This document shows positions 1 through 64,000 of a stretch of DNA of 64,000 bases, in pieces; the first letter of the stretch is position 1; each line of letters starts with the position of its first letter. The translations under genes were made by a program, and so were the position numbers. The stretch covers positions 313,344 to 377,343 of the forward strand of contig JAENYE010000002.1 in the NCBI GenBank assembly GCA_016841955.1, read 5' to 3'. The DNA is from Methanobacteriota archaeon (GTDB taxonomy: Archaea > Halobacteriota > Methanomicrobia > Methanomicrobiales > Methanoculleaceae). The notes beneath the pieces are model-generated. The model was not told the origin of the DNA and made no database searches. It saw only the letters and a list, made by a program, of their open reading frames with translations.

Positions 1-2
1 AC

Positions 3-149
3 CTCAAGAAACTGAAAGGGAACCGGGATCTCCCGCTCTACTCCCTCCGGGTGGGGCGGTACCGCGTGATTCTCATCATCGAGGACGACGTGCTGGTGAT
101 CTTCGTGATCGAGATCGGCAACCGGAGCAGCGTCTATCGGAATTACTGA
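3..149 (+). CDS. RelE/ParE-family toxin, C-terminal part (cut by window edge)
   Basis: Open frame entering from the left edge and ending at the TGA at 147-149; 48 residues are visible. The run LYSLRVGRYRVILIIEDD followed by IGNRSSVYRNY is the C-terminal beta-sheet and conserved basic/tyrosine tail of archaeal RelE-like toxins, which cleave mRNA at the ribosome. The N-terminus and any partner antitoxin lie upstream, outside the window. Family assignment is from sequence pattern; activity is inferred. Confidence 0.75.
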   Translation, partial: LKKLKGNRDLPLYSLRVGRYRVILIIEDDVLVIFVIEIGNRSSVYRNY

Positions 150-215
150 GCCATCCCGGCCACGTCCCGCAGCCATACAGCAAGCCTTAACCCCCAAACC
201 CCCAAACGAAGGTTG

Positions 216-641
216 ATGCCCCAAACAGGCAGGCTCCCCGACAGCATGGCCCCGTGCGGCGTCTACTGCGGAGCGTGCCCTTCGTTCGGGAAAGGGTGCC
301 GGGGGTGCGGCTCGGAGAACCGCAAGCAGCGGCGCACCAGCAAGTGGAACTGCAAGATCCGCCGGTGCTGTTTCGAGGAGAAGGGCCTTGCACTCTGCTC
401 GCAGTGCACGGAATTCCCCTGCAAACTGACCGACAAACTCCAGGGCTCCTACCCTGACAATGAGCGCTTCCGGTACCGCCACGAGATCTACAGAAATCTT
501 CTGGAAATACAGAGACAGGGCCTCGATGCGTGGCTGCTTCGAGAGGAAGAGAAGTGGCGCTGTCCGATGTGCGGGAAAACGATCGTCTTCTACCATTACC
601 GGTGCCCGGCATGCGGGTATGAGCCGGACAGGAAAGAGTGA
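216..641 (+). CDS. DUF3795 cysteine-rich protein
   Basis: About 141 residues. The N-terminal motif APCGVYCGACPSFGKGCRGC is the hallmark of DUF3795 proteins. More cysteines follow at CCFEEKGLALCSQC and a C-terminal zinc-ribbon-like pair of CxxC knuckles (CPMCGK, CPACGY), so it probably binds zinc or an iron-sulfur cluster. No catalytic function is known for the family. Start choice is open: ATG at 216 (preceded by a short AAGG) or ATG at 246, which begins exactly at the conserved APCG motif. It stands alone, with the next gene about 120 bases downstream. Confidence 0.75.
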   Translation: MPQTGRLPDSMAPCGVYCGACPSFGKGCRGCGSENRKQRRTSKWNCKIRRCCFEEKGLALCSQCTEFPCKLTDKLQGSYPDNERFRYRHEIYRNLLEIQRQGLDAWLLREEEKWRCPMCGKTIVFYHYRCPACGYEPDRKE

Positions 642-760
642 AGGCAGCAGGTTCCGGGAGAGCGGCCGCGGAACTGCCGTCTCTTTCGGCTTGAGTGAAC
701 CATTCAGAACCGTCCAAGCGATACAAACATGCATATGCGAGTGCGGTTATAGAAACGATC

Positions 761-1126
761 ATGCCGACAGTCGTGCACGTCGATATCCCGGCGGAGGAAC
801 CCGACCGGGCCAGAGCGTTCTACGAGGCGCTCTTTCACTGGAAGTTCGAGGCACCCCCGGGTTACGCCGATTACTTCCTGTCTGAGGCGGCGGATGAACA
901 GGGAAAGCCGGGTGTGGGACTCGGCCTCGGGAAGCGGGGAGCCCCGGACCAGAAGATCACGGTGTACTTCGATGTCGATTCGATCGCCGACTGCCTGCCC
1001 CTCGTAGAGCAGCTGGGCGGAAAGGTCGTGATGCCGCGTATGCCGGTCCCCGGCTACGGGGCGCTCGCGGTCTGCACGGATACCGAGAACAACACCTTCG
1101 GCCTCTGGGAGACGCACACCGATTGA
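761..1126 (+). CDS. VOC (glyoxalase/bleomycin-resistance fold) protein
   Basis: 121 residues from the ATG at 761. That start gives the classic N-terminus MPTVVHVDIPAEEPDRARAF of stand-alone single-domain VOC proteins; an upstream GTG at 695 would add 22 unrelated residues. The order is VHVDIP strand, RARAFYEALFHW helix, then VYFDVDSIADCLPLVEQLGG and a C-terminal GLWE. The last is the usual glutamate metal ligand of VOC modules, and a histidine (VVHVDI) could serve as another. The substrate cannot be predicted; these proteins may be dioxygenases, isomerases or binding proteins. Confidence 0.75.
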   Translation: MPTVVHVDIPAEEPDRARAFYEALFHWKFEAPPGYADYFLSEAADEQGKPGVGLGLGKRGAPDQKITVYFDVDSIADCLPLVEQLGGKVVMPRMPVPGYGALAVCTDTENNTFGLWETHTD

Positions 1127-1140
1127 GGGAGGAATCCTGC

Positions 1141-2253
1141 TTAATCCGTTTTTTGCGCCCTCGACTCCCCGAGCAGGTACCCGGCGTACGGCACCCCCGA
1201 CACTCCCCGCACCGCACCGTAGCTCGTCGCCGCCGTCACGAGGAAGAGCACCGGATAGGTCGGCCAGTCCGCCCACGACAGTCCGGTGAGGGAGGTCCAG
1301 GCGGCCGCACCGGCGGCGATGACGAGCGGGTGGACGAGGTAGATCCCGTAGGAGTGCTTCCCGAAGGACCGGGAGGCACCCGCAGGGCGGCCCTCTCTCC
1401 CTTCCAGCCGCCAGGCCGCGAGGACGAGCACGGCGATGACCGGGACGTAGTAGAGCGGTTCGAGGATCCGGTAGATACAGAAGACGGAGAGCGTTGCACC
1501 GGAGAGACTCCCGTAGTGGAGCACGGCCGCCGCCCACATGCCGCCGAGGAGGAGGGCGCCCGCACCGGCCGCGGCGAGGACCCCCGCAGGGGAGCGGGAC
1601 CGGAGCACCGACCGGAACCGGTCCGTATGCCGGGCGACGTGAATCCCGAGGACGAAGTAGAAGAGGTGCGACGGGAAGAAGCGGATCAGCACCGCATACC
1701 ACTCCGTGCCCGCAAACGCTCCGAGGCAGTGGGCGCCCACGTTCCAGAGGACCTGGAAGAAGAGGAGGGAGAGGAGGAGAAAGAGCGCCCCCCCGCCCCG
1801 GTCGAACCAATCGTAGCCTCTCGCGATCAGCGGGAAGAGAAGGTAAACCTGGATGATCAGCACGAAGAACCAGAGGTGGTAGGCGGCGGTCCCGAAGAGG
1901 AGGGCTTTTGCCACCGCATCGGGCGAAGGCATGCCGGCGAACCCAATCGTGCCCTCCACCACGACCAGGAGGTAGAGACCGGTAAAGAAGAAGTAGGGCA
2001 AAAGGATCGTCCGCGCCCGGCGGCGGTAGTAGTCCGGGACAGAATACGCGCCGGAGTACCGCGCCGCGAGCACCCACCCGGATATGAAGATGAAGACCGG
2101 CACGGCAAAGTGGGCGATGACGTAGACGACGACGTCGAGGAGGGCGAGCAGGTTCACGTCGGGGATCCGGGTGAAGTTCATGGAGACGTGGACGGCGATC
2201 ACGGCGAGGGCGGCAAACCCCCGCAGGTACTCGACCTCCTTAAACCAGACCAC
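1141..2253 (-). CDS. Acyltransferase-3 family integral membrane protein
   Basis: About 370 residues with roughly ten hydrophobic segments and the N-terminal signature EYLRGFAALAVIAVHVSMNF of the acyltransferase-3 (OafA/NodX-like) family; the histidine in AVHVS is the expected catalytic residue. FISGWVLAARY and the RRRARTILLPYFFF loop also match the family. Members transfer acetyl or other acyl groups to surface sugars or lipids at the membrane. The frame is open to a TTG at 2271, but the GTG at 2253 has a GAGGTG ribosome-binding site seven bases upstream. It converges on the VOC gene with a 14-base gap. Confidence 0.8.
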   Translation of the reverse strand: MVWFKEVEYLRGFAALAVIAVHVSMNFTRIPDVNLLALLDVVVYVIAHFAVPVFIFISGWVLAARYSGAYSVPDYYRRRARTILLPYFFFTGLYLLVVVEGTIGFAGMPSPDAVAKALLFGTAAYHLWFFVLIIQVYLLFPLIARGYDWFDRGGGALFLLLSLLFFQVLWNVGAHCLGAFAGTEWYAVLIRFFPSHLFYFVLGIHVARHTDRFRSVLRSRSPAGVLAAAGAGALLLGGMWAAAVLHYGSLSGATLSVFCIYRILEPLYYVPVIAVLVLAAWRLEGREGRPAGASRSFGKHSYGIYLVHPLVIAAGAAAWTSLTGLSWADWPTYPVLFLVTAATSYGAVRGVSGVPYAGYLLGESRAQKTD

Positions 2254-2391
2254 CGGGATCACACCTCGCAATCGCCCGCCGGGGCACTACAGGATTACAG
2301 GCCGGTGTATATGAACCCCCCGCCCGGCGAGAGGGGGACCGGTCAAGCACTATAATACCGGAAGACACTATCATATCAGGAGAGTGAGTCC

Positions 2392-2841
2392 ATGCAGTAC
2401 TCGGAAGGGCAGGTCGGCAGGGTCTTCACCGTCAGGATCGACGATGGGGAGGACTTCATCAGGGAGATCGAGCGTTTTGTCGCGGCGATGAACATCCAGA
2501 GCGGCATGATCCATTTCCTCGGCGCCGTACGATCCGCGAAAGTTGTGACTGGTCCAAAGGAGCCGGTCATCCCGCCGGTTCCACGGCACGAAGAGATCTT
2601 CGGGGGCTGGGAACTCCTCGGGTTCGCCACAATCTACCCGGGAGAGGAGGGGCCGTCCATCCATATCCACACGGCGGCAGGGAAGGGAATACGGTCGCTC
2701 GCCGGGTGCCTCCGGGAGAAGGCGGAGGTTTACCTGGTCGTCGAGGCGATCGTCACGGAGTTCGTCGGCATCTCCGCAAAACGAATCCCGGACGAGAGGA
2801 CCGGCGTCGACCTGCCGGTCTTCGACCGGACGCTCCCATGA
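2392..2841 (+). CDS. PPC/DUF296 domain protein
   Basis: 149 residues forming one PPC (plants and prokaryotes conserved, DUF296) domain: FHFLGAVRSAKV-like strand, then GPSIHIHTAAGKG with the paired histidines that bind a metal in bacterial homologues, and a trailing acidic/proline tail. In plants the domain follows AT-hooks; prokaryotic members are stand-alone trimers of unclear function. A strong AGGAGAGTGAG site precedes the ATG, and a TATA-like CTATAATACC lies about 45 bases upstream. Its stop overlaps the start of the next gene by four bases, so the two are translationally coupled. Confidence 0.8.
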   Translation: MQYSEGQVGRVFTVRIDDGEDFIREIERFVAAMNIQSGMIHFLGAVRSAKVVTGPKEPVIPPVPRHEEIFGGWELLGFATIYPGEEGPSIHIHTAAGKGIRSLAGCLREKAEVYLVVEAIVTEFVGISAKRIPDERTGVDLPVFDRTLP

Positions 2842-4658
2842 CCGGCCAGCCGGAGTTCCTCCCCATGACGATGGAGGAGGCGGAACGTCTCGGCATCGAC
2901 CGGTTCGACATCGTCCTGATCACCGGCGACGCCTACGTCGACCACCCCTCCTTCGGGACCGCGCTGATCGGGCGGGTGCTCCAGGACGCCGGGTACTCGG
3001 TCGGCGTCATCGCCCAGCCCGACTGGCGCCGCGACGCCGACTTCCGGCGCCTCGGCGAGCCCCGGCTCTTCTTCTCGGTCTCGGCCGGGAACGTCGACTC
3101 ACTGGTGAACGCCTTTACGCCGAACCTGAAGCGCCGGAGTTCGGACGTCTACTCGCCCGGCGGAAAGCTCCTCCGCCCCGACCGGGCGACCCTCGTCTAC
3201 ACCGACCGGATCCACGCTCTCTTCCCGAAAACACCGGTCGTCATCGGCGGGATCGAGGCGAGCCTCCGGCGTTTCGCCCACTACGACTACTGGTCCGACT
3301 CGGTCCGGCAGTCCATCCTCGCCGACGCCCCGGCCGACCTCCTCGTCTTCGGCATGGGCGAGCGCCAGGTGCTCGCGATCGCGGATAGGCTTGCCGCCGG
3401 CGAGGCTGCAGGCGCCCTCACCGGTATCCCCGGCACCGCCTACCGGGTCGACCTCAAGACCTGGCGGAGCATGGATCATGCCGGCTACGTCGTCCTCCCC
3501 GGCTATCGGGAGGTGAAAGAGGACCGTTATGCATACGCAAGGGCGTTTGCGCTTCATTACAATGAGCAGGACCCCTTCCGGGGCCGTCCCGTGGCCCAGC
3601 CGCATCCAAAGACCGTCGTCGTCCAGAACCCGCCGGCGATGCCGCTCTCAGGTATCGAACTCGACCGGATCTACGAACTCCCCTACGCCCGAAGGGCCCA
3701 CCCCTCCTATACCGAACCCGTACCCGCCCTCGAACCGGTCAGGTTCTCGGTCGTCAGCCACCGGGGGTGTTTCGGCGCCTGCTCGTTCTGCGCCCTCACC
3801 CACCACCAGGGGAGAATCATCCAGAGCCGGAGTGTCGATTCGATCGTCCGGGAAGTGGAGCGGATGGCTTCGATGCCGGAGTTCACAGGAGTCGTCCAGG
3901 ACGTCGGCGGGCCGACGGCGAACATGTACGGCATCCACTGCGGCCGGTGGGAGACCGCCGGCACCTGCCCCGACCGCCGCTGCATCGACTGCCCCGCGCT
4001 CGGCCGCAGCCACGAGGAGCAACTCCGCCTGCTCCGGCGTCTTCGAAAGATCCCGGGGGTGAAGCGCGTCTTCATAGCATCGGGCATCCGCTACGACCTG
4101 ATCGGTCCGGAGGAAGAAGAGTACCTCGCCGAGGTCTGCGAGCACCACGTCTCCGGGCACCTCAAGGTCGCACCCGAACACGTCTCGGAACGGGTCTCTG
4201 CCTGCATGGGAAAACCGCCCCGCGAGGTCTTCGACGCCTTCAGGGAGCGGTTCGAGGCCCTTCAGGAGGGGAAGCCCAGGCGGCAGTACCTCGTCCCCTA
4301 CTTCATGTCCGGCCATCCCGGGTGCCGGATCACCGATATGGTCGAACTCGCCGAGTACGTCCGGGACACCGGTCTTTACACCGAACAGGTCCAGGACTTC
4401 ACGCCGACCCCGATGAGCATCTCGACGACCATCTACCATACCGGCCTCGACCCCTTCACCCTCGACGAGGTCTATGTCCCGAAGGGGCGGGAGAAACGGG
4501 TCCAGCGTGCCCTCATGCACTACCGGGACCCGGAGAACTACGGGCTCGTCTGCGAAGGGCTCCGCGCGGCCGGGAGGGAGGACCTCATCGGGAATGCGTG
4601 GAGGTGCCTCGTCCCGGCGAAGAGAGGTGCGGCGAGGAGAAAGGGGCGGAGAGGATAA
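2838..4658 (+). CDS. YgiQ family radical SAM protein
   Basis: 606 residues from the ATG at 2838, which shares ATGA with the upstream stop. The N-terminal part (to about residue 290) contains the YgiQ-specific blocks FDIVLITGDAYVDHPSFG and VVIGGIEASLRRFAHYDYW. The radical SAM core follows, with the cluster motif CFGACSFC (CxxxCxxC) near residue 315, a second cysteine group CPDRRCIDCP, and the distal VAPEH block. The C-terminus carries KGREKRVQRALMHY. YgiQ proteins are widespread and conserved, but their reaction is unknown. Length is normal for the family. Confidence 0.9.
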   Translation: MTGQPEFLPMTMEEAERLGIDRFDIVLITGDAYVDHPSFGTALIGRVLQDAGYSVGVIAQPDWRRDADFRRLGEPRLFFSVSAGNVDSLVNAFTPNLKRRSSDVYSPGGKLLRPDRATLVYTDRIHALFPKTPVVIGGIEASLRRFAHYDYWSDSVRQSILADAPADLLVFGMGERQVLAIADRLAAGEAAGALTGIPGTAYRVDLKTWRSMDHAGYVVLPGYREVKEDRYAYARAFALHYNEQDPFRGRPVAQPHPKTVVVQNPPAMPLSGIELDRIYELPYARRAHPSYTEPVPALEPVRFSVVSHRGCFGACSFCALTHHQGRIIQSRSVDSIVREVERMASMPEFTGVVQDVGGPTANMYGIHCGRWETAGTCPDRRCIDCPALGRSHEEQLRLLRRLRKIPGVKRVFIASGIRYDLIGPEEEEYLAEVCEHHVSGHLKVAPEHVSERVSACMGKPPREVFDAFRERFEALQEGKPRRQYLVPYFMSGHPGCRITDMVELAEYVRDTGLYTEQVQDFTPTPMSISTTIYHTGLDPFTLDEVYVPKGREKRVQRALMHYRDPENYGLVCEGLRAAGREDLIGNAWRCLVPAKRGAARRKGRRG

Positions 4659-4660
4659 GG

Positions 4661-4912
4661 CTATCTCCCCAGGATCGAGCCCACGGCAAACCCGGCAGCC
4701 ACCGCGAGGGGCCTGCTCGGGATCCGGGGAATCACGAACATCGTCACCGCCAGGGTGACCGCGGCATTGGCTGCCGTCCCGGGGGTGACGGCGGCATCAA
4801 GCATCTGCATCGTGCAGGAGCGCCATCCACGGGAGGGGGGCGACGAGGAGAGCGCGAACCTCCCTGCGAGGTCGCTCGCCGTCCGCATGGCCGTCGACCG
4901 CCACTCACCCAT
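4661..4912 (-). CDS. Hypothetical small protein with C-terminal hydrophobic segment
   Basis: About 83 residues if read from the ATG at 4912 (the frame is open to 4939). The C-terminal half has two hydrophobic stretches (NAAVTLAVTMFVIP and PLAVAAGFAVGSIL) separated by a short basic turn, suggesting a hairpin or membrane anchor. The N-terminal half is polar with no recognisable motif. It starts right after the stop of the YgiQ gene and is read towards it. No family is recognised and an overlapping plus-strand frame also exists, so this is a tentative gene. Confidence 0.4.
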   Translation of the reverse strand: MGEWRSTAMRTASDLAGRFALSSSPPSRGWRSCTMQMLDAAVTPGTAANAAVTLAVTMFVIPRIPSRPLAVAAGFAVGSILGR

Positions 4913-4963
4913 TTCCGTTACTCTCTGCCTGCAGGGCATGATTACAGGGTGTAGCCCCGTGTA

Positions 4964-5260
4964 CTACTTATTCCTATGGTCGGCGGCGTCTGCGAACTGC
5001 TCACGGATCCGGCGCATGCGATTCCGGTGGCAGAAGGGGCAGAGGGCTTCGAAGTTCCCGAGCGTATGGGACCCGCCGCAGATCGCCGGCTGCCGGAGGT
5101 CGAAGTGCGTTGCATCGGGACTGAGCGGAGCGTTGCACCCGGCGCACCGGTGACATTGCCGTTCGAGGACGGTCTGCATGGCCTCGTCCGTGATGTATGC
5201 CCCCGAAATAAGCGCATCGTCAGGATGCGCCGCTGTCGGTGCTCCGCGCTCGCTTGCCAC
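4964..5260 (-). CDS. HNH endonuclease-like protein
   Basis: 98 residues from a GTG. Two CxxC knuckles (CAGC near residue 39, CPFC near 75) frame HFDLRQPAICGGSHTLGNFEALC, which has the His-Asn-His spacing of an HNH/McrA-type nuclease core with a structural zinc; the end CHRNRMRRIREQ is basic. The usual DHI sequence of canonical HNH domains is replaced by HFDLRQ, so catalytic competence is uncertain. It is a solitary gene with no obvious restriction or mobile partner. Confidence 0.65.
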   Translation of the reverse strand: MASERGAPTAAHPDDALISGAYITDEAMQTVLERQCHRCAGCNAPLSPDATHFDLRQPAICGGSHTLGNFEALCPFCHRNRMRRIREQFADAADHRNK

Positions 5261-5596
5261 CCGGAGAAATTATTTTTCCAGAGGATAAACCTTGCGGCAG
5301 ACCGGCGACGAAAACCGGACCGTGAGGCCCGGTAGACAGTGAGCCCGGATACCCGGGAGAGGCACGAGAACCCCGGGGCAACAGGGCGATCCGCACCGTC
5401 CGAAAGCCTCTTGAGGCGCAATAAAGGCCTCCTGCGGCATCTCGAACTACCACAGAACCCCCGCTTCGTGACCGACTCTAAAAGATCGATCCCGGGAGAA
5501 CAGTCCGGAGAATGAGCGCAAGAACGCCGGAACGGGAGCATATTTCCGCGAAATAAAGGAAAAAACCTATTACTTTACGATAAAAAATGCATCGGT
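5261..5596. other. 336-base gap with the promoter of the AIM24-like gene
   Basis: No convincing gene; the short frames here have no family match. The last 60 bases turn AT-rich (AAATAAAGGAAAAAACC, then TTACTTTACGATAAAAAATG), giving a plausible purine-rich BRE plus TATA element some 30 bases before the ATG at 5597. The middle is GC-rich with several short self-complementary stretches (for example CCCGGATACCCGGG near 5344-5357), but I cannot assign it to a known RNA. Confidence 0.5.
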
Positions 5597-6286
5597 ATGC
5601 ATTACGAGATTACCGGAGACAACCTGCAGATGGTGACCCTCCGCCTCGCCACCGGCGAGAGCATCTGCGCCGAGGCCGGCGCCATGGTCAACATGAGCGG
5701 GAACATGCAGATGACCACCAACATGAAGGGCGGACTTTTCAAGGGACTCAAACGGATGGTGACCGGCGAGAGCCTCTTCATGACCGAGTTCACCCCGCAG
5801 GAAGGGGAAGGGTTCGTCTCCTTTGCCGGGAACATCCCGGGGAAGATCTTCACGCTCGACCTCGCGGACGCCGAGTTCATCGCCCAGAAGGACGCGTTCC
5901 TCTGTTCCGAACAGGGCATCGACCTCGATATCGCGTTCACGAAACGGCTCCGGTCGGGCGCCTTCGGCGGCGAGGGGTTCATCCTGCAGCGGCTCTCGGG
6001 CAGGGGGACGGCGTTCCTCCACTGCTGCGGCGATATCATGGAGATGACGCTTGCGCCCGGTGAGGTGATCAGGGTCGAAACTGGCCTCGTCGTCGGGTTC
6101 GAGAGCACCGTCGACTACAGCATCCAGCTCGCCGGCGGCGTGAAGACCGTCTTCTTCGGCGGCGAGGGGCTCTTCCTGACCACGCTGACCGGACCGGGCC
6201 GGGTCATCCTGCAGTCGATGGACATCGCGAAACTCGCCACAGCCCTGATGCCCTACCTCCCCGTCCAGAACTCGTCGGGACGGTAA
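5597..6286 (+). CDS. AIM24 / TIGR00266 family protein
   Basis: 229 residues matching the TIGR00266/AIM24 beta-helix family: the start MHYEITGDNLQMVTLRL, the block ICAEAGAMVNMSGNMQM, and later GGEGFILQRLSGRGTAFLH and GLFLTTLTGPGRVILQS. These proteins adopt a stacked beta-sandwich fold related to tryptophan-RNA-binding attenuation proteins, and no enzymatic role is established in prokaryotes. No clear Shine-Dalgarno precedes the ATG and a TATA-like element is close, so the mRNA may be leaderless or nearly so. Confidence 0.85.
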   Translation: MHYEITGDNLQMVTLRLATGESICAEAGAMVNMSGNMQMTTNMKGGLFKGLKRMVTGESLFMTEFTPQEGEGFVSFAGNIPGKIFTLDLADAEFIAQKDAFLCSEQGIDLDIAFTKRLRSGAFGGEGFILQRLSGRGTAFLHCCGDIMEMTLAPGEVIRVETGLVVGFESTVDYSIQLAGGVKTVFFGGEGLFLTTLTGPGRVILQSMDIAKLATALMPYLPVQNSSGR

Positions 6287-6318
6287 CCTGATAGTCCGCG
6301 CCGTCCCAGGGGTACGGG

Positions 6319-7338
6319 ATGAACCTCGTCATGGTCGTGCACGGCCCCGAGGCCTTCGATGCCGGGGACGTCGGACGGCTGATCGGGCTCCTCTCCCCGC
6401 GGCAGGTGCTTGTCGCGGGGGTGATGGCCCGGACCGCCGCCGAGGAGTCCGGGCTCCCGGTCACCTGCACGGACGAGCGGCCGAGCGTGGTACTCGCCGC
6501 CCTTGCCGGGCGCTCGTGCCTGGTCAACCGGGGAAAGACCCCGGAATCCGGGCGGATATTCGGCGAGATCGTCGCCGGCCGCCTCCGGGGGCTCGTCCAC
6601 GTGGAGACGTCGAGCCGCACCGTCTACTGCTGGGACCATGCCGACCGTGCCCTCGCGGAGGAGATCGCGCAACTGACCGGGTACGCTCTCGTCCCCGGGA
6701 TGAGCACCGGCGACCGGCGGGAAGGGGTGCGGGAGGTCCGCGGCTGCATACCGGGGGAGGCGGTCTTTGTCAACGGGATCGTCATCGGGACCGCGACGGA
6801 TGAGACGGTCGTCCTCTCCGGAGAGGGCGGGACCGTCAGGGCCGTCTCCGGCCTCGACGAAAAACCCCACGGGCTTGAGAAACTCCTCCGGGCGGGCCTT
6901 CCGGACCTCGGTGCGGCCTGGTGCAAGAGCGGGCCGGTGCGCTCGGCTCCCCCCAGGCAGGGCGCACGCGTCTCCCGTGCGGGCAGGGTCGCGGTCATCG
7001 ACCACTGCGGCCACACCCTCTACCAGGAGATCGGGGAGGGGGTCTGCGGCGTCCTCGCCGTCGGCGACGATACCACCGCCGTCTGCGGCCATATCTGCTC
7101 CCACGCCGGCATCCCTGTCTTCGGGGTGGTCGACGGGGACGCCGACGCCATCGTGGAGCCCGGGTACGCCCCCGGGTCGGTGGTGGTCGAGGTCACCCGC
7201 GGGCGGGACGACGACCTCGGACGGGAACTTGCAGCCGTCCGGGACCTCGACCCAGCCTGCTGGGAGGAATGGGTGGAGGAGACGCTCCGCATCCTCGCGG
7301 GAAGGGTGCGGGTCGTCGTCGATCGCCGCGGAGGGTAA
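6319..7338 (+). CDS. DUF2117 domain protein (methanogen-associated)
   Basis: 339 residues. The N-terminal third (MNLVMVVHGPEAFDAGDVGR, then SPRQVLVAGVMARTAAEESG) and the C-terminal third (GVLAVGDDTTAVCGHICSHAGIPVFGVVDGDAD) match DUF2117, a family I know almost only from methanogens. The C-terminal block resembles a nucleotide- or metal-binding Rossmann/TOPRIM-like segment with conserved Cys and His. Function is unknown. It is followed after three bases by nreA, whose ribosome-binding site lies at its end, so the two are probably co-transcribed. Confidence 0.75.
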   Translation: MNLVMVVHGPEAFDAGDVGRLIGLLSPRQVLVAGVMARTAAEESGLPVTCTDERPSVVLAALAGRSCLVNRGKTPESGRIFGEIVAGRLRGLVHVETSSRTVYCWDHADRALAEEIAQLTGYALVPGMSTGDRREGVREVRGCIPGEAVFVNGIVIGTATDETVVLSGEGGTVRAVSGLDEKPHGLEKLLRAGLPDLGAAWCKSGPVRSAPPRQGARVSRAGRVAVIDHCGHTLYQEIGEGVCGVLAVGDDTTAVCGHICSHAGIPVFGVVDGDADAIVEPGYAPGSVVVEVTRGRDDDLGRELAAVRDLDPACWEEWVEETLRILAGRVRVVVDRRGG

Positions 7339-7341
7339 GCG

Positions 7342-8484
7342 ATGCGATGCGCCGAGTGCAAAGGAAAGGGGCTCTGCGGGCTTGAACGCTGCCCGATCAT
7401 GAGCAGGTTCTACGCCCAGGTCCCGGTACGGCCGAGCGACCACTACCAGGGGTCCGCCCCGTCGGTCTTCGTCGGGAGTTACGGCTACCCGAAGGTGGCG
7501 GGGGGGCCGCTGATGATCGACGACGGCGACCATCCGCCGGACTGGGTCGCGAGAGGGCTTCAGATCGACGACATCGTGGGACTGCGGGCCCGGACGATAC
7601 GCGGCGCCGGCGAAGCGAAGGGACTCTCCGGGAGCCTCCAGGAGATCGCACTCTCGAGCCTTCCGCTCGACGTGGAAGTCCGGTTCGTAAAACCCGTCGC
7701 CTTCGATCTCCGGTTCGACGGGACGATCGCCCCCGTCGGGCTCACCGGCGCCATCAGGAAGATGGACGTCCTCGGGAACGCCCGGGTGGACCGGGCGGTC
7801 GACCGTGCGACGTCCGACACCGACCTCTCCGCCACCGATGCCTGCGAGATCCTCAACGCCTCGGGCACCGACGTCTACCGGATCACCCAGCTCCTCACCG
7901 CCGGTCTCCTCGGGCGGAAGCGGCGCGTCGTCCCCACCCGGTGGGCGATCACGGCGGTCGACGACACGGTCTCAAAACAACTCACGAAGAAGATCGCCCG
8001 GTACCCGCCGCTCGGCGGGATAGAGGTCTTCTCCGCCTCGCTCTACGGGAACCACATCGTCTGCCTCCTCGTCCCCGGGGACTGGAAGTTCGAGATGATC
8101 GAGGTCTGGGGAAAGCAGTCGCTCTGGGGCGACGGAAGCGAAACGATAGCCCGCGACGGCGAAGGGCTCACCAAATCCGGCTACTCGCCGCTCGCGGGAG
8201 CCTACTACTCGGCCCGCCTGGCGGTCGCGGAGTACCTGGAGAGCATACGGCGTTCGGCGCGGGTGCTCGTGCTCCGCAACGTCACGAGCGAGTATTGGGC
8301 GCCGCTCGGCACCTGGGTTGTCCGGGAGGCGACGCGGAACGCAATGCGGGGCCCGAAAACCCCGTGCGCCACCCTCAACGAGGGGATCGATCTCGCCTCC
8401 CGCCTCATCGGCTTCTCCCGCTGGCGCCCCTACAGCCGGCTCATCCCGGAACTCACGACGCAGAAGACGCTTTTTGATTTTTGA
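7342..8484 (+). CDS. nreA: NreA-like archaeal DNA repair protein with C-terminal PIP box
   Basis: 380 residues. The N-terminus has a four-cysteine knuckle (Cys3, 6, 12 and 17 in CAECKGKGLCGLERC). The body has Nre family blocks such as GSYGYPKVAGGPLM, LDVEVRFVKPVAFDLRFDG and a SEYWAPLGTWVVREATRNAM helix. The protein ends in QKTLFDF, a PCNA-interacting (PIP) type motif at the very C-terminus, as reported for haloarchaeal NreA. Nre proteins act in the archaeal response to DNA damage, presumably docked on the sliding clamp. The GGAGG site eight bases before the ATG is good. Confidence 0.9.
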   Translation: MRCAECKGKGLCGLERCPIMSRFYAQVPVRPSDHYQGSAPSVFVGSYGYPKVAGGPLMIDDGDHPPDWVARGLQIDDIVGLRARTIRGAGEAKGLSGSLQEIALSSLPLDVEVRFVKPVAFDLRFDGTIAPVGLTGAIRKMDVLGNARVDRAVDRATSDTDLSATDACEILNASGTDVYRITQLLTAGLLGRKRRVVPTRWAITAVDDTVSKQLTKKIARYPPLGGIEVFSASLYGNHIVCLLVPGDWKFEMIEVWGKQSLWGDGSETIARDGEGLTKSGYSPLAGAYYSARLAVAEYLESIRRSARVLVLRNVTSEYWAPLGTWVVREATRNAMRGPKTPCATLNEGIDLASRLIGFSRWRPYSRLIPELTTQKTLFDF

Positions 8485-8516
8485 GCATTATAAAGTGCGG
8501 GTTGAGGGGCCTTGGG

Positions 8517-8600
8517 GTCTCACGCGAAGAACGCAAAGCCGCGAAGGAGAGTAACTCACAACCAAACTGGTCTTCGCGTTCTTCGCGGCTTCGCGTGAGC
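8517..8600. repeat. Dispersed palindromic element, copy A
   Basis: Left arm CTCACGCGAAGAACGC... (8519-8550) and right arm TCTTCGCGTTCTTCGCGG... (8571-8599) are imperfect inverted repeats of about 28 bases around a 20-25 base core. The same arms recur at 8622-8790, 16073-16163, 22362-22439, 22884-22914 and 49219-49612. It lies just after nreA. Confidence 0.85.
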
Positions 8601-8621
8601 TAACAGGTGCAGATAACAATA

Positions 8622-8790
8622 CAGTCTCGCGCGAAGAGCGCGAAGCCGCGAAGGAGAGTTTTACGCCCATCTACCGAATTTCGCGTTCTTCGCACCTAAC
8701 GGTGCTCGAGCTCCGGCCCTTCGGCCCATCGCACTTCGCGGGTCGCACCTTCGGGGCTCAAGCTCGCTTCGCTCGCACTTCGCGTGAAAT
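8622..8790. repeat. Dispersed palindromic element, copy B (right arm interrupted)
   Basis: Left arm CTCGCGCGAAGAGCGCGAAG at 8625-8655. The right arm begins at 8680 (TTCGCGTTCTTCGC), is broken by about 85 bases of GC-rich palindromic sequence (8693-8776), and resumes as ACTTCGCGTGAAA at 8777-8789. Copy E at 49219-49329 is broken at the same point by a related insert. The spacer between copies A and B (8591-8640) aligns without gaps to 49321-49370. Confidence 0.8.
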
Positions 8791-8821
8791 TACATCGTTT
8801 TCCCTGCTGACAAGAGGTATC

Positions 8822-10468
8822 CTACAGAGAGCCCTGCCCATTCTTCTGCAGGCGGTAGCGCTCGACGAGCGTATCGAGGGTCTCGGCCTCGTCCACGCTC
8901 TTGTCCTCGCGCACCCGGACGAACCGCGGGAACCGGAGCGCGTACCCGCTCTCGTAGTTCGGGCTCGTCTGGATCTCGGAGTAGCCCACCTCGAAGACCA
9001 CCACCGGTTCAAGCGCAACCTCTTTTCCGGAACGGGCGATCACACTGTCCTTGAAGAGGGCGTAGAGTTCGGCCAGCACCTCGTCCGTGATCCCGGTCGC
9101 CACCTTCCCGACAGGGAGGAGCCGGCCCTGGTCCTGGACCGCGAGCAGGAACGAGCCGAACATCTTCGCCCTCCGCCCTTCGCCCCACTCGGCCCCGACG
9201 ACCGCGAGGTCGAGGGTCTCGACCCCGGGTTTCACCTTCACCCAGAGGCGGCCCCGGACGCCCGGGGTGTAGGGCGAGTCGGGAACCTTCACCATAACGC
9301 CCTCGTGCCCGAGACCCAGGGCATCGGCGTAGATCGCCTCCGCCGCGGCCGCGTCGCCGACCAAAAACTGCTCCGCGACGTGTGCGCCGAGCACCTCTTC
9401 GAGGATCTTGCGCCGTTCGTTCAAGGGCCGGTCCATCAGCGTCTCCCCGTCAAGGTAGAGGATATCGAAGACCCTCGGCACGAGCTCGATCTCCTCCATC
9501 ATCGAGTCCACCTCGTGCTTCCGCCGGAACCGCCGGATCACGTACTGGAACGGCATGGGCCTCCCGTCGCGGACGGCGACCGCCTCCCCGTCCAGGATCA
9601 CGTCGTGGCCGGTGGCCTCCATGAGGAGTCGTGCGATGTCGGGGAGGCTTTCCGTGACTTCCTCCAGTTTCCGCGAGTAGATCCGGCAGACGTCGCCCTT
9701 CTTATGGAACTGGAACCTGCTCCCGTCGTACTTGTACTCGACCGCCACCTCGCCGTGGTCCTCGATCTGGGCGGCGATGGTGCCCGCCTGCGCAAGCATC
9801 ATCTTCACCGGCCGGAAGGGCTCGATCGTCACGCGGGAGAGCGCGTCCGGGTCCCGCCGGGCGAGGAGGGCAACCTCTCCAAGATCGTTCATCGCCTGGT
9901 GGGCATGCTCGACCAGGCGGACGTCGAGCTCGAACGCCCGCGCAACGGCGTCGCGGACGTTCCCCTCGCCCATGCCGATCCGGAGCTCCTCGAGCATCAG
10001 CCGTGCGAGGTACCGCCCTTCCAGCGGGCGGGCGTTGCCGAAGAGGCCCTGCGCCACACGGAGTTTCTCCCGCTGCGACCGCTGCCCTTCGGCGGCCGCC
10101 ATCCGCTCGAACTCCCGGTAAACATAGAGGAGTTGGAGCTCACGGATAAAAAACGACGTCTGCTCTTTCTTTGCAAGGAGCCTCTCGACGGCGAGGCCGG
10201 CATCGCCGGTCGCGTTGATCGCCTCGCGGACGGTCGCCCTCTTTGTCCCGACGACGTAGGCCACGGCATCGTAGAGGAGGTTCGGGCCCACGCCGAGTTT
10301 TTTGGTGCTCCAGTCGGGAAAGACCCTGCCCATGACGAACCGGACGAAGACAGGGAGTTCCTCGTCGTCGAGCCGGGGCAGGACGGCGGCGACCTGCTCG
10401 ATCATATCCAGCCGCCCCGGTATCCCTTCAAGGTGCTCGCAGACGCGGGCGAACTCCAGAAACTGCAT
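8822..10468 (-). CDS. lig: ATP-dependent DNA ligase (archaeal/eukaryotic type)
   Basis: 548 residues from the second of two close ATGs; AGGAG lies nine bases upstream (three from the first ATG at 10474), and [19 protein letters not shown] is the usual N-terminus. The frame is open much further upstream but the extension is low-complexity. The order is an N-terminal DNA-binding domain (1-215), an adenylation domain with motif [10 protein letters not shown] (adenylated Lys), motif [13 protein letters not shown], motif IV EGVMVK and motif V LWVKVKP, then an OB domain. It seals nicks during Okazaki fragment joining and repair. It is divergently placed with a small ORF. Confidence 0.95.
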
Positions 10469-10571
10469 ACCCATATTCTCCTGAAGTATTTCCCGGCTGG
10501 GAGAATCAACCTTCTGTTCGGCCATGGCCGGTTCGGCACGATTGATGTGGGAGCATCGCCCACCTGTATTC

Positions 10572-10805
10572 ATGAACCAGGACGAAGAACTCAAAGAGAT
10601 GCTCCGGGACCTCCTCTGGCTCAATGCCCTGATAGCCACCGAGCTCGTCCAGATCACCGAGAACACCTCAGCAATCCTCAGGAAGGCGGCTCCGCCGGAG
10701 ACCTGCATCGCCGAGCACGCGGCCCTGCGGGCGACGGCGCTCGAGATCGCCGATCGCTACAGGCCCGGCACGATGCTCCGGCAGCACGTCGGGGAGCACC
10801 AGTAA
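10572..10805 (+). CDS. Small conserved-looking hypothetical protein
   Basis: 77 residues from the ATG at 10572 ([20 protein letters not shown]). The sequence is predicted helical: an amphipathic N-terminal helix rich in Leu, Glu and Trp, then a polar segment with one cysteine ([20 protein letters not shown]). No family is recognised. Its 5' region is shared with the divergent DNA ligase gene, and an in-frame TTG-type start upstream (10524) would overlap the ligase leader. Codon use matches the neighbours. Confidence 0.55.
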
Positions 10806-10839
10806 CCCGCTTTTGAGAAAAAGGGTGGTGCAGCCGCCG

Positions 10840-11340
10840 TCAGCCTTCTGCCGGCACCAGTCCGGCATCCCTGACGACAAGGTCCGTCGCCTCGATCGCC
10901 TCTTCTGTCAGGTTGATGGCGGTGGTTGTTCCGTTGACCGGGTCGACGGTGCTCGCCGTCTCACCGGGGGCGCCCCGGCCGGGAACGGTGAAGACGTACC
11001 CCTCCGGCGGGACGACCTCGACGGTGTAGTTCCCCGGGAGGACGCCGCTGAAGATGTAGAGCCCCTCGCAGGCATGGGAGAACGTCTCCGCCGTCGCGAT
11101 CCTCTCCCCCGCGGCGTCGAGGAGGTGGACGGCAACACCGCTCATACCCCATTCGCAAGGGTCCTGAACGCCGTTCTGGTCGGCATCCAGAAAGACCGTC
11201 CCTCCGATCGTGCCGACGGTCCTCTCATATTCCGCACCCGGTCCCGGCTCCGCCGGGACTGCGGCGCTTGCGATCGAACCGAAGACGAACGCTGATACGA
11301 TGATGATTCCAAGAACGCTGATCTCTCTCAATCGGTTCAC
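10840..11340 (-). CDS. Secreted SdrD-B-domain protein
   Basis: 166 residues from a GTG at 11340; the start NRLREISVLGIIIVSAFVFG is a clear signal peptide with cleavage near SIASAA. One SdrD-B-like (prealbumin-like) module follows: GGTVFLDADQNGVQDPCEWG, with the DxDxNGxxD calcium-loop pattern, then GLYIFSGVLPGNYTVEVVPP and a closing VVRDAGLVP. The same closing motif appears in the large surface protein upstream, so the two share modules and probably a location at the cell surface. No anchor is visible. An AT-rich promoter-like stretch lies near 11480-11512. Confidence 0.75.
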   Translation of the reverse strand: MNRLREISVLGIIIVSAFVFGSIASAAVPAEPGPGAEYERTVGTIGGTVFLDADQNGVQDPCEWGMSGVAVHLLDAAGERIATAETFSHACEGLYIFSGVLPGNYTVEVVPPEGYVFTVPGRGAPGETASTVDPVNGTTTAINLTEEAIEATDLVVRDAGLVPAEG

Positions 11341-11697
11341 CTCGTTTCCCGGACGCCGTGTAGGGCTTTCCGGGCGTGTAACCCCCCCGAAAGAACGCAT
11401 TGCTTGCATGTGCCGTCTTTCAGCGGCCGGACAGATCGGGATTTCTCCGATCCGGTACCGGTCCGGGGTTCCGACTCCTAATAGACATTATATTATATTA
11501 ATATTTTTATGACACAGAAAGACAGGGCCTGGAGGTACCGGACTTCATTTGAACGAGGCGTGCGGATCCAATCATGAAAACAGAAAATAACCCGACCTCC
11601 GCAACCCCGGATGGCCGGGAGCAGTAACTCACGACATACAGAAAACTATAGGAGGAGCGCGCGGTTCCGTTGCCGATCACCGTCTTATCCGTTCCGA
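11341..11697. other. 357-base gap between two surface-protein genes
   Basis: No gene recognised. On the minus strand TAAAAATATTAATATAATAT at about 11489-11512 is a strong AT-rich promoter candidate roughly 150 bases before the GTG of the SdrD-B gene, implying a long leader. The leader also contains GC-rich stretches but I could not define a stable regulatory hairpin by eye. Confidence 0.45.
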
Positions 11698-14391
<2,694 letters not shown>

Positions 14392-14812
14392 GGTTTACCT
14401 CTCCTCATCTCCACCCCGGGAACGTGCTGCGGTCCGCGCCGGGGACCGCCGGTATCCTCCCCTCTCCCGGGGTTTTCGGCGAACCGCCAAACACGGGTTC
14501 ATTCGTTGAAGCCCGGGTCTCCTGCGAGGTCTCTGGTCGCGCAACACCGCGGGGTCTGCACTTCAATAGCGCCATTATTATAATAATCTTATTTCAAAAC
14601 ACGGGTGTGGCAGTGGTCCGAGACTACGTGATACCCGGAACCGGGCATGCCGCGATCCTCTCCGGAAGGAGAGGAGCGGGGGTCCGCCGGTTCGGTTGCT
14701 CTCCGGCCTTCCGTCCGGGGGCACGGCCCGGCTCTACGGCTGCAGTGGCACGGGCGACCCCGTCCCACAACCATCAATACGCTTATGAACAAACCCTTGA
14801 TAGGAAACCAGC
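14392..14812. other. 421-base divergent intergenic region
   Basis: No convincing gene. It separates the minus-strand surface protein from the plus-strand DJ-1-like gene. CCATTATTATAATAATCTTATTT at 14572-14594 is an AT island that can serve as a TATA element on either strand. The remainder is GC-rich without a recognisable RNA or repeat copy. Confidence 0.45.
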
Positions 14813-15328
14813 ATGAAACTCTTGCTTGCGATTGCACCGGAACGGTTCAGGGATGAGGAACTGGAGACCCCGCGACGGATCTTCGAGGAGGCGGGGATCG
14901 ACGTCGATATCGCCTCCACGGTCGCCGGCACGTGCACGGGGATGCTGGGGTGCACCGCGGAGGCGGCCATGACGTTTGACGATGCGGACCCGGACGAGTA
15001 TGCCGGGATCGTGGTAGTGGGCGGAAGCGGTTCCCAGGACCACCTCTGGGGAAGCAAGAGGCTTATCGCCGTCGTCAGGGCGTTCTTCGAGCAGGGCAAG
15101 GTCGTCGCCGCCATCTGCCTCGCGCCGGTCGTGCTGGCACGGGCGGGCATCCTCGCCGGGCGGCAGGCGACGGTATACCCGAGCCCGGCGGCGGTACAGG
15201 AGATGAAGAAGGCAGGGGCAAACCTCCTCGAAATTCCCGTCGTCGCCGACATGCAGGTCGTGACTGCGAACGGACCCGGAGCTGCCGCCCAGTTCGCCGA
15301 TACCATCATCACGAAACTGGAATGCTGA
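14813..15328 (+). CDS. DJ-1/PfpI family protein
   Basis: 171 residues forming one class-I glutamine-amidotransferase-like domain. The nucleophile elbow is AAICLAPVVLARAG, with the cysteine near residue 103; a glutamate in DEELETP fits the conserved acidic partner, and TANGPGAA follows the usual spacing. Homologues include PfpI protease/glyoxalase III-type and chaperone-like members, and the exact activity cannot be read from sequence. The stop overlaps the next gene by seven bases, so the two are co-transcribed. Confidence 0.85.
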   Translation: MKLLLAIAPERFRDEELETPRRIFEEAGIDVDIASTVAGTCTGMLGCTAEAAMTFDDADPDEYAGIVVVGGSGSQDHLWGSKRLIAVVRAFFEQGKVVAAICLAPVVLARAGILAGRQATVYPSPAAVQEMKKAGANLLEIPVVADMQVVTANGPGAAAQFADTIITKLEC

Positions 15329-16035
15329 ACGATACAAACGGCGGTGACGTGAACCGGGCGGACTGTACCCTGGTAATCCCCGCATACAACGAAGAACGGC
15401 GGATTCGATCGCTCCTCGAGGATATCTCGGGATTTGCCGGCGACCTCGTCTTCGTCTGCGACGGGACCGATGCCACCCCCGCCATCATCGGTGCGTTTGC
15501 GGACGATCACCCGTCACTTTCCATCCGGTGCCTGACGTTTCCGGCCCGGCTCGGAAAAGGGGGAGGCGTCGTTGCCGGTATGAAAGCAGCAGCCACGCCC
15601 TTCGTCGGTTACATGGATGCGGACGGCTCGACATCCCTGTCCGAGATGGAGCGCCTCTTTGACCGCCTCGCCACCGCGGAGGGCGCCATCGGCTCGCGCT
15701 GGGTCCCCGGATCGGTCCTGACGGTGAGACAGGGCTTCCGGCGCCGGGTCGAGAGCCGGCTCTTCAACCTCCTCGTTCGGCTCCTCTTCGGGCTCGACTA
15801 CCGGGACACCCAGTGCGGCGCCAAGGCCTTCCGGAAGGAGGCGATCGATGCGGTTCTCTCTTCCACCCGGTCGACCGGGTTCGAGTTCGACGTCGAACTC
15901 CTCTGGCGGCTGCGGCGGGGCGGCTACCGGGTGGTAGAGGTCCCGATCACCTGGGAGAACCGGGACGAGTCGAAGGTGATGGCGTCGGACGCGAAGGAGA
16001 TGCTTTTTGGCATGCTCCGCCTCCGGTTCGGGTGA
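15322..16035 (+). CDS. GT2 family glycosyltransferase (dolichyl-phosphate sugar synthase-like)
   Basis: 237 residues. The N-terminal TLVIPAYNEERRIRSLL and the metal-binding YMDADGSTS (DxD) are GT-A/GT2 signatures, and RLGKGGGVVAGMKAA plus DTQCGAKAFRKEA are typical of dolichyl-phosphate glucose/mannose synthases such as AglJ and DPM1. There is no C-terminal membrane domain, so it is likely a peripheral enzyme charging a polyprenol phosphate for surface glycan or N-glycan assembly. This fits the sequon-rich surface protein encoded nearby, though a link is inference. Confidence 0.85.
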   Translation: MLNDTNGGDVNRADCTLVIPAYNEERRIRSLLEDISGFAGDLVFVCDGTDATPAIIGAFADDHPSLSIRCLTFPARLGKGGGVVAGMKAAATPFVGYMDADGSTSLSEMERLFDRLATAEGAIGSRWVPGSVLTVRQGFRRRVESRLFNLLVRLLFGLDYRDTQCGAKAFRKEAIDAVLSSTRSTGFEFDVELLWRLRRGGYRVVEVPITWENRDESKVMASDAKEMLFGMLRLRFG

Positions 16036-16072
16036 GGGGCTCCAAGGGCGCAGGCGTACCTTCGCGGCTCCC

Positions 16073-16163
16073 ACCCTTCGCGTTCTTCGCGGCTTCGCGT
16101 GAGACCTGCTGCTGTCCCTGTACTGTTGCTTCACGCGAAGCCGCGAAAAGACGCGAAGGAGAG
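16073..16163. repeat. Dispersed palindromic element, copy C (reversed arm order)
   Basis: TTCGCGTTCTTCGCGGCTTC... at 16077-16102 pairs with TCACGCGAAGCCGCGAAAAG... at 16131-16158, near-perfect 26-base arms around a loop of about 28 bases. A decayed third arm (CTTCTCGTCTTCGAGTGAG) follows at 16184-16202. It fills most of the gap between the glycosyltransferase and the OB-HD gene. Confidence 0.85.
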
Positions 16164-16287
16164 TTCACAAATTGCCGCAAGGACTTCTCGTCTTCGAGTG
16201 AGACCAGACCAGCTTTCCACGCCGGAACAAACCGCCGAGCTTTAAGGCCTTCCAGGCGAACAGATTTTTGCAGGAGCGCGAGTCACA

Positions 16288-17241
16288 GTGTTCGAGAAGA
16301 CGGTCTTCGTAGAAGAGATCAACGGGGGCGTGCAGGTCGACGCGCCTTTCGTGGTGGATGCTGCAGAACTTCGGGAGAAGCGGGGCGGCAAGTATATCCA
16401 GCTCGCCATCTCCGACCGGACCGGCCGGGGAACCTGCAAGGTATGGGGGACGGCCGACCTGAGCGTGGAGCAGGTCGAGGCGTTCTGTCGCGCGATCCGG
16501 CCCGGCGAGGTCTACCGCATCCAGGGATACGCGAAGGTCTTCAACGGCGCCTGCGAGGTCAACGTGAACGACGGGATCTGCAGCCTCTCAACCCCGGTGC
16601 CGCCGGACGCATTCGACCCTTCCCTGTTTGTCTATGCACCCGTCGACTGCGACGCCGTACGGCTGGGGCTCGCCCGGATGACCGCGAAGATCGAAGACCC
16701 CGGCATATCCTCCCTCGTCTCCGCAGTCATGAACAGCACCGCGGGATTCCTCGATGCGCCCGCGGCAAAACGCCGTCACCACGCCTATATCGGCGGCCTC
16801 GCGGAGCACACCCTCGAGACCGCGGAGATTGCGCTCTCCCTCGCGGGCACCGTCAACCGGACCCGGGTGGATACCGACGTGCTGCTTGCGGGAGCACTCC
16901 TCCACGACGTCGGGAAAGCAGCCTGCTTCCGCCGCCAGGGCTTCTCGTTCGTCGCGCTCCCCGATTACACCCTCGTCGGGCACACGGCGATCGGGGCCGC
17001 CGCGCTGCTCCGGCATTCCGCAGGCGTCGACCCTTCACGGTTTGCACATATCCTCCATATCCTGATGGCGCACCACGGCCCTCACGGCGAGGTCCAGCCC
17101 CGGACCCCCGAGGCCTGGGCGGTCCACTTCGCCGATAACGCGAGCGCCTTCCTGCGGGGGGTCTGTGATGACGCCGCCGATCTCGCGCCGGAGGAGGAAC
17201 GGCAGGGGGCACGGACACGGCAGGCGGTCTACCGGTTCTGA
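16288..17241 (+). CDS. YhaM-like 3'-5' exoribonuclease (OB-fold plus HD domain)
   Basis: 317 residues from a GTG with AGGAG 12 bases upstream. Residues 1-110 are an OB-fold nucleic-acid-binding domain (FVVDAAELREKRGGKYIQLA, then GTCKVWG). Residues about 150-290 are an HD hydrolase: GGLAEHTLETAEIA, ALLHDVGKAACF with the metal-binding HD pair, then VGHTAIGAAAL and LMAHHG. This architecture is that of the YhaM/CBF1 family, which degrades RNA and single-stranded DNA. Length matches the family. Confidence 0.85.
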   Translation: MFEKTVFVEEINGGVQVDAPFVVDAAELREKRGGKYIQLAISDRTGRGTCKVWGTADLSVEQVEAFCRAIRPGEVYRIQGYAKVFNGACEVNVNDGICSLSTPVPPDAFDPSLFVYAPVDCDAVRLGLARMTAKIEDPGISSLVSAVMNSTAGFLDAPAAKRRHHAYIGGLAEHTLETAEIALSLAGTVNRTRVDTDVLLAGALLHDVGKAACFRRQGFSFVALPDYTLVGHTAIGAAALLRHSAGVDPSRFAHILHILMAHHGPHGEVQPRTPEAWAVHFADNASAFLRGVCDDAADLAPEEERQGARTRQAVYRF

Positions 17242-17461
17242 GGGTATACATTCAGCCGTCAGAGCAGAGGCTCACCGGGTGTAAACCATATAGTGCTATA
17301 CCAAAAATACCAATAATTACTGCCCCGTTTCAAGAATACTGTATTATCCTTTGAGTATATGGATTTTCCGATCTCCCCGGCGACGGTGAAGCGTCTCCGG
17401 TTCGAAGAGGCATATCGTGCCCATCCGCGACGTTGCGCGACGCTACGCCTGCAAAAAGGGG

Positions 17462-17617
17462 TTACGATTCCTTCAGGTACGCCTCGGGGTCCCGCTCGAA
17501 GAGCTTCTTGCACCCCGGGGCGCAGAAGTAGTAGGTTTTGCCCTTATACTCGGCGGTGTACTTCGCGGTCGCCTCGTCGACATCCATCTCGCATACCGGA
17601 TCAACTGCCACGTGCAT
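17462..17617 (-). CDS. Small YHS-domain metal-binding protein
   Basis: 51 residues from ATG at 17617 to TAA at 17462. It is a complete minimal YHS domain: [20 protein letters not shown], then [16 protein letters not shown] and AYLKES. Three cysteines (DPVC, FCAPGC) are the usual metal-binding ligands. YHS/TRASH modules accompany or are fused to heavy-metal P-type ATPases and copper reductases. Its start overlaps the last 17 bases of the copper ATPase gene in another frame and GGAGG lies just before it, so it is co-translated. Probable role: copper delivery to, or sensing for, the ATPase. Confidence 0.85.
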
Positions 17618-20066
17618 CTCCCTCCGACAGGATTCCTCTCTTCGCCGGAGGTATATAAGCCTTGAGCAGCAGGGAGAGCGAGACGACCGTCACCGACGAG
17701 AGCGCCATGGCAAGCGCCGCAAGTTCCGGTTGGAAGGTTATGCCGAAGAAGGGGTAGAGCACGCCTGCGGCGAGGGGGATGAGGGCTGAGTTGTAGGCAA
17801 ACGCCCAGAAGAGGTTCTGCTTGATCCGGGACATCACCTTCCGGGAGAGTTCGACGGCCGCGACGGCGTCGGTCAGGTCGTCGCGGATGAGGACGATATC
17901 CCCGCTCTCGATGGCGACGTCGGTCCCGCTCCCGATGGCGATCCCGACGTCCGCCTGCGCGAGCGCCGGAGCGTCGTTGATCCCGTCGCCTACGAACGCC
18001 ACGACTGCCCCCCGCTCCTGGAGGGCTTTCACCTCCCGTGCCTTCTCCTGCGGCAGCACCCCGGCGTGGACGTCCTCGATCCCGATCTCCCGCGCGATGG
18101 CGTTCGCCGTCCGCTCGTTATCGCCCGTGATCATCGTCACCGCAAGACCCATCCTTTTTAAGTCCGCAATGGCGCCCTTCGTCGTCGCCTTGAGGGTGTC
18201 GGCGATGGCAAGGATGCCCGCGAACTCGGCCCCGGCGGCGACCAGGACTGCGGTCTTCCCCTCGTCCTGAAGGGCGGTTATCCTGCTTGCCGCCTCCGGG
18301 GGGACGGCGATGCGGTGCTCGAGAAGGAAGGGCTGGTTCCCGATCAGCACCTCCTCGCCCTCCACCACGGCGCTGACCCCCCTGCCGCCGAAGGTCGTGA
18401 ACCGTTCCGATTCCGGGACCGTGATGCCGGTGCTCTCCGCCCGCCGCACGACCGCCGCCGCGAGCGGGTGCTGCGAGTTTCGCTCGACCGCCGCCGCGAC
18501 CGCGAGGAGACGGTCCTCCGGCACCCCGAACGCGACGATATCGGTGACGTCGGGTTTCCCCCGGGTGAGCGTCCCGGTCTTGTCGAAGACGACCGCAGTC
18601 AGTTTCTCTGAGATCTCGAGTGCTTCGCCGTTCCGGATCAGCACCCCGAGTTCGGCGCCCCGGCCGATCCCGACGGTCACGGCGGTCGGGGTGGCAAGGC
18701 CGAGCGCACAGGGGCAGGCGACGACCAGGACGGAGATCAGCACCGTGAGCGAGAAGAGGAGCGGGGCGCCGAGCCCCACGTACCAGACGAGGAAGGCGGC
18801 GGTTGCGACCGCGAGCACGACCGGGATGAAGTAGGAGACCGCGACGTCGGCGATCCGCTCCACCGGCGGTTTCGAGCCCTGGGCGTCCCGGACGAGCCTG
18901 ATGATCTGCGACAACACCATATCCTTCCCGATCTTCTCGGCCCGGACACGGAGGACGCCGTTCACGTTCAGGGTGCCGCCGACGACCCCGTCGCCCTCCT
19001 GCTTGTCGGCCGGGATGGGCTCGCCGGTGATCATCGACTCATCGACGGAACTCTCGCCGCCCACGACCGTCCCGTCCACCGGCACCTTCTCCCCCGGCCT
19101 GACCAGGAGAACGTCGCCGACGGCCACGTCCTCGACCGGGACCTCGACCTCCCGGCCGTCCCGGATCACCGTCGCGGTCTTCGGCCGCAGGCCGACAAGT
19201 TTCTTGATCGCCTCGGACGTCCTTCCCTTGGCCCCGGCCTCGAGGTACCGCCCGAGCGTCAGGAACGAGGCGAGCATCACCGCGGTGTCGTAGAAGTTGA
19301 ACTCCGGGGTGAGGACGATCCCGAAGGTCCCGAGGATGCTTGCGCCGTACGCGACGCCGATGCCCATCGCGTACATCACGTCCATGGTCAGCGCCCGGTT
19401 CCGGAGCGCGGCGGCGGCCGCCCTGAAGATGGGGGCGCTGACGTAGACGAAGACCGGGGCGGTGACGACGAGCATGATGAGGTTGATCGAGACCGGAAGG
19501 GCGACCATCTCCGGCACCCCAGAGAGCATGATGAGGAAGAGCGGGATGCTCACCGCAAACCCGAGGGTGAACCGCCGGAATTTGTCCCGGAGGTCTGCCT
19601 CGCGCATCCTGGCTTCAACGTCTTCGGGGACCTCTTCCTCGAGCCCCAGGTACTGGTAGCCGGCATCCTCGACGGCGGCACGGATATCGGATAGGGTGAC
19701 GAGCTCGGGGTTGTAGACGACGTGCGCGTTCTCGCTGGCGAGGTTGACCCGCGCTTCGTAGACTCCGTCGAGGTCGGTGAGCGAGAGCTCGATCACCTGG
19801 GCGCAGCTCGCGCAGACCATCCCCCCGATCCGGACGGTGGCCTCGTTCCTGATAACCTCGTAACCGGCATCGCCGACCGTCCGTTCGAGGTCTGCGAGGG
19901 TGGTTTTAGTCGGGTCGTACTCGACAGTGGCGGTTTCGTCCGCGAGGTTTACCCGGGCTCCATAGACGTCGTCCCGGTCCTGGAGAGCCCGTTCTATATT
20001 GAGGGCGCAGGACGCGCAGTGCATCCCGGAGATCTTCAGTTCCGCCTTTCTCTTCTCCCCCGGCAT
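17601..20066 (-). CDS. copA: Copper-exporting P1B-type ATPase
   Basis: 821 residues. Two N-terminal HMA domains carry GMHCASC (about residue 14) and GMVCASC (about residue 82). Membrane segments follow, with the transport motif CPC in [13 protein letters not shown], the phosphorylation site DKTGTLT, the P1B signature [11 protein letters not shown], and [32 protein letters not shown]. The CPC and the tail residues fit Cu+ export (P1B-1). AAGGAGA lies six bases before the ATG. It is the first gene of an operon with the small YHS protein. Confidence 0.95.
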
Positions 20067-20257
20067 GATATTCTCCTTGCCGTGCGGGGTTAAATACCCG
20101 CACTCCCGGACAACGGTTCCCGGTGTAACCGCTCCCGGAAACAGCCCGGATCCCCGTCATTCCATGCGATGAATTTTATACACAAGATTATTATACTCAC
20201 AGCCAATTATAAACGCCGTATCCTGAGGTGATTGTGGTGCAGAGAAGGGATATTACA

Positions 20258-21187
20258 ATGGAGGAATCGCAGGAGGAGAAGCGGTATGATGTTAGCCGTA
20301 TGGCGTCGATGCGGGATATCGACGGCCTGACCGAAGCGATGCAGAGCAGCGATCCCGCAGTCCGCCGGAGCGCCGCCCAGGCCCTTGGCGCGCTCGGCGA
20401 ATGGAGATCGGTAGACCCGCTCATCCGGGCGCTCGGCGACCCGGTGCAGGACGTCCGGGAGGGGGCGGCGAACGCGCTTATCATGGTCGGGACACCGGCG
20501 GTCGAGCCGTTGATCGACCTCCTCGAGCGTCCCGGCGTTGCGGCAGGGTACGAAGTACCGAGAGAAGCGCTCGGGGAGGGGATCACCCAGTTCGACCTTC
20601 TCGGGGGGCCCGAGGAAATACCGCTCACGAAGAGGAGGCTCCGGCACCGGGCGGGCATTGCACAGCACGACGCGCTCGGCGGACCGGAGGATATAAGGGG
20701 GGCAGGAGCCGGAAGAACCCGCGATGAGGAAGAAGGCCTCGCCCAGCACGACGCGTACGGAGGGCCGGAGGCTATCAGGAGAGCGGGAGGCAGAAGGGCC
20801 GTCGAGGAGGAGGAGGAGATCACCCAGCACGACCTTCTCGGCGGCCCGGAGGATGTCGGGACGAAAAAAGCCCTCCGGCACCGTGAACTTGCACAGCACG
20901 ACCTCTTCGGCGGTCCGGAGGGCGCGAGGGAGCACGAGGCGCTCTTCCCCGGAGCGAAGAGAGCGGTTGTCGTGACGGGGGGTGTTGTCCCCGGCATGGG
21001 ACCGGGACTGCGCCGTACCTATGCCGCCGTCATCCTCGGCGAGATCGCCGACCCGCTGGCGGAGGATGCCCTCCGCCGCTCGCTCTCCGACAGCGATCCC
21101 GCCGTCCGGAGGGCGGCCGAGGACGGGATGGCACGGTTCCGGGAGAGGCGGGGCGAGGCCGCGCCCGTCCCGCCTACATCCCGCTGA
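20258..21187 (+). CDS. HEAT-repeat protein with a five-copy QHDxxGGPE motif array
   Basis: 309 residues from ATG 20258 (GAAGGGA upstream; GTG starts at 20228-20237 are possible). Residues about 15-100 are HEAT/PBS-lyase repeats (AVRRSAAQALGALGEWRSVD, PLIRALGDPVQDVREGAAN). Residues about 110-221 are an arginine/glutamate-rich insert with five copies of [TA]Q[HF]Dxx[GG]GPE. A last HEAT pair (RTYAAVILGEIADPLAEDAL) ends the protein. The downstream paralogue is alike in the HEAT parts but lacks the insert. HEAT repeats usually mediate protein binding. Function unknown. A TATA-like AATTATAAAC lies near 20206-20215. Confidence 0.75.
   Translation: MEESQEEKRYDVSRMASMRDIDGLTEAMQSSDPAVRRSAAQALGALGEWRSVDPLIRALGDPVQDVREGAANALIMVGTPAVEPLIDLLERPGVAAGYEVPREALGEGITQFDLLGGPEEIPLTKRRLRHRAGIAQHDALGGPEDIRGAGAGRTRDEEEGLAQHDAYGGPEAIRRAGGRRAVEEEEEITQHDLLGGPEDVGTKKALRHRELAQHDLFGGPEGAREHEALFPGAKRAVVVTGGVVPGMGPGLRRTYAAVILGEIADPLAEDALRRSLSDSDPAVRRAAEDGMARFRERRGEAAPVPPTSR
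20585..20920 (+). repeat. Degenerate protein-level repeat array (five QHDxxGGPE units)
   Basis: Units read TQFDLLGGPE, AQHDALGGPE, AQHDAYGGPE, TQHDLLGGPE and AQHDLFGGPE, separated by charged spacers of about 13-20 residues. Codons differ between copies (for example GGCGGA, GGAGGG, GGCGGC, GGCGGT, GGGGGG for the Gly pair), so the peptide rather than the DNA appears to be conserved. Confidence 0.85.
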
Positions 21188-21294
21188 TGCCGGGACAGAC
21201 CACCCAATTTTTCCGGTTCCACGACCGGGTTGTTCCTGCCGGACAAGGTTATTATACCGGGTAGCGCTATACGCCGGATCCGGAGGCGAAAAGA

Positions 21295-22242
21295 TTGCAG
21301 CAAGAGAGCGGTTCTCCCGAGGAGCAGCAGGGCGGAAAAAGGTTCAACATCGATCTTTTACGGGCCGAGGAAGACGTCGACGGCCTGATCGAGGCACTGG
21401 ATAGCGCTGACGGCCTGACACGCCAGCGGGCCGCCCTTGCGCTCGGGGACTTCGGCGAGGCGAGGGCGACAGAGCCGCTCATCCGGGCGCTCGGCGACCC
21501 GCTGACGGCGGTGCGGGAAGCGGCGGCGGACTCGCTCACCCTGCTCGGGGGTGCGGCGGTCGGGCCGCTGGTCGAACTCGTCGAGCGTCCTGAGGCATCG
21601 GAGCATTACGAAGAGTCGGCGGCTGCCCGGGGCACGGCTACCGTAACCGGACCCGGCGGCCGGACCTGGGAGGTCGAGACCAGGAGAGACCTCCGGCGGG
21701 CCTATGCGGCCGCCATCCTCGGCGAGATCGCCGACCCTTCCGCGGTGGAACCCCTCGTCCGGGCGCTGCACGACGAGAACGACGACCTCCGGTGCCAGGC
21801 ATCGGGAGCGCTTGCGAAGTTCGGCCGGAGGGCGGTGGAACCGCTTGCAGAGTTGCTCGCCGACCCGGACCCGGACGTCAGGATCGTCGCGGCCGGTGTC
21901 CTCGGGGATACCGGGGAGGCGTCCGCGGCGGAGCCGCTCATCGGTGCGCTCCACGACAAGAACGACGACGTCCGGGGTGCGGCGGCGGGCGCCCTCATCC
22001 GGATGGGCGACACCGTGGTCGACCGGCTCATCGACGCGACGAAAGAGAGCGACCGGAATGTCCGGCTCTACGCGGCGGGGGCGCTCAAGTACATCGGCGA
22101 CCCGCGGGCGATCGACGCGCTCCGGGCCCTCGCCCTTGACGAGGATGCGGACGTGCGGAGCGTTGCCGAGGACGCGATCGATAAGATCCAGATGATCCGG
22201 GGCGAGATGCCGGCGGAGCCGTCCCCGCCGACGTCACGGTGA
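21295..22242 (+). CDS. HEAT-repeat (PBS lyase-like) protein, paralogue of the preceding gene
   Basis: 315 residues from a TTG with GGAGG eight bases upstream. The N-terminus GGKRFNIDLLRAEEDVDGLI parallels EEKRYDVSRMASMRDIDGLT of the preceding gene. About six HEAT-type units follow (ATEPLIRALGDPLTAVREAA, AVEPLVRALHDENDDLRCQA, AAEPLIGALHDKNDDVRGAA and others). It lacks the GGPE array, carrying instead a short loop with TATVTGPGGRTWEVE. It probably arose by tandem duplication. A general binding scaffold is likely; no partner can be named. Confidence 0.8.
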   Translation: MQQESGSPEEQQGGKRFNIDLLRAEEDVDGLIEALDSADGLTRQRAALALGDFGEARATEPLIRALGDPLTAVREAAADSLTLLGGAAVGPLVELVERPEASEHYEESAAARGTATVTGPGGRTWEVETRRDLRRAYAAAILGEIADPSAVEPLVRALHDENDDLRCQASGALAKFGRRAVEPLAELLADPDPDVRIVAAGVLGDTGEASAAEPLIGALHDKNDDVRGAAAGALIRMGDTVVDRLIDATKESDRNVRLYAAGALKYIGDPRAIDALRALALDEDADVRSVAEDAIDKIQMIRGEMPAEPSPPTSR

Positions 22243-22361
22243 CACTTTCTAGACGGTAACAACCGGGGGAGAGGCCGGGTTCACTGATCAGGGCGTGTAC
22301 CACAGTGGTCCCGGCCTTTCACAAGCGTAACTTCGGGTGTGCCCACCATCTACATACTGTT

Positions 22362-22492
22362 AACTCACGCGAAGCCGCGAAGCCGCGAAGTCGGTGTGGA
22401 TGTCGGCAGTCTCTTTCGCGTCCTTCACGGCTTCACACATGTCCATATCGTCCATGCACCGTTGATTGACGCGGAGGCGGGAAGACGCGAAG
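22362..22492. repeat. Dispersed palindromic element, copy D left part
   Basis: CTCACGCGAAGCCGCGAAGC... at 22364-22391, an inverted partner TTTCGCGTCCTTCACGGCTTC... at 22414-22436, and a decayed further arm at 22468-22492 (GACGCGGAGGCGGGAAGACG). It lies on one side of the GxxExxY gene, with the opposite arm on the other side at 22884-22914. Confidence 0.8.
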
Positions 22493-22562
22493 TCCGTATG
22501 GTTATTGGCAATCCGTTTCACACCTTCTTTGAACGTACCCGCACCAAAATTGATCAGCAGAC

Positions 22563-22871
22563 CTAGGGTAACTGCATCAACCGCAGATAGGTCAGCACCT
22601 GCTTGGCATGAACCGGGGCAATTTTTTCGACGGATTTCAACTCAACTACCAGAAAACCTTCCACCAGTAAATCTACCCGGAGACCATCGTCGAAATGTAT
22701 CCCATCGTAATCGAACATCACGGACTTCTGCCGCTCCACCTGTAATCCTCGTTTTTCTAGTATCTGTGCAAGGACTGTCTCATAGACCGATTCGAGCAGC
22801 CCCGGCCCCAGATCCCGGTGCAAGTGGTAAGCCGCATCAACGACAACCGACGAGACCTCCTCCACGTTCAT
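22563..22871 (-). CDS. GxxExxY family protein (PD-(D/E)XK nuclease-like)
   Basis: 102 residues from ATG 22871; the frame runs upstream through the flanking repeat (giving SREAAKNAK), which is not likely coding. The family motif is GPGLLESVYE (GxxExxY) near residue 23. The C-terminal half RVDLLVEGFLVVELKSVEK has the D...(E)xK pattern of the PD-(D/E)XK nuclease fold, followed by a helix with QVLTYLRLM. No activity is established for the family. The gene is bracketed by inverted copies of the dispersed CGCGAAG repeat, suggesting they form one unit. Confidence 0.85.
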   Translation of the reverse strand: MNVEEVSSVVVDAAYHLHRDLGPGLLESVYETVLAQILEKRGLQVERQKSVMFDYDGIHFDDGLRVDLLVEGFLVVELKSVEKIAPVHAKQVLTYLRLMQLP

Positions 22872-22883
22872 AAACACCCTCCT

Positions 22884-22914
22884 CCCCTTCGCGTTCTTCG
22901 CGGCTTCGCGTGAG
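22884..22914. repeat. Dispersed palindromic element, copy D right arm
   Basis: CCTTCGCGTTCTTCGCGGCT... ending CGCGTGAGA, inverted relative to the arm at 22364-22391. Together the two enclose about 550 bases containing the GxxExxY gene. The remaining bases to 23111 hold nothing recognisable. Confidence 0.85.
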
Positions 22915-23111
22915 ACAGGGAACAAAACCAAGTACAAATTTCGGAGTTCCCAGCCTTACAGATATCCTGTTGACCCTCCGGAACATGAAGGTGCGCCGTG
23001 CAGGGTGAAACTGGTCGACCAGACGTACCATCCGGTGTTTCGTCAGTCGATACGTACATCTAGCGGTGTTCAAGCTCCGTTCCTGCAGAGCTGAATAAAA
23101 AGAGTATCTTC

Positions 23112-24362
23112 TTAACCCCTTCTCCGCACCCGCACCGACTCCGCGTGGGCGTGGAGCCCTTCCGCATCGGCGATCGTCTCCACCACGTCGCCGATTGCCT
23201 CGAGGCCCTCCCGCGTGATCACCTGGACCGTCGAGCGCCGGCAGAAGTGGTTCACGTCGAGCCCGGAGTAAAACCTGGCATAGCCTGCCGTCGGGAGGAC
23301 ATGGTTCGTCCCCGACGCGTAGTCACCGCAGGCCACCGCCGCGTAGGGGCCGACGAAGATCGACCCGGCGCTCCGGATCCGGTTGAGGACGGCGAGCGGG
23401 TCGGCCACCTGCACCGAGAGGTGCTCGGGGGCGATCCCGTCGACCGTCTCCACCGCCTCGTCGAGGTCGCCGGCCACGATGTAGCCCGAGTGGTCGAGCG
23501 CCTTCTCGACGATCTCGCGGCGCCTGGCGCCCGCCGCCATCCGCTTCACCGCATCGCCGACCGCATCGGCGAGGGCCGCGTCGGTGGTGACCAGGACGCA
23601 GGCGGCATTCGGGTCGTGCTCGGCCTGGGCGAGGATGTCGGCCGCGATGAAGGCCGGGTTCGCCGTGCTGTCCGCGATGATCGCGATCTCGCTCGGGCCC
23701 GCCGGGAAGTCGATCTCGGCCTCGTCGCGGAGGAGCATCTTCGCTGCGGTGACGTAGACGTTGCCCGGGCCGACGATCTTCTCCACCCGGGGGATCGTCT
23801 CCGTCCCGATCGCCATGGCCGCAATCGCCTGGGCGCCGCCGACCCGGTAGACCTCGTCGACCCCGGCGATATCGAGCGCCACGAGCGTGATCGGGCTGAC
23901 CGGCGGCGGGGTGCAGCAGCAGATCTCCCGGACACCCGCGACTTTTGCCGGGATCGTGCACATCAGTGCCGTCGAGGGGTATGCCGCCCGCCCGCCGGGG
24001 ACGTAGGCCCCGACCCGGGACAGGGGAGTCGTCTTGACGCCGAGGGTGATCCCGGGCTCCATCTCCTGCAGCCAGAGGTCGCGCCCGCGTTGCAGCTCGT
24101 GAAACCGGCTGATCCGCGCCTCCGCCTCTACAAGGCTCTCGACCAGTTGTGCGTCCACCAGGTCGTAGGCCGCCTCCCGCTCCTCGTCGGAGACGGCGAT
24201 CTCGTCGAGATCGATGCCGTCGAACCTCTTCGTCAGGTCGAGCAGGGCATCGTCGCCTTGGGCCCGCACCCTCCCGATGATCTCGGAGACCGGTCCCTTC
24301 ACCCGGTCGATGTCCGACCGCCGCCCGGCGATCCAGGTCTCGATATCCAGCGCCTGCCACAT
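23112..24362 (-). CDS. hisD: Histidinol dehydrogenase
   Basis: 416 residues covering the whole enzyme, which oxidises L-histidinol to histidine in two NAD-dependent steps. Diagnostic blocks are GAYVPGGRAAYPSTALM, GGAQAIAAMAIGTETIPRVE, VGPGNVYVTAAK, FPAGPSEIAIIAD, AQAEHDPNA and GIAPEHLSVQ. Zinc ligands fit the Gln/His of AQAEHD, the Asp in CGDYASGTNHVLPT and the His of LHAHAESV. It is a single gene transcribed away from the Mo/W island, with no other his gene beside it; hisC is about 23 kb away. Confidence 0.95.
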   Translation of the reverse strand: MWQALDIETWIAGRRSDIDRVKGPVSEIIGRVRAQGDDALLDLTKRFDGIDLDEIAVSDEEREAAYDLVDAQLVESLVEAEARISRFHELQRGRDLWLQEMEPGITLGVKTTPLSRVGAYVPGGRAAYPSTALMCTIPAKVAGVREICCCTPPPVSPITLVALDIAGVDEVYRVGGAQAIAAMAIGTETIPRVEKIVGPGNVYVTAAKMLLRDEAEIDFPAGPSEIAIIADSTANPAFIAADILAQAEHDPNAACVLVTTDAALADAVGDAVKRMAAGARRREIVEKALDHSGYIVAGDLDEAVETVDGIAPEHLSVQVADPLAVLNRIRSAGSIFVGPYAAVACGDYASGTNHVLPTAGYARFYSGLDVNHFCRRSTVQVITREGLEAIGDVVETIADAEGLHAHAESVRVRRRG

Positions 24363-24492
24363 GAGGAGAAGAATCGGCGGGCCGAAGCGTTAAGGTTTCG
24401 ACCCCGCTTGCGACCGGCCCCCGGAACGGAGCCCATTAACATTCCGGCCAGGATAACTATATATTCGAGGATGCCACCCCTAACGCGCTGTT

Positions 24493-25467
24493 ATGAAGAT
24501 GAATACGACCCTTCTGACGGCAGGCATCATTGCGATCCTGCTCATTCTCGCCGCCTGCGCGGGATGCACGAGTCCGGCGCCGGGCGGAAACGAGACGCCG
24601 AACGCCACGGCGGCGACGACCGCTCCCGCCGGCGGGGCGATCGTCCTGCGGATCGCCACCACGACAAGCCTCGAGAACACCGGTCTGCTCGCGGAGCTCG
24701 AACGCGTCTACGAGAACGAGACCGGGGTTGACCTCCAGTTCATCGCCCAGGGCACAGGGCAGTCCATCGATTCCGCACGACGCGGCGATGTGGACATGGT
24801 GCTCGTCCACGCCCCGGCGCTTGAGCAGCAGTTCATCGACGACGGTTATGGCATCAACCCGCGGTGCATCGCTTACAACTACTTCATCATCGTCGGGCCC
24901 GCGTCCGACCCGGCGGGGATCGCGAACATGAGTCCGGTGGAAGCCTTCAGGACGATCTATGCCGCCGGCACGAACAACACCCCGGGTGTCGCCTTCGTCT
25001 CCCGGGGCGACAACTCCGGGACCCACAACCAGGAGAAAGTGCTCTGGGAGGAGGCGGGCTACAACTACACTACGGAGATCCTGAACGCCGGAGCCTGGTA
25101 CGTCGAGGCCGGCAAGGGCATGGGCGACACCCTGATTCTCGCGAACGAGAAAGGGGCGTACACGCTCTCCGATGAGGGAACTTATCTCTCGTTTGCGGAT
25201 CGGCTCAACCTGGTGCCGGTCATCGCCGAGGGAACAGAACTCCTGAACCGCTACAGCGCGATCGCGGTCAACCCCGCGAAGTACCCGAGCGTGAACGCGG
25301 AAGGGGCCACGGACTTCATCAACTGGCTCATCTCGGACGAGGCGAAGGAGATCATCGGAAACTTCGGGACCGAGGAGTTCGGCAAACCGCTCTTTATCCC
25401 GCTCTACGCCCCCGAGTGTACGGAACCACCGTTCAACTGCACCTGCGCGGAGCCGGTGCCCACGTAG
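24493..25467 (+). CDS. tupA: Tungstate ABC transporter substrate-binding lipoprotein, system 1
   Basis: 324 residues. Lipoprotein signal TLLTAGIIAILLILAACAGC, then a Thr/Ala linker. The mature part has the TupA oxyanion-binding signature RIATTTSLENTGLL, then GDVDMVLVHAP, YNYFIIVGP, SRGDNSGTHNQEK and EAGKGMGDTLILANEKGAYT. TupA proteins bind tungstate with very high affinity and selectivity over molybdate. It is followed by permease and ATPase genes. The C-terminal tail has three cysteines (ECTEPPFNCTC) not present in the second copy. A TATA-like CTATATATTC lies at 24452-24461. Confidence 0.88.
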   Translation: MKMNTTLLTAGIIAILLILAACAGCTSPAPGGNETPNATAATTAPAGGAIVLRIATTTSLENTGLLAELERVYENETGVDLQFIAQGTGQSIDSARRGDVDMVLVHAPALEQQFIDDGYGINPRCIAYNYFIIVGPASDPAGIANMSPVEAFRTIYAAGTNNTPGVAFVSRGDNSGTHNQEKVLWEEAGYNYTTEILNAGAWYVEAGKGMGDTLILANEKGAYTLSDEGTYLSFADRLNLVPVIAEGTELLNRYSAIAVNPAKYPSVNAEGATDFINWLISDEAKEIIGNFGTEEFGKPLFIPLYAPECTEPPFNCTCAEPVPT

Positions 25468-25547
25468 AGTGCGTATCGGGAGAGGACACGGGGAGATGTG
25501 AACGAGGTGATCGGGAGGGGGGCAGGGAGTCAGGAAGGTGAGGTCGC

Positions 25548-26243
25548 GTGGTGAACGGGAACCCGATCGTGGAAGGGTTCATCGAGGCCATCAACCTCAT
25601 CGTCACCCTCAACCCGCAGGTGGTGGAGATCACCATCCGCTCGCTCTACATCTCCCTCACCGCCACCTTCTTCGCCTCCCTGATCGCCCTGCCGCTCGGG
25701 GCGCTCATCTACTTCTACGAGTTCCGGGGGAAGCATGCGGTCATCTCCACGCTGCAGACGCTGTACGCGCTCCCCACGGTCATCGTGGGCCTGATCGTGT
25801 TCCTGTTCCTCTCCAACATCGGCCCCCTCGGGTTCCTCCGTCTCCTCTACACGCCCGGCGGCATGGTCGTCGCCCAGACGATCCTCATCATCCCGCTCCT
25901 CATGGGGCTGACGGTCTCGGCGCTCTCCGGGATCGACCGGGACAAGCGCTACACGATCACCGCGCTCGGCGCGAACAGGCTCCAGACTGTCGTGACCATC
26001 ATCGCGGAGGCCCGGTTCGCGGTCATGGCCGGCGTCCTCCTGGGCTTCGGGCGGGCGATCGCCGAGGTGGGGACGGTGATGATCGTCGGCGGCAACATCC
26101 GGGGCGCCACCCGCGTCCTCACCACCGCTATCGCGCTCAACACGTCGATGGCAAACTACTCCCTCTCGATTGCACTCGGGATCATTCTCCTCGGGGTGGC
26201 GCTCGGGGTGAATATCGCCTTATCCCTCGTGCAGCGGCGGTGA
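25548..26243 (+). CDS. tupB: Tungstate ABC transporter permease, system 1
   Basis: 231 residues from GTG. About five membrane segments and the cytoplasmic EAA loop ALGANRLQTVVTIIAEARFA ending GFGRAIAEVG, typical of TupB/ModB-type permeases. The region IIVTLNPQVVEITIRSLYIS-like start and QTLYALPTVIVGLIVFLFLS match TupB proteins. It forms the channel with tupA and tupC. Four bases separate it from the ATPase gene. Confidence 0.88.
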   Translation: MVNGNPIVEGFIEAINLIVTLNPQVVEITIRSLYISLTATFFASLIALPLGALIYFYEFRGKHAVISTLQTLYALPTVIVGLIVFLFLSNIGPLGFLRLLYTPGGMVVAQTILIIPLLMGLTVSALSGIDRDKRYTITALGANRLQTVVTIIAEARFAVMAGVLLGFGRAIAEVGTVMIVGGNIRGATRVLTTAIALNTSMANYSLSIALGIILLGVALGVNIALSLVQRR

Positions 26244-26247
26244 TACC

Positions 26248-27339
26248 ATGACGATCATCGAGGCACACAACATCAGAAAATCCTACGGCAGCCTTGAGGT
26301 CCTGCACGACGTCGACCTCTCGGTCAGGGAAGGGGAGGTCTTCGCACTCATCGGCCCGAGCGGTTCCGGGAAGAGCACGCTTCTGCGGATCCTCGACCTG
26401 ATCGAGCCCCCGAGCGCCGGGGAACTCTCGGTCTTCGGTATCGCCACGGTAGAAGATCGTGGCCGCTGGCTCGATCTTCGCCGCCGGATGGGGATGCTCT
26501 TCCAGAGACCGATCGTCTTTAACGCATCCGTCTACGACAACGTCGCGATGGGGCTGCGCTACCGCAGTGCTCCCGGCGACGAGATCGACCGGAAGGTGAA
26601 GGGAGCCCTCGAAGCCGTCGGGCTCTCCCGCTACGTCGGGAGCCGGGCGACCGATCTCTCCGGCGGCGAGCAGCAGCGGGTGGCGTTATCAAGGGTGCTC
26701 GTGACCGAGCCCGAGATCCTCTTCCTGGACGAGCCGACGGCGAACCTGGACCCGGGCTCGACCGCCACCATCGAGGCGATCGTAACAAGCCTGAACCGCG
26801 AGGCCGGGATGACCGTCCTCATAAGCACCCACGACCTCATGCAGGGGCAGCGTCTCGCTCACCGGGTCGGGGTGATGATCGAGGGCACGATCGCCCAGAC
26901 AGGGCCTTCACGCGAGATATTCCACGAGCCCAAAGACCGGAGGATCGCCCGGTTCGTGGGCATCCAGAACATCATCCCCGGCCGGGTCGTCTCCCTGAGA
27001 GAGGGGCTCACCGTGGTGGTGGAGGCGGGAGGCAAACAGATCCTCTCGGCGACCCCCCCGCCGGGCGAGGAGGTCGAGATGGTCGTCCGGGGCGAGGACA
27101 TCTCCCTGCACCGGCGAGAGCCCGGCTTCGAGGAGGCGGAGAACCTCTTCCCTGCCACGGTTACCGCCATCGAGCCCACGGCCCCGTTCGTGAACGTGAC
27201 GGTGCACTGCGGGTGCGATCTCGTTGCACTGGTGACCGCGAGGAGGGCGGAGACCCTCGGCCTTCACGACGGCATGCTGGTCTGGGTCTCCCTCCAGGCG
27301 AAAGCGGTCCACCTGATCCCCCGGAGCGGGGCGGGGTGA
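26248..27339 (+). CDS. tupC: Tungstate ABC transporter ATP-binding protein, system 1
   Basis: 363 residues. Walker A GPSGSGKST (about residue 35), signature LSGGEQQRVALSR, Walker B ILFLDEPTANLD, and a switch His in STHDLMQGQRLAHR. A C-terminal accessory region (from about 250) includes two short beta-rich stretches resembling a TOBE-like oxyanion-sensing domain (GEEVEMVVRGEDISLHRREP, then VNVTVHCGCDLVALVTARRA). This could give feedback inhibition by the transported oxyanion. Confidence 0.88.
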   Translation: MTIIEAHNIRKSYGSLEVLHDVDLSVREGEVFALIGPSGSGKSTLLRILDLIEPPSAGELSVFGIATVEDRGRWLDLRRRMGMLFQRPIVFNASVYDNVAMGLRYRSAPGDEIDRKVKGALEAVGLSRYVGSRATDLSGGEQQRVALSRVLVTEPEILFLDEPTANLDPGSTATIEAIVTSLNREAGMTVLISTHDLMQGQRLAHRVGVMIEGTIAQTGPSREIFHEPKDRRIARFVGIQNIIPGRVVSLREGLTVVVEAGGKQILSATPPPGEEVEMVVRGEDISLHRREPGFEEAENLFPATVTAIEPTAPFVNVTVHCGCDLVALVTARRAETLGLHDGMLVWVSLQAKAVHLIPRSGAG

Positions 27340-27426
27340 AGCGCTGGATCCCTTTCAGGGAGACATAGAAGTACCTGCCATTGACGATTCCCGCTATTTT
27401 ATAGCCGCCGGGTCGGTTCGGGAGCG

Positions 27427-27687
27427 TCAGGAAAACCCGTTCATCGTCTTCAGCGAGAGGATCAGGCCGACGAGGGCTGCGGTGGCGGCGTTCGCCGCGA
27501 CGATGGCAAGATCAGCCTTCACCAACCCGTAGGCGAGCCAGAGCAGGACGCCTGCGAGGAGGACGACGAGCATCGCAAGCGAGAGGTCGGCGGTCGACCG
27601 CGTGCGCCACGCCCGGATGACCTGCGGTGCGAACGAGAGCGTTGTGAGCGAGCCGGCGATGAGGCCGAGTGCGGTGACGGTATCCAT
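27427..27687 (-). CDS. SemiSWEET-type (MtN3/PQ-loop) transporter
   Basis: 86 residues from ATG 27687 (GGATGA upstream; ATG at 27702 also possible), the normal length for a SemiSWEET half-transporter. Three membrane helices: VTALGLIAGSLTTLSFAPQV with the PQ motif, the LAMLVVLLAGVLLWLAYGLV segment, and AIVAANAATAALVGLILSLK. Basic RAWRTRST follows PQ. Such proteins dimerise to move sugars. It lies between tupC and the MOT1-type gene and shows no visible link to metal uptake. Confidence 0.8.
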   Translation of the reverse strand: MDTVTALGLIAGSLTTLSFAPQVIRAWRTRSTADLSLAMLVVLLAGVLLWLAYGLVKADLAIVAANAATAALVGLILSLKTMNGFS

Positions 27688-27742
27688 GAGTCCGTCATCC
27701 ATATCCCGCCCGACCACATGAACCCTGGGGTTCCGGGTACCT

Positions 27743-28876
27743 TCAGGAGCCGGACTGTTGCCTGCTCCCCCACCGTTGCAGCACGTAGGCGAGGAGCATC
27801 CCGACGATGAACGCGACGGTGAGCCCGACCACGAGGGTGAGGACGGCAATGACTCCCGTGACCAGGTACGACTCCGTCTTCGCGCTGTGTTTCCCGAGCT
27901 CGAGCGCCACGAAGACCAGGAGCGCGCCGAAGACCCCGAGCGGGATAAGGGTCAGCACCTCCGGCGGGGCGAAGGCGACGGCGAATATGAGGATGAAGAA
28001 GCCGGCGACGATGTTCGCCCCGCCGGTCCTCGCGCCGAACCGGTACATGGCGGCGAGCCCCCCGGCGCCGTGGCACATGGGGAACCCCCCGAGCGGCGTC
28101 GAGACCAGGTTCATGACGCCGATGGTCCGGGAGAGCCGATCGGGGTCCACGCCCTTCTTCGGGAAGAGGTCGTAGGTGAGGAGCGACGTGGCGAGGATGG
28201 CGTTTGCGAGGGTGAGCGGTACCTGCGGGAGGACGAGGTCCCAGGTGCCGGTGATGAAGTCCGCCGGTGTAGGGATGACGAGGGCGGGAAGAGGCATCAG
28301 GCGGAACGGCGGCATCCCCTGCACGGCGATACCGGCGGCAAGCCCGATGAGGAGGACCAGCAGGGCGGAGACGTCCGGGACCCGGGTTCGTTGCGATGTG
28401 ATGAAGAAGAGAACGATGATCCCGATGGATATGGCTGCAACGAGGACGTCGGAGACGATGTAGCCGAGCGACGTCCTGAGGAGGAGAAGCGCGAGCCCTG
28501 CCTGGACGCCCCGGACGACGCTTTTCGGGATCCGGTCCCCGATCCAGGTCATGCCGCCGACGAGCCCGAGCAGGAGGAAGAGCGCGCCGACGACGATCCC
28601 GGACGCCACGATCTCGCCGGCACAGAGCCCTTCGGCGATGACGATGGCGCCGATAGCCTTCATAGGTTCGATAGGGATCGGGAGGCGGTAGTAGAGTCCG
28701 GTGATGATGAACCAGGCGGCGAGGAAGAGGAAGAAGTGGCTGACGTTCACGTCCGGGCAGACGATGGCGACGCCGAGCATGATGGGGAAGATGGTGCCGA
28801 AGTCGCCGACGGCTCCGGCGATCTCCTCGAGGGTGATCCGGATGCCGCCCTTCGCCGTTCCGGTGCTCTCCGCCAT
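27743..28876 (-). CDS. MOT1-type (SulP-related) molybdate/sulfate transporter
   Basis: 377 residues with about ten to eleven membrane segments. The motif VGDFGTIFPIMLGVAI near the N-terminus and GGFPMCHGAGGLAAMYRFGA in the second half are signatures of the MOT1 molybdate transporter family; PIPIEPMKAIGAIVIAEGL also matches. In plants and algae MOT1 is a high-affinity molybdate carrier. Here it is divergently transcribed from the Mod-type ABC operon across a 179-base region with several dyads, supporting a Mo/W or sulfate role. Substrate is inferred. Confidence 0.85.
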   Translation of the reverse strand: MAESTGTAKGGIRITLEEIAGAVGDFGTIFPIMLGVAIVCPDVNVSHFFLFLAAWFIITGLYYRLPIPIEPMKAIGAIVIAEGLCAGEIVASGIVVGALFLLLGLVGGMTWIGDRIPKSVVRGVQAGLALLLLRTSLGYIVSDVLVAAISIGIIVLFFITSQRTRVPDVSALLVLLIGLAAGIAVQGMPPFRLMPLPALVIPTPADFITGTWDLVLPQVPLTLANAILATSLLTYDLFPKKGVDPDRLSRTIGVMNLVSTPLGGFPMCHGAGGLAAMYRFGARTGGANIVAGFFILIFAVAFAPPEVLTLIPLGVFGALLVFVALELGKHSAKTESYLVTGVIAVLTLVVGLTVAFIVGMLLAYVLQRWGSRQQSGS

Positions 28877-28968
28877 TGTCCAGTTCTCTTTATGTCTCCT
28901 CTCCCTCTTGGGGGTTGTGGAAGGGTACTCCTGCGCGGCCCCCCACCATAAACGCCTTTAACTTAATT

Positions 28969-28991
28969 TTAACCAAAATAAATTTTGTTAA
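28969..28991. promoter_or_regulatory. Imperfect dyad between MOT1 and mod genes
   Basis: TTAACCAAAAT-AA-ATTTTGTTAA: ten-base arms with one extra C in the left arm, centred in the AT-rich core of the divergent promoter region. It is placed where it could control both directions. No known operator consensus is matched. Confidence 0.5.
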
Positions 28992-29032
28992 TTTATTAAT
29001 ATTTCCAATGAGGAGAATGTAAACGCTTATTT

Positions 29033-29046
29033 TACTCACTTGAGTA
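29033..29046. promoter_or_regulatory. Perfect short dyad just before modA
   Basis: TACTCA-CT-TGAGTA, a perfect six-base dyad ending ten bases before the ATG at 29056. There is no Shine-Dalgarno at that ATG, so the dyad may overlap the transcription start. Operator function is inference. Confidence 0.4.
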
Positions 29047-29055
29047 GTTATTCTC

Positions 29056-29874
29056 ATGAAAGCGCACCTGCTTCTCATTATTGCACTGCTTGTTGCGGCA
29101 ACCGCCGCTTTCGCATGCGGATGCACCGGAACCACCGTAGATACGCCGGCGGATTCCGACACGACAAAGCCCGAACTGCTCGTCTACTGCGGCGCGGGCA
29201 TGCGGGAACCGATGGACGAGATCGCGACGGTCTTCACGAACCGGACCGGCATCCCGATCAACTACGTCTTCGGGGGTTCGAACACCCTCCTCACCCAGAT
29301 GAACCTGACAAAGATGGGCGACGTCTACATGCCGGGAGCGACCGCCTACTTCGATGCGGCCCGCAAGATGGGGCTGGTCGGGGACGAGTCGCTTGTTGTC
29401 TACCATGTCCCGGTCATCGCCGTCCCGAAGGGCAACCCGGCCGGCATCACGTCTCTTGAGGATCTGGCAAAACCCGGTGTCCGGGTGGTCCTCGGCGACA
29501 ACCCCGCCACCGCCATCGGGCAGCTGACCGATAAACTCCTGACGAAGAACAAACTGCTCGAGGATGTGGAGAAGAACGTCGTGACCCGCGGCGGCACGGT
29601 GAACGAACTGCTGGTCTACATCTCCATGGGGCAGGCCGACGCCGGCATCATCTGGAAGGACCTCTACGTGCCGGAGAAGATGGACCTCATCGACATCCCG
29701 AACACGGAGAACCTGGTGAAGATCGTCCCCATCGGGGTGCTTACGTCTTCTGAGCACAGCACTGAAGCGGAACAGTTCGCCGCGTTCGTCACCTCAAACG
29801 AAGGGAAGGCGATCTTTACCCGGCACGGTTTCGTCACCTACCCAAGCGACATCTACGCGGACGTCAAACCCTGA
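29056..29874 (+). CDS. modA: Molybdate/tungstate-type ABC transporter substrate-binding lipoprotein
   Basis: 272 residues. Lipobox in AAFACGCTG after a hydrophobic signal. ModA-family blocks: LLVYCGAGMREPMDEIATVF (oxyanion loop), FGGSNTLLTQMNLTKMGDVY, PVIAVPKGNPAGITSLEDLA, GQADAGIIWKDL. It differs from the TupA pair and is shorter than WtpA, so molybdate is the likely ligand, though tungstate or sulfate cannot be excluded. First gene of an operon with a TrmO gene, permease and ATPase. Confidence 0.85.
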   Translation: MKAHLLLIIALLVAATAAFACGCTGTTVDTPADSDTTKPELLVYCGAGMREPMDEIATVFTNRTGIPINYVFGGSNTLLTQMNLTKMGDVYMPGATAYFDAARKMGLVGDESLVVYHVPVIAVPKGNPAGITSLEDLAKPGVRVVLGDNPATAIGQLTDKLLTKNKLLEDVEKNVVTRGGTVNELLVYISMGQADAGIIWKDLYVPEKMDLIDIPNTENLVKIVPIGVLTSSEHSTEAEQFAAFVTSNEGKAIFTRHGFVTYPSDIYADVKP

Positions 29875-29898
29875 TAGGACCGGAGAGGGAGAAGTCGC

Positions 29899-30402
29899 AT
29901 GGAAGTCACCTGCCGGATCATTGGAACCATTCACTCGCCGTTTACCGATCAGGATACCACACCAATCCAGAGCATCTTCTCTGAAGCAGAGGGGACGATC
30001 GAAGTCTTTCCCGAATACGCCGAAGGATTGCAGGGGGTCGAGGGATTCTCCCACATCATCCTCCTCTACCATTTCCACCGGGCGAACGGGTTCCGCCTGC
30101 GCGAGCGCCCGTTCGTCGACGGCAGCAAGGAGCGGGGAATCTTTGCCATACGCCACTTCAACCGCCCGAACCCGATCGGGATCTCCCTCGTCGAAGTCGC
30201 TTCCGTCGAGGGCAATATCGTCCGGGTCCGCGGAATCGACGTGCTGGACGGCACCCCGCTTCTCGACATCAAGCCCTACGTCCGCCAGTTCGACCACCGC
30301 GACGATGTCAGGAGCGGCTGGGTCGACGCGCGGCATATCGAGGAGGTGAAGGTCCGGAGTTTCTCCCCAAAGGACCTCCGGGAGCATGAGGATACCTCAT
30401 GA
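29899..30402 (+). CDS. TrmO-like tRNA (t6A37) N6-methyltransferase (UPF0066/TsaA)
   Basis: 167 residues forming one TrmO beta-barrel domain: IGTIHSPFTDQDTTPIQSIF, GVEGFSHIILLYHFHRANGF, IFAIRHFNRPNPIGISLVEV and VLDGTPLLDIKPYVRQFD. E. coli TrmO methylates t6A37 of tRNA-Thr using SAM; archaeal members also occur near metal genes. Here it sits between modA and modB and overlaps modB by four bases, so it must be expressed with the transporter. Whether it acts on tRNA or has a metal-related role is open. Confidence 0.85.
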   Translation: MEVTCRIIGTIHSPFTDQDTTPIQSIFSEAEGTIEVFPEYAEGLQGVEGFSHIILLYHFHRANGFRLRERPFVDGSKERGIFAIRHFNRPNPIGISLVEVASVEGNIVRVRGIDVLDGTPLLDIKPYVRQFDHRDDVRSGWVDARHIEEVKVRSFSPKDLREHEDTS

Positions 30403-31196
30403 GCCAGCGTAACTCCTCTCGTTTCCGGACGGCGACCGTCGTGGTCGCCCTTCTCATCGCCGCCTTCATCGTGCTGGTCCTCCTCGGGGTGGTCACCCAC
30501 TCTCCGGCGAGCGTCCTTATCGAGTGCCTTCTCTCCGAGGAGATCCAGTTTGCCGTCAGGCTCTCGATCATCACCTCCGTCGTCTCCACGCTCCTCTGCA
30601 TCCTGGTCGCCGTGCCGGTGGCCTATGCGCTCGCCCGCTACACGTTCCCGGGGAAGTCCCTGATGAACATGGTGATGGACATCCCGATGGCCCTCCCGCC
30701 ACTCGTGGCGGGCGTGGGACTCCTGCTCTTCTTCGGGGTATCCCCGGTAGGAAAATCGCTTGATGCGGTGGGGCTTACCTTCGTCTTTACGCCGCTCGGG
30801 ATCATCGTGGCCCAGTTCTTCGTGAACCTGCCCTACATGCTCCGGGTGACCCGCTCGACGTTCCAGGGCGTCAACCCCCGCTACGAGTACGTGGCAAAGA
30901 CGCTCGGGTGCACCGATGCACAGGCCTTCTGGCGGGTCACGCTCCCCATGTCCTGGAACGGCCTCCTTGCCGGATCGGTGATCACCTGGTCGAAGGGGAT
31001 CGGGGAGTTCGGCGCCGCACTGATGCTTGCCGGCGCAACGCGGATGAAGACCGAGACGCTCCCGCTCTCGCTCTTCTTAAACATGTCCACCGGAAAGCTC
31101 GAGTTCGCCATCTCCGCGGCGACGATCCTCATCATGATCTCGATCGTCTCGCTCTATGTCTTTGAGCGCTACGGCGGGGCCACGCACGTCTACTAA
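30399..31196 (+). CDS. modB: Molybdate/tungstate-type ABC transporter permease
   Basis: 265 residues, five to six membrane segments. Family blocks: SIITSVVSTLLCILVAVPVA, DIPMALPPLVAGVGLLLFFG, FVNLPYMLRVTRSTFQGVN, and the EAA loop AKTLGCTDAQAFWRVTLPMS followed by GIGEFGAALMLAGATRMKTE. It partners modA and modC. Start overlaps the TrmO stop (ATGA). Confidence 0.9.
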   Translation: MSQRNSSRFRTATVVVALLIAAFIVLVLLGVVTHSPASVLIECLLSEEIQFAVRLSIITSVVSTLLCILVAVPVAYALARYTFPGKSLMNMVMDIPMALPPLVAGVGLLLFFGVSPVGKSLDAVGLTFVFTPLGIIVAQFFVNLPYMLRVTRSTFQGVNPRYEYVAKTLGCTDAQAFWRVTLPMSWNGLLAGSVITWSKGIGEFGAALMLAGATRMKTETLPLSLFLNMSTGKLEFAISAATILIMISIVSLYVFERYGGATHVY

Positions 31197-31209
31197 AGAA
31201 GGTATACCC

Positions 31210-32268
31210 ATGCTTATCATCGACTCTATGTCAAAGAGCCTCGGAGAGTTTTCGCTGACAAACGTCTCGCTCTCGGTCGGGGACGAGGAGTACTTCATCA
31301 TCCTCGGCCCCACCGGGGCGGGAAAGACGATCCTCCTCGAGACGATCGCCGGGATCTACAGCCCCGATGCGGGCAGGATCCTCCTCAACGGCCGGGACAT
31401 CACGGATGTCCCCGCACGGGACAGAAACATCGGCATGGTCTACCAGGACTACATGCTCTTTCCGCACCTGACGGTCGAAGCAAACATCGGCTTCGGGCTG
31501 AAGTCCCGCCGCGCCGACCCCGCTTTCATCCGCGGGAAGGTGCAGGAGAGCGCGGACCTCTTGAACATCGGCCACCTGCTCCACCGCTACCCGGGCACGC
31601 TCTCCGGTGGCGAGCAGCAGCGTGCGGCGATTGCCCGGGCGCTGGTGATGGAACCCGACGCGTTGCTGCTGGACGAACCGCTCTCTGCGCTGGACGTGAA
31701 GACACGCGAGAGCCTGCGGGCGGAACTCGCACGGATCCACGAGGCCACCGGGACGACGATCATCCATATCACCCATAACTTCGAGGAGGTCTTCGACCTC
31801 GCCGACCGGGTGGCGATCATGCACGGCGGCGACGTGGTCCAGGTGGGAACGCCGGAGGAGATCTTCCGGCGCCCGAACTCCGACTTCGTCGCGGGCTTTG
31901 TCGGGGTGGAGAACCTCTTTTGCGGAATGGGGTCTCCCGACGGGACCGTCGCGGTGGGGGATCTCCGGATACGGGTGGAGGACGGCATGCCCGGTCCGGT
32001 CTCCCTTGCAATCCGGCCGGAAGATATCCTCATCTCGAAAACAGCCCTGCCGGAGAACGGGAAGAACGTCTTTTCCGGTCGCATCGGGACGGTGCGGCAG
32101 AACGGGGGGCTGGTCCGCATCTCCGTCGAAGCGGGGATCCCTTTCCGGGTGACGCTGACCCGGCAGGGATTCGAGGAGGCCGATATCGCCTCCGGCGATG
32201 CCGTCTACCTTGCCTTCCGGCCTTCGGCGGCCCACGTCTACTCTTCCGGCTCTCCGGATGGGGCCTGA
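31210..32268 (+). CDS. modC: Molybdate/tungstate-type ABC transporter ATP-binding protein
   Basis: 352 residues from ATG 31210 (GAAGGT upstream). Walker A GPTGAGKT, signature LSGGEQQRAAIAR, Walker B ALLLDEPLSALD, switch HITHNFEEVFDLADR. Residues about 240-350 form a TOBE domain (VGDLRIRVEDGMPGPVSLAI, then VRISVEAGIPFRVTLTRQ), known in ModC-like ATPases to bind the oxyanion and lock the transporter. Its last 31 bases overlap the convergent winged-helix gene. Confidence 0.9.
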   Translation: MLIIDSMSKSLGEFSLTNVSLSVGDEEYFIILGPTGAGKTILLETIAGIYSPDAGRILLNGRDITDVPARDRNIGMVYQDYMLFPHLTVEANIGFGLKSRRADPAFIRGKVQESADLLNIGHLLHRYPGTLSGGEQQRAAIARALVMEPDALLLDEPLSALDVKTRESLRAELARIHEATGTTIIHITHNFEEVFDLADRVAIMHGGDVVQVGTPEEIFRRPNSDFVAGFVGVENLFCGMGSPDGTVAVGDLRIRVEDGMPGPVSLAIRPEDILISKTALPENGKNVFSGRIGTVRQNGGLVRISVEAGIPFRVTLTRQGFEEADIASGDAVYLAFRPSAAHVYSSGSPDGA

Positions 32269-32609
32269 CCCGCGCGGGCCTGCAGCTCCCGGAAGACCTC
32301 AGTCCCGAGGACCTCTTTTGCGCGCTCGCCGTGCCGCTCCGCCATGATCGCGAGGAGCCGCTCTGTCCCCGCCGCCGTGGTGGAGATGCCGACCCGCTCC
32401 ACCCGGCGGATCAGCCCGTCCCGCTCCATCTCTCCGAACCGGGGGAGAACGTAGTAGTGGGGGATCCCGAGGTGCTCGGCGAGTTTTCGGGTCGTGGGGA
32501 AGCGTATGGCGATGCCGCCCGGGCAAAAACCGATGGTTACGCACCGGTCCTCTTCGAGGAGGATTCTGACGGCCGCATCGATTATGTCGTCATGCTGGTG
32601 TGTGGACAT
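32238..32609 (-). CDS. Winged helix-turn-helix protein, candidate regulator of the Mo/W island
   Basis: 123 residues. The centre TTRKLAEHLGIPHYYVLPRF followed by GEMERDGLIRRVERVGISTT has helix-turn-helix plus wing character; the C-terminus is a charged helix. It is not ModE (no LysR-like or Mop domain). The 3' end overlaps modC by 31 bases on the opposite strand, and it lies between modC and the divergent pair that carries a double dyad. Regulation of Mo/W genes is a guess from context only. Confidence 0.65.
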   Translation of the reverse strand: MSTHQHDDIIDAAVRILLEEDRCVTIGFCPGGIAIRFPTTRKLAEHLGIPHYYVLPRFGEMERDGLIRRVERVGISTTAAGTERLLAIMAERHGERAKEVLGTEVFRELQARAGQAPSGEPEE

Positions 32610-32658
32610 CCGATCGCAGAAGTACTGGATTTCATGAGGAAAAAGAGAGTCGGTTTGG

Positions 32659-32895
32659 TTATGCCGCTTCTGCCTTCTTCATCTCGCCCCGCTCTTCTTC
32701 GGGCATCTCCTCGAGGTAGACCATCTCCGCCCCGATGTCCTTTGCGATCTGTTCGAGTTCAACCTTCCTGAAGTGAGTCCCCTCCACCTTCAGGTGCTTT
32801 GATTCGCCCTGCTCTTCGACGACGGCGACGACGCGGAACCTGGGCTGCTTCACGCCGGTGCCGACTTTCTGGCGTTCTCGTGCATAGATCTTCAT
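32659..32895 (-). CDS. Conserved small protein divergent from the MosAB-like gene
   Basis: 78 residues from ATG 32895 (the frame extends to 32943 through the dyad region). The start MKIYARERQKVGTGVKQPRF is followed by beta-rich RFRVVAVV and KHLKVEGTHFRKVELEQIAK, ending in a Glu/Lys-rich tail. I recognise the type from other methanogens but know no function. It shares an 93-base intergenic region with the storage-protein gene on the other strand, so the two are likely co-regulated. Confidence 0.65.
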   Translation of the reverse strand: MKIYARERQKVGTGVKQPRFRVVAVVEEQGESKHLKVEGTHFRKVELEQIAKDIGAEMVYLEEMPEEERGEMKKAEAA

Positions 32896-32910
32896 GTCTG
32901 TTTCCATCCC

Positions 32911-32936
32911 ATACCAGTTGGTATACCAGCAGGTAT
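32911..32936. promoter_or_regulatory. Two overlapping dyads (ATACC-N4-GGTAT) between divergent genes
   Basis: ATACCAGTTGGTAT (32911-32924) and ATACCAGCAGGTAT (32923-32936) are 14-base dyads that share two bases and are offset by 12, creating a palindromic GGTATACC at the join. They lie 16-41 bases upstream of the minus-strand ATG and 53 bases before the plus-strand ATG. A dimeric regulator could bind both units cooperatively. Confidence 0.65.
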
Positions 32937-32988
32937 ATCGCAAAGATACTTAACGTTTTTCCTCACACTGAGATGTGAGAGTTGTTAC

Positions 32989-33795
32989 ATGGCAGAGCGA
33001 TTTGAGATGGGATCGAGATTGCGGGGCGAGAGCCTTGTCCGGCGGGGCCTGCTCCGCGAGACCGGAAGCGTCCGGCAGGTCAGGATCATGCCGGACCTGA
33101 ACGTGGTCAAGCTCGGCGGCTATGGTGTCATCGACTACGGGCGTGACGTGATCTACCCGCTGATCGAAGAGATCGGGGAACTCTCCCGGAATCACAAGAT
33201 CCTGGTCGCCACCGGCGGCGGCGCCCGGGTGCGGCATATCCTCGACGTCGGCATCGACCTCGGCATGCCGACGGGGGTGCTTGCGGAACTGGCGGGCAAG
33301 ATCAGCGAGCAGAACGCGATCATGATGTCCCTCCTCTTCTCGCAGTACAACGGTGTGAGGATCCACACCACCGACCTCTTAAACCTCCCCTCGCTCATAT
33401 CCCTCGGCATGCTGCCGGTCGTGCAGGGCACCCCGCCCTACGGGCTCTACGAGCACCCGCCGAGACTCGGGAGCATCCCGCCGCACCGGACCGATACCGG
33501 CGCCTTCCTGATGACCGAAGTGGTCGGCGGAAAGAACTGCATCCTCGGGAAGAACGTGGACGGCCTCTACACCGAAAACCCGTTCGAGAATCCCGACGCC
33601 GATTTCATCGCCGATATCACGGCCGACGAACTCCTGGAGATGAATATGGAGGATATGGTGCTCGAGCCGATGGCGGTCGAGCTGCTCCGGGACGCCGTCC
33701 ACGTGCGGGAGATCAAGGTGGTGAACGCCCATGTCCCGGGAAACATCACAAAGGCCGTGAACGGGGAGCGGATCGGCACCCTGATCCGGGCCTGA
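32989..33795 (+). CDS. MosA/MosB-like molybdenum/tungsten storage protein (amino-acid-kinase fold)
   Basis: 268 residues with blocks shared with both subunits of Azotobacter molybdenum storage protein: LNVVKLGGYGVIDYGRDVIY, HKILVATGGGARVRHILDVG, GVLAELAGKISEQNA, IPPHRTDTGAFLMTEVVGGK, VDGLYTENP and VVNAHVPGNITKAVNGERIG. The fold is that of UMP kinase, with ATP used there to build polyoxomolybdate/tungstate clusters inside a hexamer. Only one subunit gene is seen here, so a homo-oligomer is expected. UMP kinase proper is less likely given the VPGN and TDTGAF motifs and the setting between oxyanion transporters. Confidence 0.8.
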   Translation: MAERFEMGSRLRGESLVRRGLLRETGSVRQVRIMPDLNVVKLGGYGVIDYGRDVIYPLIEEIGELSRNHKILVATGGGARVRHILDVGIDLGMPTGVLAELAGKISEQNAIMMSLLFSQYNGVRIHTTDLLNLPSLISLGMLPVVQGTPPYGLYEHPPRLGSIPPHRTDTGAFLMTEVVGGKNCILGKNVDGLYTENPFENPDADFIADITADELLEMNMEDMVLEPMAVELLRDAVHVREIKVVNAHVPGNITKAVNGERIGTLIRA

Positions 33796-33880
33796 AATCC
33801 CGGGTAAATCTCTTTTCATTAACCCCGGAGAAGCCTTCATCTGGTCAGGGTGCGGATCGGTATAGAGAACGAGCGATTCC

Positions 33881-34579
33881 ATGACCCTCTACCTTGGCAT
33901 TGACGACACCGACACCCGCGAGTCCCGGGGGACCGGACGGCTCGCCCGCGCGATTGCAGCAGAACTTGCCCGGTCGTACACGGTGACGGGGGTGACCCGT
34001 CACCAGCTCTTCGTCCATCCCGCCGTCCCCTACACCTCCCACAACAGCTCCGCGGTCATCCATATCCGGGATACCGGGAACGGGATCGCGGCCGATGTAT
34101 TCTCGGCGGCAAAAGAACTGATGCTCGCCGACTTCATCGAGGGGAGCGACCCCGGCATCTGCGTCGCCGCCGACCGGGAGATCGGGAGCGATCTGTCCCG
34201 CTTCGGCCTCTCCGCGAAGACGAGCATCGTGACGCAGGAGCAGGCGCGCACACTCGCCCGGCAGGCGGGGATCCGCCTCGAAGGGCTCGGGGGCACCGAA
34301 GACGGCGTGATCGGCGCGCTTGCCGGCATCGGCCTCGCGGCATCGGGCAACGACGGCCGGTTCGTCCAGAAGGGAACGACGAGGAGCCTCCGCGGCAGCC
34401 AGACGGTCGCCGCAATCCTCGCCTCCGGCGTCGACCGGGTCCAGACCCGGGACGGGACGGCGGTCGGCGAAGGCACCGTCAGCTTACGAAAGTTCCCAAA
34501 GCCCGCCTTCATCGGGGGAGAGGCGGTCCTTTTCGTCGAAGCGGACGGCGACGCGTACCGCGATATCGTGCTCGGGTGA
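33881..34579 (+). CDS. TiaS-like single-domain protein (DDTD motif)
   Basis: 232 residues. The N-terminus LYLGIDDTDTRESRGTGRLA matches the start of archaeal tRNA-Ile2 agmatinylcytidine synthetase (TiaS), whose DDTD loop is in the ATP-dependent kinase domain. Later blocks (VPYTSHNSSAVIHI, GTEDGVIGALAGIGLAASGN) also recall that protein. At 232 residues it lacks the OB and zinc-ribbon domains of the usual 420-residue TiaS, so it cannot be a normal copy. It lies between the storage gene and tupA of system 2; a role in oxyanion handling is possible but unsupported. Confidence 0.55.
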   Translation: MTLYLGIDDTDTRESRGTGRLARAIAAELARSYTVTGVTRHQLFVHPAVPYTSHNSSAVIHIRDTGNGIAADVFSAAKELMLADFIEGSDPGICVAADREIGSDLSRFGLSAKTSIVTQEQARTLARQAGIRLEGLGGTEDGVIGALAGIGLAASGNDGRFVQKGTTRSLRGSQTVAAILASGVDRVQTRDGTAVGEGTVSLRKFPKPAFIGGEAVLFVEADGDAYRDIVLG

Positions 34580-34657
34580 GGACGGGCGGGCCGTAAGACC
34601 ATGGCCTTCCAAATCGTTTTTACATTTACATAACCATTATTTCAACTCAGTAAAGTT

Positions 34658-34670
34658 AATAAAGTTTATT
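34658..34670. promoter_or_regulatory. Perfect AT-rich dyad upstream of tupA system 2
   Basis: AATAAA-G-TTTATT, 57 bases before the ATG at 34727, within a strongly AT-rich leader that also contains GTTTA...TAAAC (34664-34681). The composition resembles the region upstream of modA, but the two do not share an obvious common operator. Confidence 0.35.
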
Positions 34671-34726
34671 TTAGAGTAAACCTACCCCATTTAAGTGTAA
34701 GTATTCCGATATTTGAATTGATAATT

Positions 34727-35659
34727 ATGCAAAGAAGAACCCTTTTTGCCGTTGCGGCCGTAATGGTCGCCCTCCTGCTCATCTGTGGCTGTACCGGGAC
34801 GACATCGGACCCGACTCCCATAGCCACGGAGAAACAGCAGCTGCGTATCGCCACGACGACAAGTCTCTACGACACCAAGCTCCTCGCTCAAATCACACCG
34901 ATCTTTGAGGAGCAGTACAACGCCGAAGTGCTGATCGTCTCCGCCGGGACCGGCAAGGCGCTCGAGTACGGGCAGCGGGGAGACGTGGACGTCCTGATGG
35001 TGCACGACCGTGCACGTGAAGACACCTTCATCGGCGACGGCTACGGTGTCAACCGGCGCGTATTCGCCTACAACTACTTCGTCATCGTCGGGCCCGAGTC
35101 CGATCCGGCAGGCATCAAGGGCATGCAGCCTGAGGCGGCGTTCGTCACCATCCGGGAGAAGGGAATGGCCAGCGAGTCGGACGTGATCTTCGTCTCGCGC
35201 GGCGACAACTCCGGCACGCACTCCAAGGAGAAAGCCATCTGGAAGGCAGCCGGGCTCAACTACTCCGCGGACGTGCAGGGCTCCGGCGACTGGTACCAGG
35301 AGGCCGGGAAGGGCATGGGTGCGACTCTCGCGATGGCGAACGAGAAGCAGGCCTACACCCTCTCCGACATCGGCACCTACCTGGCCTACAAGGGCGACCT
35401 CGATCTCGTGACGCTCGTGGACGAGGGCGACATCCTGCTCAACATCTACAGCGCCATGCAGATCAACCCCGAGAAGTACCCCGACGTCAACAGCACCGTC
35501 GCGAAAGACTGGGTCAACTTCATGATCTCCGATGACGTGCAGAAGGAGATCGCCTCCTTCGGTGTCGACCAGTACGGCCAGCCGCTCTTCTACGCCGCCC
35601 AGAACGACTGGGAGAAGATCGGCGTGACCCAGGCTGAAGTGAAGGACCCGGTTCTCTGA
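34727..35659 (+). CDS. tupA: Tungstate ABC transporter substrate-binding lipoprotein, system 2
   Basis: 310 residues with lipobox in LLLICGCTG. TupA blocks: LRIATTTSLYDTKLLAQITP, GDVDVLMVHDR, YNYFVIVGPESDPAGIKG, SRGDNSGTHSKEK, EAGKGMGATLAMANEKQAYT. It aligns along its length with the system 1 TupA but differs in the TTTSL-following segment (YDTKLL rather than ENTGLL) and lacks the cysteine tail. The two could differ in affinity or in W/Mo choice. Own AT-rich promoter; followed by permease and ATPase. Confidence 0.88.
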   Translation: MQRRTLFAVAAVMVALLLICGCTGTTSDPTPIATEKQQLRIATTTSLYDTKLLAQITPIFEEQYNAEVLIVSAGTGKALEYGQRGDVDVLMVHDRAREDTFIGDGYGVNRRVFAYNYFVIVGPESDPAGIKGMQPEAAFVTIREKGMASESDVIFVSRGDNSGTHSKEKAIWKAAGLNYSADVQGSGDWYQEAGKGMGATLAMANEKQAYTLSDIGTYLAYKGDLDLVTLVDEGDILLNIYSAMQINPEKYPDVNSTVAKDWVNFMISDDVQKEIASFGVDQYGQPLFYAAQNDWEKIGVTQAEVKDPVL

Positions 35660-35716
35660 TCCGGCCTAAATTCCCACCCCTTTTTGCCTTCGGCAGAGTA
35701 TAGTTAGGTGCAGAGC

Positions 35717-36418
35717 ATGTACGAGATTATCGAGGGATTCGTAGAGGCAATCCGGCTCATCGTCACGCTCGACCCCGACGTGATAGCCATCTCCGCGAGG
35801 AGCGTCATCATCTCACTTACCGCAACGGTCCTCGCCACGCTGCTTGCCATTCCGCTCGGCGCCACGATCTACTTCGGCACGTTCCGCGGCAGGAAGGGTC
35901 TCATTAACCTGATCCAGACACTTTACGCCTTACCGACCGTCGTCGTCGGGCTCCTCATATTCCTGCTCATCTCCCGTGTCGGGCCGTTCGGATTTCTGCG
36001 GCTGCTCTTCACCCCGACCGCCATGGTCATCGCGCAGACGGTGCTCATCCTGCCGATCATGACCGGTCTCACCATCTCTGCGCTCTCGGGAGTCGACCCG
36101 GTCCTCAGGGATACCCTCCGCTCACTCGGGGCAACACGTCTCCAGTTTCTCGTAAACATCATGAAAGAAGCCCGGTTTGCGATCCTCGCGGCCGTCGCGA
36201 TCGGGTTCGGGCGGGCGATATCCGAAGTGGGAGCTGCAATCCTCGTCGGCGGCAACATCATGGCATCTTCGTTTGCGAGTTCGACCCGGGTGCTGACGAC
36301 CGCGATATCCCTTGAGACCTCGATGGGGAACATCCCCGAGTCCATCGCGCTCGGGATCGTCCTCCTCATGATAGCCCTCGGCGTCAACCTCGCCATAACG
36401 ACGGTGCAGCACCGGTGA
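35717..36418 (+). CDS. tupB: Tungstate ABC transporter permease, system 2
   Basis: 233 residues from ATG 35717 (AGGTG upstream; GTG at 35708 also possible). Parallel to the first permease: ARSVIISLTATVLATLLAIP, QTLYALPTVVVGLLIFLLIS, and EAA-loop SLGATRLQFLVNIMKEARFA with GFGRAISEVGAAILVGGNIM. Stop is four bases before the ATPase start. Confidence 0.9.
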   Translation: MYEIIEGFVEAIRLIVTLDPDVIAISARSVIISLTATVLATLLAIPLGATIYFGTFRGRKGLINLIQTLYALPTVVVGLLIFLLISRVGPFGFLRLLFTPTAMVIAQTVLILPIMTGLTISALSGVDPVLRDTLRSLGATRLQFLVNIMKEARFAILAAVAIGFGRAISEVGAAILVGGNIMASSFASSTRVLTTAISLETSMGNIPESIALGIVLLMIALGVNLAITTVQHR

Positions 36419-36422
36419 CCTC

Positions 36423-37508
36423 ATGATTGAACTTGAAGACGTCTCAAAACGGTTCGATGACAAGGCGGTACTTGCCGGCGTCACCGGACGGATCGAACGG
36501 GGAGAGATCTTTGCCGTCATCGGGCCGAGCGGGGCCGGGAAGTCGACTCTGCTGCGCCTCGTCGACCTCCTCGATACTCCGACGGAAGGAGCAATCCGGA
36601 TCGACGGCACCGACGTCCACGCCGATAAGGGGCAGAGCCTATCCATCCGCCGGATGATGGGGATGGTCTTCCAGAAACCGGCCGTCTTTAACTCGACGGT
36701 CGCGGAAAACATCGCCGTCGGCCTCCGGTTCCGGGGGGCGGACGAGAGGGCGATCCGCGAGAAGGTCGAGGACGCCCTCGAGATTGTCGGCCTTGCCGGC
36801 TACGGAGAGCGGAGAGCGCGGACGCTCTCGGGCGGGGAGATGCAACGGGTGGCTCTTGCCCGGGCGATGGTGATCGAGCCGGAGATTCTCTTAATGGACG
36901 AGCCGACCGCGAACCTCGACCCGGTCTCGGTGGAGAAGATCGAGGAACTGGTGTTCTGCATCAACCGCGACCTCGGCACGACGATCCTCTTCTCGACCCA
37001 CGACATGTACCAGGGGCAGCGGCTCGCCCACCGGATCGGCGTGCTGATGAACGGTGTATTTGCACAGGTAGGGACCCCAAGAGAGGTCTTCACCCTGCCG
37101 GCGAGCCGGGACGTCGCCCGGTTTGTTGGGATCGAGAACGTCATTGAAGGAGTCGTTGTGGCCGGTGAAGACGGCACCGTCACCGTCGACGCCGGTGGCG
37201 TCAGGGTCAGGGCGAAGTCGCCGTTTCCCCGGGGAGAGAGGGTCTCGCTCTGCATCCGCTCAGAGGATATCCGGATCGCCCCGGCGATCAGGGCGAGGAG
37301 GGTCTTTGACGGGAACATCCTCCCCGGCACGGTGACGTCCGTCGTCCCGCGCGGCCCGTTCAGCAGGGTGACGGTCGACTGCGGGCTCCCTCTCTCGTCC
37401 GTCCTCTCCTGGAAGGCGGTGGAAGATCTCGACATCCGCGAAGGAGGCCGCGTCGAAGTCTCGTTTGCGGCGGAGTCGGTCCACGCCGTTCGGGCGGCGC
37501 AGGACTGA
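36423..37508 (+). CDS. tupC: Tungstate ABC transporter ATP-binding protein, system 2
   Basis: 361 residues. Walker A GPSGAGKST, signature LSGGEMQRVALAR, Walker B ILLMDEPTANLD, switch STHDMYQGQRLAHR. C-terminal accessory domain from about residue 240 with TOBE-like strands (GVRVRAKSPFPRGERVSLCI, then FSRVTVDCGLPLSSVLSWKA). Same layout as system 1. Confidence 0.9.
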   Translation: MIELEDVSKRFDDKAVLAGVTGRIERGEIFAVIGPSGAGKSTLLRLVDLLDTPTEGAIRIDGTDVHADKGQSLSIRRMMGMVFQKPAVFNSTVAENIAVGLRFRGADERAIREKVEDALEIVGLAGYGERRARTLSGGEMQRVALARAMVIEPEILLMDEPTANLDPVSVEKIEELVFCINRDLGTTILFSTHDMYQGQRLAHRIGVLMNGVFAQVGTPREVFTLPASRDVARFVGIENVIEGVVVAGEDGTVTVDAGGVRVRAKSPFPRGERVSLCIRSEDIRIAPAIRARRVFDGNILPGTVTSVVPRGPFSRVTVDCGLPLSSVLSWKAVEDLDIREGGRVEVSFAAESVHAVRAAQD

Positions 37509-37522
37509 TCCCGCCTCTCTTC

Positions 37523-38908
37523 TTACTCCCTGCCGTTCTGCGCCGCGAGGTGCTCCCGCACCTCCGCAAGGTGCCGATCCAGCCGCTGCCTGAACTCCCC
37601 GGGATCGAGCGCCTGTGCTTCGTGGCCGCACAGGAGCAGGATCCGGTCGGCCTGTGCGATAAGGATGTCGAGCGACGAGGCGGCGAAGAGGATCGCCGTC
37701 TCCCCGAGCGCCTCGCGGCGGGTGGCAAGCAGGGTGGAGAGCGGCGTCACCTCCCCGCTCTGGAGGCAGCCCGGCACCAGCAGGTTGGTCGCGGCGCGGT
37801 CTTCGTCGAGGATGAGGAGCGGTACTGCGGCCAGAAGCGCGGTCTGGATCTTGTGCGCCATCACGAGCGAGCCGCTCCCCCAGCCGTAGGCCGCCCGGGG
37901 CTCGCCGCCGATGCCGGGCGGGAGGCTGCGGAAGAAAAGACTGACGTCCGCGCCGACGAGTCCCTGCTCGCTCGCCTCCGCCCGGGCTATCCCGTCGACG
38001 CTGACGAGAAGCTCCCGCCCGTCCCCCGCGGCGTGGTCGTCCTGTCCGGCGACGACCGAATGAAGGAAGGTGCTCTTCCCTTCGGCGTTCGAACCTGCGA
38101 CCGCGAAGGCCTCCCGGCGCCGGAGTGCAAGGCCGGTCACGACCCTGCCGCTGCCCGCGAGTTCCACCTCGACCGGGTCGAGCTCCCGCGGGCAGCGGAA
38201 CGGAACGTGCACCCCCTCCTTCGGGCCCGCAATCCGGTGGTGGCACCTGAACCGGGTGAACCGGCGGGCCGGCCGCGTGCCGTCGGCGATGAACGAGACA
38301 AGCCCCATTCCGGGCAGGGCGCGCCGGAGCGCCTTCTGGTCGACGGAGAGGTCGCGCGCCGCGGCAAGGGGGCCGTCCGGCACCCGGCGCACGACATGGT
38401 CGAGAGCCTCGAGGAGGGCACCAAGCCGTTCCGTAACCTCCCCGACCGCGTCCGGCACGGGCGGCCCGGGGTACGGGAGAGCGCCCCTGACGACGAGGCG
38501 GACCCCATCGCCGTCGATCCGGTTATCCTGGTCCGGCCGCCAGAGGTCGGTCCCGATGGCGCTCCTTGATGCGATCAGCGTGACCGGTTCGACGTTTTGC
38601 AGGCAGTGGCGGGGGTGCTCCGTCCCGGTCCCGGCGATCGGGCCGAGATCCCGTTCGGCGGGAACCGCCGCCTTGATCGCCTCGATGATGACCCCGGCAG
38701 CCCCGTCGGCCCCGGGACCGGGCATCGCCACCGGCGCCGTGAGCAGGACGGGGATGCTGAACCTGAGCGCCGTCGTATCGAGCGACCGGACGAGGTAGGT
38801 GTTGACGAGGTCTCTCACCCTCTGCCGGTCGATGCGTGCCCGGCCGTCTCCGAGAACCGGGATGATCCGGTGAACCTCCCCCTGCCAGGAGCCCTCCGTT
38901 CCGCTCAT
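37523..38908 (-). CDS. Predicted ABC-class ATPase (COG3044/DUF type)
   Basis: 461 residues. The N-terminal 230 residues are the family-specific region (GEVHRIIPVLGDGRARIDRQ, then RFSIPVLLTAP and CLQNVEPVTLIASRSAIG). The C-terminal part is ATPase: P-loop GSNAEGKSTFL, a signature-like region GEPRAAYGWGSGSLVMAHKI, and Walker B LLILDEDRAATNLLVPG, the DED-AATN variant of COG3044 proteins. No membrane segments. Cellular role unknown. It converges on tupC of system 2 with a 14-base gap. Confidence 0.8.
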   Translation of the reverse strand: MSGTEGSWQGEVHRIIPVLGDGRARIDRQRVRDLVNTYLVRSLDTTALRFSIPVLLTAPVAMPGPGADGAAGVIIEAIKAAVPAERDLGPIAGTGTEHPRHCLQNVEPVTLIASRSAIGTDLWRPDQDNRIDGDGVRLVVRGALPYPGPPVPDAVGEVTERLGALLEALDHVVRRVPDGPLAAARDLSVDQKALRRALPGMGLVSFIADGTRPARRFTRFRCHHRIAGPKEGVHVPFRCPRELDPVEVELAGSGRVVTGLALRRREAFAVAGSNAEGKSTFLHSVVAGQDDHAAGDGRELLVSVDGIARAEASEQGLVGADVSLFFRSLPPGIGGEPRAAYGWGSGSLVMAHKIQTALLAAVPLLILDEDRAATNLLVPGCLQSGEVTPLSTLLATRREALGETAILFAASSLDILIAQADRILLLCGHEAQALDPGEFRQRLDRHLAEVREHLAAQNGRE

Positions 38909-39005
38909 GCCCTCTCATCAGGTAATGGTGCCCCGGACCCCAAGGCTCTTTCCGCACGGCTCCCTTCCCTGGTCTTAAATATCCGCACGGCCCACCATTT
39001 CTACA

Positions 39006-39791
39006 ATGGAACTGACAGTCCTCGCCAGCGGGAGCAAAGGAAACTGCACCTATCTGCGAGGGGAGCGGGGTGCGCTGCTCATCGACGCGGGGCTCTCCGC
39101 ACGTGAGACCCTTCGCCGCCTCTCGAACGCCGGTGGAGACGCAACGCTCGTCGAGGGAATCCTTGTCACTCACGAGCATATCGACCACATCCGGGGCGTC
39201 GACGTTCTGGCAAGGAGGCTTGGCGTGCCCGTCTACGCGACCGGCGGCACGCTTGAGGAGTTCTCCAGGAAATGCGGGACGACGTCCGCAGAGGTCCGGC
39301 TGTGCCGGTACGGCGAGCAGTTCGCTGTGGGCGACTTCTCGATCGAGCCCTTCGCCACTTCCCACGACGCCCGGGAACCCTGCGGGTTCTGCGTCAGGGA
39401 AGGCGGCCTCCGTATCGGGTGCTGCACCGACACCGGCACCGTCACCACAACCATCTTCGACCGGCTCGCATCCTGCGACGCCGTTCTCCTGGAGAGCAAT
39501 CACTGTCCCGACATGCTCGAAAACGGCCCGTACCCCGCGTACTTGAAGAGCCGGATACGATCGAAACGCGGGCATCTCTCGAACCCCGATGCCGCCCGCT
39601 GCCTGCAGAGGCTCGCCGATCACATCCACATGGCGATGCTTGCCCACGTAAGCGAGATCAATAACACGCCGGATAAGGTGCTTCTCTCCGCGCTCGAAGG
39701 GCTCGGGTTCTACTCCGACCAGGTCGGGGTCACCGTGGCACCCCAGGACCCCGGGGCGGTGCACCCGGAGTCCTACGGCTTCAGGCTCTGA
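39006..39791 (+). CDS. YycJ-like metallo-beta-lactamase fold hydrolase
   Basis: 261 residues. The start LTVLASGSKGNCTYLRG and the zinc motif THEHIDHIRGVD (HxHxDH) define the YycJ/WalJ branch; the further ligand sites are SHDA and ESNHC, and MAMLAHVSEINN gives the last His. Bacterial members are 5'-3' DNA exonucleases implicated in repair; the archaeal role is inferred by analogy. A TATA-like CTTAAATAT lies about 35 bases before the ATG, so the leader is short. Confidence 0.85.
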   Translation: MELTVLASGSKGNCTYLRGERGALLIDAGLSARETLRRLSNAGGDATLVEGILVTHEHIDHIRGVDVLARRLGVPVYATGGTLEEFSRKCGTTSAEVRLCRYGEQFAVGDFSIEPFATSHDAREPCGFCVREGGLRIGCCTDTGTVTTTIFDRLASCDAVLLESNHCPDMLENGPYPAYLKSRIRSKRGHLSNPDAARCLQRLADHIHMAMLAHVSEINNTPDKVLLSALEGLGFYSDQVGVTVAPQDPGAVHPESYGFRL

Positions 39792-39804
39792 GGGCTCCGC
39801 CCAC

Positions 39805-41091
39805 TCACGCTTTCCGAATCGTGCAGACCATGCCGATCACGACACCCGCGGCATCGACGATCGGGTCGGCGGAGATGCGGACCGCCTGCTTTGAGCCGTC
39901 GTTTCTCACGAGTACCGTCCCTTCGACGCACTCTGCGGACCTGCCCCGCCCCAGCACTTCCCCGGTGAGAAGTTCCCGGGCATCGTGGCCCGAAAAGAGG
40001 GGCCATACCGGCCTTCCGTTCAGTTCTTCTCCGGCGTAGCCGGTCAGGTGCTCGGCCTCCCGGCTGACGATGATGACCGTCCCGTCGGCGTCGGTGGTGA
40101 TCCTTGCCTCCTCCGGTTCAGCCGCACCCAGGGTGCCCTGCTCGACCGATAAGTCCAGCCATTCCTCCGCAGCTTTGCGTTCGGTCATCTCGATGTAGTA
40201 GAGGAGACGCTCGAGCTGCCGGTTCGCACGTTCGAGTTCGGCGGTCCGCTCGGCAACGAGTTCCTCCAGGTGCTCGCGGTGCCGGTGCAGCTCCTGCTCC
40301 GCCTTCTTTCGCTCCGTGATCTCCCTGAGGATGACCATCAGGTGCATCTCGTACAACGGTAAAACGCGGGCTTCGTAATGCCGGGCCTCTCCGTTTTCCG
40401 TGTGGCTGAACTCCAGCGGTGCTACGGGCGCATTCGTCCGGAAGGCCTCCTGCAGTGCACCCAAAAGTTCCTCCCCTATCACGGGCGGGAGCAGATCCTG
40501 TATCCGCCGTCCGAGCAGCGTCCGGGGCACAAGCGGCGTCTCCGCCTGTCTGCCTGCTCTGGAATCGAGGATCGTGCCGTCGGCGTTCAGCCGAATGAAG
40601 AGATCGGGAAAAGCTTCGATCACCGCGGTCAGTTCGGATGTGGCCTGCCTGAGGCGCTCCTCGGTCAGCGCCTGCTCGGTGATGTCCCGGATGGTGAGCA
40701 GGACACAGCCATCCTCGACCGACGCACGCCGGAACTCGAAATCACGCACCTTTCCGTCCCGGCAGACCACACTGGCGACCATGATACTACGGTCGCCCTG
40801 CAGCAGTTCCTCCCCCATACCCTGCACTTTTTCCCGGTATGCCGGGTTCGGGTGGGCACGCTCGAACCATAGAGCGAGAGTCGGGACATCTTCCCGGGTA
40901 TACCCGGTGATCCGGGTAAACGCCGGGTTCAGGTACCGGCATCCGCCCATACCGTCCACCAGAACGAGTCCGTCCGGCGCTTCACGGAGGATCGAGATAT
41001 AGACATTCTCTCCAAGGTGCGGCGATTCCCCGGCACCGTCGGCACCGGATGCTCCCCTCCCGGTATCTCGAGTAGTATTGTTTCCCGTCAT
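39805..41091 (-). CDS. Triple-PAS sensory protein lacking a kinase domain
   Basis: 428 residues: PAS 1 (about 30-145, YISILREAPDGLVLVDGMGG to VLLTIRDITEQ), PAS 2 (about 150-270, ending VILREITERKKAEQEL), a coiled coil (HREHLEELVAERTAELERAN), then PAS 3 (about 335-428, ending IGMVCTIRKA). There is no histidine kinase or output domain, and no membrane segment, so it is a cytoplasmic sensor that must act through a partner. A TATA candidate (GAATATATC on the minus strand) lies near 41166-41174. Confidence 0.85.
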   Translation of the reverse strand: MTGNNTTRDTGRGASGADGAGESPHLGENVYISILREAPDGLVLVDGMGGCRYLNPAFTRITGYTREDVPTLALWFERAHPNPAYREKVQGMGEELLQGDRSIMVASVVCRDGKVRDFEFRRASVEDGCVLLTIRDITEQALTEERLRQATSELTAVIEAFPDLFIRLNADGTILDSRAGRQAETPLVPRTLLGRRIQDLLPPVIGEELLGALQEAFRTNAPVAPLEFSHTENGEARHYEARVLPLYEMHLMVILREITERKKAEQELHRHREHLEELVAERTAELERANRQLERLLYYIEMTERKAAEEWLDLSVEQGTLGAAEPEEARITTDADGTVIIVSREAEHLTGYAGEELNGRPVWPLFSGHDARELLTGEVLGRGRSAECVEGTVLVRNDGSKQAVRISADPIVDAAGVVIGMVCTIRKA

Positions 41092-41330
41092 TGTAACCGA
41101 TCCTCCACGGCGTATCTGTGTATTCGGGCCCGTAAGCGTCGTCCGTATGAAATTTTACCTGTCGGAATAGATATATTCATCGTTATGCCTTTCCGTTCTA
41201 TCTTAGAGATTGGTTTTTTTAACGGGGCATCCAGGGGACTGCCGTGAATTCAACACAGATGCAACGCGCCGGGCGACCCATGGAAGGGACGCGGGGTTCC
41301 TAGGGGGGCTTTGCAGCACAGAGCCACGTA

Positions 41331-42509
41331 TCAGTACTCCCTGATCTTCAGGATCTGCATACCGTACTGGTCGACGCTCGTGAAGAAAGCAGACCTCGCC
41401 CGTTTCGCCCGCTCTTCGTCTCCTTCGACGAAGTCCCGGAGGATGTGCTCCAGTGCCGTGACGTAGTACTCCCGCCCGCGCGAAGCCTTCTTTACCTCCT
41501 CAAAGCAGAGGTAACTCTCGTTCTTGCGGTTGCACATGACCTCGAGCACGGTATCGAGCATCAGGAGCAGGTGCCGGGGGAACCTTTTCAGGATCGCCAG
41601 TTTCCTGAAACTCGCGTAGGATCTCTGTTGTCCTCCGAGAATCGCAAGTTTCATCCCGTAGTAGAGCGGCTCGTGGTCGTCGGGATACTGCTGCATCATC
41701 TGTTTGACGATAGCAGCGGCACCGCTCCCGTTGCGCATCTCTACGCGGGTGTTGAACGCCTCCGCCAGGAAGAACCTGTTATCCGAGAACCGTTCCGTAG
41801 CAAGGGCAAGGAGGTGCTGGCGGCGCTCGGCGTTCCCCTCGTGCTTCGTCCAGGAGATACCGATGCGATAGAACTCCGGTTCGCTCGGGAACCAGGTGAA
41901 CGCCAGGTCCAGCATGTACCAGAAGATCGAGTTCAGCATGGTGTCTTTTCGATCCAGGATCCCGAGACGGTTGAGCGGGGCGTGGGTCCGGGAGAGATTC
42001 AGCATCTCCTCGCGGGCATGCAGCTCCAGGTCGTCGGGACGGACACCCTGCGCCCTGTTCTTTGCCAGTGACAGGGCGTAGTAACAATAGGCAATTGCGG
42101 CGGTGATACGGCCGTCGTAGCTCTTGTGGGGCGTAAGGTACTCGATGGCATTGTAGTAGTTGCCGGTATCGATCAGTTTGAGGCCCACGATCACATCGAG
42201 GGTTACCCGCCCCTTTCTCCGCCGCTTGTTCCCCATGGCATGCCGCAGGGTCTTCTCGAGGAACTCTGCCGTAGGGGCCTCGTTCGTGGTGTTGATGAGC
42301 GTGAAGGCGGTCCCATCGATGAAGTCATCGTAGGTCCTGTCGTCGAGATCAGGGAAGGTCTTGTCGAGCGTGGCGGCAACGTGCCCGAAGAAGACCGGAA
42401 GGTTCGCCTCCACCAGGTCGGTATGTTTTACGATGTAATCGTCCATGGTAGCCCGGAGCTGCTCGAGCCTCCTGTTCCGGAGCGCTTCAGGCTGCCATGC
42501 ATCTTCCAT
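41331..42509 (-). CDS. Hypothetical helical (TPR-like) cytoplasmic protein
   Basis: 392 residues, strongly helical, no signal or membrane segment. The middle has pairs of helices with repeat character (VIVGLKLIDTGNYYNAIEYL, GRITAAIAYCYYALSLAKNR, TMLNSIFWYMLDLAFTWFPS, PEFYRIGISWTKHEGNAERR), resembling a divergent TPR/alpha-solenoid. N-terminus resembles no catalytic family. I do not recognise it. A TATA-like ATATAACAAAAAATATC on the minus strand lies about 30 bases upstream, consistent with a short leader. Confidence 0.75.
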   Translation of the reverse strand: MEDAWQPEALRNRRLEQLRATMDDYIVKHTDLVEANLPVFFGHVAATLDKTFPDLDDRTYDDFIDGTAFTLINTTNEAPTAEFLEKTLRHAMGNKRRRKGRVTLDVIVGLKLIDTGNYYNAIEYLTPHKSYDGRITAAIAYCYYALSLAKNRAQGVRPDDLELHAREEMLNLSRTHAPLNRLGILDRKDTMLNSIFWYMLDLAFTWFPSEPEFYRIGISWTKHEGNAERRQHLLALATERFSDNRFFLAEAFNTRVEMRNGSGAAAIVKQMMQQYPDDHEPLYYGMKLAILGGQQRSYASFRKLAILKRFPRHLLLMLDTVLEVMCNRKNESYLCFEEVKKASRGREYYVTALEHILRDFVEGDEERAKRARSAFFTSVDQYGMQILKIREY

Positions 42510-42813
42510 ATCTCTACAGGTGGAAAGCGACAGAGATATTTTTTGTTATATGATCTTCGGACCTCAACCGGCGTTAGGGGGCATCCATCCCCGCATCCGC
42601 CCCTTTCAGGAGAGGAAACGGCCGGACGAGGTTCATTTCGAACCGACGATCGGGCAGCCCCTGCCGCCGGCCCGACCCGACACCGTACTGCGGCGATGCC
42701 GGCCTTCAACAGGTAAAATCGCCGATCACACGAATGGAATGCTCCATCAGGCATGATGTTCACAACGTTTATCCCGGCGGACCCCAAAACCTCTCGCACA
42801 TAGGTGTGATCGC
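42510..42813. other. 304-base divergent intergenic region
   Basis: It holds the promoter of the minus-strand helical protein gene (AT island 42535-42552) and the leader of the thioesterase gene (AGGTGTGATC before the GTG). Short frames here have no family match. No repeat copy seen. Confidence 0.45.
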
Positions 42814-43224
42814 GTGGGTTATATCGACGAACTGAAACAGGTGGGAAGGGACGCGAATCCCTTCTTCACGTTGATGGGGATAGAAGTGAACGAGTTCGGC
42901 GACGGGTGCGCCCGCCTCACCATGGAGGTCCGGCCGGATATGTTGAACGGCGCCGGGTGGCTCCAGGGAGGAGTCTACGTGGCGCTCGCAGACGAGGCGA
43001 TTGCGCTTGCGCTCTACACGCTCCTTGCCGAGAACGAGAGGATCGCCACGATCGACGAGCACACCAGCTTCCTAAAAGGCGTCAACGCCGGTACGATCAC
43101 CGCCACCGGGCGGGTCGTCCGCAAAGGGCGCCGGGTGGCGTTTGCAGACGGAGAAGTCCGGAGCGCGGCAGACGACACGCTCCTCACCCGGACGTCGACA
43201 TCGTTCGCGGTCATCGAAGGGTAG
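42814..43224 (+). CDS. PaaI-type hotdog thioesterase
   Basis: 136 residues from GTG. Hotdog-fold features: [20 protein letters not shown], then [20 protein letters not shown], the position of the HGG...D active-site motif of PaaI thioesterases; here the usual His is replaced (LQGG). The ending [20 protein letters not shown] fits. It would hydrolyse acyl-CoA esters. The motif substitution makes the substrate and activity uncertain. About 140 bases before pyrG. Confidence 0.8.
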
Positions 43225-43361
43225 CGCTGCAGCGGACGCTCGGCCGAAACCCCCATGGCGCAGGCAGGGATTTCCCGGGAATGCCGGAACAATACATTCT
43301 CAACATCCGAGATCACATACATAAGATAGAGCATCTGGAACAACCGGAGGAGAACGAGAGT

Positions 43362-44951
43362 TTGAAGTATATCGTTGTAACCGGCGGTGTCATGAGTGGA
43401 CTCGGGAAGGGCATCACCACCGCATCCATCGGCCGCCTCTTAAAAAACCGCGGCTACCAGGTAACGGCGGTGAAGATCGACCCGTACCTGAACATCGATG
43501 CCGGCACCATGAACCCCGCCCAGCACGGTGAGGTCTTCGTCCTCTCCGACGGCGGGGAAGTCGACCTCGATCTCGGCAACTACGAACGGTTCCTGAACAT
43601 CAACCTCAGGTCGATCCACAACATCACGACGGGCAAGGTTTATCGGAGCGTCATCGAGAGAGAGCGGCGCGGGGACTTCCTCGGCGCGACCGTCCAGATC
43701 ATCCCCCACATCACCGACGAGATCAGGCACTGCATCAGCCGTGCGGCAGAGGAGGAGATCAACGGCGGCAAGACGGCCGAGATCTGCCTGGTAGAGGTCG
43801 GCGGCACCGTAGGCGATATCGAAAGCATGCCGTTCCTCGAAGCGGTCCGGCAGATGCACGGCGAACTTGCGCCGCAGGACATGATCCTGGTCCACGTCAC
43901 CCTGGTCCCGGTGGACACCATGGGGGACCTCAAGACCAAACCCACGCAGCACTCGGTCAAGGCCCTGCGGGAACTCGGGCTGCAGCCCGATGTCATCGTG
44001 GGCAGGAGCAGCGAGGTGATCAGCCCGCAGACGAAGAAGAAGATCTCTGCCTTCACCGACGTCCCGGTGAAAGCCGTCATCTCCGCAAAGGACGTCCCCG
44101 ACATATACCAGATCCCGGTGGAACTGGAGAAGGAAGGGCTTGCGGACGTCGTCTGCAGGTACCTGGGCCTCGAGAACAGGGACCCGGATCCCGCATGGTA
44201 CCGGGTCGTCTCGCAGGAATATACGCACCGGGCGACGGTCGCCATCGTCAGCAAATACGGGATCGAGGACGTCTACATCTCCATCAAAGAGTCGCTCAAG
44301 CACGCCGGAAGAGCGCTCTCCACGGAGGTGAACATACGCTGGCTGGATGCGGAGACATTCGACCTTCATGACCTCGCCGACGTCGACGGCATCCTGATCC
44401 CGGGAGGATTCGGTAAACGCGGCATCGAAGGCAAGATCCGGGCGATACAGTATGCCCGCGAGAACAAGAAACCCTACCTCGGCCTCTGCCTCGGCTTCCA
44501 GCTCGCGGTGATCGAGTATGCACGGCACGTCCTCGGCATTAATGACGCCACCAGCGAAGAGATGGGGAAGGGAACGCACGTCATCGCCATCCTCCCCGAG
44601 CAGGAGGAGGTCTCCGACCTCGGCGGCACGATGCGTCTCGGGGACTGCGACATCGTCCTCAGGGACGGGACAAGGGTGGCCGGTCTCTACGGCAGGACCG
44701 CGATCGTGGAGCGGCACCGCCACCGCTACGAGGTGAACCCGGAGTTCATCGCCGACCTCGAGGGCGCCGGCCTCGTCTTCTCGGGCTCCTGCGGAGAGCG
44801 GATGGAGGTCTGCGAGCTCCCGGATCACCCCTTCTACCTTGCCACACAGTTCCACCCCGAGTTCAAATCAAGCCCGACAAACCCCTCCCCGCCCTACATC
44901 GGCTTTGTAGATGCATGCAAGAAGAATAAATCAACTTCAGAGACCAGGTGA
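43362..44951 (+). CDS. pyrG: CTP synthase
   Basis: 529 residues from a TTG at 43362, chosen because GGAGGAG lies nine bases upstream and it gives the universal start (M)[18 protein letters not shown]; an in-frame ATG at 43281 would add 27 residues. Synthetase domain: [35 protein letters not shown]. Glutaminase domain: CLGFQ nucleophile, QFHPEF His-Glu. It aminates UTP to CTP with glutamine. Starts a gene run with guaAB and argD. Confidence 0.95.
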
Positions 44952-44960
44952 GACAGCAGA

Positions 44961-45878
44961 ATGGTAAACGTTGAGAAATTTATCGACCATGCAGTCCGGC
45001 AGATACGCGATACTGCAGGTGAAGATAAGGTCGTGATGGCACTCTCCGGCGGCGTGGACTCGTCGGTCTGCGCGGCGCTGGCTACCCGTGCCATCGGTGA
45101 TGCGCTCGTCTCGATATACGTGGATACCGGCCTCATGCGGAAGGGGGAGACCGAACGGATACGGTCCCTCTTTGCCGACGCAAATCTCCGCGTTGTGGAT
45201 GCGAGCGATGAGTTCTTCGAGGCGCTCGCGGGCATCACCGATCCCGAAGAGAAGCGCAAGGCCATCGGCGAGAAGTTCATCCGGATCTTCGAGCGGGAGG
45301 CAAAACGCACGGGAGCGACGATGCTCCTGCAGGGAACCATTTACCCCGACCGCATCGAGAGCGAGGGGGGCATCAAGAGCCACCACAACGTGGGAGGCAT
45401 GCCCCTCGATATTGAGTTCAAGGGTATCATCGAGCCGATCGCGGACCTCTACAAGGACGAGGTCCGCGACGTGGCCGGCGGGCTCGGGCTCCCGGTTGAG
45501 ATCCAGCACAGGATGCCCTTCCCGGGACCGGGGCTTGCCGTCCGGGTGCTCGGCGAGGTGACGAAGGAGAAGGTCGCGATCGTCCGGGAGGCAAACGCCA
45601 TCGTCGAGGAGTGCCTGGTGGAGAAGTACCAGCCCTGGCAGTGTTTCGCGGCGCTCGTAGGTCTCGGGACCGGGGTTAAGGGAGATATCCGGCTGCACGG
45701 CTGGATCGTCGCGGTCCGGGCCGTCGGGTCACGGGACGGCATGACCGCCGACCCCCTGCCCCTGCCCTACGATACCCTTTCCCGGATAGCGACCCGGATC
45801 ACCGCCGAGATCCCCGGCGTCGCCCGGGTCGTCTACGACGTCACCCCGAAACCCCCGGCGACGATCGAGTACGAGTGA
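44961..45878 (+). CDS. guaAB: GMP synthase subunit B (ATP pyrophosphatase)
   Basis: 305 residues. PP-loop [15 protein letters not shown], then [32 protein letters not shown] and [16 protein letters not shown]. It is the synthetase half only; archaea encode the glutaminase as a separate subunit, which is not in this window. Converts XMP to GMP. The stop overlaps a possible GTG start of argD. Confidence 0.95.
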
Positions 45879-45886
45879 GAGAGATT

Positions 45887-47011
45887 ATGGCAGAAGATTC
45901 ACGGGTGCTTGATGCACGCTACTACATGCCCGCGTTTAGCCGGACGATGAAGATCGTCCGCGGCGCGGGGTCGCGCGTCTGGGACGACCAGGGACGGGAA
46001 TACATCGACTGCGTGGCCGGGATTGCGGTCTGCAGCACCGGTCACTGCCACCCGAAGGTGGTGGAGGCGATCTGCGACCAGGCCCACAGGCTGATCCACT
46101 GCTCGAACCTCTACTACGTCCCGAACCAGGCGGAACTTGCGGAGAGACTCGTGGGGATCACGGGGCTTAGTAAGGCGTTCCTCTCGAACTCCGGCGCGGA
46201 GGCAAACGAAGGCGCAATAAAACTCGCCCGCGTCCGGACAGGGAAGAAGAAGTTCGTCGCGTTCGCCCACGGGTTCCACGGCAGGACCTGCGGGTCGCTC
46301 GCCGTCACCCACAAGCCCGCGATCCGGGAGCCGTTCGAGCCGCTCTCGCCCGCCTGCACCTTCGTGGACTACGGCGACCTGGACGCTCTCGCGGAGGCCG
46401 TCGATAAGGATACCGCCGGGGTCTTCGTCGAGCCGATCCAGGGCGAAGCGGGGGTCCTGATCCCGCCCGACAGTTACATCCGGGGCATCCGCGACATCTG
46501 CGACGATACCGGTGCACTGATGATCGTCGACGAGGTGCAGACCGGGATGGGGCGGACCGGCAAGTGGCTTGCCGTCCAGCACACCGGCGTCACCCCCGAT
46601 ATCGTCACGCTCGCAAAAGGGCTTGCGAGCGGCTTTCCGATCGGCGCGCTCGTCACCCGCGAGGGGCTCGAGTTCCAGAAGAGCGAGCACGGCAGCACCT
46701 TCGCCGGAGGACCGCTCGCCTGCGCGGCGGCACTTGCGACGATCGGCGTCATCGAGGAGATCCTTCCCGACGTGCCGCGGAAGGGCGAGCGGTTCATGAA
46801 AGGCCTTGCCCCCCACAACCCCCGGGGCCGCGGCCTGATGATCGGCATCTCGGTCGGCGACCGGTGCCCGGAGATCCAGCAGACCTGCGCCGGGAACGGG
46901 GTGCTCGTTAACTGTGCAGCCGACGGGAACCTCCGTCTTATCCCGCCGCTGGTGATCACGGACGAAGAGATCGACACGGCTCTCGGTGTCATCAATGCAG
47001 CACTTGGTTAG
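45887..47011 (+). CDS. argD: Acetylornithine aminotransferase-type PLP enzyme
   Basis: 374 residues from ATG 45887 (GTG at 45875 overlaps the guaAB stop and is the alternative). Class-III aminotransferase blocks: CVAGIAVCSTGHCHPKVVEA, SNSGAEANEGAIKLAR, FAHGFHGRTCGSLAVTHKP, IVDEVQTGMGRTGKW and the PLP-lysine TLAKGLASGFPIGA. Most likely acetylornithine transaminase of arginine synthesis; a LysW- or succinyl-type substrate is not excluded. Its last 17 bases overlap hisC. Confidence 0.85.
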   Translation: MAEDSRVLDARYYMPAFSRTMKIVRGAGSRVWDDQGREYIDCVAGIAVCSTGHCHPKVVEAICDQAHRLIHCSNLYYVPNQAELAERLVGITGLSKAFLSNSGAEANEGAIKLARVRTGKKKFVAFAHGFHGRTCGSLAVTHKPAIREPFEPLSPACTFVDYGDLDALAEAVDKDTAGVFVEPIQGEAGVLIPPDSYIRGIRDICDDTGALMIVDEVQTGMGRTGKWLAVQHTGVTPDIVTLAKGLASGFPIGALVTREGLEFQKSEHGSTFAGGPLACAAALATIGVIEEILPDVPRKGERFMKGLAPHNPRGRGLMIGISVGDRCPEIQQTCAGNGVLVNCAADGNLRLIPPLVITDEEIDTALGVINAALG

Positions 47012-48563
47012 GGCGTGCTTCGCGGGCAGGACAGGATACTCCTACGCGAAGAAAGCCGAGGACGTCGCACGGGAGCTCGGCATCGACCGGGTGGCCCGCC
47101 TCGCGAGCAACGAGAACCCCCGGCCGCCGTCGCCGGCCGCAATCGAAGCAGCGACGGCTGCCCTCCGGGCGGGAAATCGCTACCCGGACGAACGGGCATC
47201 GGTGCTCGTGGAGGCACTCCGCCGCTACCACGGCGACTACCGGTTCGTCACCGGCGCCGGGATGGACGGCGTCATCGAGACGGTGATCCGGACCGTCGTC
47301 GAGCCCGGGGAAACCGTGGTCGTCTCGACCCCGACCTTCTCCTTCTACGCTCTTGCAGCCATGGCGCACGGCGCCCGGGTCGTAAACGTTAAGCGCCGGG
47401 AGGACTTCTCTGTCGACCAGGCAGGGTTCATTGAAGCCTGCCGGGGGGCAAAACTCGCTTTCCTCTGCTCCCCGAACAACCCCACGGGGAACTCGGTCCC
47501 CCCGGAGGCGGTCGAGGAGATCCTCGAGGGGATGGAGGGGCTGCTCTTCCTCGACAACGCCTACGTCGACTTTGCGGATATCGACTACAGGCCGCTCATG
47601 CGACGTCACGAGAACCTGGTCATCGGGCGGACGATGTCGAAGATCTTCGCCCTTGCCGGGCTGCGAGTCGGCTATGCCTTCGCACCCAGGTGGCTGGAGC
47701 CGTTCTACCACAGGGCGGCGACGCCGTTTGCGCTGAACTCGGTCTCTCTGGCAGCGGCCGCGGGAGCGCTTGCCGACGCCGACCGGGTGCGCGAGACCCG
47801 CGACCACGTCCGACGGTGGAGGCAGCGGTTCCTTGAAGAGATACCGTTCAAGACGTATCCTTCGGACGCAAACTTTGTTATGATCGACGTCGCTCCTTTC
47901 ACTGGCGACGAGGCGACGGAAAGCCTCGCTGCGAAGGGTGTCCTCGTCCGGTCCTGCACCAGCTTCCCGGGGCTCGGGAACAGCTACATCAGGGTCAGCA
48001 TCGGCGAAGACTGGGAAAACGTTCGATTTCTCGAGGCGATAAAAAAACCTATGATGACAGGCATCACCGGCACGCCGGGAACAGGAAAGACATCCATCGC
48101 GGCCGAACTCAAGCGGCGGGGCCACACAGTCGTCCGCCTGGCCGATACGGTGCGGCCCTACATCATCGAGGAGGACTGCTCCCGCCAGACGCTGGTAGTG
48201 GACGTCGACCGGTGGGTGGAGGAGTTCGAACCCCTCGACGGGATTGTCGAGGGGCACCTCGCGCACCTCCTCCCCTGCGACCGGGTGGTGGTGCTCCGGT
48301 GCCGTCCCGACGTCCTGCGGCAGCGCCTATCCCCGAGGGACTACCCGGAGGGGAAGGTCGCGGAGAACGTCGAGGCGGAAGCGCTCGACGTCATCCTGAT
48401 CGAGACGCTCGAGGAGCACCCGGACGAGCACGTCTTTGAGGTGGATACGACCGATCTCTCCGTCGGCGAATGTGCAGACCGGATCGAGCAGTTTATCCGG
48501 GGAGAACTCCCGCCGTCCTGTGGGTGCATCGACTGGACCGACTACCTGGAGCCCGGCAGATGA
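46995..48563 (+). CDS. hisC: Histidinol-phosphate aminotransferase fused in frame to an AK6/Fap7-like adenylate kinase
   Basis: 522 residues from ATG 46995. Residues 1-350 are a full HisC: RLASNENPRPPSPAAIEAA, FLCSPNNPTGNSV, and the PLP-lysine GRTMSKIFALAGLRVGYAFA. Residues from about 353 are a complete AK6-type kinase beginning MMTGITGTPGTGKTSIAAEL (Walker A) with VDRWVEEFEPLDGIVEGHLA and a C-terminal PPSCGCIDWTDYL. The join lies on a seven-A run (48041-48047); one A fewer would end HisC at a TGA overlapping the kinase ATG (48051). Natural fusion, slippage or a sequencing indel are all possible. Overlaps the next gene by four bases. Confidence 0.85.
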   Translation: MQHLVRACFAGRTGYSYAKKAEDVARELGIDRVARLASNENPRPPSPAAIEAATAALRAGNRYPDERASVLVEALRRYHGDYRFVTGAGMDGVIETVIRTVVEPGETVVVSTPTFSFYALAAMAHGARVVNVKRREDFSVDQAGFIEACRGAKLAFLCSPNNPTGNSVPPEAVEEILEGMEGLLFLDNAYVDFADIDYRPLMRRHENLVIGRTMSKIFALAGLRVGYAFAPRWLEPFYHRAATPFALNSVSLAAAAGALADADRVRETRDHVRRWRQRFLEEIPFKTYPSDANFVMIDVAPFTGDEATESLAAKGVLVRSCTSFPGLGNSYIRVSIGEDWENVRFLEAIKKPMMTGITGTPGTGKTSIAAELKRRGHTVVRLADTVRPYIIEEDCSRQTLVVDVDRWVEEFEPLDGIVEGHLAHLLPCDRVVVLRCRPDVLRQRLSPRDYPEGKVAENVEAEALDVILIETLEEHPDEHVFEVDTTDLSVGECADRIEQFIRGELPPSCGCIDWTDYLEPGR

Positions 48564-49162
48564 CACTGGACCAGTTCCGACCGCAGATGCAGGGTATCAT
48601 TCAGCCCATGGTGGACCTTATCCGGAAGATCGGGGTCACCCCGAACGGGTTGACGATTGCATCGTTTCTCGTATCGGCACTTGCGGGTATCGCGTTCTAT
48701 GCCGGGGGAGTCGTGCTCGGCACCGTCATGGTCGCGTTCAACGCCGTCTTCGACGCGCTCGACGGAGCGCTCGCCCGGGATATGGGGATCGCGGGCCTCC
48801 GCGGGGATTTCCTGGACCACGTCATCGACCGCTACGCCGACATATTCATTATAACCGGCATATTTGCGGGCGGTGCCTCGCCCTGGCCGATCGGCGTCTT
48901 CGCGCTGACCGGGGTCCTGATGTCCTCTTACCTCGGCACCCAGGCGCAGGCTGTCGGGGTCGGCAGGTTCTACGGGGGCATTCTCGGCCGGGCGGACCGC
49001 CTGGTGCTGATCATCATCGCCGGCGTGCTCACGGTGCTGATCCCGGGAGAGATCTACGGTTTGAACTACCTCGGGTGGCTCCTCGTCATATTCGGCATCT
49101 TCGGGCACTACACCGCTTTCCAGCGTTTCGCCCACGTCTGGCGGCAGATCGAAAAACATTGA
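48560..49162 (+). CDS. CDP-alcohol phosphatidyltransferase (archaetidylinositol-phosphate-synthase type)
   Basis: 200 residues with about six hydrophobic segments. The active-site motif DG-x2-AR-x8-G-x3-D-x3-D is intact in FDALDGALARDMGIAGLRGD followed by FLDHVIDR. Enzymes of this class transfer a phospho-alcohol to CDP-archaeol; the inositol-1-phosphate type is the best guess for a methanogen, but serine or glycerol types cannot be ruled out. Its ATG overlaps the kinase stop. Confidence 0.85.
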   Translation: MTLDQFRPQMQGIIQPMVDLIRKIGVTPNGLTIASFLVSALAGIAFYAGGVVLGTVMVAFNAVFDALDGALARDMGIAGLRGDFLDHVIDRYADIFIITGIFAGGASPWPIGVFALTGVLMSSYLGTQAQAVGVGRFYGGILGRADRLVLIIIAGVLTVLIPGEIYGLNYLGWLLVIFGIFGHYTAFQRFAHVWRQIEKH

Positions 49163-49218
49163 CGCTCTCCGGGGGATTTCCGGCTCATCGACCGGGGCCG
49201 ATACCAACAACTCCACCC

Positions 49219-49329
49219 TCTTTCGTGTTCTTCGAGGCGCGAACGCCGTGAGCGAGAGCGCCATCAGGTGCGAGGAACGTCGTTCCTGCCGGTGCTCAAA
49301 GCTACGCTTTCGCTCGGACTTCGCGTGAG
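49219..49329. repeat. Dispersed palindromic element, copy E (interrupted right arm)
   Basis: TCTTTCGTGTTCTTCG at 49219-49234, an insert of about 83 GC-rich self-complementary bases, then ACTTCGCGTGAG at 49318-49329. The break position and the end of the insert (GGTGCTCAAAGCTACGCTTT...) parallel copy B at 8680-8789. Confidence 0.75.
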
Positions 49330-49353
49330 TTAGTGGGTGGGGATAACGATACG

Positions 49354-49612
49354 GTCTCACGCGAAGAACGCGAAGCCGCGAAGAACGATGGGCCGAAGGG
49401 TGCGACGTTCCAACGAACGACTGTCCGTAGGACAGGAGTTCGAGAAGGCCGAAGGTCTTTGAGGAACGGAGCAGGAGCACCGTAGGTGCGGGTCCGGAGT
49501 TCGAGCACCGCCAGATGCGGAGGGGAGTTGCAGATACCTGTACCAGTCTTCGCGTTCTTCGCGGCCTCGCGTGCGGCTGTGTCACTCTCCAAACTGGTAC
49601 CTCACGCGTGAG
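49354..49612. repeat. Dispersed palindromic element, copy F (long core)
   Basis: Left arm TCTCACGCGAAGAACGCGAA at 49355 onward to 49384, a core of about 160 bases with many short palindromes, and right arm CTTCGCGTTCTTCGCGGCC... at 49547-49572. A minimal end-to-end joint CTCACGCGTGAG follows at 49601-49612, next to CCAAACTGGT, which is also present in the core of copy A. Confidence 0.8.
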
Positions 49613-49638
49613 ACCATGCTACCGGTTGCCGGCAGTCT

Positions 49639-50124
49639 CTACGGATTGAGCATGTAGATCCCGTAGTTGAGGTAGGCCGCGAAACTCACCCAGAGAATGT
49701 AGGGAACGAGGAGCACCGCCGCGGGTACCGATACCCGGTAGAAGGCGGCTATCGTCATGATGATTGCAATCCAGAGGAGCACGATCTCGATGAAAGCGAA
49801 GTACGGCGCCTGCATTCCGAAGAAGAGGTACGACCAGAGGACATTGAGAACCAGCTGGACGGCGAAGATCGCCGTAGCAACCTGCACGTTCTTCTGCCCC
49901 CATCCCTTGCTCCAGACGAGATAGAGCGCAATGCCCATGAGGATGTAGAGCACCGTCCAGACGGGACCGAAGACCCACGCGGGAGGGTTCAGGGCGGGTT
50001 TTACGAGACCGGCGTACCAGGTCGGGACGGCCGGCGTCGTGAAGATCGACCCGATGAACCCCGCAAGCAGGCAGACCGCGATCGCCGCAAAGAACTGGGT
50101 AACGCGGACGTATACAGATTTCAC
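49639..50124 (-). CDS. TspO/MBR family membrane protein
   Basis: 161 residues, five membrane helices. Signature WYAGLVKPALNPPAWVFGPV followed by WTVLYILMGIALYLVWSKG; later NVLWSYLFFG and a conserved FAFIEI helix. TspO proteins bind porphyrins and related tetrapyrroles and influence stress responses. Methanogens make tetrapyrrole cofactors (F430, corrinoids), but a link is inference. Between the repeat cluster and the sensor kinase. Confidence 0.9.
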   Translation of the reverse strand: MKSVYVRVTQFFAAIAVCLLAGFIGSIFTTPAVPTWYAGLVKPALNPPAWVFGPVWTVLYILMGIALYLVWSKGWGQKNVQVATAIFAVQLVLNVLWSYLFFGMQAPYFAFIEIVLLWIAIIMTIAAFYRVSVPAAVLLVPYILWVSFAAYLNYGIYMLNP

Positions 50125-50261
50125 GACGCTAAATAGTGACCGCGCGCCTTAAACCTTTTGATACAGGGACGAAACGTCAGCCCCTGCCCCGACGTAAAGC
50201 CGACGATACGTCGGTCCGACCCGGAAGGACGAGATCCCCCGGACGGGGAAGCCCGGGGTGT

Positions 50262-52619
50262 TCACTCGCACTCCTCCTCGTCCGGATACTCGTCGTCTTC
50301 GTCGCCCCCGGACGGGAGGAACTCGCGGAGGGTAAACCTGAACGCCGCACCGAGGTCCGACCGCCCCTCTACCCGGTCTTCCACGCGGATGGTGCCGCCG
50401 TAGCGCTCGACGAGGGTGCGGACGATGAAGAGCCCGAGCCCGTCGCCGCACCCCCCGACCCACCTCCGCTCGAACCGGTGGAAGATCGACTCCTTCATGG
50501 GGTCGGGTATGCCCGGCCCGGTATCCTCGACGGAGACCAGCACGCTCTCGCCGTCATAATCCTCCACCCGGATGGCGATCCTGACCTCCGGACCGCCGAA
50601 CTCGACGGCGTTCCTTATGAGGTTGGCGAAGACCTCGGAGAGGAGGTCGTCCGCCCAGACCCGGCGGTGGCTGACCCCGACCTCAATCGCAACGTCCGGG
50701 AAGGCGGTGACCTCCTCCCTGACGACGAGATCGAGGTCGACCGGCCCGGCATCGGCCGGATCGTGGTGAATGCGACGGATCGTGGTGACATTGCCGAGGA
50801 TCTCTGCGCTCCTCTGGATGCTGCTCCGGATTTTTCTCGCGTACAGCGCGCCCTCTCCCTCCAGCATCTCGAGAAGGAGATCGGCATAGAGACCCGAGAC
50901 GTTCTCGGCGTTCCTGATGTCGTGCGTCATGATGTCGAGGTACAGGTTCGCCTCCCGGTTCGCCGCCTCGAGCTTCTTGTGCAGCATCCCTTTCAGGATA
51001 CCCGACCCGATCTCCTTTCCCACCATCTCAAGAAGCGTCATCTCTTCGCGGGAGAAGGACTCCTTTGTCCTGCTGCCGACGTAAACCGCCCCTACAACGA
51101 CCGATTCGGCGATGAGAGGGATGCAGGCGAGTGCCGAGACCTCGAGATCCTCGAGTATGCGCGCCTCGATGGAGCTGAGGTCGGGCTGCTGCCCCATGTA
51201 GCGTGGCTGGCCGGCGATGAAGATGAAGTTGAACGGCCAGTGGTGGACCTTGATGATACGGCTCCGGGACATGCATGAGGGAGGCAGCCCCTTCTGGTGC
51301 TGCAGCAGCGCCCGCTTGCGCTCGGCATCGAGCATGTAGACGATGCCGACGTCAAAACCCATCATCTCGAGCGTTTTCTCGAGCGACTCTTCCAGGAGTT
51401 CGGCAAGAGAGAGGGAGGCCGCCGAGACGCCGACCACCTGGTTAAGTACCATGAGCTGCTCGTTCCGGATGCGGATCTCCTCTTCCGCCCGTTTCCGCTC
51501 GGTGATGTCCATCACGCCGGCGATAGAGCCCCGGAATTCGCCGGAATCGTCGGTGAACGGGGACGCGATCATCAGCGCGGTGATGCGGCCGCCGTCCTTC
51601 CGGACGAATTCGCACTCGTACTGCTCCCGGATGCCGTCTCCCCGGCGACTCAGGCGGTCCCGCATCGCGGCGCCGCAGGAGGGGGAGAGGAACGAATGGA
51701 GAGAGTTTCCAATCACCTCTTCCGGTGCGTAGCCGAGCATCTCCGCCATCCGGGGGTTGACAAACGACGTGCAGGCGTCCCGGTCGATCACCCATATCCC
51801 CTCGCTGAGGCTCTCCACGACGAGCCGGTACTTCCGCTCGCTCTGCCTGAGCGCCTCCTCCGCCCGCTTCCGGTCGGCGATGTCGAGCACCCCGGCAAGA
51901 CATCCGCGGAAGGCGCCGGAGGCGTCGATGATCGGCGACGTGACCACGAGCACGTGGACGCTTCTCCCGTCGCTATGGAGAAGGTCCAGTTCGAACTCCT
52001 GCCTCCGGTCGGTCAGCCGGCAGAACGGGTTTCCGGTGGCCCCGCTCCGGCCGGCGGCATCGATGAATCCGGCGACAGGCGACCCGATCAGGCGCTCAGC
52101 AGGGCAGCCGAGGATCTCCTCCATGCGCGGGTTTACGAAGGTGATGAGGCCGGCCTCGTCCACGGCGAGAACGCCTTCGTTGAGGTTCTCGACCAGCCGC
52201 CGGTACATCGTCTCCGAGTGCCGGAGCGCGAGTTCCACCCGCCTCCGCTCCTGCGCGTACCTGACGGCCCGGCAGAGCAGTTCCGCGTCGGTCTTCTCTT
52301 TGACCAGGTAGTCCTGCGCGCCGCGCTGCATCGCACGGAGCGCGGCGGGGTCTTCTCCCGCCGCGGTGAGAACGATGATCGGGATGTCAGGCGCCGCCTC
52401 TCGCAGGCTGTCGAAGAACGCCGTCCCCCGGTTGTCCCCAAGATCGAGGTCGAGGAGCACCACATCGACTCCGCCGCCCGATGCCGCAGCAAGCCCGTCA
52501 CCGGGGCGCTCGCAGTGCATCAACTCAACTTCGCGCCCGCACCCTCGAAGCATCTCCCGGATCCTCCGGAGATCGTCGGGGTTCTCCCCGATCAACAACA
52601 CGCTCAACGGTTCGCTCAT
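50262..52619 (-). CDS. Hybrid sensor histidine kinase (REC-PAS-PAS-GAF-HisKA-HATPase)
   Basis: 785 residues from ATG 52619. Receiver domain at the N-terminus (PLSVLLIGENPDDLRRIREM; VVLLDLDLGDN with the phospho-acceptor Asp; YLVKEK lysine), two PAS domains (about 135-380), a GAF-like domain (about 400-560), a short dimerisation/phosphoacceptor helix with DIMTHDIRNAENVSG, and a HATPase domain (FANLIRNAVEF, VEDTGPGIPDP, GDGLGLFIVRTL). No membrane segment: a cytoplasmic sensor. A receiver at the N-terminus suggests it takes phosphate from another kinase. Confidence 0.9.
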   Translation of the reverse strand: MSEPLSVLLIGENPDDLRRIREMLRGCGREVELMHCERPGDGLAAASGGGVDVVLLDLDLGDNRGTAFFDSLREAAPDIPIIVLTAAGEDPAALRAMQRGAQDYLVKEKTDAELLCRAVRYAQERRRVELALRHSETMYRRLVENLNEGVLAVDEAGLITFVNPRMEEILGCPAERLIGSPVAGFIDAAGRSGATGNPFCRLTDRRQEFELDLLHSDGRSVHVLVVTSPIIDASGAFRGCLAGVLDIADRKRAEEALRQSERKYRLVVESLSEGIWVIDRDACTSFVNPRMAEMLGYAPEEVIGNSLHSFLSPSCGAAMRDRLSRRGDGIREQYECEFVRKDGGRITALMIASPFTDDSGEFRGSIAGVMDITERKRAEEEIRIRNEQLMVLNQVVGVSAASLSLAELLEESLEKTLEMMGFDVGIVYMLDAERKRALLQHQKGLPPSCMSRSRIIKVHHWPFNFIFIAGQPRYMGQQPDLSSIEARILEDLEVSALACIPLIAESVVVGAVYVGSRTKESFSREEMTLLEMVGKEIGSGILKGMLHKKLEAANREANLYLDIMTHDIRNAENVSGLYADLLLEMLEGEGALYARKIRSSIQRSAEILGNVTTIRRIHHDPADAGPVDLDLVVREEVTAFPDVAIEVGVSHRRVWADDLLSEVFANLIRNAVEFGGPEVRIAIRVEDYDGESVLVSVEDTGPGIPDPMKESIFHRFERRWVGGCGDGLGLFIVRTLVERYGGTIRVEDRVEGRSDLGAAFRFTLREFLPSGGDEDDEYPDEEECE

Positions 52620-53023
52620 GGTCTCACTCGTATGCAGGGCCCGGCACCCGCTCGTATCGACTGTAACGCAGATTCCCGGTAGCCGTTTCGGGACCGGTTG
52701 CCGCAGGTGTCCGCGATCGTTTTCAATAGGGTACGTACCGCCCTCGCGGAATTTATACCTCATTCTTTTACAGCGCGTCCGGGGGACCGGTCCGGGGTCG
52801 GTCGCCACGCTCCGGGAGAGGATACTCCGCGGGAATGGGCGATAACGACGATAAACGTCCCGGCGGAGGAGAACAGGATCGGTCAGGTGCTGGTCGGCGG
52901 CGGGTTTCTGGTCCGCACGCTTCCTGATGCACCGGCAGAACCCGGCGCTGTTCCGGGACTATGATTGATGCCGTGAGACGCGGTAAAGCGCTCACCCTTT
53001 TTGGGACTAAAAATTGAAACGGG
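52620..53023. other. 404-base intergenic region
   Basis: No convincing gene. GGTATAAATTCC on the minus strand near 52750-52761 is a TATA candidate for the sensor kinase, implying a leader of about 100 bases. A plus-strand frame ending at 52964 has a short protein-like stretch but no start signal or family match. Confidence 0.4.
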
Positions 53024-53305
53024 TTATTTCCCCTTCCTCTCCCGCAGCCGCGCGAGCTCCTCGCCGCCGGGGACCTTCACCACGAACGTCCCGTGGCAGG
53101 GCTTGGTGTAGGGGAAGATCAGGTGCTCACCCTCGATACCGACATAGAGCGGCGGCACGCCGATGATGTGGACGTCGAAGATCTTGTAGCCCGGCTCGAC
53201 CTCGTGGTACTCCCGGACGTTCTTCTTGATATACTCCCGCGCCTCCTTAAACGAGGCCTGGGAGAGAATGATCTCGGGTTTCATCGCTTCGAGACAGCCG
53301 CCCAT
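53024..53305 (-). CDS. DUF1894 methanogen protein
   Basis: 93 residues. CLEAMKPEIILSQASFKEAR, HEVEPGYKIFDVHIIGVPPL and FPYTKPCHGTFVVKVPGGEE match DUF1894, a small family confined to methanogens as far as I know, usually encoded beside DUF1890. Function unknown. Overlaps the DUF1890 gene by 25 bases; last gene of the iscS-led cluster. Confidence 0.85.
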   Translation of the reverse strand: MGGCLEAMKPEIILSQASFKEAREYIKKNVREYHEVEPGYKIFDVHIIGVPPLYVGIEGEHLIFPYTKPCHGTFVVKVPGGEELARLRERKGK

Positions 53306-53766
53306 TGCTGCATCACCTCGTCAAGTCTCCGCTTCAGCGGCATGGGGTTGTGTACGGCCTTTGCCGCGACGACCTCGCAGGGGAACTCGATCTCGCCGGC
53401 AAGTTCCTCCGCGTGCTCCCCGAAGAGGAGCGCATACAGCCGTGCCTTTGATATATAGGCCATCGTCCCGGCATACGCGATCCCGGAGTCGTTGTGGATG
53501 AAGACGAAGCAGAGGTCGAAGTCCCGCTGCTTGCCCGTGATCTCGTCGATTGCGTCGTCAAGGTCGGTCATCTCGTCCAGGTAGTAGCGGCCCGGGTCGG
53601 CCACCTCCATCAATTTCCGTGCCGCTGTCGTCCCGGCAATCACCGGCCGGATGCCCCGCTGCTTCAAGCCGTGCATCAGGTAGAGCGCCATGCTCGTCTG
53701 GACGGGCACCTGCGGGCACCCGAGCAGGATCAGTGCGGTTTTTTCCCCGTTATCATTTTCAGTCAT
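53281..53766 (-). CDS. DUF1890 methanogen protein
   Basis: 161 residues. Begins ALILLGCPQVPVQTSMALYL and continues HGLKQRGIRPVIAGTTAARK and CFVFIHNDSGIAYAGTM, the DUF1890 signature; a Rossmann-like fold is suggested. Restricted to methanogens and paired with DUF1894. Overlaps fdhD by four bases, tying it to metal-cofactor maturation genes. Confidence 0.85.
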   Translation of the reverse strand: MTENDNGEKTALILLGCPQVPVQTSMALYLMHGLKQRGIRPVIAGTTAARKLMEVADPGRYYLDEMTDLDDAIDEITGKQRDFDLCFVFIHNDSGIAYAGTMAYISKARLYALLFGEHAEELAGEIEFPCEVVAAKAVHNPMPLKRRLDEVMQQWAAVSKR

Positions 53767-54512
53767 GTTTGAGTCTTCTCCAGTAGTTCAAAGACATCGG
53801 GCACCCTTTGTGGGTGCGTGTAGATGGTGAACCGCTCCCCCCGCGAGAAGCAGACCAGAGTGAGCCCTGCCTGCTCTGCCGTGAGAATGCCCCGGTCGGT
53901 CGAGGCGGCGCGGGAGACGACGACCGGGATGCCTGCGTTCGCCGCCTTCGCCACCATCCCCGCCGGCTGCCTGCCGCTACACCCGAGGATGCAGGTCGAC
54001 CGGTCAAGCCCCCGGAGGGCCGCGTAACCCACGACCTTGTCGACGGTGTTGTGCCTGCCGACGTCGCAGGCCCGGGTGACGAGCTCGCCGTCGCAGAAGA
54101 GGACCGAACAGTGGACGGCACCGGTTCTCCGCCAGGTATCGGACTCGATCGCCGTCGTGACCGCACGGATGCCGTCCGCGGTGACGGTGATCGACGAGGC
54201 AACCGCTTTAGGCTCGCCGAGCACGCGGTAACCGCCGGACGACTCCACCTCGAACCGGACGTCTTTACCGACCGGGGCGGCGATATACACGTCCCTGCCG
54301 GAGACCTCCACCGAATCGACCTCGTCGGTCAGCCCCTCGCAGACGACGAACCCGGCCCCCAGGTCGTCCAGGCGGTCGGGGCTCGCCACCAGGGCAGTGA
54401 GGTACTCGCCGTTCAGGAAGAGCCGGACGTGGTCCTCGACGATGATATCGTCGTGAACCTCGCGCACGCCGTCGCCCGTCACCTGGATCCCGGCGCGGCA
54501 GACGATCTCCAT
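53763..54512 (-). CDS. fdhD: Formate dehydrogenase accessory sulfurtransferase
   Basis: 249 residues. FdhD blocks: LFLNGEYLTALVASPDRLDD, RACDVGRHNTVDKVVGYAAL, ILGCSGRQPAGMVAKAA and RAASTDRGILTAEQAGLTLV. FdhD passes sulfur from a cysteine desulfurase to the Mo/W-bis-MGD cofactor of formate dehydrogenase. In this window the partner desulfurase (iscS) is in the same gene run. Start overlaps the cutA stop by one base. Confidence 0.92.
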   Translation of the reverse strand: MEIVCRAGIQVTGDGVREVHDDIIVEDHVRLFLNGEYLTALVASPDRLDDLGAGFVVCEGLTDEVDSVEVSGRDVYIAAPVGKDVRFEVESSGGYRVLGEPKAVASSITVTADGIRAVTTAIESDTWRRTGAVHCSVLFCDGELVTRACDVGRHNTVDKVVGYAALRGLDRSTCILGCSGRQPAGMVAKAANAGIPVVVSRAASTDRGILTAEQAGLTLVCFSRGERFTIYTHPQRVPDVFELLEKTQT

Positions 54513-54829
54513 CAGGCCGTCTCCTCCCGGACCCAGTCAAGGTACGGGGCGTAGCCGCCGACGATGGGGAGCGCAATAATCTCGGGGAGGTCGTAACTGT
54601 GGAGTTCGCAGATCCGGGCGACGAGCGGGTCGAGCAGGCGGTGCTGCGTCTTGATGACCAGGAGCCGTTCGGGCTCGCTAGAGACCGTGCCCTCCCACCG
54701 GAAGCAGGACCGGACGTCGGTAACGTTCACGCAGGCGGCCAGCCGGGCCTCGACGAGCGCTTTTGCGAGCCTCTCCGCCTCTCCGGCAGGTGCCGTGCAG
54801 AAGACCACAACATATTCCGGGAGAACCAT
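54512..54829 (-). CDS. cutA: CutA-like divalent cation tolerance protein
   Basis: 105 residues. VVVFCTAPAGEAERLAKALV, ARLAACVNVTDVRSCFRWEG and a closing IIALPIVGGYAPYLDWV match CutA1, a small trimeric PII-like protein implicated in copper/divalent cation tolerance. It lies between iscU and fdhD; the reason for the link is not known. Confidence 0.9.
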   Translation of the reverse strand: MVLPEYVVVFCTAPAGEAERLAKALVEARLAACVNVTDVRSCFRWEGTVSSEPERLLVIKTQHRLLDPLVARICELHSYDLPEIIALPIVGGYAPYLDWVREETA

Positions 54830-54854
54830 GGTTTTACCTTCGCACCGCCCGTAT

Positions 54855-55295
54855 TTAACCGTTCTCCGGGTGGGAATCGCACCCGGCCCCCCGAGAGCAC
54901 CCGGAGGACCGCACCTCCCACGGCTCAAGCCCCCGGCGTGTCCGGCAGTCGTTGATCGCGGCCCGGATGGCGTCGCGGGCGAGGACCGAGCAGTGCACCT
55001 TCGCCGGCGGGAGGCCGCCGAGGGCCTCCACCACGTCGGCGTTCGAGACAGCCCATGCCTCAGCAAGAGACATTCCCAGGATCATCCGGGTGGCCATGGA
55101 ACTCGAAGCGATCGCCGCCCCGCACCCGAAGGTCCGGAACCGCACATCGGCGATCCGGTCTCCCTCGATCTTCAGGTAGATCCTCATGATATCCCCGCAG
55201 GCCGGGCTCCCGACCTCGCCGACGCCGTCGGCGTCCGCTATCTCACCCACGTTCTGCGGGTTCGTGAACTCTGCAATCACTTTTTCCGTGTACAT
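54855..55295 (-). CDS. iscU: IscU/NifU-type iron-sulfur scaffold protein
   Basis: 146 residues. Cluster-binding residues are in place: Cys33 and Asp35 (SPACGDIM), Cys58 (FGCGAAIAS), His101-Cys102 (KVHCSVLA). The C-terminus has an unusual extension with extra cysteines (SSGCSRGAGC). Builds Fe-S clusters with iscS. Start overlaps the iscS stop by one base. Confidence 0.93.
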   Translation of the reverse strand: MYTEKVIAEFTNPQNVGEIADADGVGEVGSPACGDIMRIYLKIEGDRIADVRFRTFGCGAAIASSSMATRMILGMSLAEAWAVSNADVVEALGGLPPAKVHCSVLARDAIRAAINDCRTRRGLEPWEVRSSGCSRGAGCDSHPENG

Positions 55296-56494
55296 CAGTC
55301 GGCCTCCGGCATCCGGGCATGGGCAGGCGTCAGCGGCGATATCTGCCGCAGCCGCCCGATCACCTCAGGGAGGACTTCAAGGACATAATCGACGTCCTCC
55401 TCCGTGTTGGCATCGCCGAGGGTCAGCCGGAGCGAACCGTGCGCCTCCTCGTGAGGGAGCCCGATCGCGAGCAGCACGTGCGACGGTTCCAGCGACGCCG
55501 AGGAGCAGGCGCTCCCCGTGGAGGCGCAGATGCCGTGGGCGTCGAGCAGCAGAAGGATCGACTCGCCCTCGACGTAGCGGAAGCTGAAGTTCGCGTTGTT
55601 TGCGAGCCGCTCGGTCGGGTGACCGTTCAGGCGGGCATCCGGGATCGCGGAGAGGATCCCCCGGACCAGCCGGTCCCGCATCGCGGCAATCCGGCGGTTA
55701 TGCGCCTCGATATCGGCGGTCGCAAGTTCGATCGCCCGGCCGAGCCCGACGATGCCGGGGACGTTCTCGGTCCCGGCCCGCCGTCCCCGCTCCTGCCCGC
55801 CGCCGTGGATCAGGTTCTCTATCCGGGTCCCCCGCCGGATATAGAGCGCTCCGGTCCCCTTGGGGCCGTAGAACTTGTGCCCGGAGAGCGAGAGGAGATC
55901 GATCCCCATCCTGTCCACATCGATCGGCACCGCCCCGACCGCCTGGACCGCGTCGGTGTGGAAGAGGACGCCGTGGTCGTGCGCGACCCGGCCGAGCTCT
56001 GCGACCGGCTGGATGGTCCCGATCTCGTTGTTCGCGGCCATCACCGAGACGAGGATGGTCCGGTCGGTGATCGCGTCACGGACGTCGCCAGGGTCCAGGA
56101 GGCCGAACTCGTCGACGGGGAGGTAGGTGACGGAGAACCCCTGCTTCTCGAGCCATTCGCAGGTATGGAGGACGGCGTGGTGCTCGATTGAGGAGGTGAC
56201 GATATGGTCGCCGCGCTTCCGGTTCGCGAGAGCGACCCCCTTGATCGCCCAGTTGTCGGCCTCGCTGCCGCCGGCGGTGAAGAAGATCTCCTCGGGGCTT
56301 GCGCCGACGGCCGCTCCAACCTCTCGGCGTGCCTCATCAACGCCCATCCGGGACTCGCGGGCAAACCGGTAGAGGGACGAGGGGTTACCGAAGTGCTGGG
56401 AGAAGTACGGGGCCATCGCCGCGATGACCTCGGGTTTCATGAATGTCGTCGCCGCATGGTCCATATACACGGGACGCTGATCCTGGTCGTTCAT
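55295..56494 (-). CDS. iscS: Cysteine desulfurase
   Basis: 399 residues. PLP binding SLSGHKFYGPKGTGALY, catalytic cysteine in ASTGSACSSASLEPSHVL, and HTDAVQAVG. NifS/IscS family: releases sulfur from cysteine for Fe-S clusters and, via FdhD-type proteins, for molybdopterin enzymes. First gene of a compact minus-strand cluster with iscU, cutA, fdhD, DUF1890 and DUF1894. Confidence 0.93.
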   Translation of the reverse strand: MNDQDQRPVYMDHAATTFMKPEVIAAMAPYFSQHFGNPSSLYRFARESRMGVDEARREVGAAVGASPEEIFFTAGGSEADNWAIKGVALANRKRGDHIVTSSIEHHAVLHTCEWLEKQGFSVTYLPVDEFGLLDPGDVRDAITDRTILVSVMAANNEIGTIQPVAELGRVAHDHGVLFHTDAVQAVGAVPIDVDRMGIDLLSLSGHKFYGPKGTGALYIRRGTRIENLIHGGGQERGRRAGTENVPGIVGLGRAIELATADIEAHNRRIAAMRDRLVRGILSAIPDARLNGHPTERLANNANFSFRYVEGESILLLLDAHGICASTGSACSSASLEPSHVLLAIGLPHEEAHGSLRLTLGDANTEEDVDYVLEVLPEVIGRLRQISPLTPAHARMPEAD

Positions 56495-56605
56495 GTCCGG
56501 TACAATGTTGGGTCCGGAAGCGTATCAGCATTACCGGTCAGGGAGCAGTCGGGAGCCTTTCCACCGCGAGTAAGAAATTAAATAGGGTTCCATGCGCAAT
56601 ATCTG

Positions 56606-57757
56606 ATGATGTACTCGAGACGCATGGATCACCTTCCCCCCTACCTTTTTGCACGCATTGACGAGATGAAAGAGGAGAAACTCCGCCAGGGTGTCGATGT
56701 CATCGATCTCGGGGTCGGCGACCCCGACCTCCCCACCCCCCCGCATATCGTGGAGGCTCTCTGCGCCGCTGCCCGCGACGAAAAGAACCACCACTACCCC
56801 TCTTACACCGGCATGCTCGCCTACCGCGAGGCGGTGGCCGAATGGTATCGGGATCGGTTCGGGGTCGACCTCGACCCGAAGAAGGAGACGCTCGCGCTCA
56901 TCGGGTCAAAGGAAGGCATCGCTCACATCGCCGAGGCCTTCGTCAACCCGGGAGAGGTCGTCCTCGCGGCCGACCCGGGATACCCGGTCTACAAGACCTC
57001 CACGCTCTTTGCCGAAGGAAAGGTCTACGAGATGCCCATCCGGGCGGAGAACGACTTCCTCCCGGTGCTCGAGGATATTCCCGCCGACACGGTGAAGCAG
57101 GCAAAACTGATCTTCATCAACTACCCGAACAACCCCACGGCCGCGACGGCGCCCCTCTCGTTCTTCGAGGAGGTCGTCGAGTTCGCGCGGGAGCACGACA
57201 TCGTCGTCGTCCACGACAACGCCTACTCCGAGATCACCTTCGACGGCTACCGGGCACCCTCGTTCCTCGAGGCGGACGGCGCCATGGAGGTCGGCATCGA
57301 GATGCACTCGCTCTCGAAGACCTACAACATGACCGGGTGGCGGATCGGCATGGCCTGCGGGAACCCGGGAATCGTCGCCGGGCTCGGACGGGTCAAGACC
57401 AACGTCGACTCGGGCGCGTTCGACGCCATCCAGCACGCCGCAATCACCGCACTCACCGGACCCCAGGACTGCGTCAAGGAGGCCTGTTCGGTCTACCAGG
57501 AGCGCCGGGACGTGCTTGTCAGGGGTCTCTCGGAGATCGGCTTTGACGTCCGGGCGCCGAAGGCCACCTTCTACGTCTGGGTGCCGGTCGACGACTGCAT
57601 GGCGTTTTCCGCAAAACTCCTCGACCAGGCCGGGATCGTCGCGACCCCCGGGGTGGGGTTCGGCAGGAACGGCGAGGGATTCGTCCGGTTTGCGATCACC
57701 CGGTCGATCGAGAGGATCAACGAGGCAGTGGACCGGATGCGGGGGCTCGACCTGTGA
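56606..57757 (+). CDS. dapL: LL-diaminopimelate aminotransferase
   Basis: 383 residues. Blocks [58 protein letters not shown] and the PLP-lysine [17 protein letters not shown] match DapL, the single-step route from tetrahydrodipicolinate to LL-diaminopimelate in methanogens. Two ATGs start the frame (56606, 56609). AT-rich AGAAATTAAATAGG about 30 bases upstream suggests a leaderless message. Four-base overlap with lysA. Confidence 0.92.
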
Positions 57758-59046
57758 TCCTCCCTTCCCACCTCTCGGTCAGGGACGGCCACCTCCGGAT
57801 CGGCGAGCACGATACGGTGGACCTTGCGGAACGGTTCGGCACCCCGCTCTACGTCACCGATGAAGAGCGGATCCGGGAGAACTTCCGCCGCCTTGCGGGC
57901 GCACTCACCGCCCACTACCCGAAGGTCCGCATACTCTACGCCGCGAAGGCGAACGGCAACCTGGCGGTCTTTAAGACGCTCGCCTCGATGGGTGCCGGGG
58001 CCGACGTCTTCTCCGCCGGGGAGGTCGCGCTCGCCCTTGCCGCCGGGATGCGCCCTGAGTCGCTCCTCTTCAACGGGAGTTCCAAGAGCCCCGCCGACCT
58101 CGCCCTCGCGGTCGAGAAGGGCATCCGGGTTTCGGTGGACTCGCCCGACGAGCTCCGGCAGCTCGATGCGGCGGCCGCGAGGGCAGGGAAGACCGTCGAT
58201 ATCGCCTTCCGCGTCAACCCCGCGATCGACGCCCCCACCCACCCGAAGATCGCGACGGGCCTCGCCACGAGCAAGTTCGGTATCCCGGCGGGAGAGATCC
58301 TCGATGCCTACCGGGAGGCGCTCGCTCTCGAGCATACGAAGCCGGTCGGTATCCACTGCCACATCGGCTCGCAGATCCTTGCCGTGGAGCCCTTCGCCCG
58401 CGAGGTCGAGGTGCTGATCGATGTTGCCCGCGACCTCATCGAGATCGGGGTCGATCCGAAGTTCATCGATATCGGGGGAGGCCTCGGCATCCCCTATCGC
58501 CGGGAGACCGACCGGGCTCCGACGCCGGAGGAGTATGCGGGAGCGGTCATGCCGGTCTTCCTCCGCGGCATCAAGGAGCTCGGGATCGAGCCCGAACTCT
58601 GGGTCGAGCCGGGCCGGTGGCTCGTCGGCGACTCGACGATCCTCTTAACAAGGGTCAACTCGGTCAAGACCGCTCATGCGACCTTCGCGAACGTCGATGC
58701 CGGTTTCAACCTGCTGGTCCGGCCGACGATGTACGACTCCTACCACGAGGTCGTGGCGGCGAACAAAGCCGACGCTCCTGCCGTGCGGAAGTACTCCGTC
58801 ACGGGGCCGATCTGCGAGACGGGGGATATCCTCGCCAAAGACCGGATGCTCCCCGATCTATCGGCCGGCGATCTGGTCGCGGTGCTGGACGCCGGGGCGT
58901 ACGGGTTTGCGATGTCGTCCCAGTACAACAGCCGCCCCCGGTGCGCCGAGGTGCTCCTCTCGGACGAGAAGGCGGCCCTGATGCGCCGGGCCGAGACGGT
59001 CGACGACCTGACCGCCCCCATGGTGACGCCGCCCTGGCAGGCGTAG
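57754..59046 (+). CDS. lysA: Diaminopimelate decarboxylase
   Basis: 430 residues from GTG overlapping the dapL stop. PLP-lysine [26 protein letters not shown], the GGGLGIPY loop, and C-terminal [20 protein letters not shown]. Final step of lysine synthesis from meso-diaminopimelate; consecutive to dapL in the pathway. The following RPA gene starts 15 bases later. Confidence 0.93.
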
Positions 59047-59061
59047 GAGCGGAGCGGCACT

Positions 59062-60345
59062 GTGAAGTTCCACTACCTTCTGGTCGACGACCTCCTCCCG
59101 AAGGAGGAGTTCGAGCGCCGGGTTGAGGAGAAGGTAGCGGAGTCCGGCGACCTGCTTGATGCGCGGACAGCGGCGATGCTGGTCGTCAAAGACCTCGGGC
59201 GGGCGCACATCCGGATACACGACCTCGCGGCGGCCCCGAGCCTCGCGTGCTTCTTTGCAAAGGTGCTCTGTGTCGAGGAGCCCCGGGAGTTCGAGCGGCC
59301 CGACGGCACGACCGGCCTCGTCGCGAACGTGACGGTCGGCGACGAGACCGGCAGGGCCAGGCTGACCCTCTGGGACGAGAAGGCCGCCGGCGTCCGTGAG
59401 ATCGAGGCCGGGGACGTGCTCGAGATCCTCGGCCGGCCGAAAGGCGGCGGGAAGGTCCCCGACGTCACCGCCGTCGCCATCCAGGAGGCCGCATGCGAGA
59501 TCGCCTGCGAGGAGACCGGGGCCTCCACGCTTCCCGAACCGGGAGAAGACCTTGAGGTCAGGGTCATCGCCGTCGAGAGCCCGCGGGCGTTCGCCCGGCG
59601 CGACGGCAGCCAGGGGGAGATGGTCGAAGCGGTGGTCGGGAACGAAGACGGTGTCTTCCGGCTCGTCTGCTGGACACCGGCCATTCTTGAAGGAGTCCAA
59701 GCGGGGGAGACAGTCGTCATCCGCGGCGCCACCGCCAGGGAAAGCGTTAAGGGGATCGAGTACAGCCTCGGCGAGGCGGCGTCCGTCTCCCGCTCCGACC
59801 GCGAGATCGCCGTCCCGATGAATACCGTCGCGGACGTGGAGGAAGGGGGGTCGTATTCGCTCGCCGGAACGGTTGTGCGCGTACAGCCCCCTCACTCGTT
59901 CGTCACGCGGAGCGGGCGGCAGTCTTCGGTCAGGAACGTGGTCGTTGCCGACGCGACCGCCGAGATCCCGGTCGTTATCTGGGGCGAGAAGGCGGACGAG
60001 CACCTGGTGCCCGGCGACCGGATCGAGGTCTACAACGCAGCGGCGAAGCGGGGGCGGTACGGCGACCTCGAGGTGCACCTCTCCTGGGGGAGCGCTCTCG
60101 TCGTCCTCGCCGAAGAGGAGAAGGAGGTGGAGGTCGAGGGAACGATCGTCGCCACTAGGCAGGGAACCTGCATCGATACCGGCGATGCCTGCTACCTCCT
60201 CGCCGTGCCGCTGCCCGTCGGATACCGTGTGCGCGCCAGAGGCACGGTGCACCGGGGCGTGATCAGTCCTAGCCATCTGGAGGCCGCACCACCCGATCCC
60301 GACGACCTGCAGCGTCGCCTGGATCGCATCTCCAGGAGATCCTGA
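59062..60345 (+). CDS. rpa: Replication protein A (single-stranded DNA-binding, OB folds)
   Basis: 427 residues from GTG. Three OB folds recur with the VxxxxxPREF/AFxRxDG pattern: KVLCVEEPREFERPDGTTGL (about 75-170), VIAVESPRAFARRDGSQGEM (about 180-265) and VVRVQPPHSFVTRSGRQSSV (about 275-370). No zinc finger is visible at the C-terminus. It protects ssDNA in replication and repair and works with RadA, encoded next. Confidence 0.88.
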   Translation: MKFHYLLVDDLLPKEEFERRVEEKVAESGDLLDARTAAMLVVKDLGRAHIRIHDLAAAPSLACFFAKVLCVEEPREFERPDGTTGLVANVTVGDETGRARLTLWDEKAAGVREIEAGDVLEILGRPKGGGKVPDVTAVAIQEAACEIACEETGASTLPEPGEDLEVRVIAVESPRAFARRDGSQGEMVEAVVGNEDGVFRLVCWTPAILEGVQAGETVVIRGATARESVKGIEYSLGEAASVSRSDREIAVPMNTVADVEEGGSYSLAGTVVRVQPPHSFVTRSGRQSSVRNVVVADATAEIPVVIWGEKADEHLVPGDRIEVYNAAAKRGRYGDLEVHLSWGSALVVLAEEEKEVEVEGTIVATRQGTCIDTGDACYLLAVPLPVGYRVRARGTVHRGVISPSHLEAAPPDPDDLQRRLDRISRRS

Positions 60346-60453
60346 TCCCGATCTTCACTTTCACCCCGCACGGCAAGCGACCTTTATGTCTCCCGCTATA
60401 GACTCTTAGTGTAGCGTAACAGAACACACCATAGAGATCAAGTGAGGATTGAG

Positions 60454-61428
60454 ATGTCAGAGATTGATCTTGAAGATTTACCCGGCGTCGGGGCAACCAC
60501 TGCCGATAAACTCCGTGAGGCCGGATATGGGACCGTCGAAAGCGTTGCGACGGCCACAACGTCGGATCTCGCCGAGGCGGCGGAGATCGGCGAGGCGACC
60601 GCAAAGAAGGTGATTCTCGCCGCCCGGAAGATGGCAGATATCGGAGGCTTCAAGACGGGCCGGGATATCCTGGACAAGAGAAAGAATATCAAGAAGCTGA
60701 AGACGCTGGTCCCCGAGTTCGACGAACTGGTCGGCGGCGGCCTTGAGACCCAGGCGATAACGGAGGTTTACGGCGAGTTCGGGTCCGGAAAGAGCCAGCT
60801 CGTCCACCAGATGGCCGTCAACGCTCAGCTCCCCGAAGAACTCGGCGGCCTCGCCGGCGGGGTCATCTACGTCGATACCGAGAACACGTTCCGCCCGGAG
60901 CGGATCGAGCAGATGCTCAACGGACTCCCCGATGAGGCGGACCTCGGTCCGATTGAGGATGTCCTCGAACGGATCCACGTGGCGCGGGCGCACAGCTCCG
61001 ACCACCAGATGCTGCTCCTCGAGACCGCACGGGAACTCGCAAACGACCTGCGGACCTCCGATTACCCGGCCAGGCTCTTCGTCATCGACTCGCTGACGTC
61101 CCTCTTCCGCTCGGAGTACGCGGGACGGGGCACCCTTGCCCCCCGGCAGCAGAAACTGAACCGCCACATGCACGATCTCCTGAAACTGATCGACGATCAC
61201 AACGCCGTCGGCCTCGTGACCAACCAGGTGATGTCGAACCCCGGCGTCCTCTTCGGCGACCCCACGAAACCGATCGGCGGCAACATCGTCGGGCACACCG
61301 CAACCTTCCGGCTCTACCTCCGTAAGAGCAAGGGCGGCAAGCGGGTCGCCCGCCTGGTAGACAGCCCCAACCTCCCCGAGGGCGAGGCGGCATTCATGGT
61401 CGAACAGGCAGGGCTCAAGCAGTGTTAA
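60454..61428 (+). CDS. radA: DNA repair and recombination protein RadA
   Basis: 324 residues from ATG 60454 (GAGG seven bases upstream). N-terminal helix-hairpin-helix [20 protein letters not shown]; ATPase with Walker [15 protein letters not shown], Walker [11 protein letters not shown], and the L2-region [20 protein letters not shown]. Archaeal Rad51/RecA recombinase. Its stop overlaps the next gene. Confidence 0.95.
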
Positions 61429-62126
61429 AGGCGCTCGTAACGGACGTCGACGGCACCATCACCGACCGGCGGCGGCGGATCAACACCGCCGCCGTCGAGG
61501 CCGTCCGGACCCTCGTCGACGCCGGGATCGAGGTGGTGCTCGCAAGCGGCAACACCGTCTGCTTCATGGACGGTCTCTGCAAGATGGTCGGGACGGACGG
61601 GACGATCATCGGCGAGAACGGCGGTGTCTACCGGAGGGGGTTTTCAGGCACCCTCCGCATCCCCGGCGACCAGAAGACATGTCTTTCGGCGTTCGAGGTT
61701 CTCAACGACTATTTTGCCCGAAAGGACATCGAACTCGAACTGTTCGGCGCGCAGTACCGGTTCGCCGACGTTGCCTTCGCCCGGAACATCGACGCCGATG
61801 AGGCTCGAATGGTCATCCGCGATCGCCACCTCCCCGTCCGGGTGCTGGATACCGGGTTTGCAATCCACATCCAGGCACTCGGCGTGAACAAGGGGACGGC
61901 AATGCGGGAGCTTGCCGGGGAGATGGGGCTTCGTCCGGCAGAGATGCTGGCTATCGGAGACTCTGAAAACGACATCGAGATGCTTGAAGTTGCCGGCATC
62001 GGCGTTGCGGTTGCAAACGCCCCGGCCCTGACCCGTACGGCGGCAGACTGGGTCGCCGGAGGAACCTACGGGGACGGATTTGTAGAAGCGGTAAAAAAGT
62101 ATTATCCCGATCTCTTCAGCAGGTAG
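61422..62126 (+). CDS. pgp: Phosphoglycolate phosphatase (archaeal HAD type)
   Basis: 234 residues from GTG, overlapping radA by seven bases. HAD motif [15 protein letters not shown], motif [10 protein letters not shown], motif [17 protein letters not shown] and [12 protein letters not shown]. Matches the archaeal TA0175-type phosphoglycolate phosphatase with a cap between motifs II and III. Confidence 0.9.
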
Positions 62127-62359
62127 CGATCGACCACAACATAGTCTTTTATATCCTTCACCGCCTCGAACGGCACGAGCATCTTGTCCCCATCCGTCCT
62201 GTAGCCTTCGGTCCTGAACGTCTCGTCCGGTTTGACGAGCAGATCGACAACCTGCCCCGTGTTGAGGTCGACTATGATGTTCTTGATAGTCCCGATAAGC
62301 ATGCCATCGTTACTCATCACTTTCTTCCTGGCAAGCGCACGGCAGAAGGTTTTGCTCAT
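62102..62359 (-). CDS. PRC-barrel domain protein
   Basis: 85 residues from ATG 62359. One PRC-barrel: [58 protein letters not shown]. Such small archaeal proteins are linked to RNA metabolism or cell division (CdpB-type), role uncertain here. Its 3' end overlaps the convergent pgp gene by 25 bases. Confidence 0.85.
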   Translation of the reverse strand: MSKTFCRALARKKVMSNDGMLIGTIKNIIVDLNTGQVVDLLVKPDETFRTEGYRTDGDKMLVPFEAVKDIKDYVVVDRYLLKRSG

Positions 62360-62627
62360 ACAGAACCGTGGGGCGTTTGTACTATTTAAATCTTCTAAAG
62401 TCCGTAAAATCACAGGAAAACTGTTTTATAGATTCGTTATCATGAAGGTAGATTTTTCTATCCGGAAGGATTGGCGCCGCCGCTGCCCGTGGCCGAACGG
62501 TATTTCAAGAGAGCCGCATAACGGACTGCCGGCACTGAAACACTGTCCTTCCGGCCTTCCCGGAACCAGAGGTTCATGTCGGAAGAGCAGGTATCTTTGG
62601 GCTGCAAAAAAGAGAGTCTGGGTTGGT

Positions 62628-62837
62628 CTACTTCACGGTTTCGGCCGCCATCCGGACATCGGTTGCCTTGACCGTCTTCCTGCCTGCATGACCCGCCAGT
62701 TTGATCGCCTCTTTCGCGATCCGTGACGCGTACTGCTCCATCAGTTTTGCAAGTTCTTCATTGGCATCGGAACTCACTCGCTCCGCGCCGGACTTCTTTA
62801 CGATTCTGCCAACAGGTGCCAAAGGTATATCAGTCAT
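62628..62837 (-). CDS. Archaeal histone (HMf type)
   Basis: 69 residues, one histone fold: IPLAPVGRIVKKSGAERVSS, ELAKLMEQYASRIAKEAIKL, AGRKTVKATDVRMAAETVK. Key positions for DNA contact (RIVKKSG, RKTVKATD) are intact. Dimers wrap DNA and compact the chromosome. The 5' leader contains a perfect stem-loop (62861-62893) between the TATA element near 62920 and the start codon. Confidence 0.93.
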   Translation of the reverse strand: MTDIPLAPVGRIVKKSGAERVSSDANEELAKLMEQYASRIAKEAIKLAGHAGRKTVKATDVRMAAETVK

Positions 62838-62860
62838 GATCTCATTTCCCCCTTTTCATT

Positions 62861-62893
62861 GAGTTCTGTGAAATGCACTCTCACACAGAACTC
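62861..62893 (-). promoter_or_regulatory. Ten-base-pair stem-loop in the histone gene leader
   Basis: GAGTTCTGTG (62861-62870) and CACAGAACTC (62884-62893) pair perfectly around a 13-base loop. With a TATA-like TATTTATATG at about 62921-62930, transcription should start near 62898, placing the hairpin at the 5' end of the mRNA leader; as DNA it is also a dyad operator candidate. Confidence 0.6.
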
Positions 62894-62981
62894 GTTTTAC
62901 AGAAGCACCATAGGTATTCTCATATAAATACTTATCCGTCCCCAGAGGGGTTGAAGCGCGAAATTCAGAACGGGGAGGGTA

Positions 62982-63863
62982 TCAAAGTGAGGGAAAGACC
63001 CGAATAATATCGGTCTGGGTAACGATCCCGACGGGCCTGCCGTCCTCGACCACAATCAACCTCCCAATCGCCCGTTCCTTGAACCGCCCCACGAGTTCAT
63101 AGAGCCGGATCGACGACGGCGCCTCCACCACATCGGCGGTCATGACCATTGTGACGGGCGTATCCAGCGTCATGCCCTCGTCCAGGCCGCGGGCGACATC
63201 GCTCAACGTCACGATGCCCGCGAGGTCGCCGCCGTCCTTCAGCACCGGCGCACCGTGGATGTGATGCGTGTTGAAGAGGTGAACGGCATCCCGGAGGGTT
63301 GCCGTGAGCGGCAGGGTCAGGAGCGGGGTGCTCATATAGTGTTTGATCGACTGTTTCGGCAGGGATATCATCTCCGAGACGCTGATCAGGAGCGCCTGCA
63401 GGTTTTCGTCCATGCCGAAGATCTCTCCGCGGATGAGGAGCTTATTCACCGGCGTGGGCCCGATCGTGACCATATCCCCTACACGGAAGAGTTTCACGCT
63501 CCCGATGATCCTGACCATCGCCTGACAGAGGTCCGGGTGGCAGAGGGTGGTGAAACCGAGCTCCGCGACCCGGACGCCCTTCACCTTCTCACCGCCGCGG
63601 AGGATCGGCACCTCGGACTGGTGCTCGAGGTCCCCGAGATTCAGTTCCCTGTACGCACCTGCGGTCGGGCTATAACCCCCTTTGGGACCGGGAACGCCGT
63701 CGACAAGCCCCAGTGCTTTCAACGCCTGCATCTGGTTGCGGACAGTGCCGGGGTTGCGCTTCAGCACATCCGCGATCTCCTCACCTTTTATAGAGTGAGA
63801 AGACTGATGGTATAGGGTAATCAGAGTTATCAGGATGTCCTTCTGAATCGGAGAGAGATCCAT
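62982..63863 (-). CDS. CBS-domain transcriptional regulator with N-terminal HTH
   Basis: 293 residues from ATG 63863. Residues 1-75 are a winged HTH (IQKDILITLITLYHQSSHSI, GEEIADVLKRNPGTVRNQMQ, GGYSPTAGAY). A central domain of about 90 residues follows, then two CBS motifs (HYMSTPLLTLPLTATLRDAV ... GIVTLSDVA; VMTADVVEAPSSIRLYELV ... GIVTQTDIIRVF), which sense adenine nucleotides. TATA TATTTAAAC about 25 bases upstream suggests a leaderless mRNA. Divergent from the NOG1-like gene with only 48 bases between. Confidence 0.88.
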   Translation of the reverse strand: MDLSPIQKDILITLITLYHQSSHSIKGEEIADVLKRNPGTVRNQMQALKALGLVDGVPGPKGGYSPTAGAYRELNLGDLEHQSEVPILRGGEKVKGVRVAELGFTTLCHPDLCQAMVRIIGSVKLFRVGDMVTIGPTPVNKLLIRGEIFGMDENLQALLISVSEMISLPKQSIKHYMSTPLLTLPLTATLRDAVHLFNTHHIHGAPVLKDGGDLAGIVTLSDVARGLDEGMTLDTPVTMVMTADVVEAPSSIRLYELVGRFKERAIGRLIVVEDGRPVGIVTQTDIIRVFPSL

Positions 63864-63911
63864 AATTATCACTCATAATACGTTGTTTAAATACATTAGG
63901 TTGTGCGTACA

Positions 63912-64000
63912 GTGGAGTTCGAAACTATCCCGACCGTTCCGACGGCGGACGAGGTGCTCGACCGCAGTCTTCGCAGGGCGGCAGCCAAGAAGAAGCTGAA
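63912..64000 (+). CDS. NOG1-like GTPase, N-terminal fragment (cut by window edge)
   Basis: 29 codons visible from GTG 63912. VEFETIPTVPTADEVLDRSL followed by RRAAAKKKL is the N-terminal signature of archaeal NOG1-family GTP-binding proteins involved in ribosome assembly. The GTPase domain lies beyond the window. Confidence 0.7.
   Translation, partial: MEFETIPTVPTADEVLDRSLRRAAAKKKL

Follow-up and report, generated by a model that had tools for sequence, protein, structure and literature searches.

The closest working analogy to the element described here is the REPIN-RAYT system (PMC3116915), in which two inverted repeats and a short core form a long hairpin with many copies per genome, a low-copy nuclease gene is flanked by such repeats, and gene-less copies are in surplus. 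These features recur in the GxxExxY element with an unrelated nuclease replacing the HUH enzyme: its predicted enzyme is a PD-(D/E)XK nuclease and not an HUH Y1 transposase, its arms are composed of tandem 7-nt units, and its gene-bearing copies have been duplicated within genomes, in contrast to the RAYTs, for which a single copy is described. With insertion sequences and their MITEs, the element has in common terminal inverted repeats, one gene, a size of 0.55-0.8 kb, internally deleted non-autonomous copies and empty sites in relatives; unlike them, it shows no target-site duplication, and no DDE, HUH, serine or tyrosine transposase was found in it. The intervening sequences of 23S rRNA with their S23 four-helix-bundle protein (PMC4990558) are likewise small selfish elements with one small gene, but their protein and arm sequence are unrelated and they are located in rRNA. 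Neither the type of enzyme nor the build of the arms fits a known class of mobile element. GxxExxY genes, annotated in many genomes without a function, are here placed in a small, widespread and seemingly unrecognised mobile element. The name GxxExxY does occur in the open-access literature, in which we found no description of the arms or of the element; subscription journals were mostly outside this search, and earlier knowledge is possible.

In the window (the whole 64-kb stretch of archaeal DNA analysed), positions 22364-22914 hold a frameshifted relic of a transposon-like element, a decayed copy with its gene (Table 1). Positions 22364-22382 and 22896-22914 form a 19/19 inverted match with 513 nt between them; this core is the perfect part only, while the arm spans given in Table 1 count weaker units as well. 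In agreement with the preliminary description, the sole gene within the arms (≈550 bp) is GxxExxY, and the upstream SREAAKNAK peptide recorded there is genuine, being the arm translated in frame. The gene matches TIGR04256 and PF13366 and lies on the minus strand. The element likewise explains the odd arm-encoded peptides at the ends of GxxExxY proteins. The same description missed the frameshift: a stop at 22563 closes the N-terminal frame, and what remains of the domain (GLLINFGAGTFKEGVKRI...) lies in another frame that continues into the second arm. One more GxxExxY copy, intact, is found elsewhere in the source genome (G000, 2.43 Mb). Judged by eye from the translations, the surroundings (20228-25467) are ordinary, with HEAT-repeat genes upstream of the element, hisD at 23112-24362 and a substrate-binding protein gene at 24493-25467.

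Table 1. Gene, arms and short copies of the GxxExxY element in the window.
Feature	Position	Strand	Remarks
Inverted arm, 3' side of gene	22364..22390	+	Three tandem CGCGAAG units: CTCACGCGAAGCCGCGAAGCCGCGAAG
Inverted arm, 5' side of gene	22887..22914	-	CTTCGCGTTCTTCGCGGCTTCGCGTGAG; pairs without mismatch with the other arm over 19 nt
GxxExxY gene, N-terminal frame	22563..22871	-	MNVEEVSS...LRLMQLP (stop); holds G..E..Y, D, ExK, QxxxY; ends at frameshift stop
GxxExxY domain, C-terminal remainder in other frame	22365..22571	-	Runs into 3' arm (...FAASRLRVS, stop)
Upstream extension of the open frame through 5' arm	22872..22937	-	Gives SREAAKNAK
Short arm-core-arm copy, 81 bp	8519..8599		Long hairpin, z -6.3; empty orthologous site for cluster 8518-8800
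Second short copy, adjoining the first	8626..8800		Arm-core-arm copy at about 8626-8780; additional palindromic stretch inside
Short-copy cluster	16056..16202		Empty site in sister species G002
Arm-core-arm copy	49356..49563		168-nt core

The arm motif occurs 201 times in the source genome, compared with twice for a reversed control pattern. Its inverted pairs with a short spacer, hairpin-forming and dispersed in many copies, are of the REPIN type, and the other window copies first seen in the preliminary description do have the arm-core-arm plan. Folding predictions give long hairpins for the short copies (z about -6 to -7); a nuclease that recognises structure would require such folds, as in REPIN-RAYT (PMC3116915). 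In the relatives G017 and G002, the orthologous sites are without the two window clusters (8518-8800 and 16055-16202). No recognisable piece of the GxxExxY gene is present in the window short copies, and no stretch of the window reached a gathering score in Rfam. Some short copies contain or adjoin members of another dispersed palindromic family (GGTGCTCGAGCTCCG..., GAAGAACTTCGTTCTTC...), at about 8690-8800 and 49280-49320 of the window, and similar stretches occur downstream of hisD in three further loci (L020, L021, and L029).

The protein itself is clearly assigned to its family, with 108.5 bits against TIGR04256 (cut-off 35; E 2.4e-31) and 106.2 bits against PF13366, PDDEXK_3 (cut-off 22; E 1.7e-30). 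In an alignment of 14 members, G..E..Y, D, ExK and QxxxY are invariant, so that the D...ExK pattern of PD-(D/E)XK nucleases, read earlier from one sequence, holds throughout; the set D, ExK and QxxxY is common to Cas4/RecB-type nucleases. The AlphaFold model is confident (pLDDT 96.4), and among known structures it comes closest to SSO0001, a Cas4 protein (4ic1; Z 9.2, rmsd 3.4 over 96 residues), with the next entries near 7; Foldseek E-values were weak. A search of solved structures by sequence gave nothing useful, and the Cas4 profile reached 19.1 bits for the lead sequence over residues 65-96 only, below its cut-off of 22.7. The GxxExxY protein is thus, as modelled, a minimal (≈120-residue) PD-(D/E)XK nuclease with a QxxxY motif that stands nearest to Cas4, from which it differs in length (about 200 residues in Cas4) and by falling short of the Cas4 cut-off. 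A role in defence was considered and rejected, PADLOC having given only weak Cas4-type matches.

We collected 80 loci named as GxxExxY, each with flanks of up to 10 kb per side, representing at least 16 phyla by record titles; being the best matches to the query, they favour the canonical subfamily. For the 73 with enough flank, the 250 bp before the gene and the 250 bp after it were compared, and their best inverted match was taken as the score. Against a sliding null from their own contigs, 32 of the 73 exceed the 99th percentile (0.7 expected) and 49 the 95th. The preliminary description had set beforehand the comparison of arm frequency with that at other genes, and the outcome is clear: a score of at least 25 is found at 47% of GxxExxY loci and at 1% of 680 other genes on the same contigs (Fisher p about 2e-20 in the isolated-gene subset), and correctly oriented unit arms stand on both sides of 55/73 GxxExxY genes, 4/680 neighbouring genes and 0/26 four-helix-bundle genes. 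The common form of the arm is a tandem of CRCNRAG units, 0-3 nt apart and in opposite orientation on the two sides (e.g., TTCACCACGGAGACACGGAGGCACGGAG). Arms in the wrong orientation were found at 11 of 73 loci, and 18 of 73 have no two-sided unit arms. Archaeal loci follow an equal plan with lineage-specific units, the strict motif being two-sided in just 5 of 28.

Within Methanoculleus, the gene is present in 6 of 35 genus members at three locations, often as one copy per genome, and always between arms of one kind, with single arms eroded in places. Different single-base frameshifts interrupt three of the seven genus copies, while the intact ones are under purifying selection (dN/dS = 0.06-0.13). 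Copies at one site are inherited; between the copies at loci A and B and that at locus C, homology ends at the arms. The loci A and B (L001 and L002) have in common about 95 bp beyond the 5' arm (TTTCACCC..CGGCGC..CTT.ATG) that is not found at locus C. Gene-bearing members contain 20-733 arm motifs (median 255) and gene-less members a median of 12 (p 0.0005, with kinship ignored). The arms evidently persist without the gene, since several of the 29 gene-less members hold more than 100 arm motifs (209 in G008). The hisD and B-gene neighbourhoods, compared in 30 genomes each, yielded no empty site that could be read cleanly for any Methanoculleus copy with the gene; gene-free neighbourhoods were found, with flanks too rearranged for the junction to be read, and G028 retains only a degenerate arm.

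Duplication is most apparent in G052, a genome in one contig. Of its gene-bearing copies, L179 and L180 share 98.75% identity over 641 bp, and L181 and L182 share 96% over 752 bp; in both pairs the similarity extends no further than the arms or a little beyond them, into flanks that are unrelated. Beside the right arm of L181, a stretch of ≈50-60 nt just outside the arm recurs as about 30 more partial copies in the genome, from which it follows that some elements extend beyond their arms. In the archaeal genus g75, several genomes contain many near-full-length copies of a derivative of ≈282 bp, which reads ELTEEFIRIFYRVYNKLGYGFLEKVYENAMMIEL-NFGTKPEVKRK..., the start and the end of the GxxExxY protein. 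It retains both ends, with about 34 N-terminal and some C-terminal codons, and the D/ExK/QxxxY region is deleted, an arrangement that is MITE-like in the strict sense of an internally deleted gene-bearing element. The ends are sharp (CAAG...ATACAG) between unrelated flanks. Solo right ends of about 60 bp are also numerous in five of the g75 genomes (G204, G224, G239, G413, and G414), and one site has the full derivative in G224, only the right end in G204 and nothing in G414. The proposal of a full-length element with non-autonomous derivatives is supported, the true internal deletions being those of g75; in the window itself the gene is frameshifted and the short copies hold no pieces of it.

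When the joined flanks of 16 derivative copies were compared with the genus g75, several matched continuous DNA in sister species, that is, empty sites. The junction of L229 against L260, GAGCGGCAA^TAAAAAAATCG, is a clean insertion without target-site duplication; five others (L246, L235, L241, L236, and L232) resemble it to within a few bases, and in two (L251 and L237) the junction bases are rearranged or of unrelated sequence. The empty sites are plain A/T-rich sequence without arms, and were found for derivatives and not for gene-bearing copies. Together with the two short-copy clusters of the window, these sites provide the presence and absence between relatives that the preliminary description had looked to. 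No consistent target-site duplication was seen among the G052 copies and eight g75 insertion sites. Relatives of GxxExxY are carried by only 8 of 72,556 plasmids, so plasmids are not the main route of spread.

Comparison between genomes thus shows that gene and arms are duplicated and dispersed as a unit, that shorter copies lacking the catalytic core are dispersed too, and that insertion proceeds without target-site duplication; on this comparative evidence, the element (gene plus arms) is very probably mobile. Our best reading is a mobile system of the REPIN/MITE kind, with a Cas4-like nuclease as its sole protein. Inverted arms of tandem 7-nt units enclose the gene for this nuclease of ≈120 residues, which would recognise the arms, probably in their hairpin form on single-stranded or cruciform DNA, and would cut at the ends of the element to start the transfer of its own element. 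It may also mobilise the short copies in trans, and host repair or replication would complete the transfer. That the nuclease is the mover of its element we consider somewhat more probable than the contrary.

The arms could instead be moved in trans by another enzyme, an HUH Y1/RAYT protein or another transposase, with GxxExxY a passenger profiting from them. Y1_Tnp (PF01797) matches are indeed present in g75, the genus with the clearest empty sites (3-7 per genome, none in G149), and insertion without target-site duplication in an A/T-rich neighbourhood resembles the behaviour of IS200/IS605 and REP sequences; the four-helix-bundle genes described below, which lie between different inverted tandem arrays, suggest in addition that several gene types may use one layout. 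However, PF01797 has no match in the source genome or in G052, the best case of duplication, and a RAYT partner was rejected for both on this ground. Furthermore, GxxExxY recurs between CRCNRAG arms that the same test finds at very few neighbours, and a passenger role would hardly explain why a single type of gene recurs across at least 16 phyla. We therefore regard movement by another enzyme as unlikely.

In a homing scheme, the nuclease would cut at short arm palindromes already present, and double-strand-break repair would then copy in the version with the gene, making the protein a homing endonuclease and not a transposase. PD-(D/E)XK homing endonucleases exist, one of them (I-Bth0305I) is in the list of fold matches, and the gene does lie inside arms of the kind that bound the short copies, yet the derivatives entered arm-less A/T-rich sites and, without a catalytic core, still spread to unrelated ones, so that homing seems distinctly improbable. 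We give very little credence to a host gene of other function that happens to be located in intergenic DNA rich in repeats, with ordinary REP-like sequences as its arms. The strong purifying selection on intact copies and the frequent single copy in Methanoculleus are in its favour; it is opposed by the arm enrichment and orientation specificity, by duplications bounded at the arms, which like the enrichment would have to be assembly artefacts, and by patchy presence with frequent frameshifts.

If the nuclease drives the movement, the short list of enzymes that mobilise DNA would gain a new and very small type. The element also makes it possible to test where the dispersed CACNGAG/CGCGAAG palindromes come from.

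Finally, four-helix-bundle genes (TIGR02436) outside rRNA are likewise enclosed by inverted arrays of short tandem units, with sequences of their own (GGGTATAGGGT, AATTAGCAACTAGC, CAGGAGTCAGGAGT and more), and possibly form a second family of gene-in-arms elements. In a wider proposal, GxxExxY would represent a new type of mobilising Cas4-like PD-(D/E)XK nuclease, moving elements that have inverted arrays of 7-nt units at their ends and occur across many phyla of bacteria and archaea, and the four-helix-bundle proteins between other arrays would be a second, parallel class; we see the case for and against this proposal as evenly balanced. Among the four-helix-bundle loci (L289-L318), 18 of 27 have an inverted-repeat score above 20, which marks the null's 95th percentile. 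The layout was first seen at L125 (986-1346) and L154 (7937-8357).
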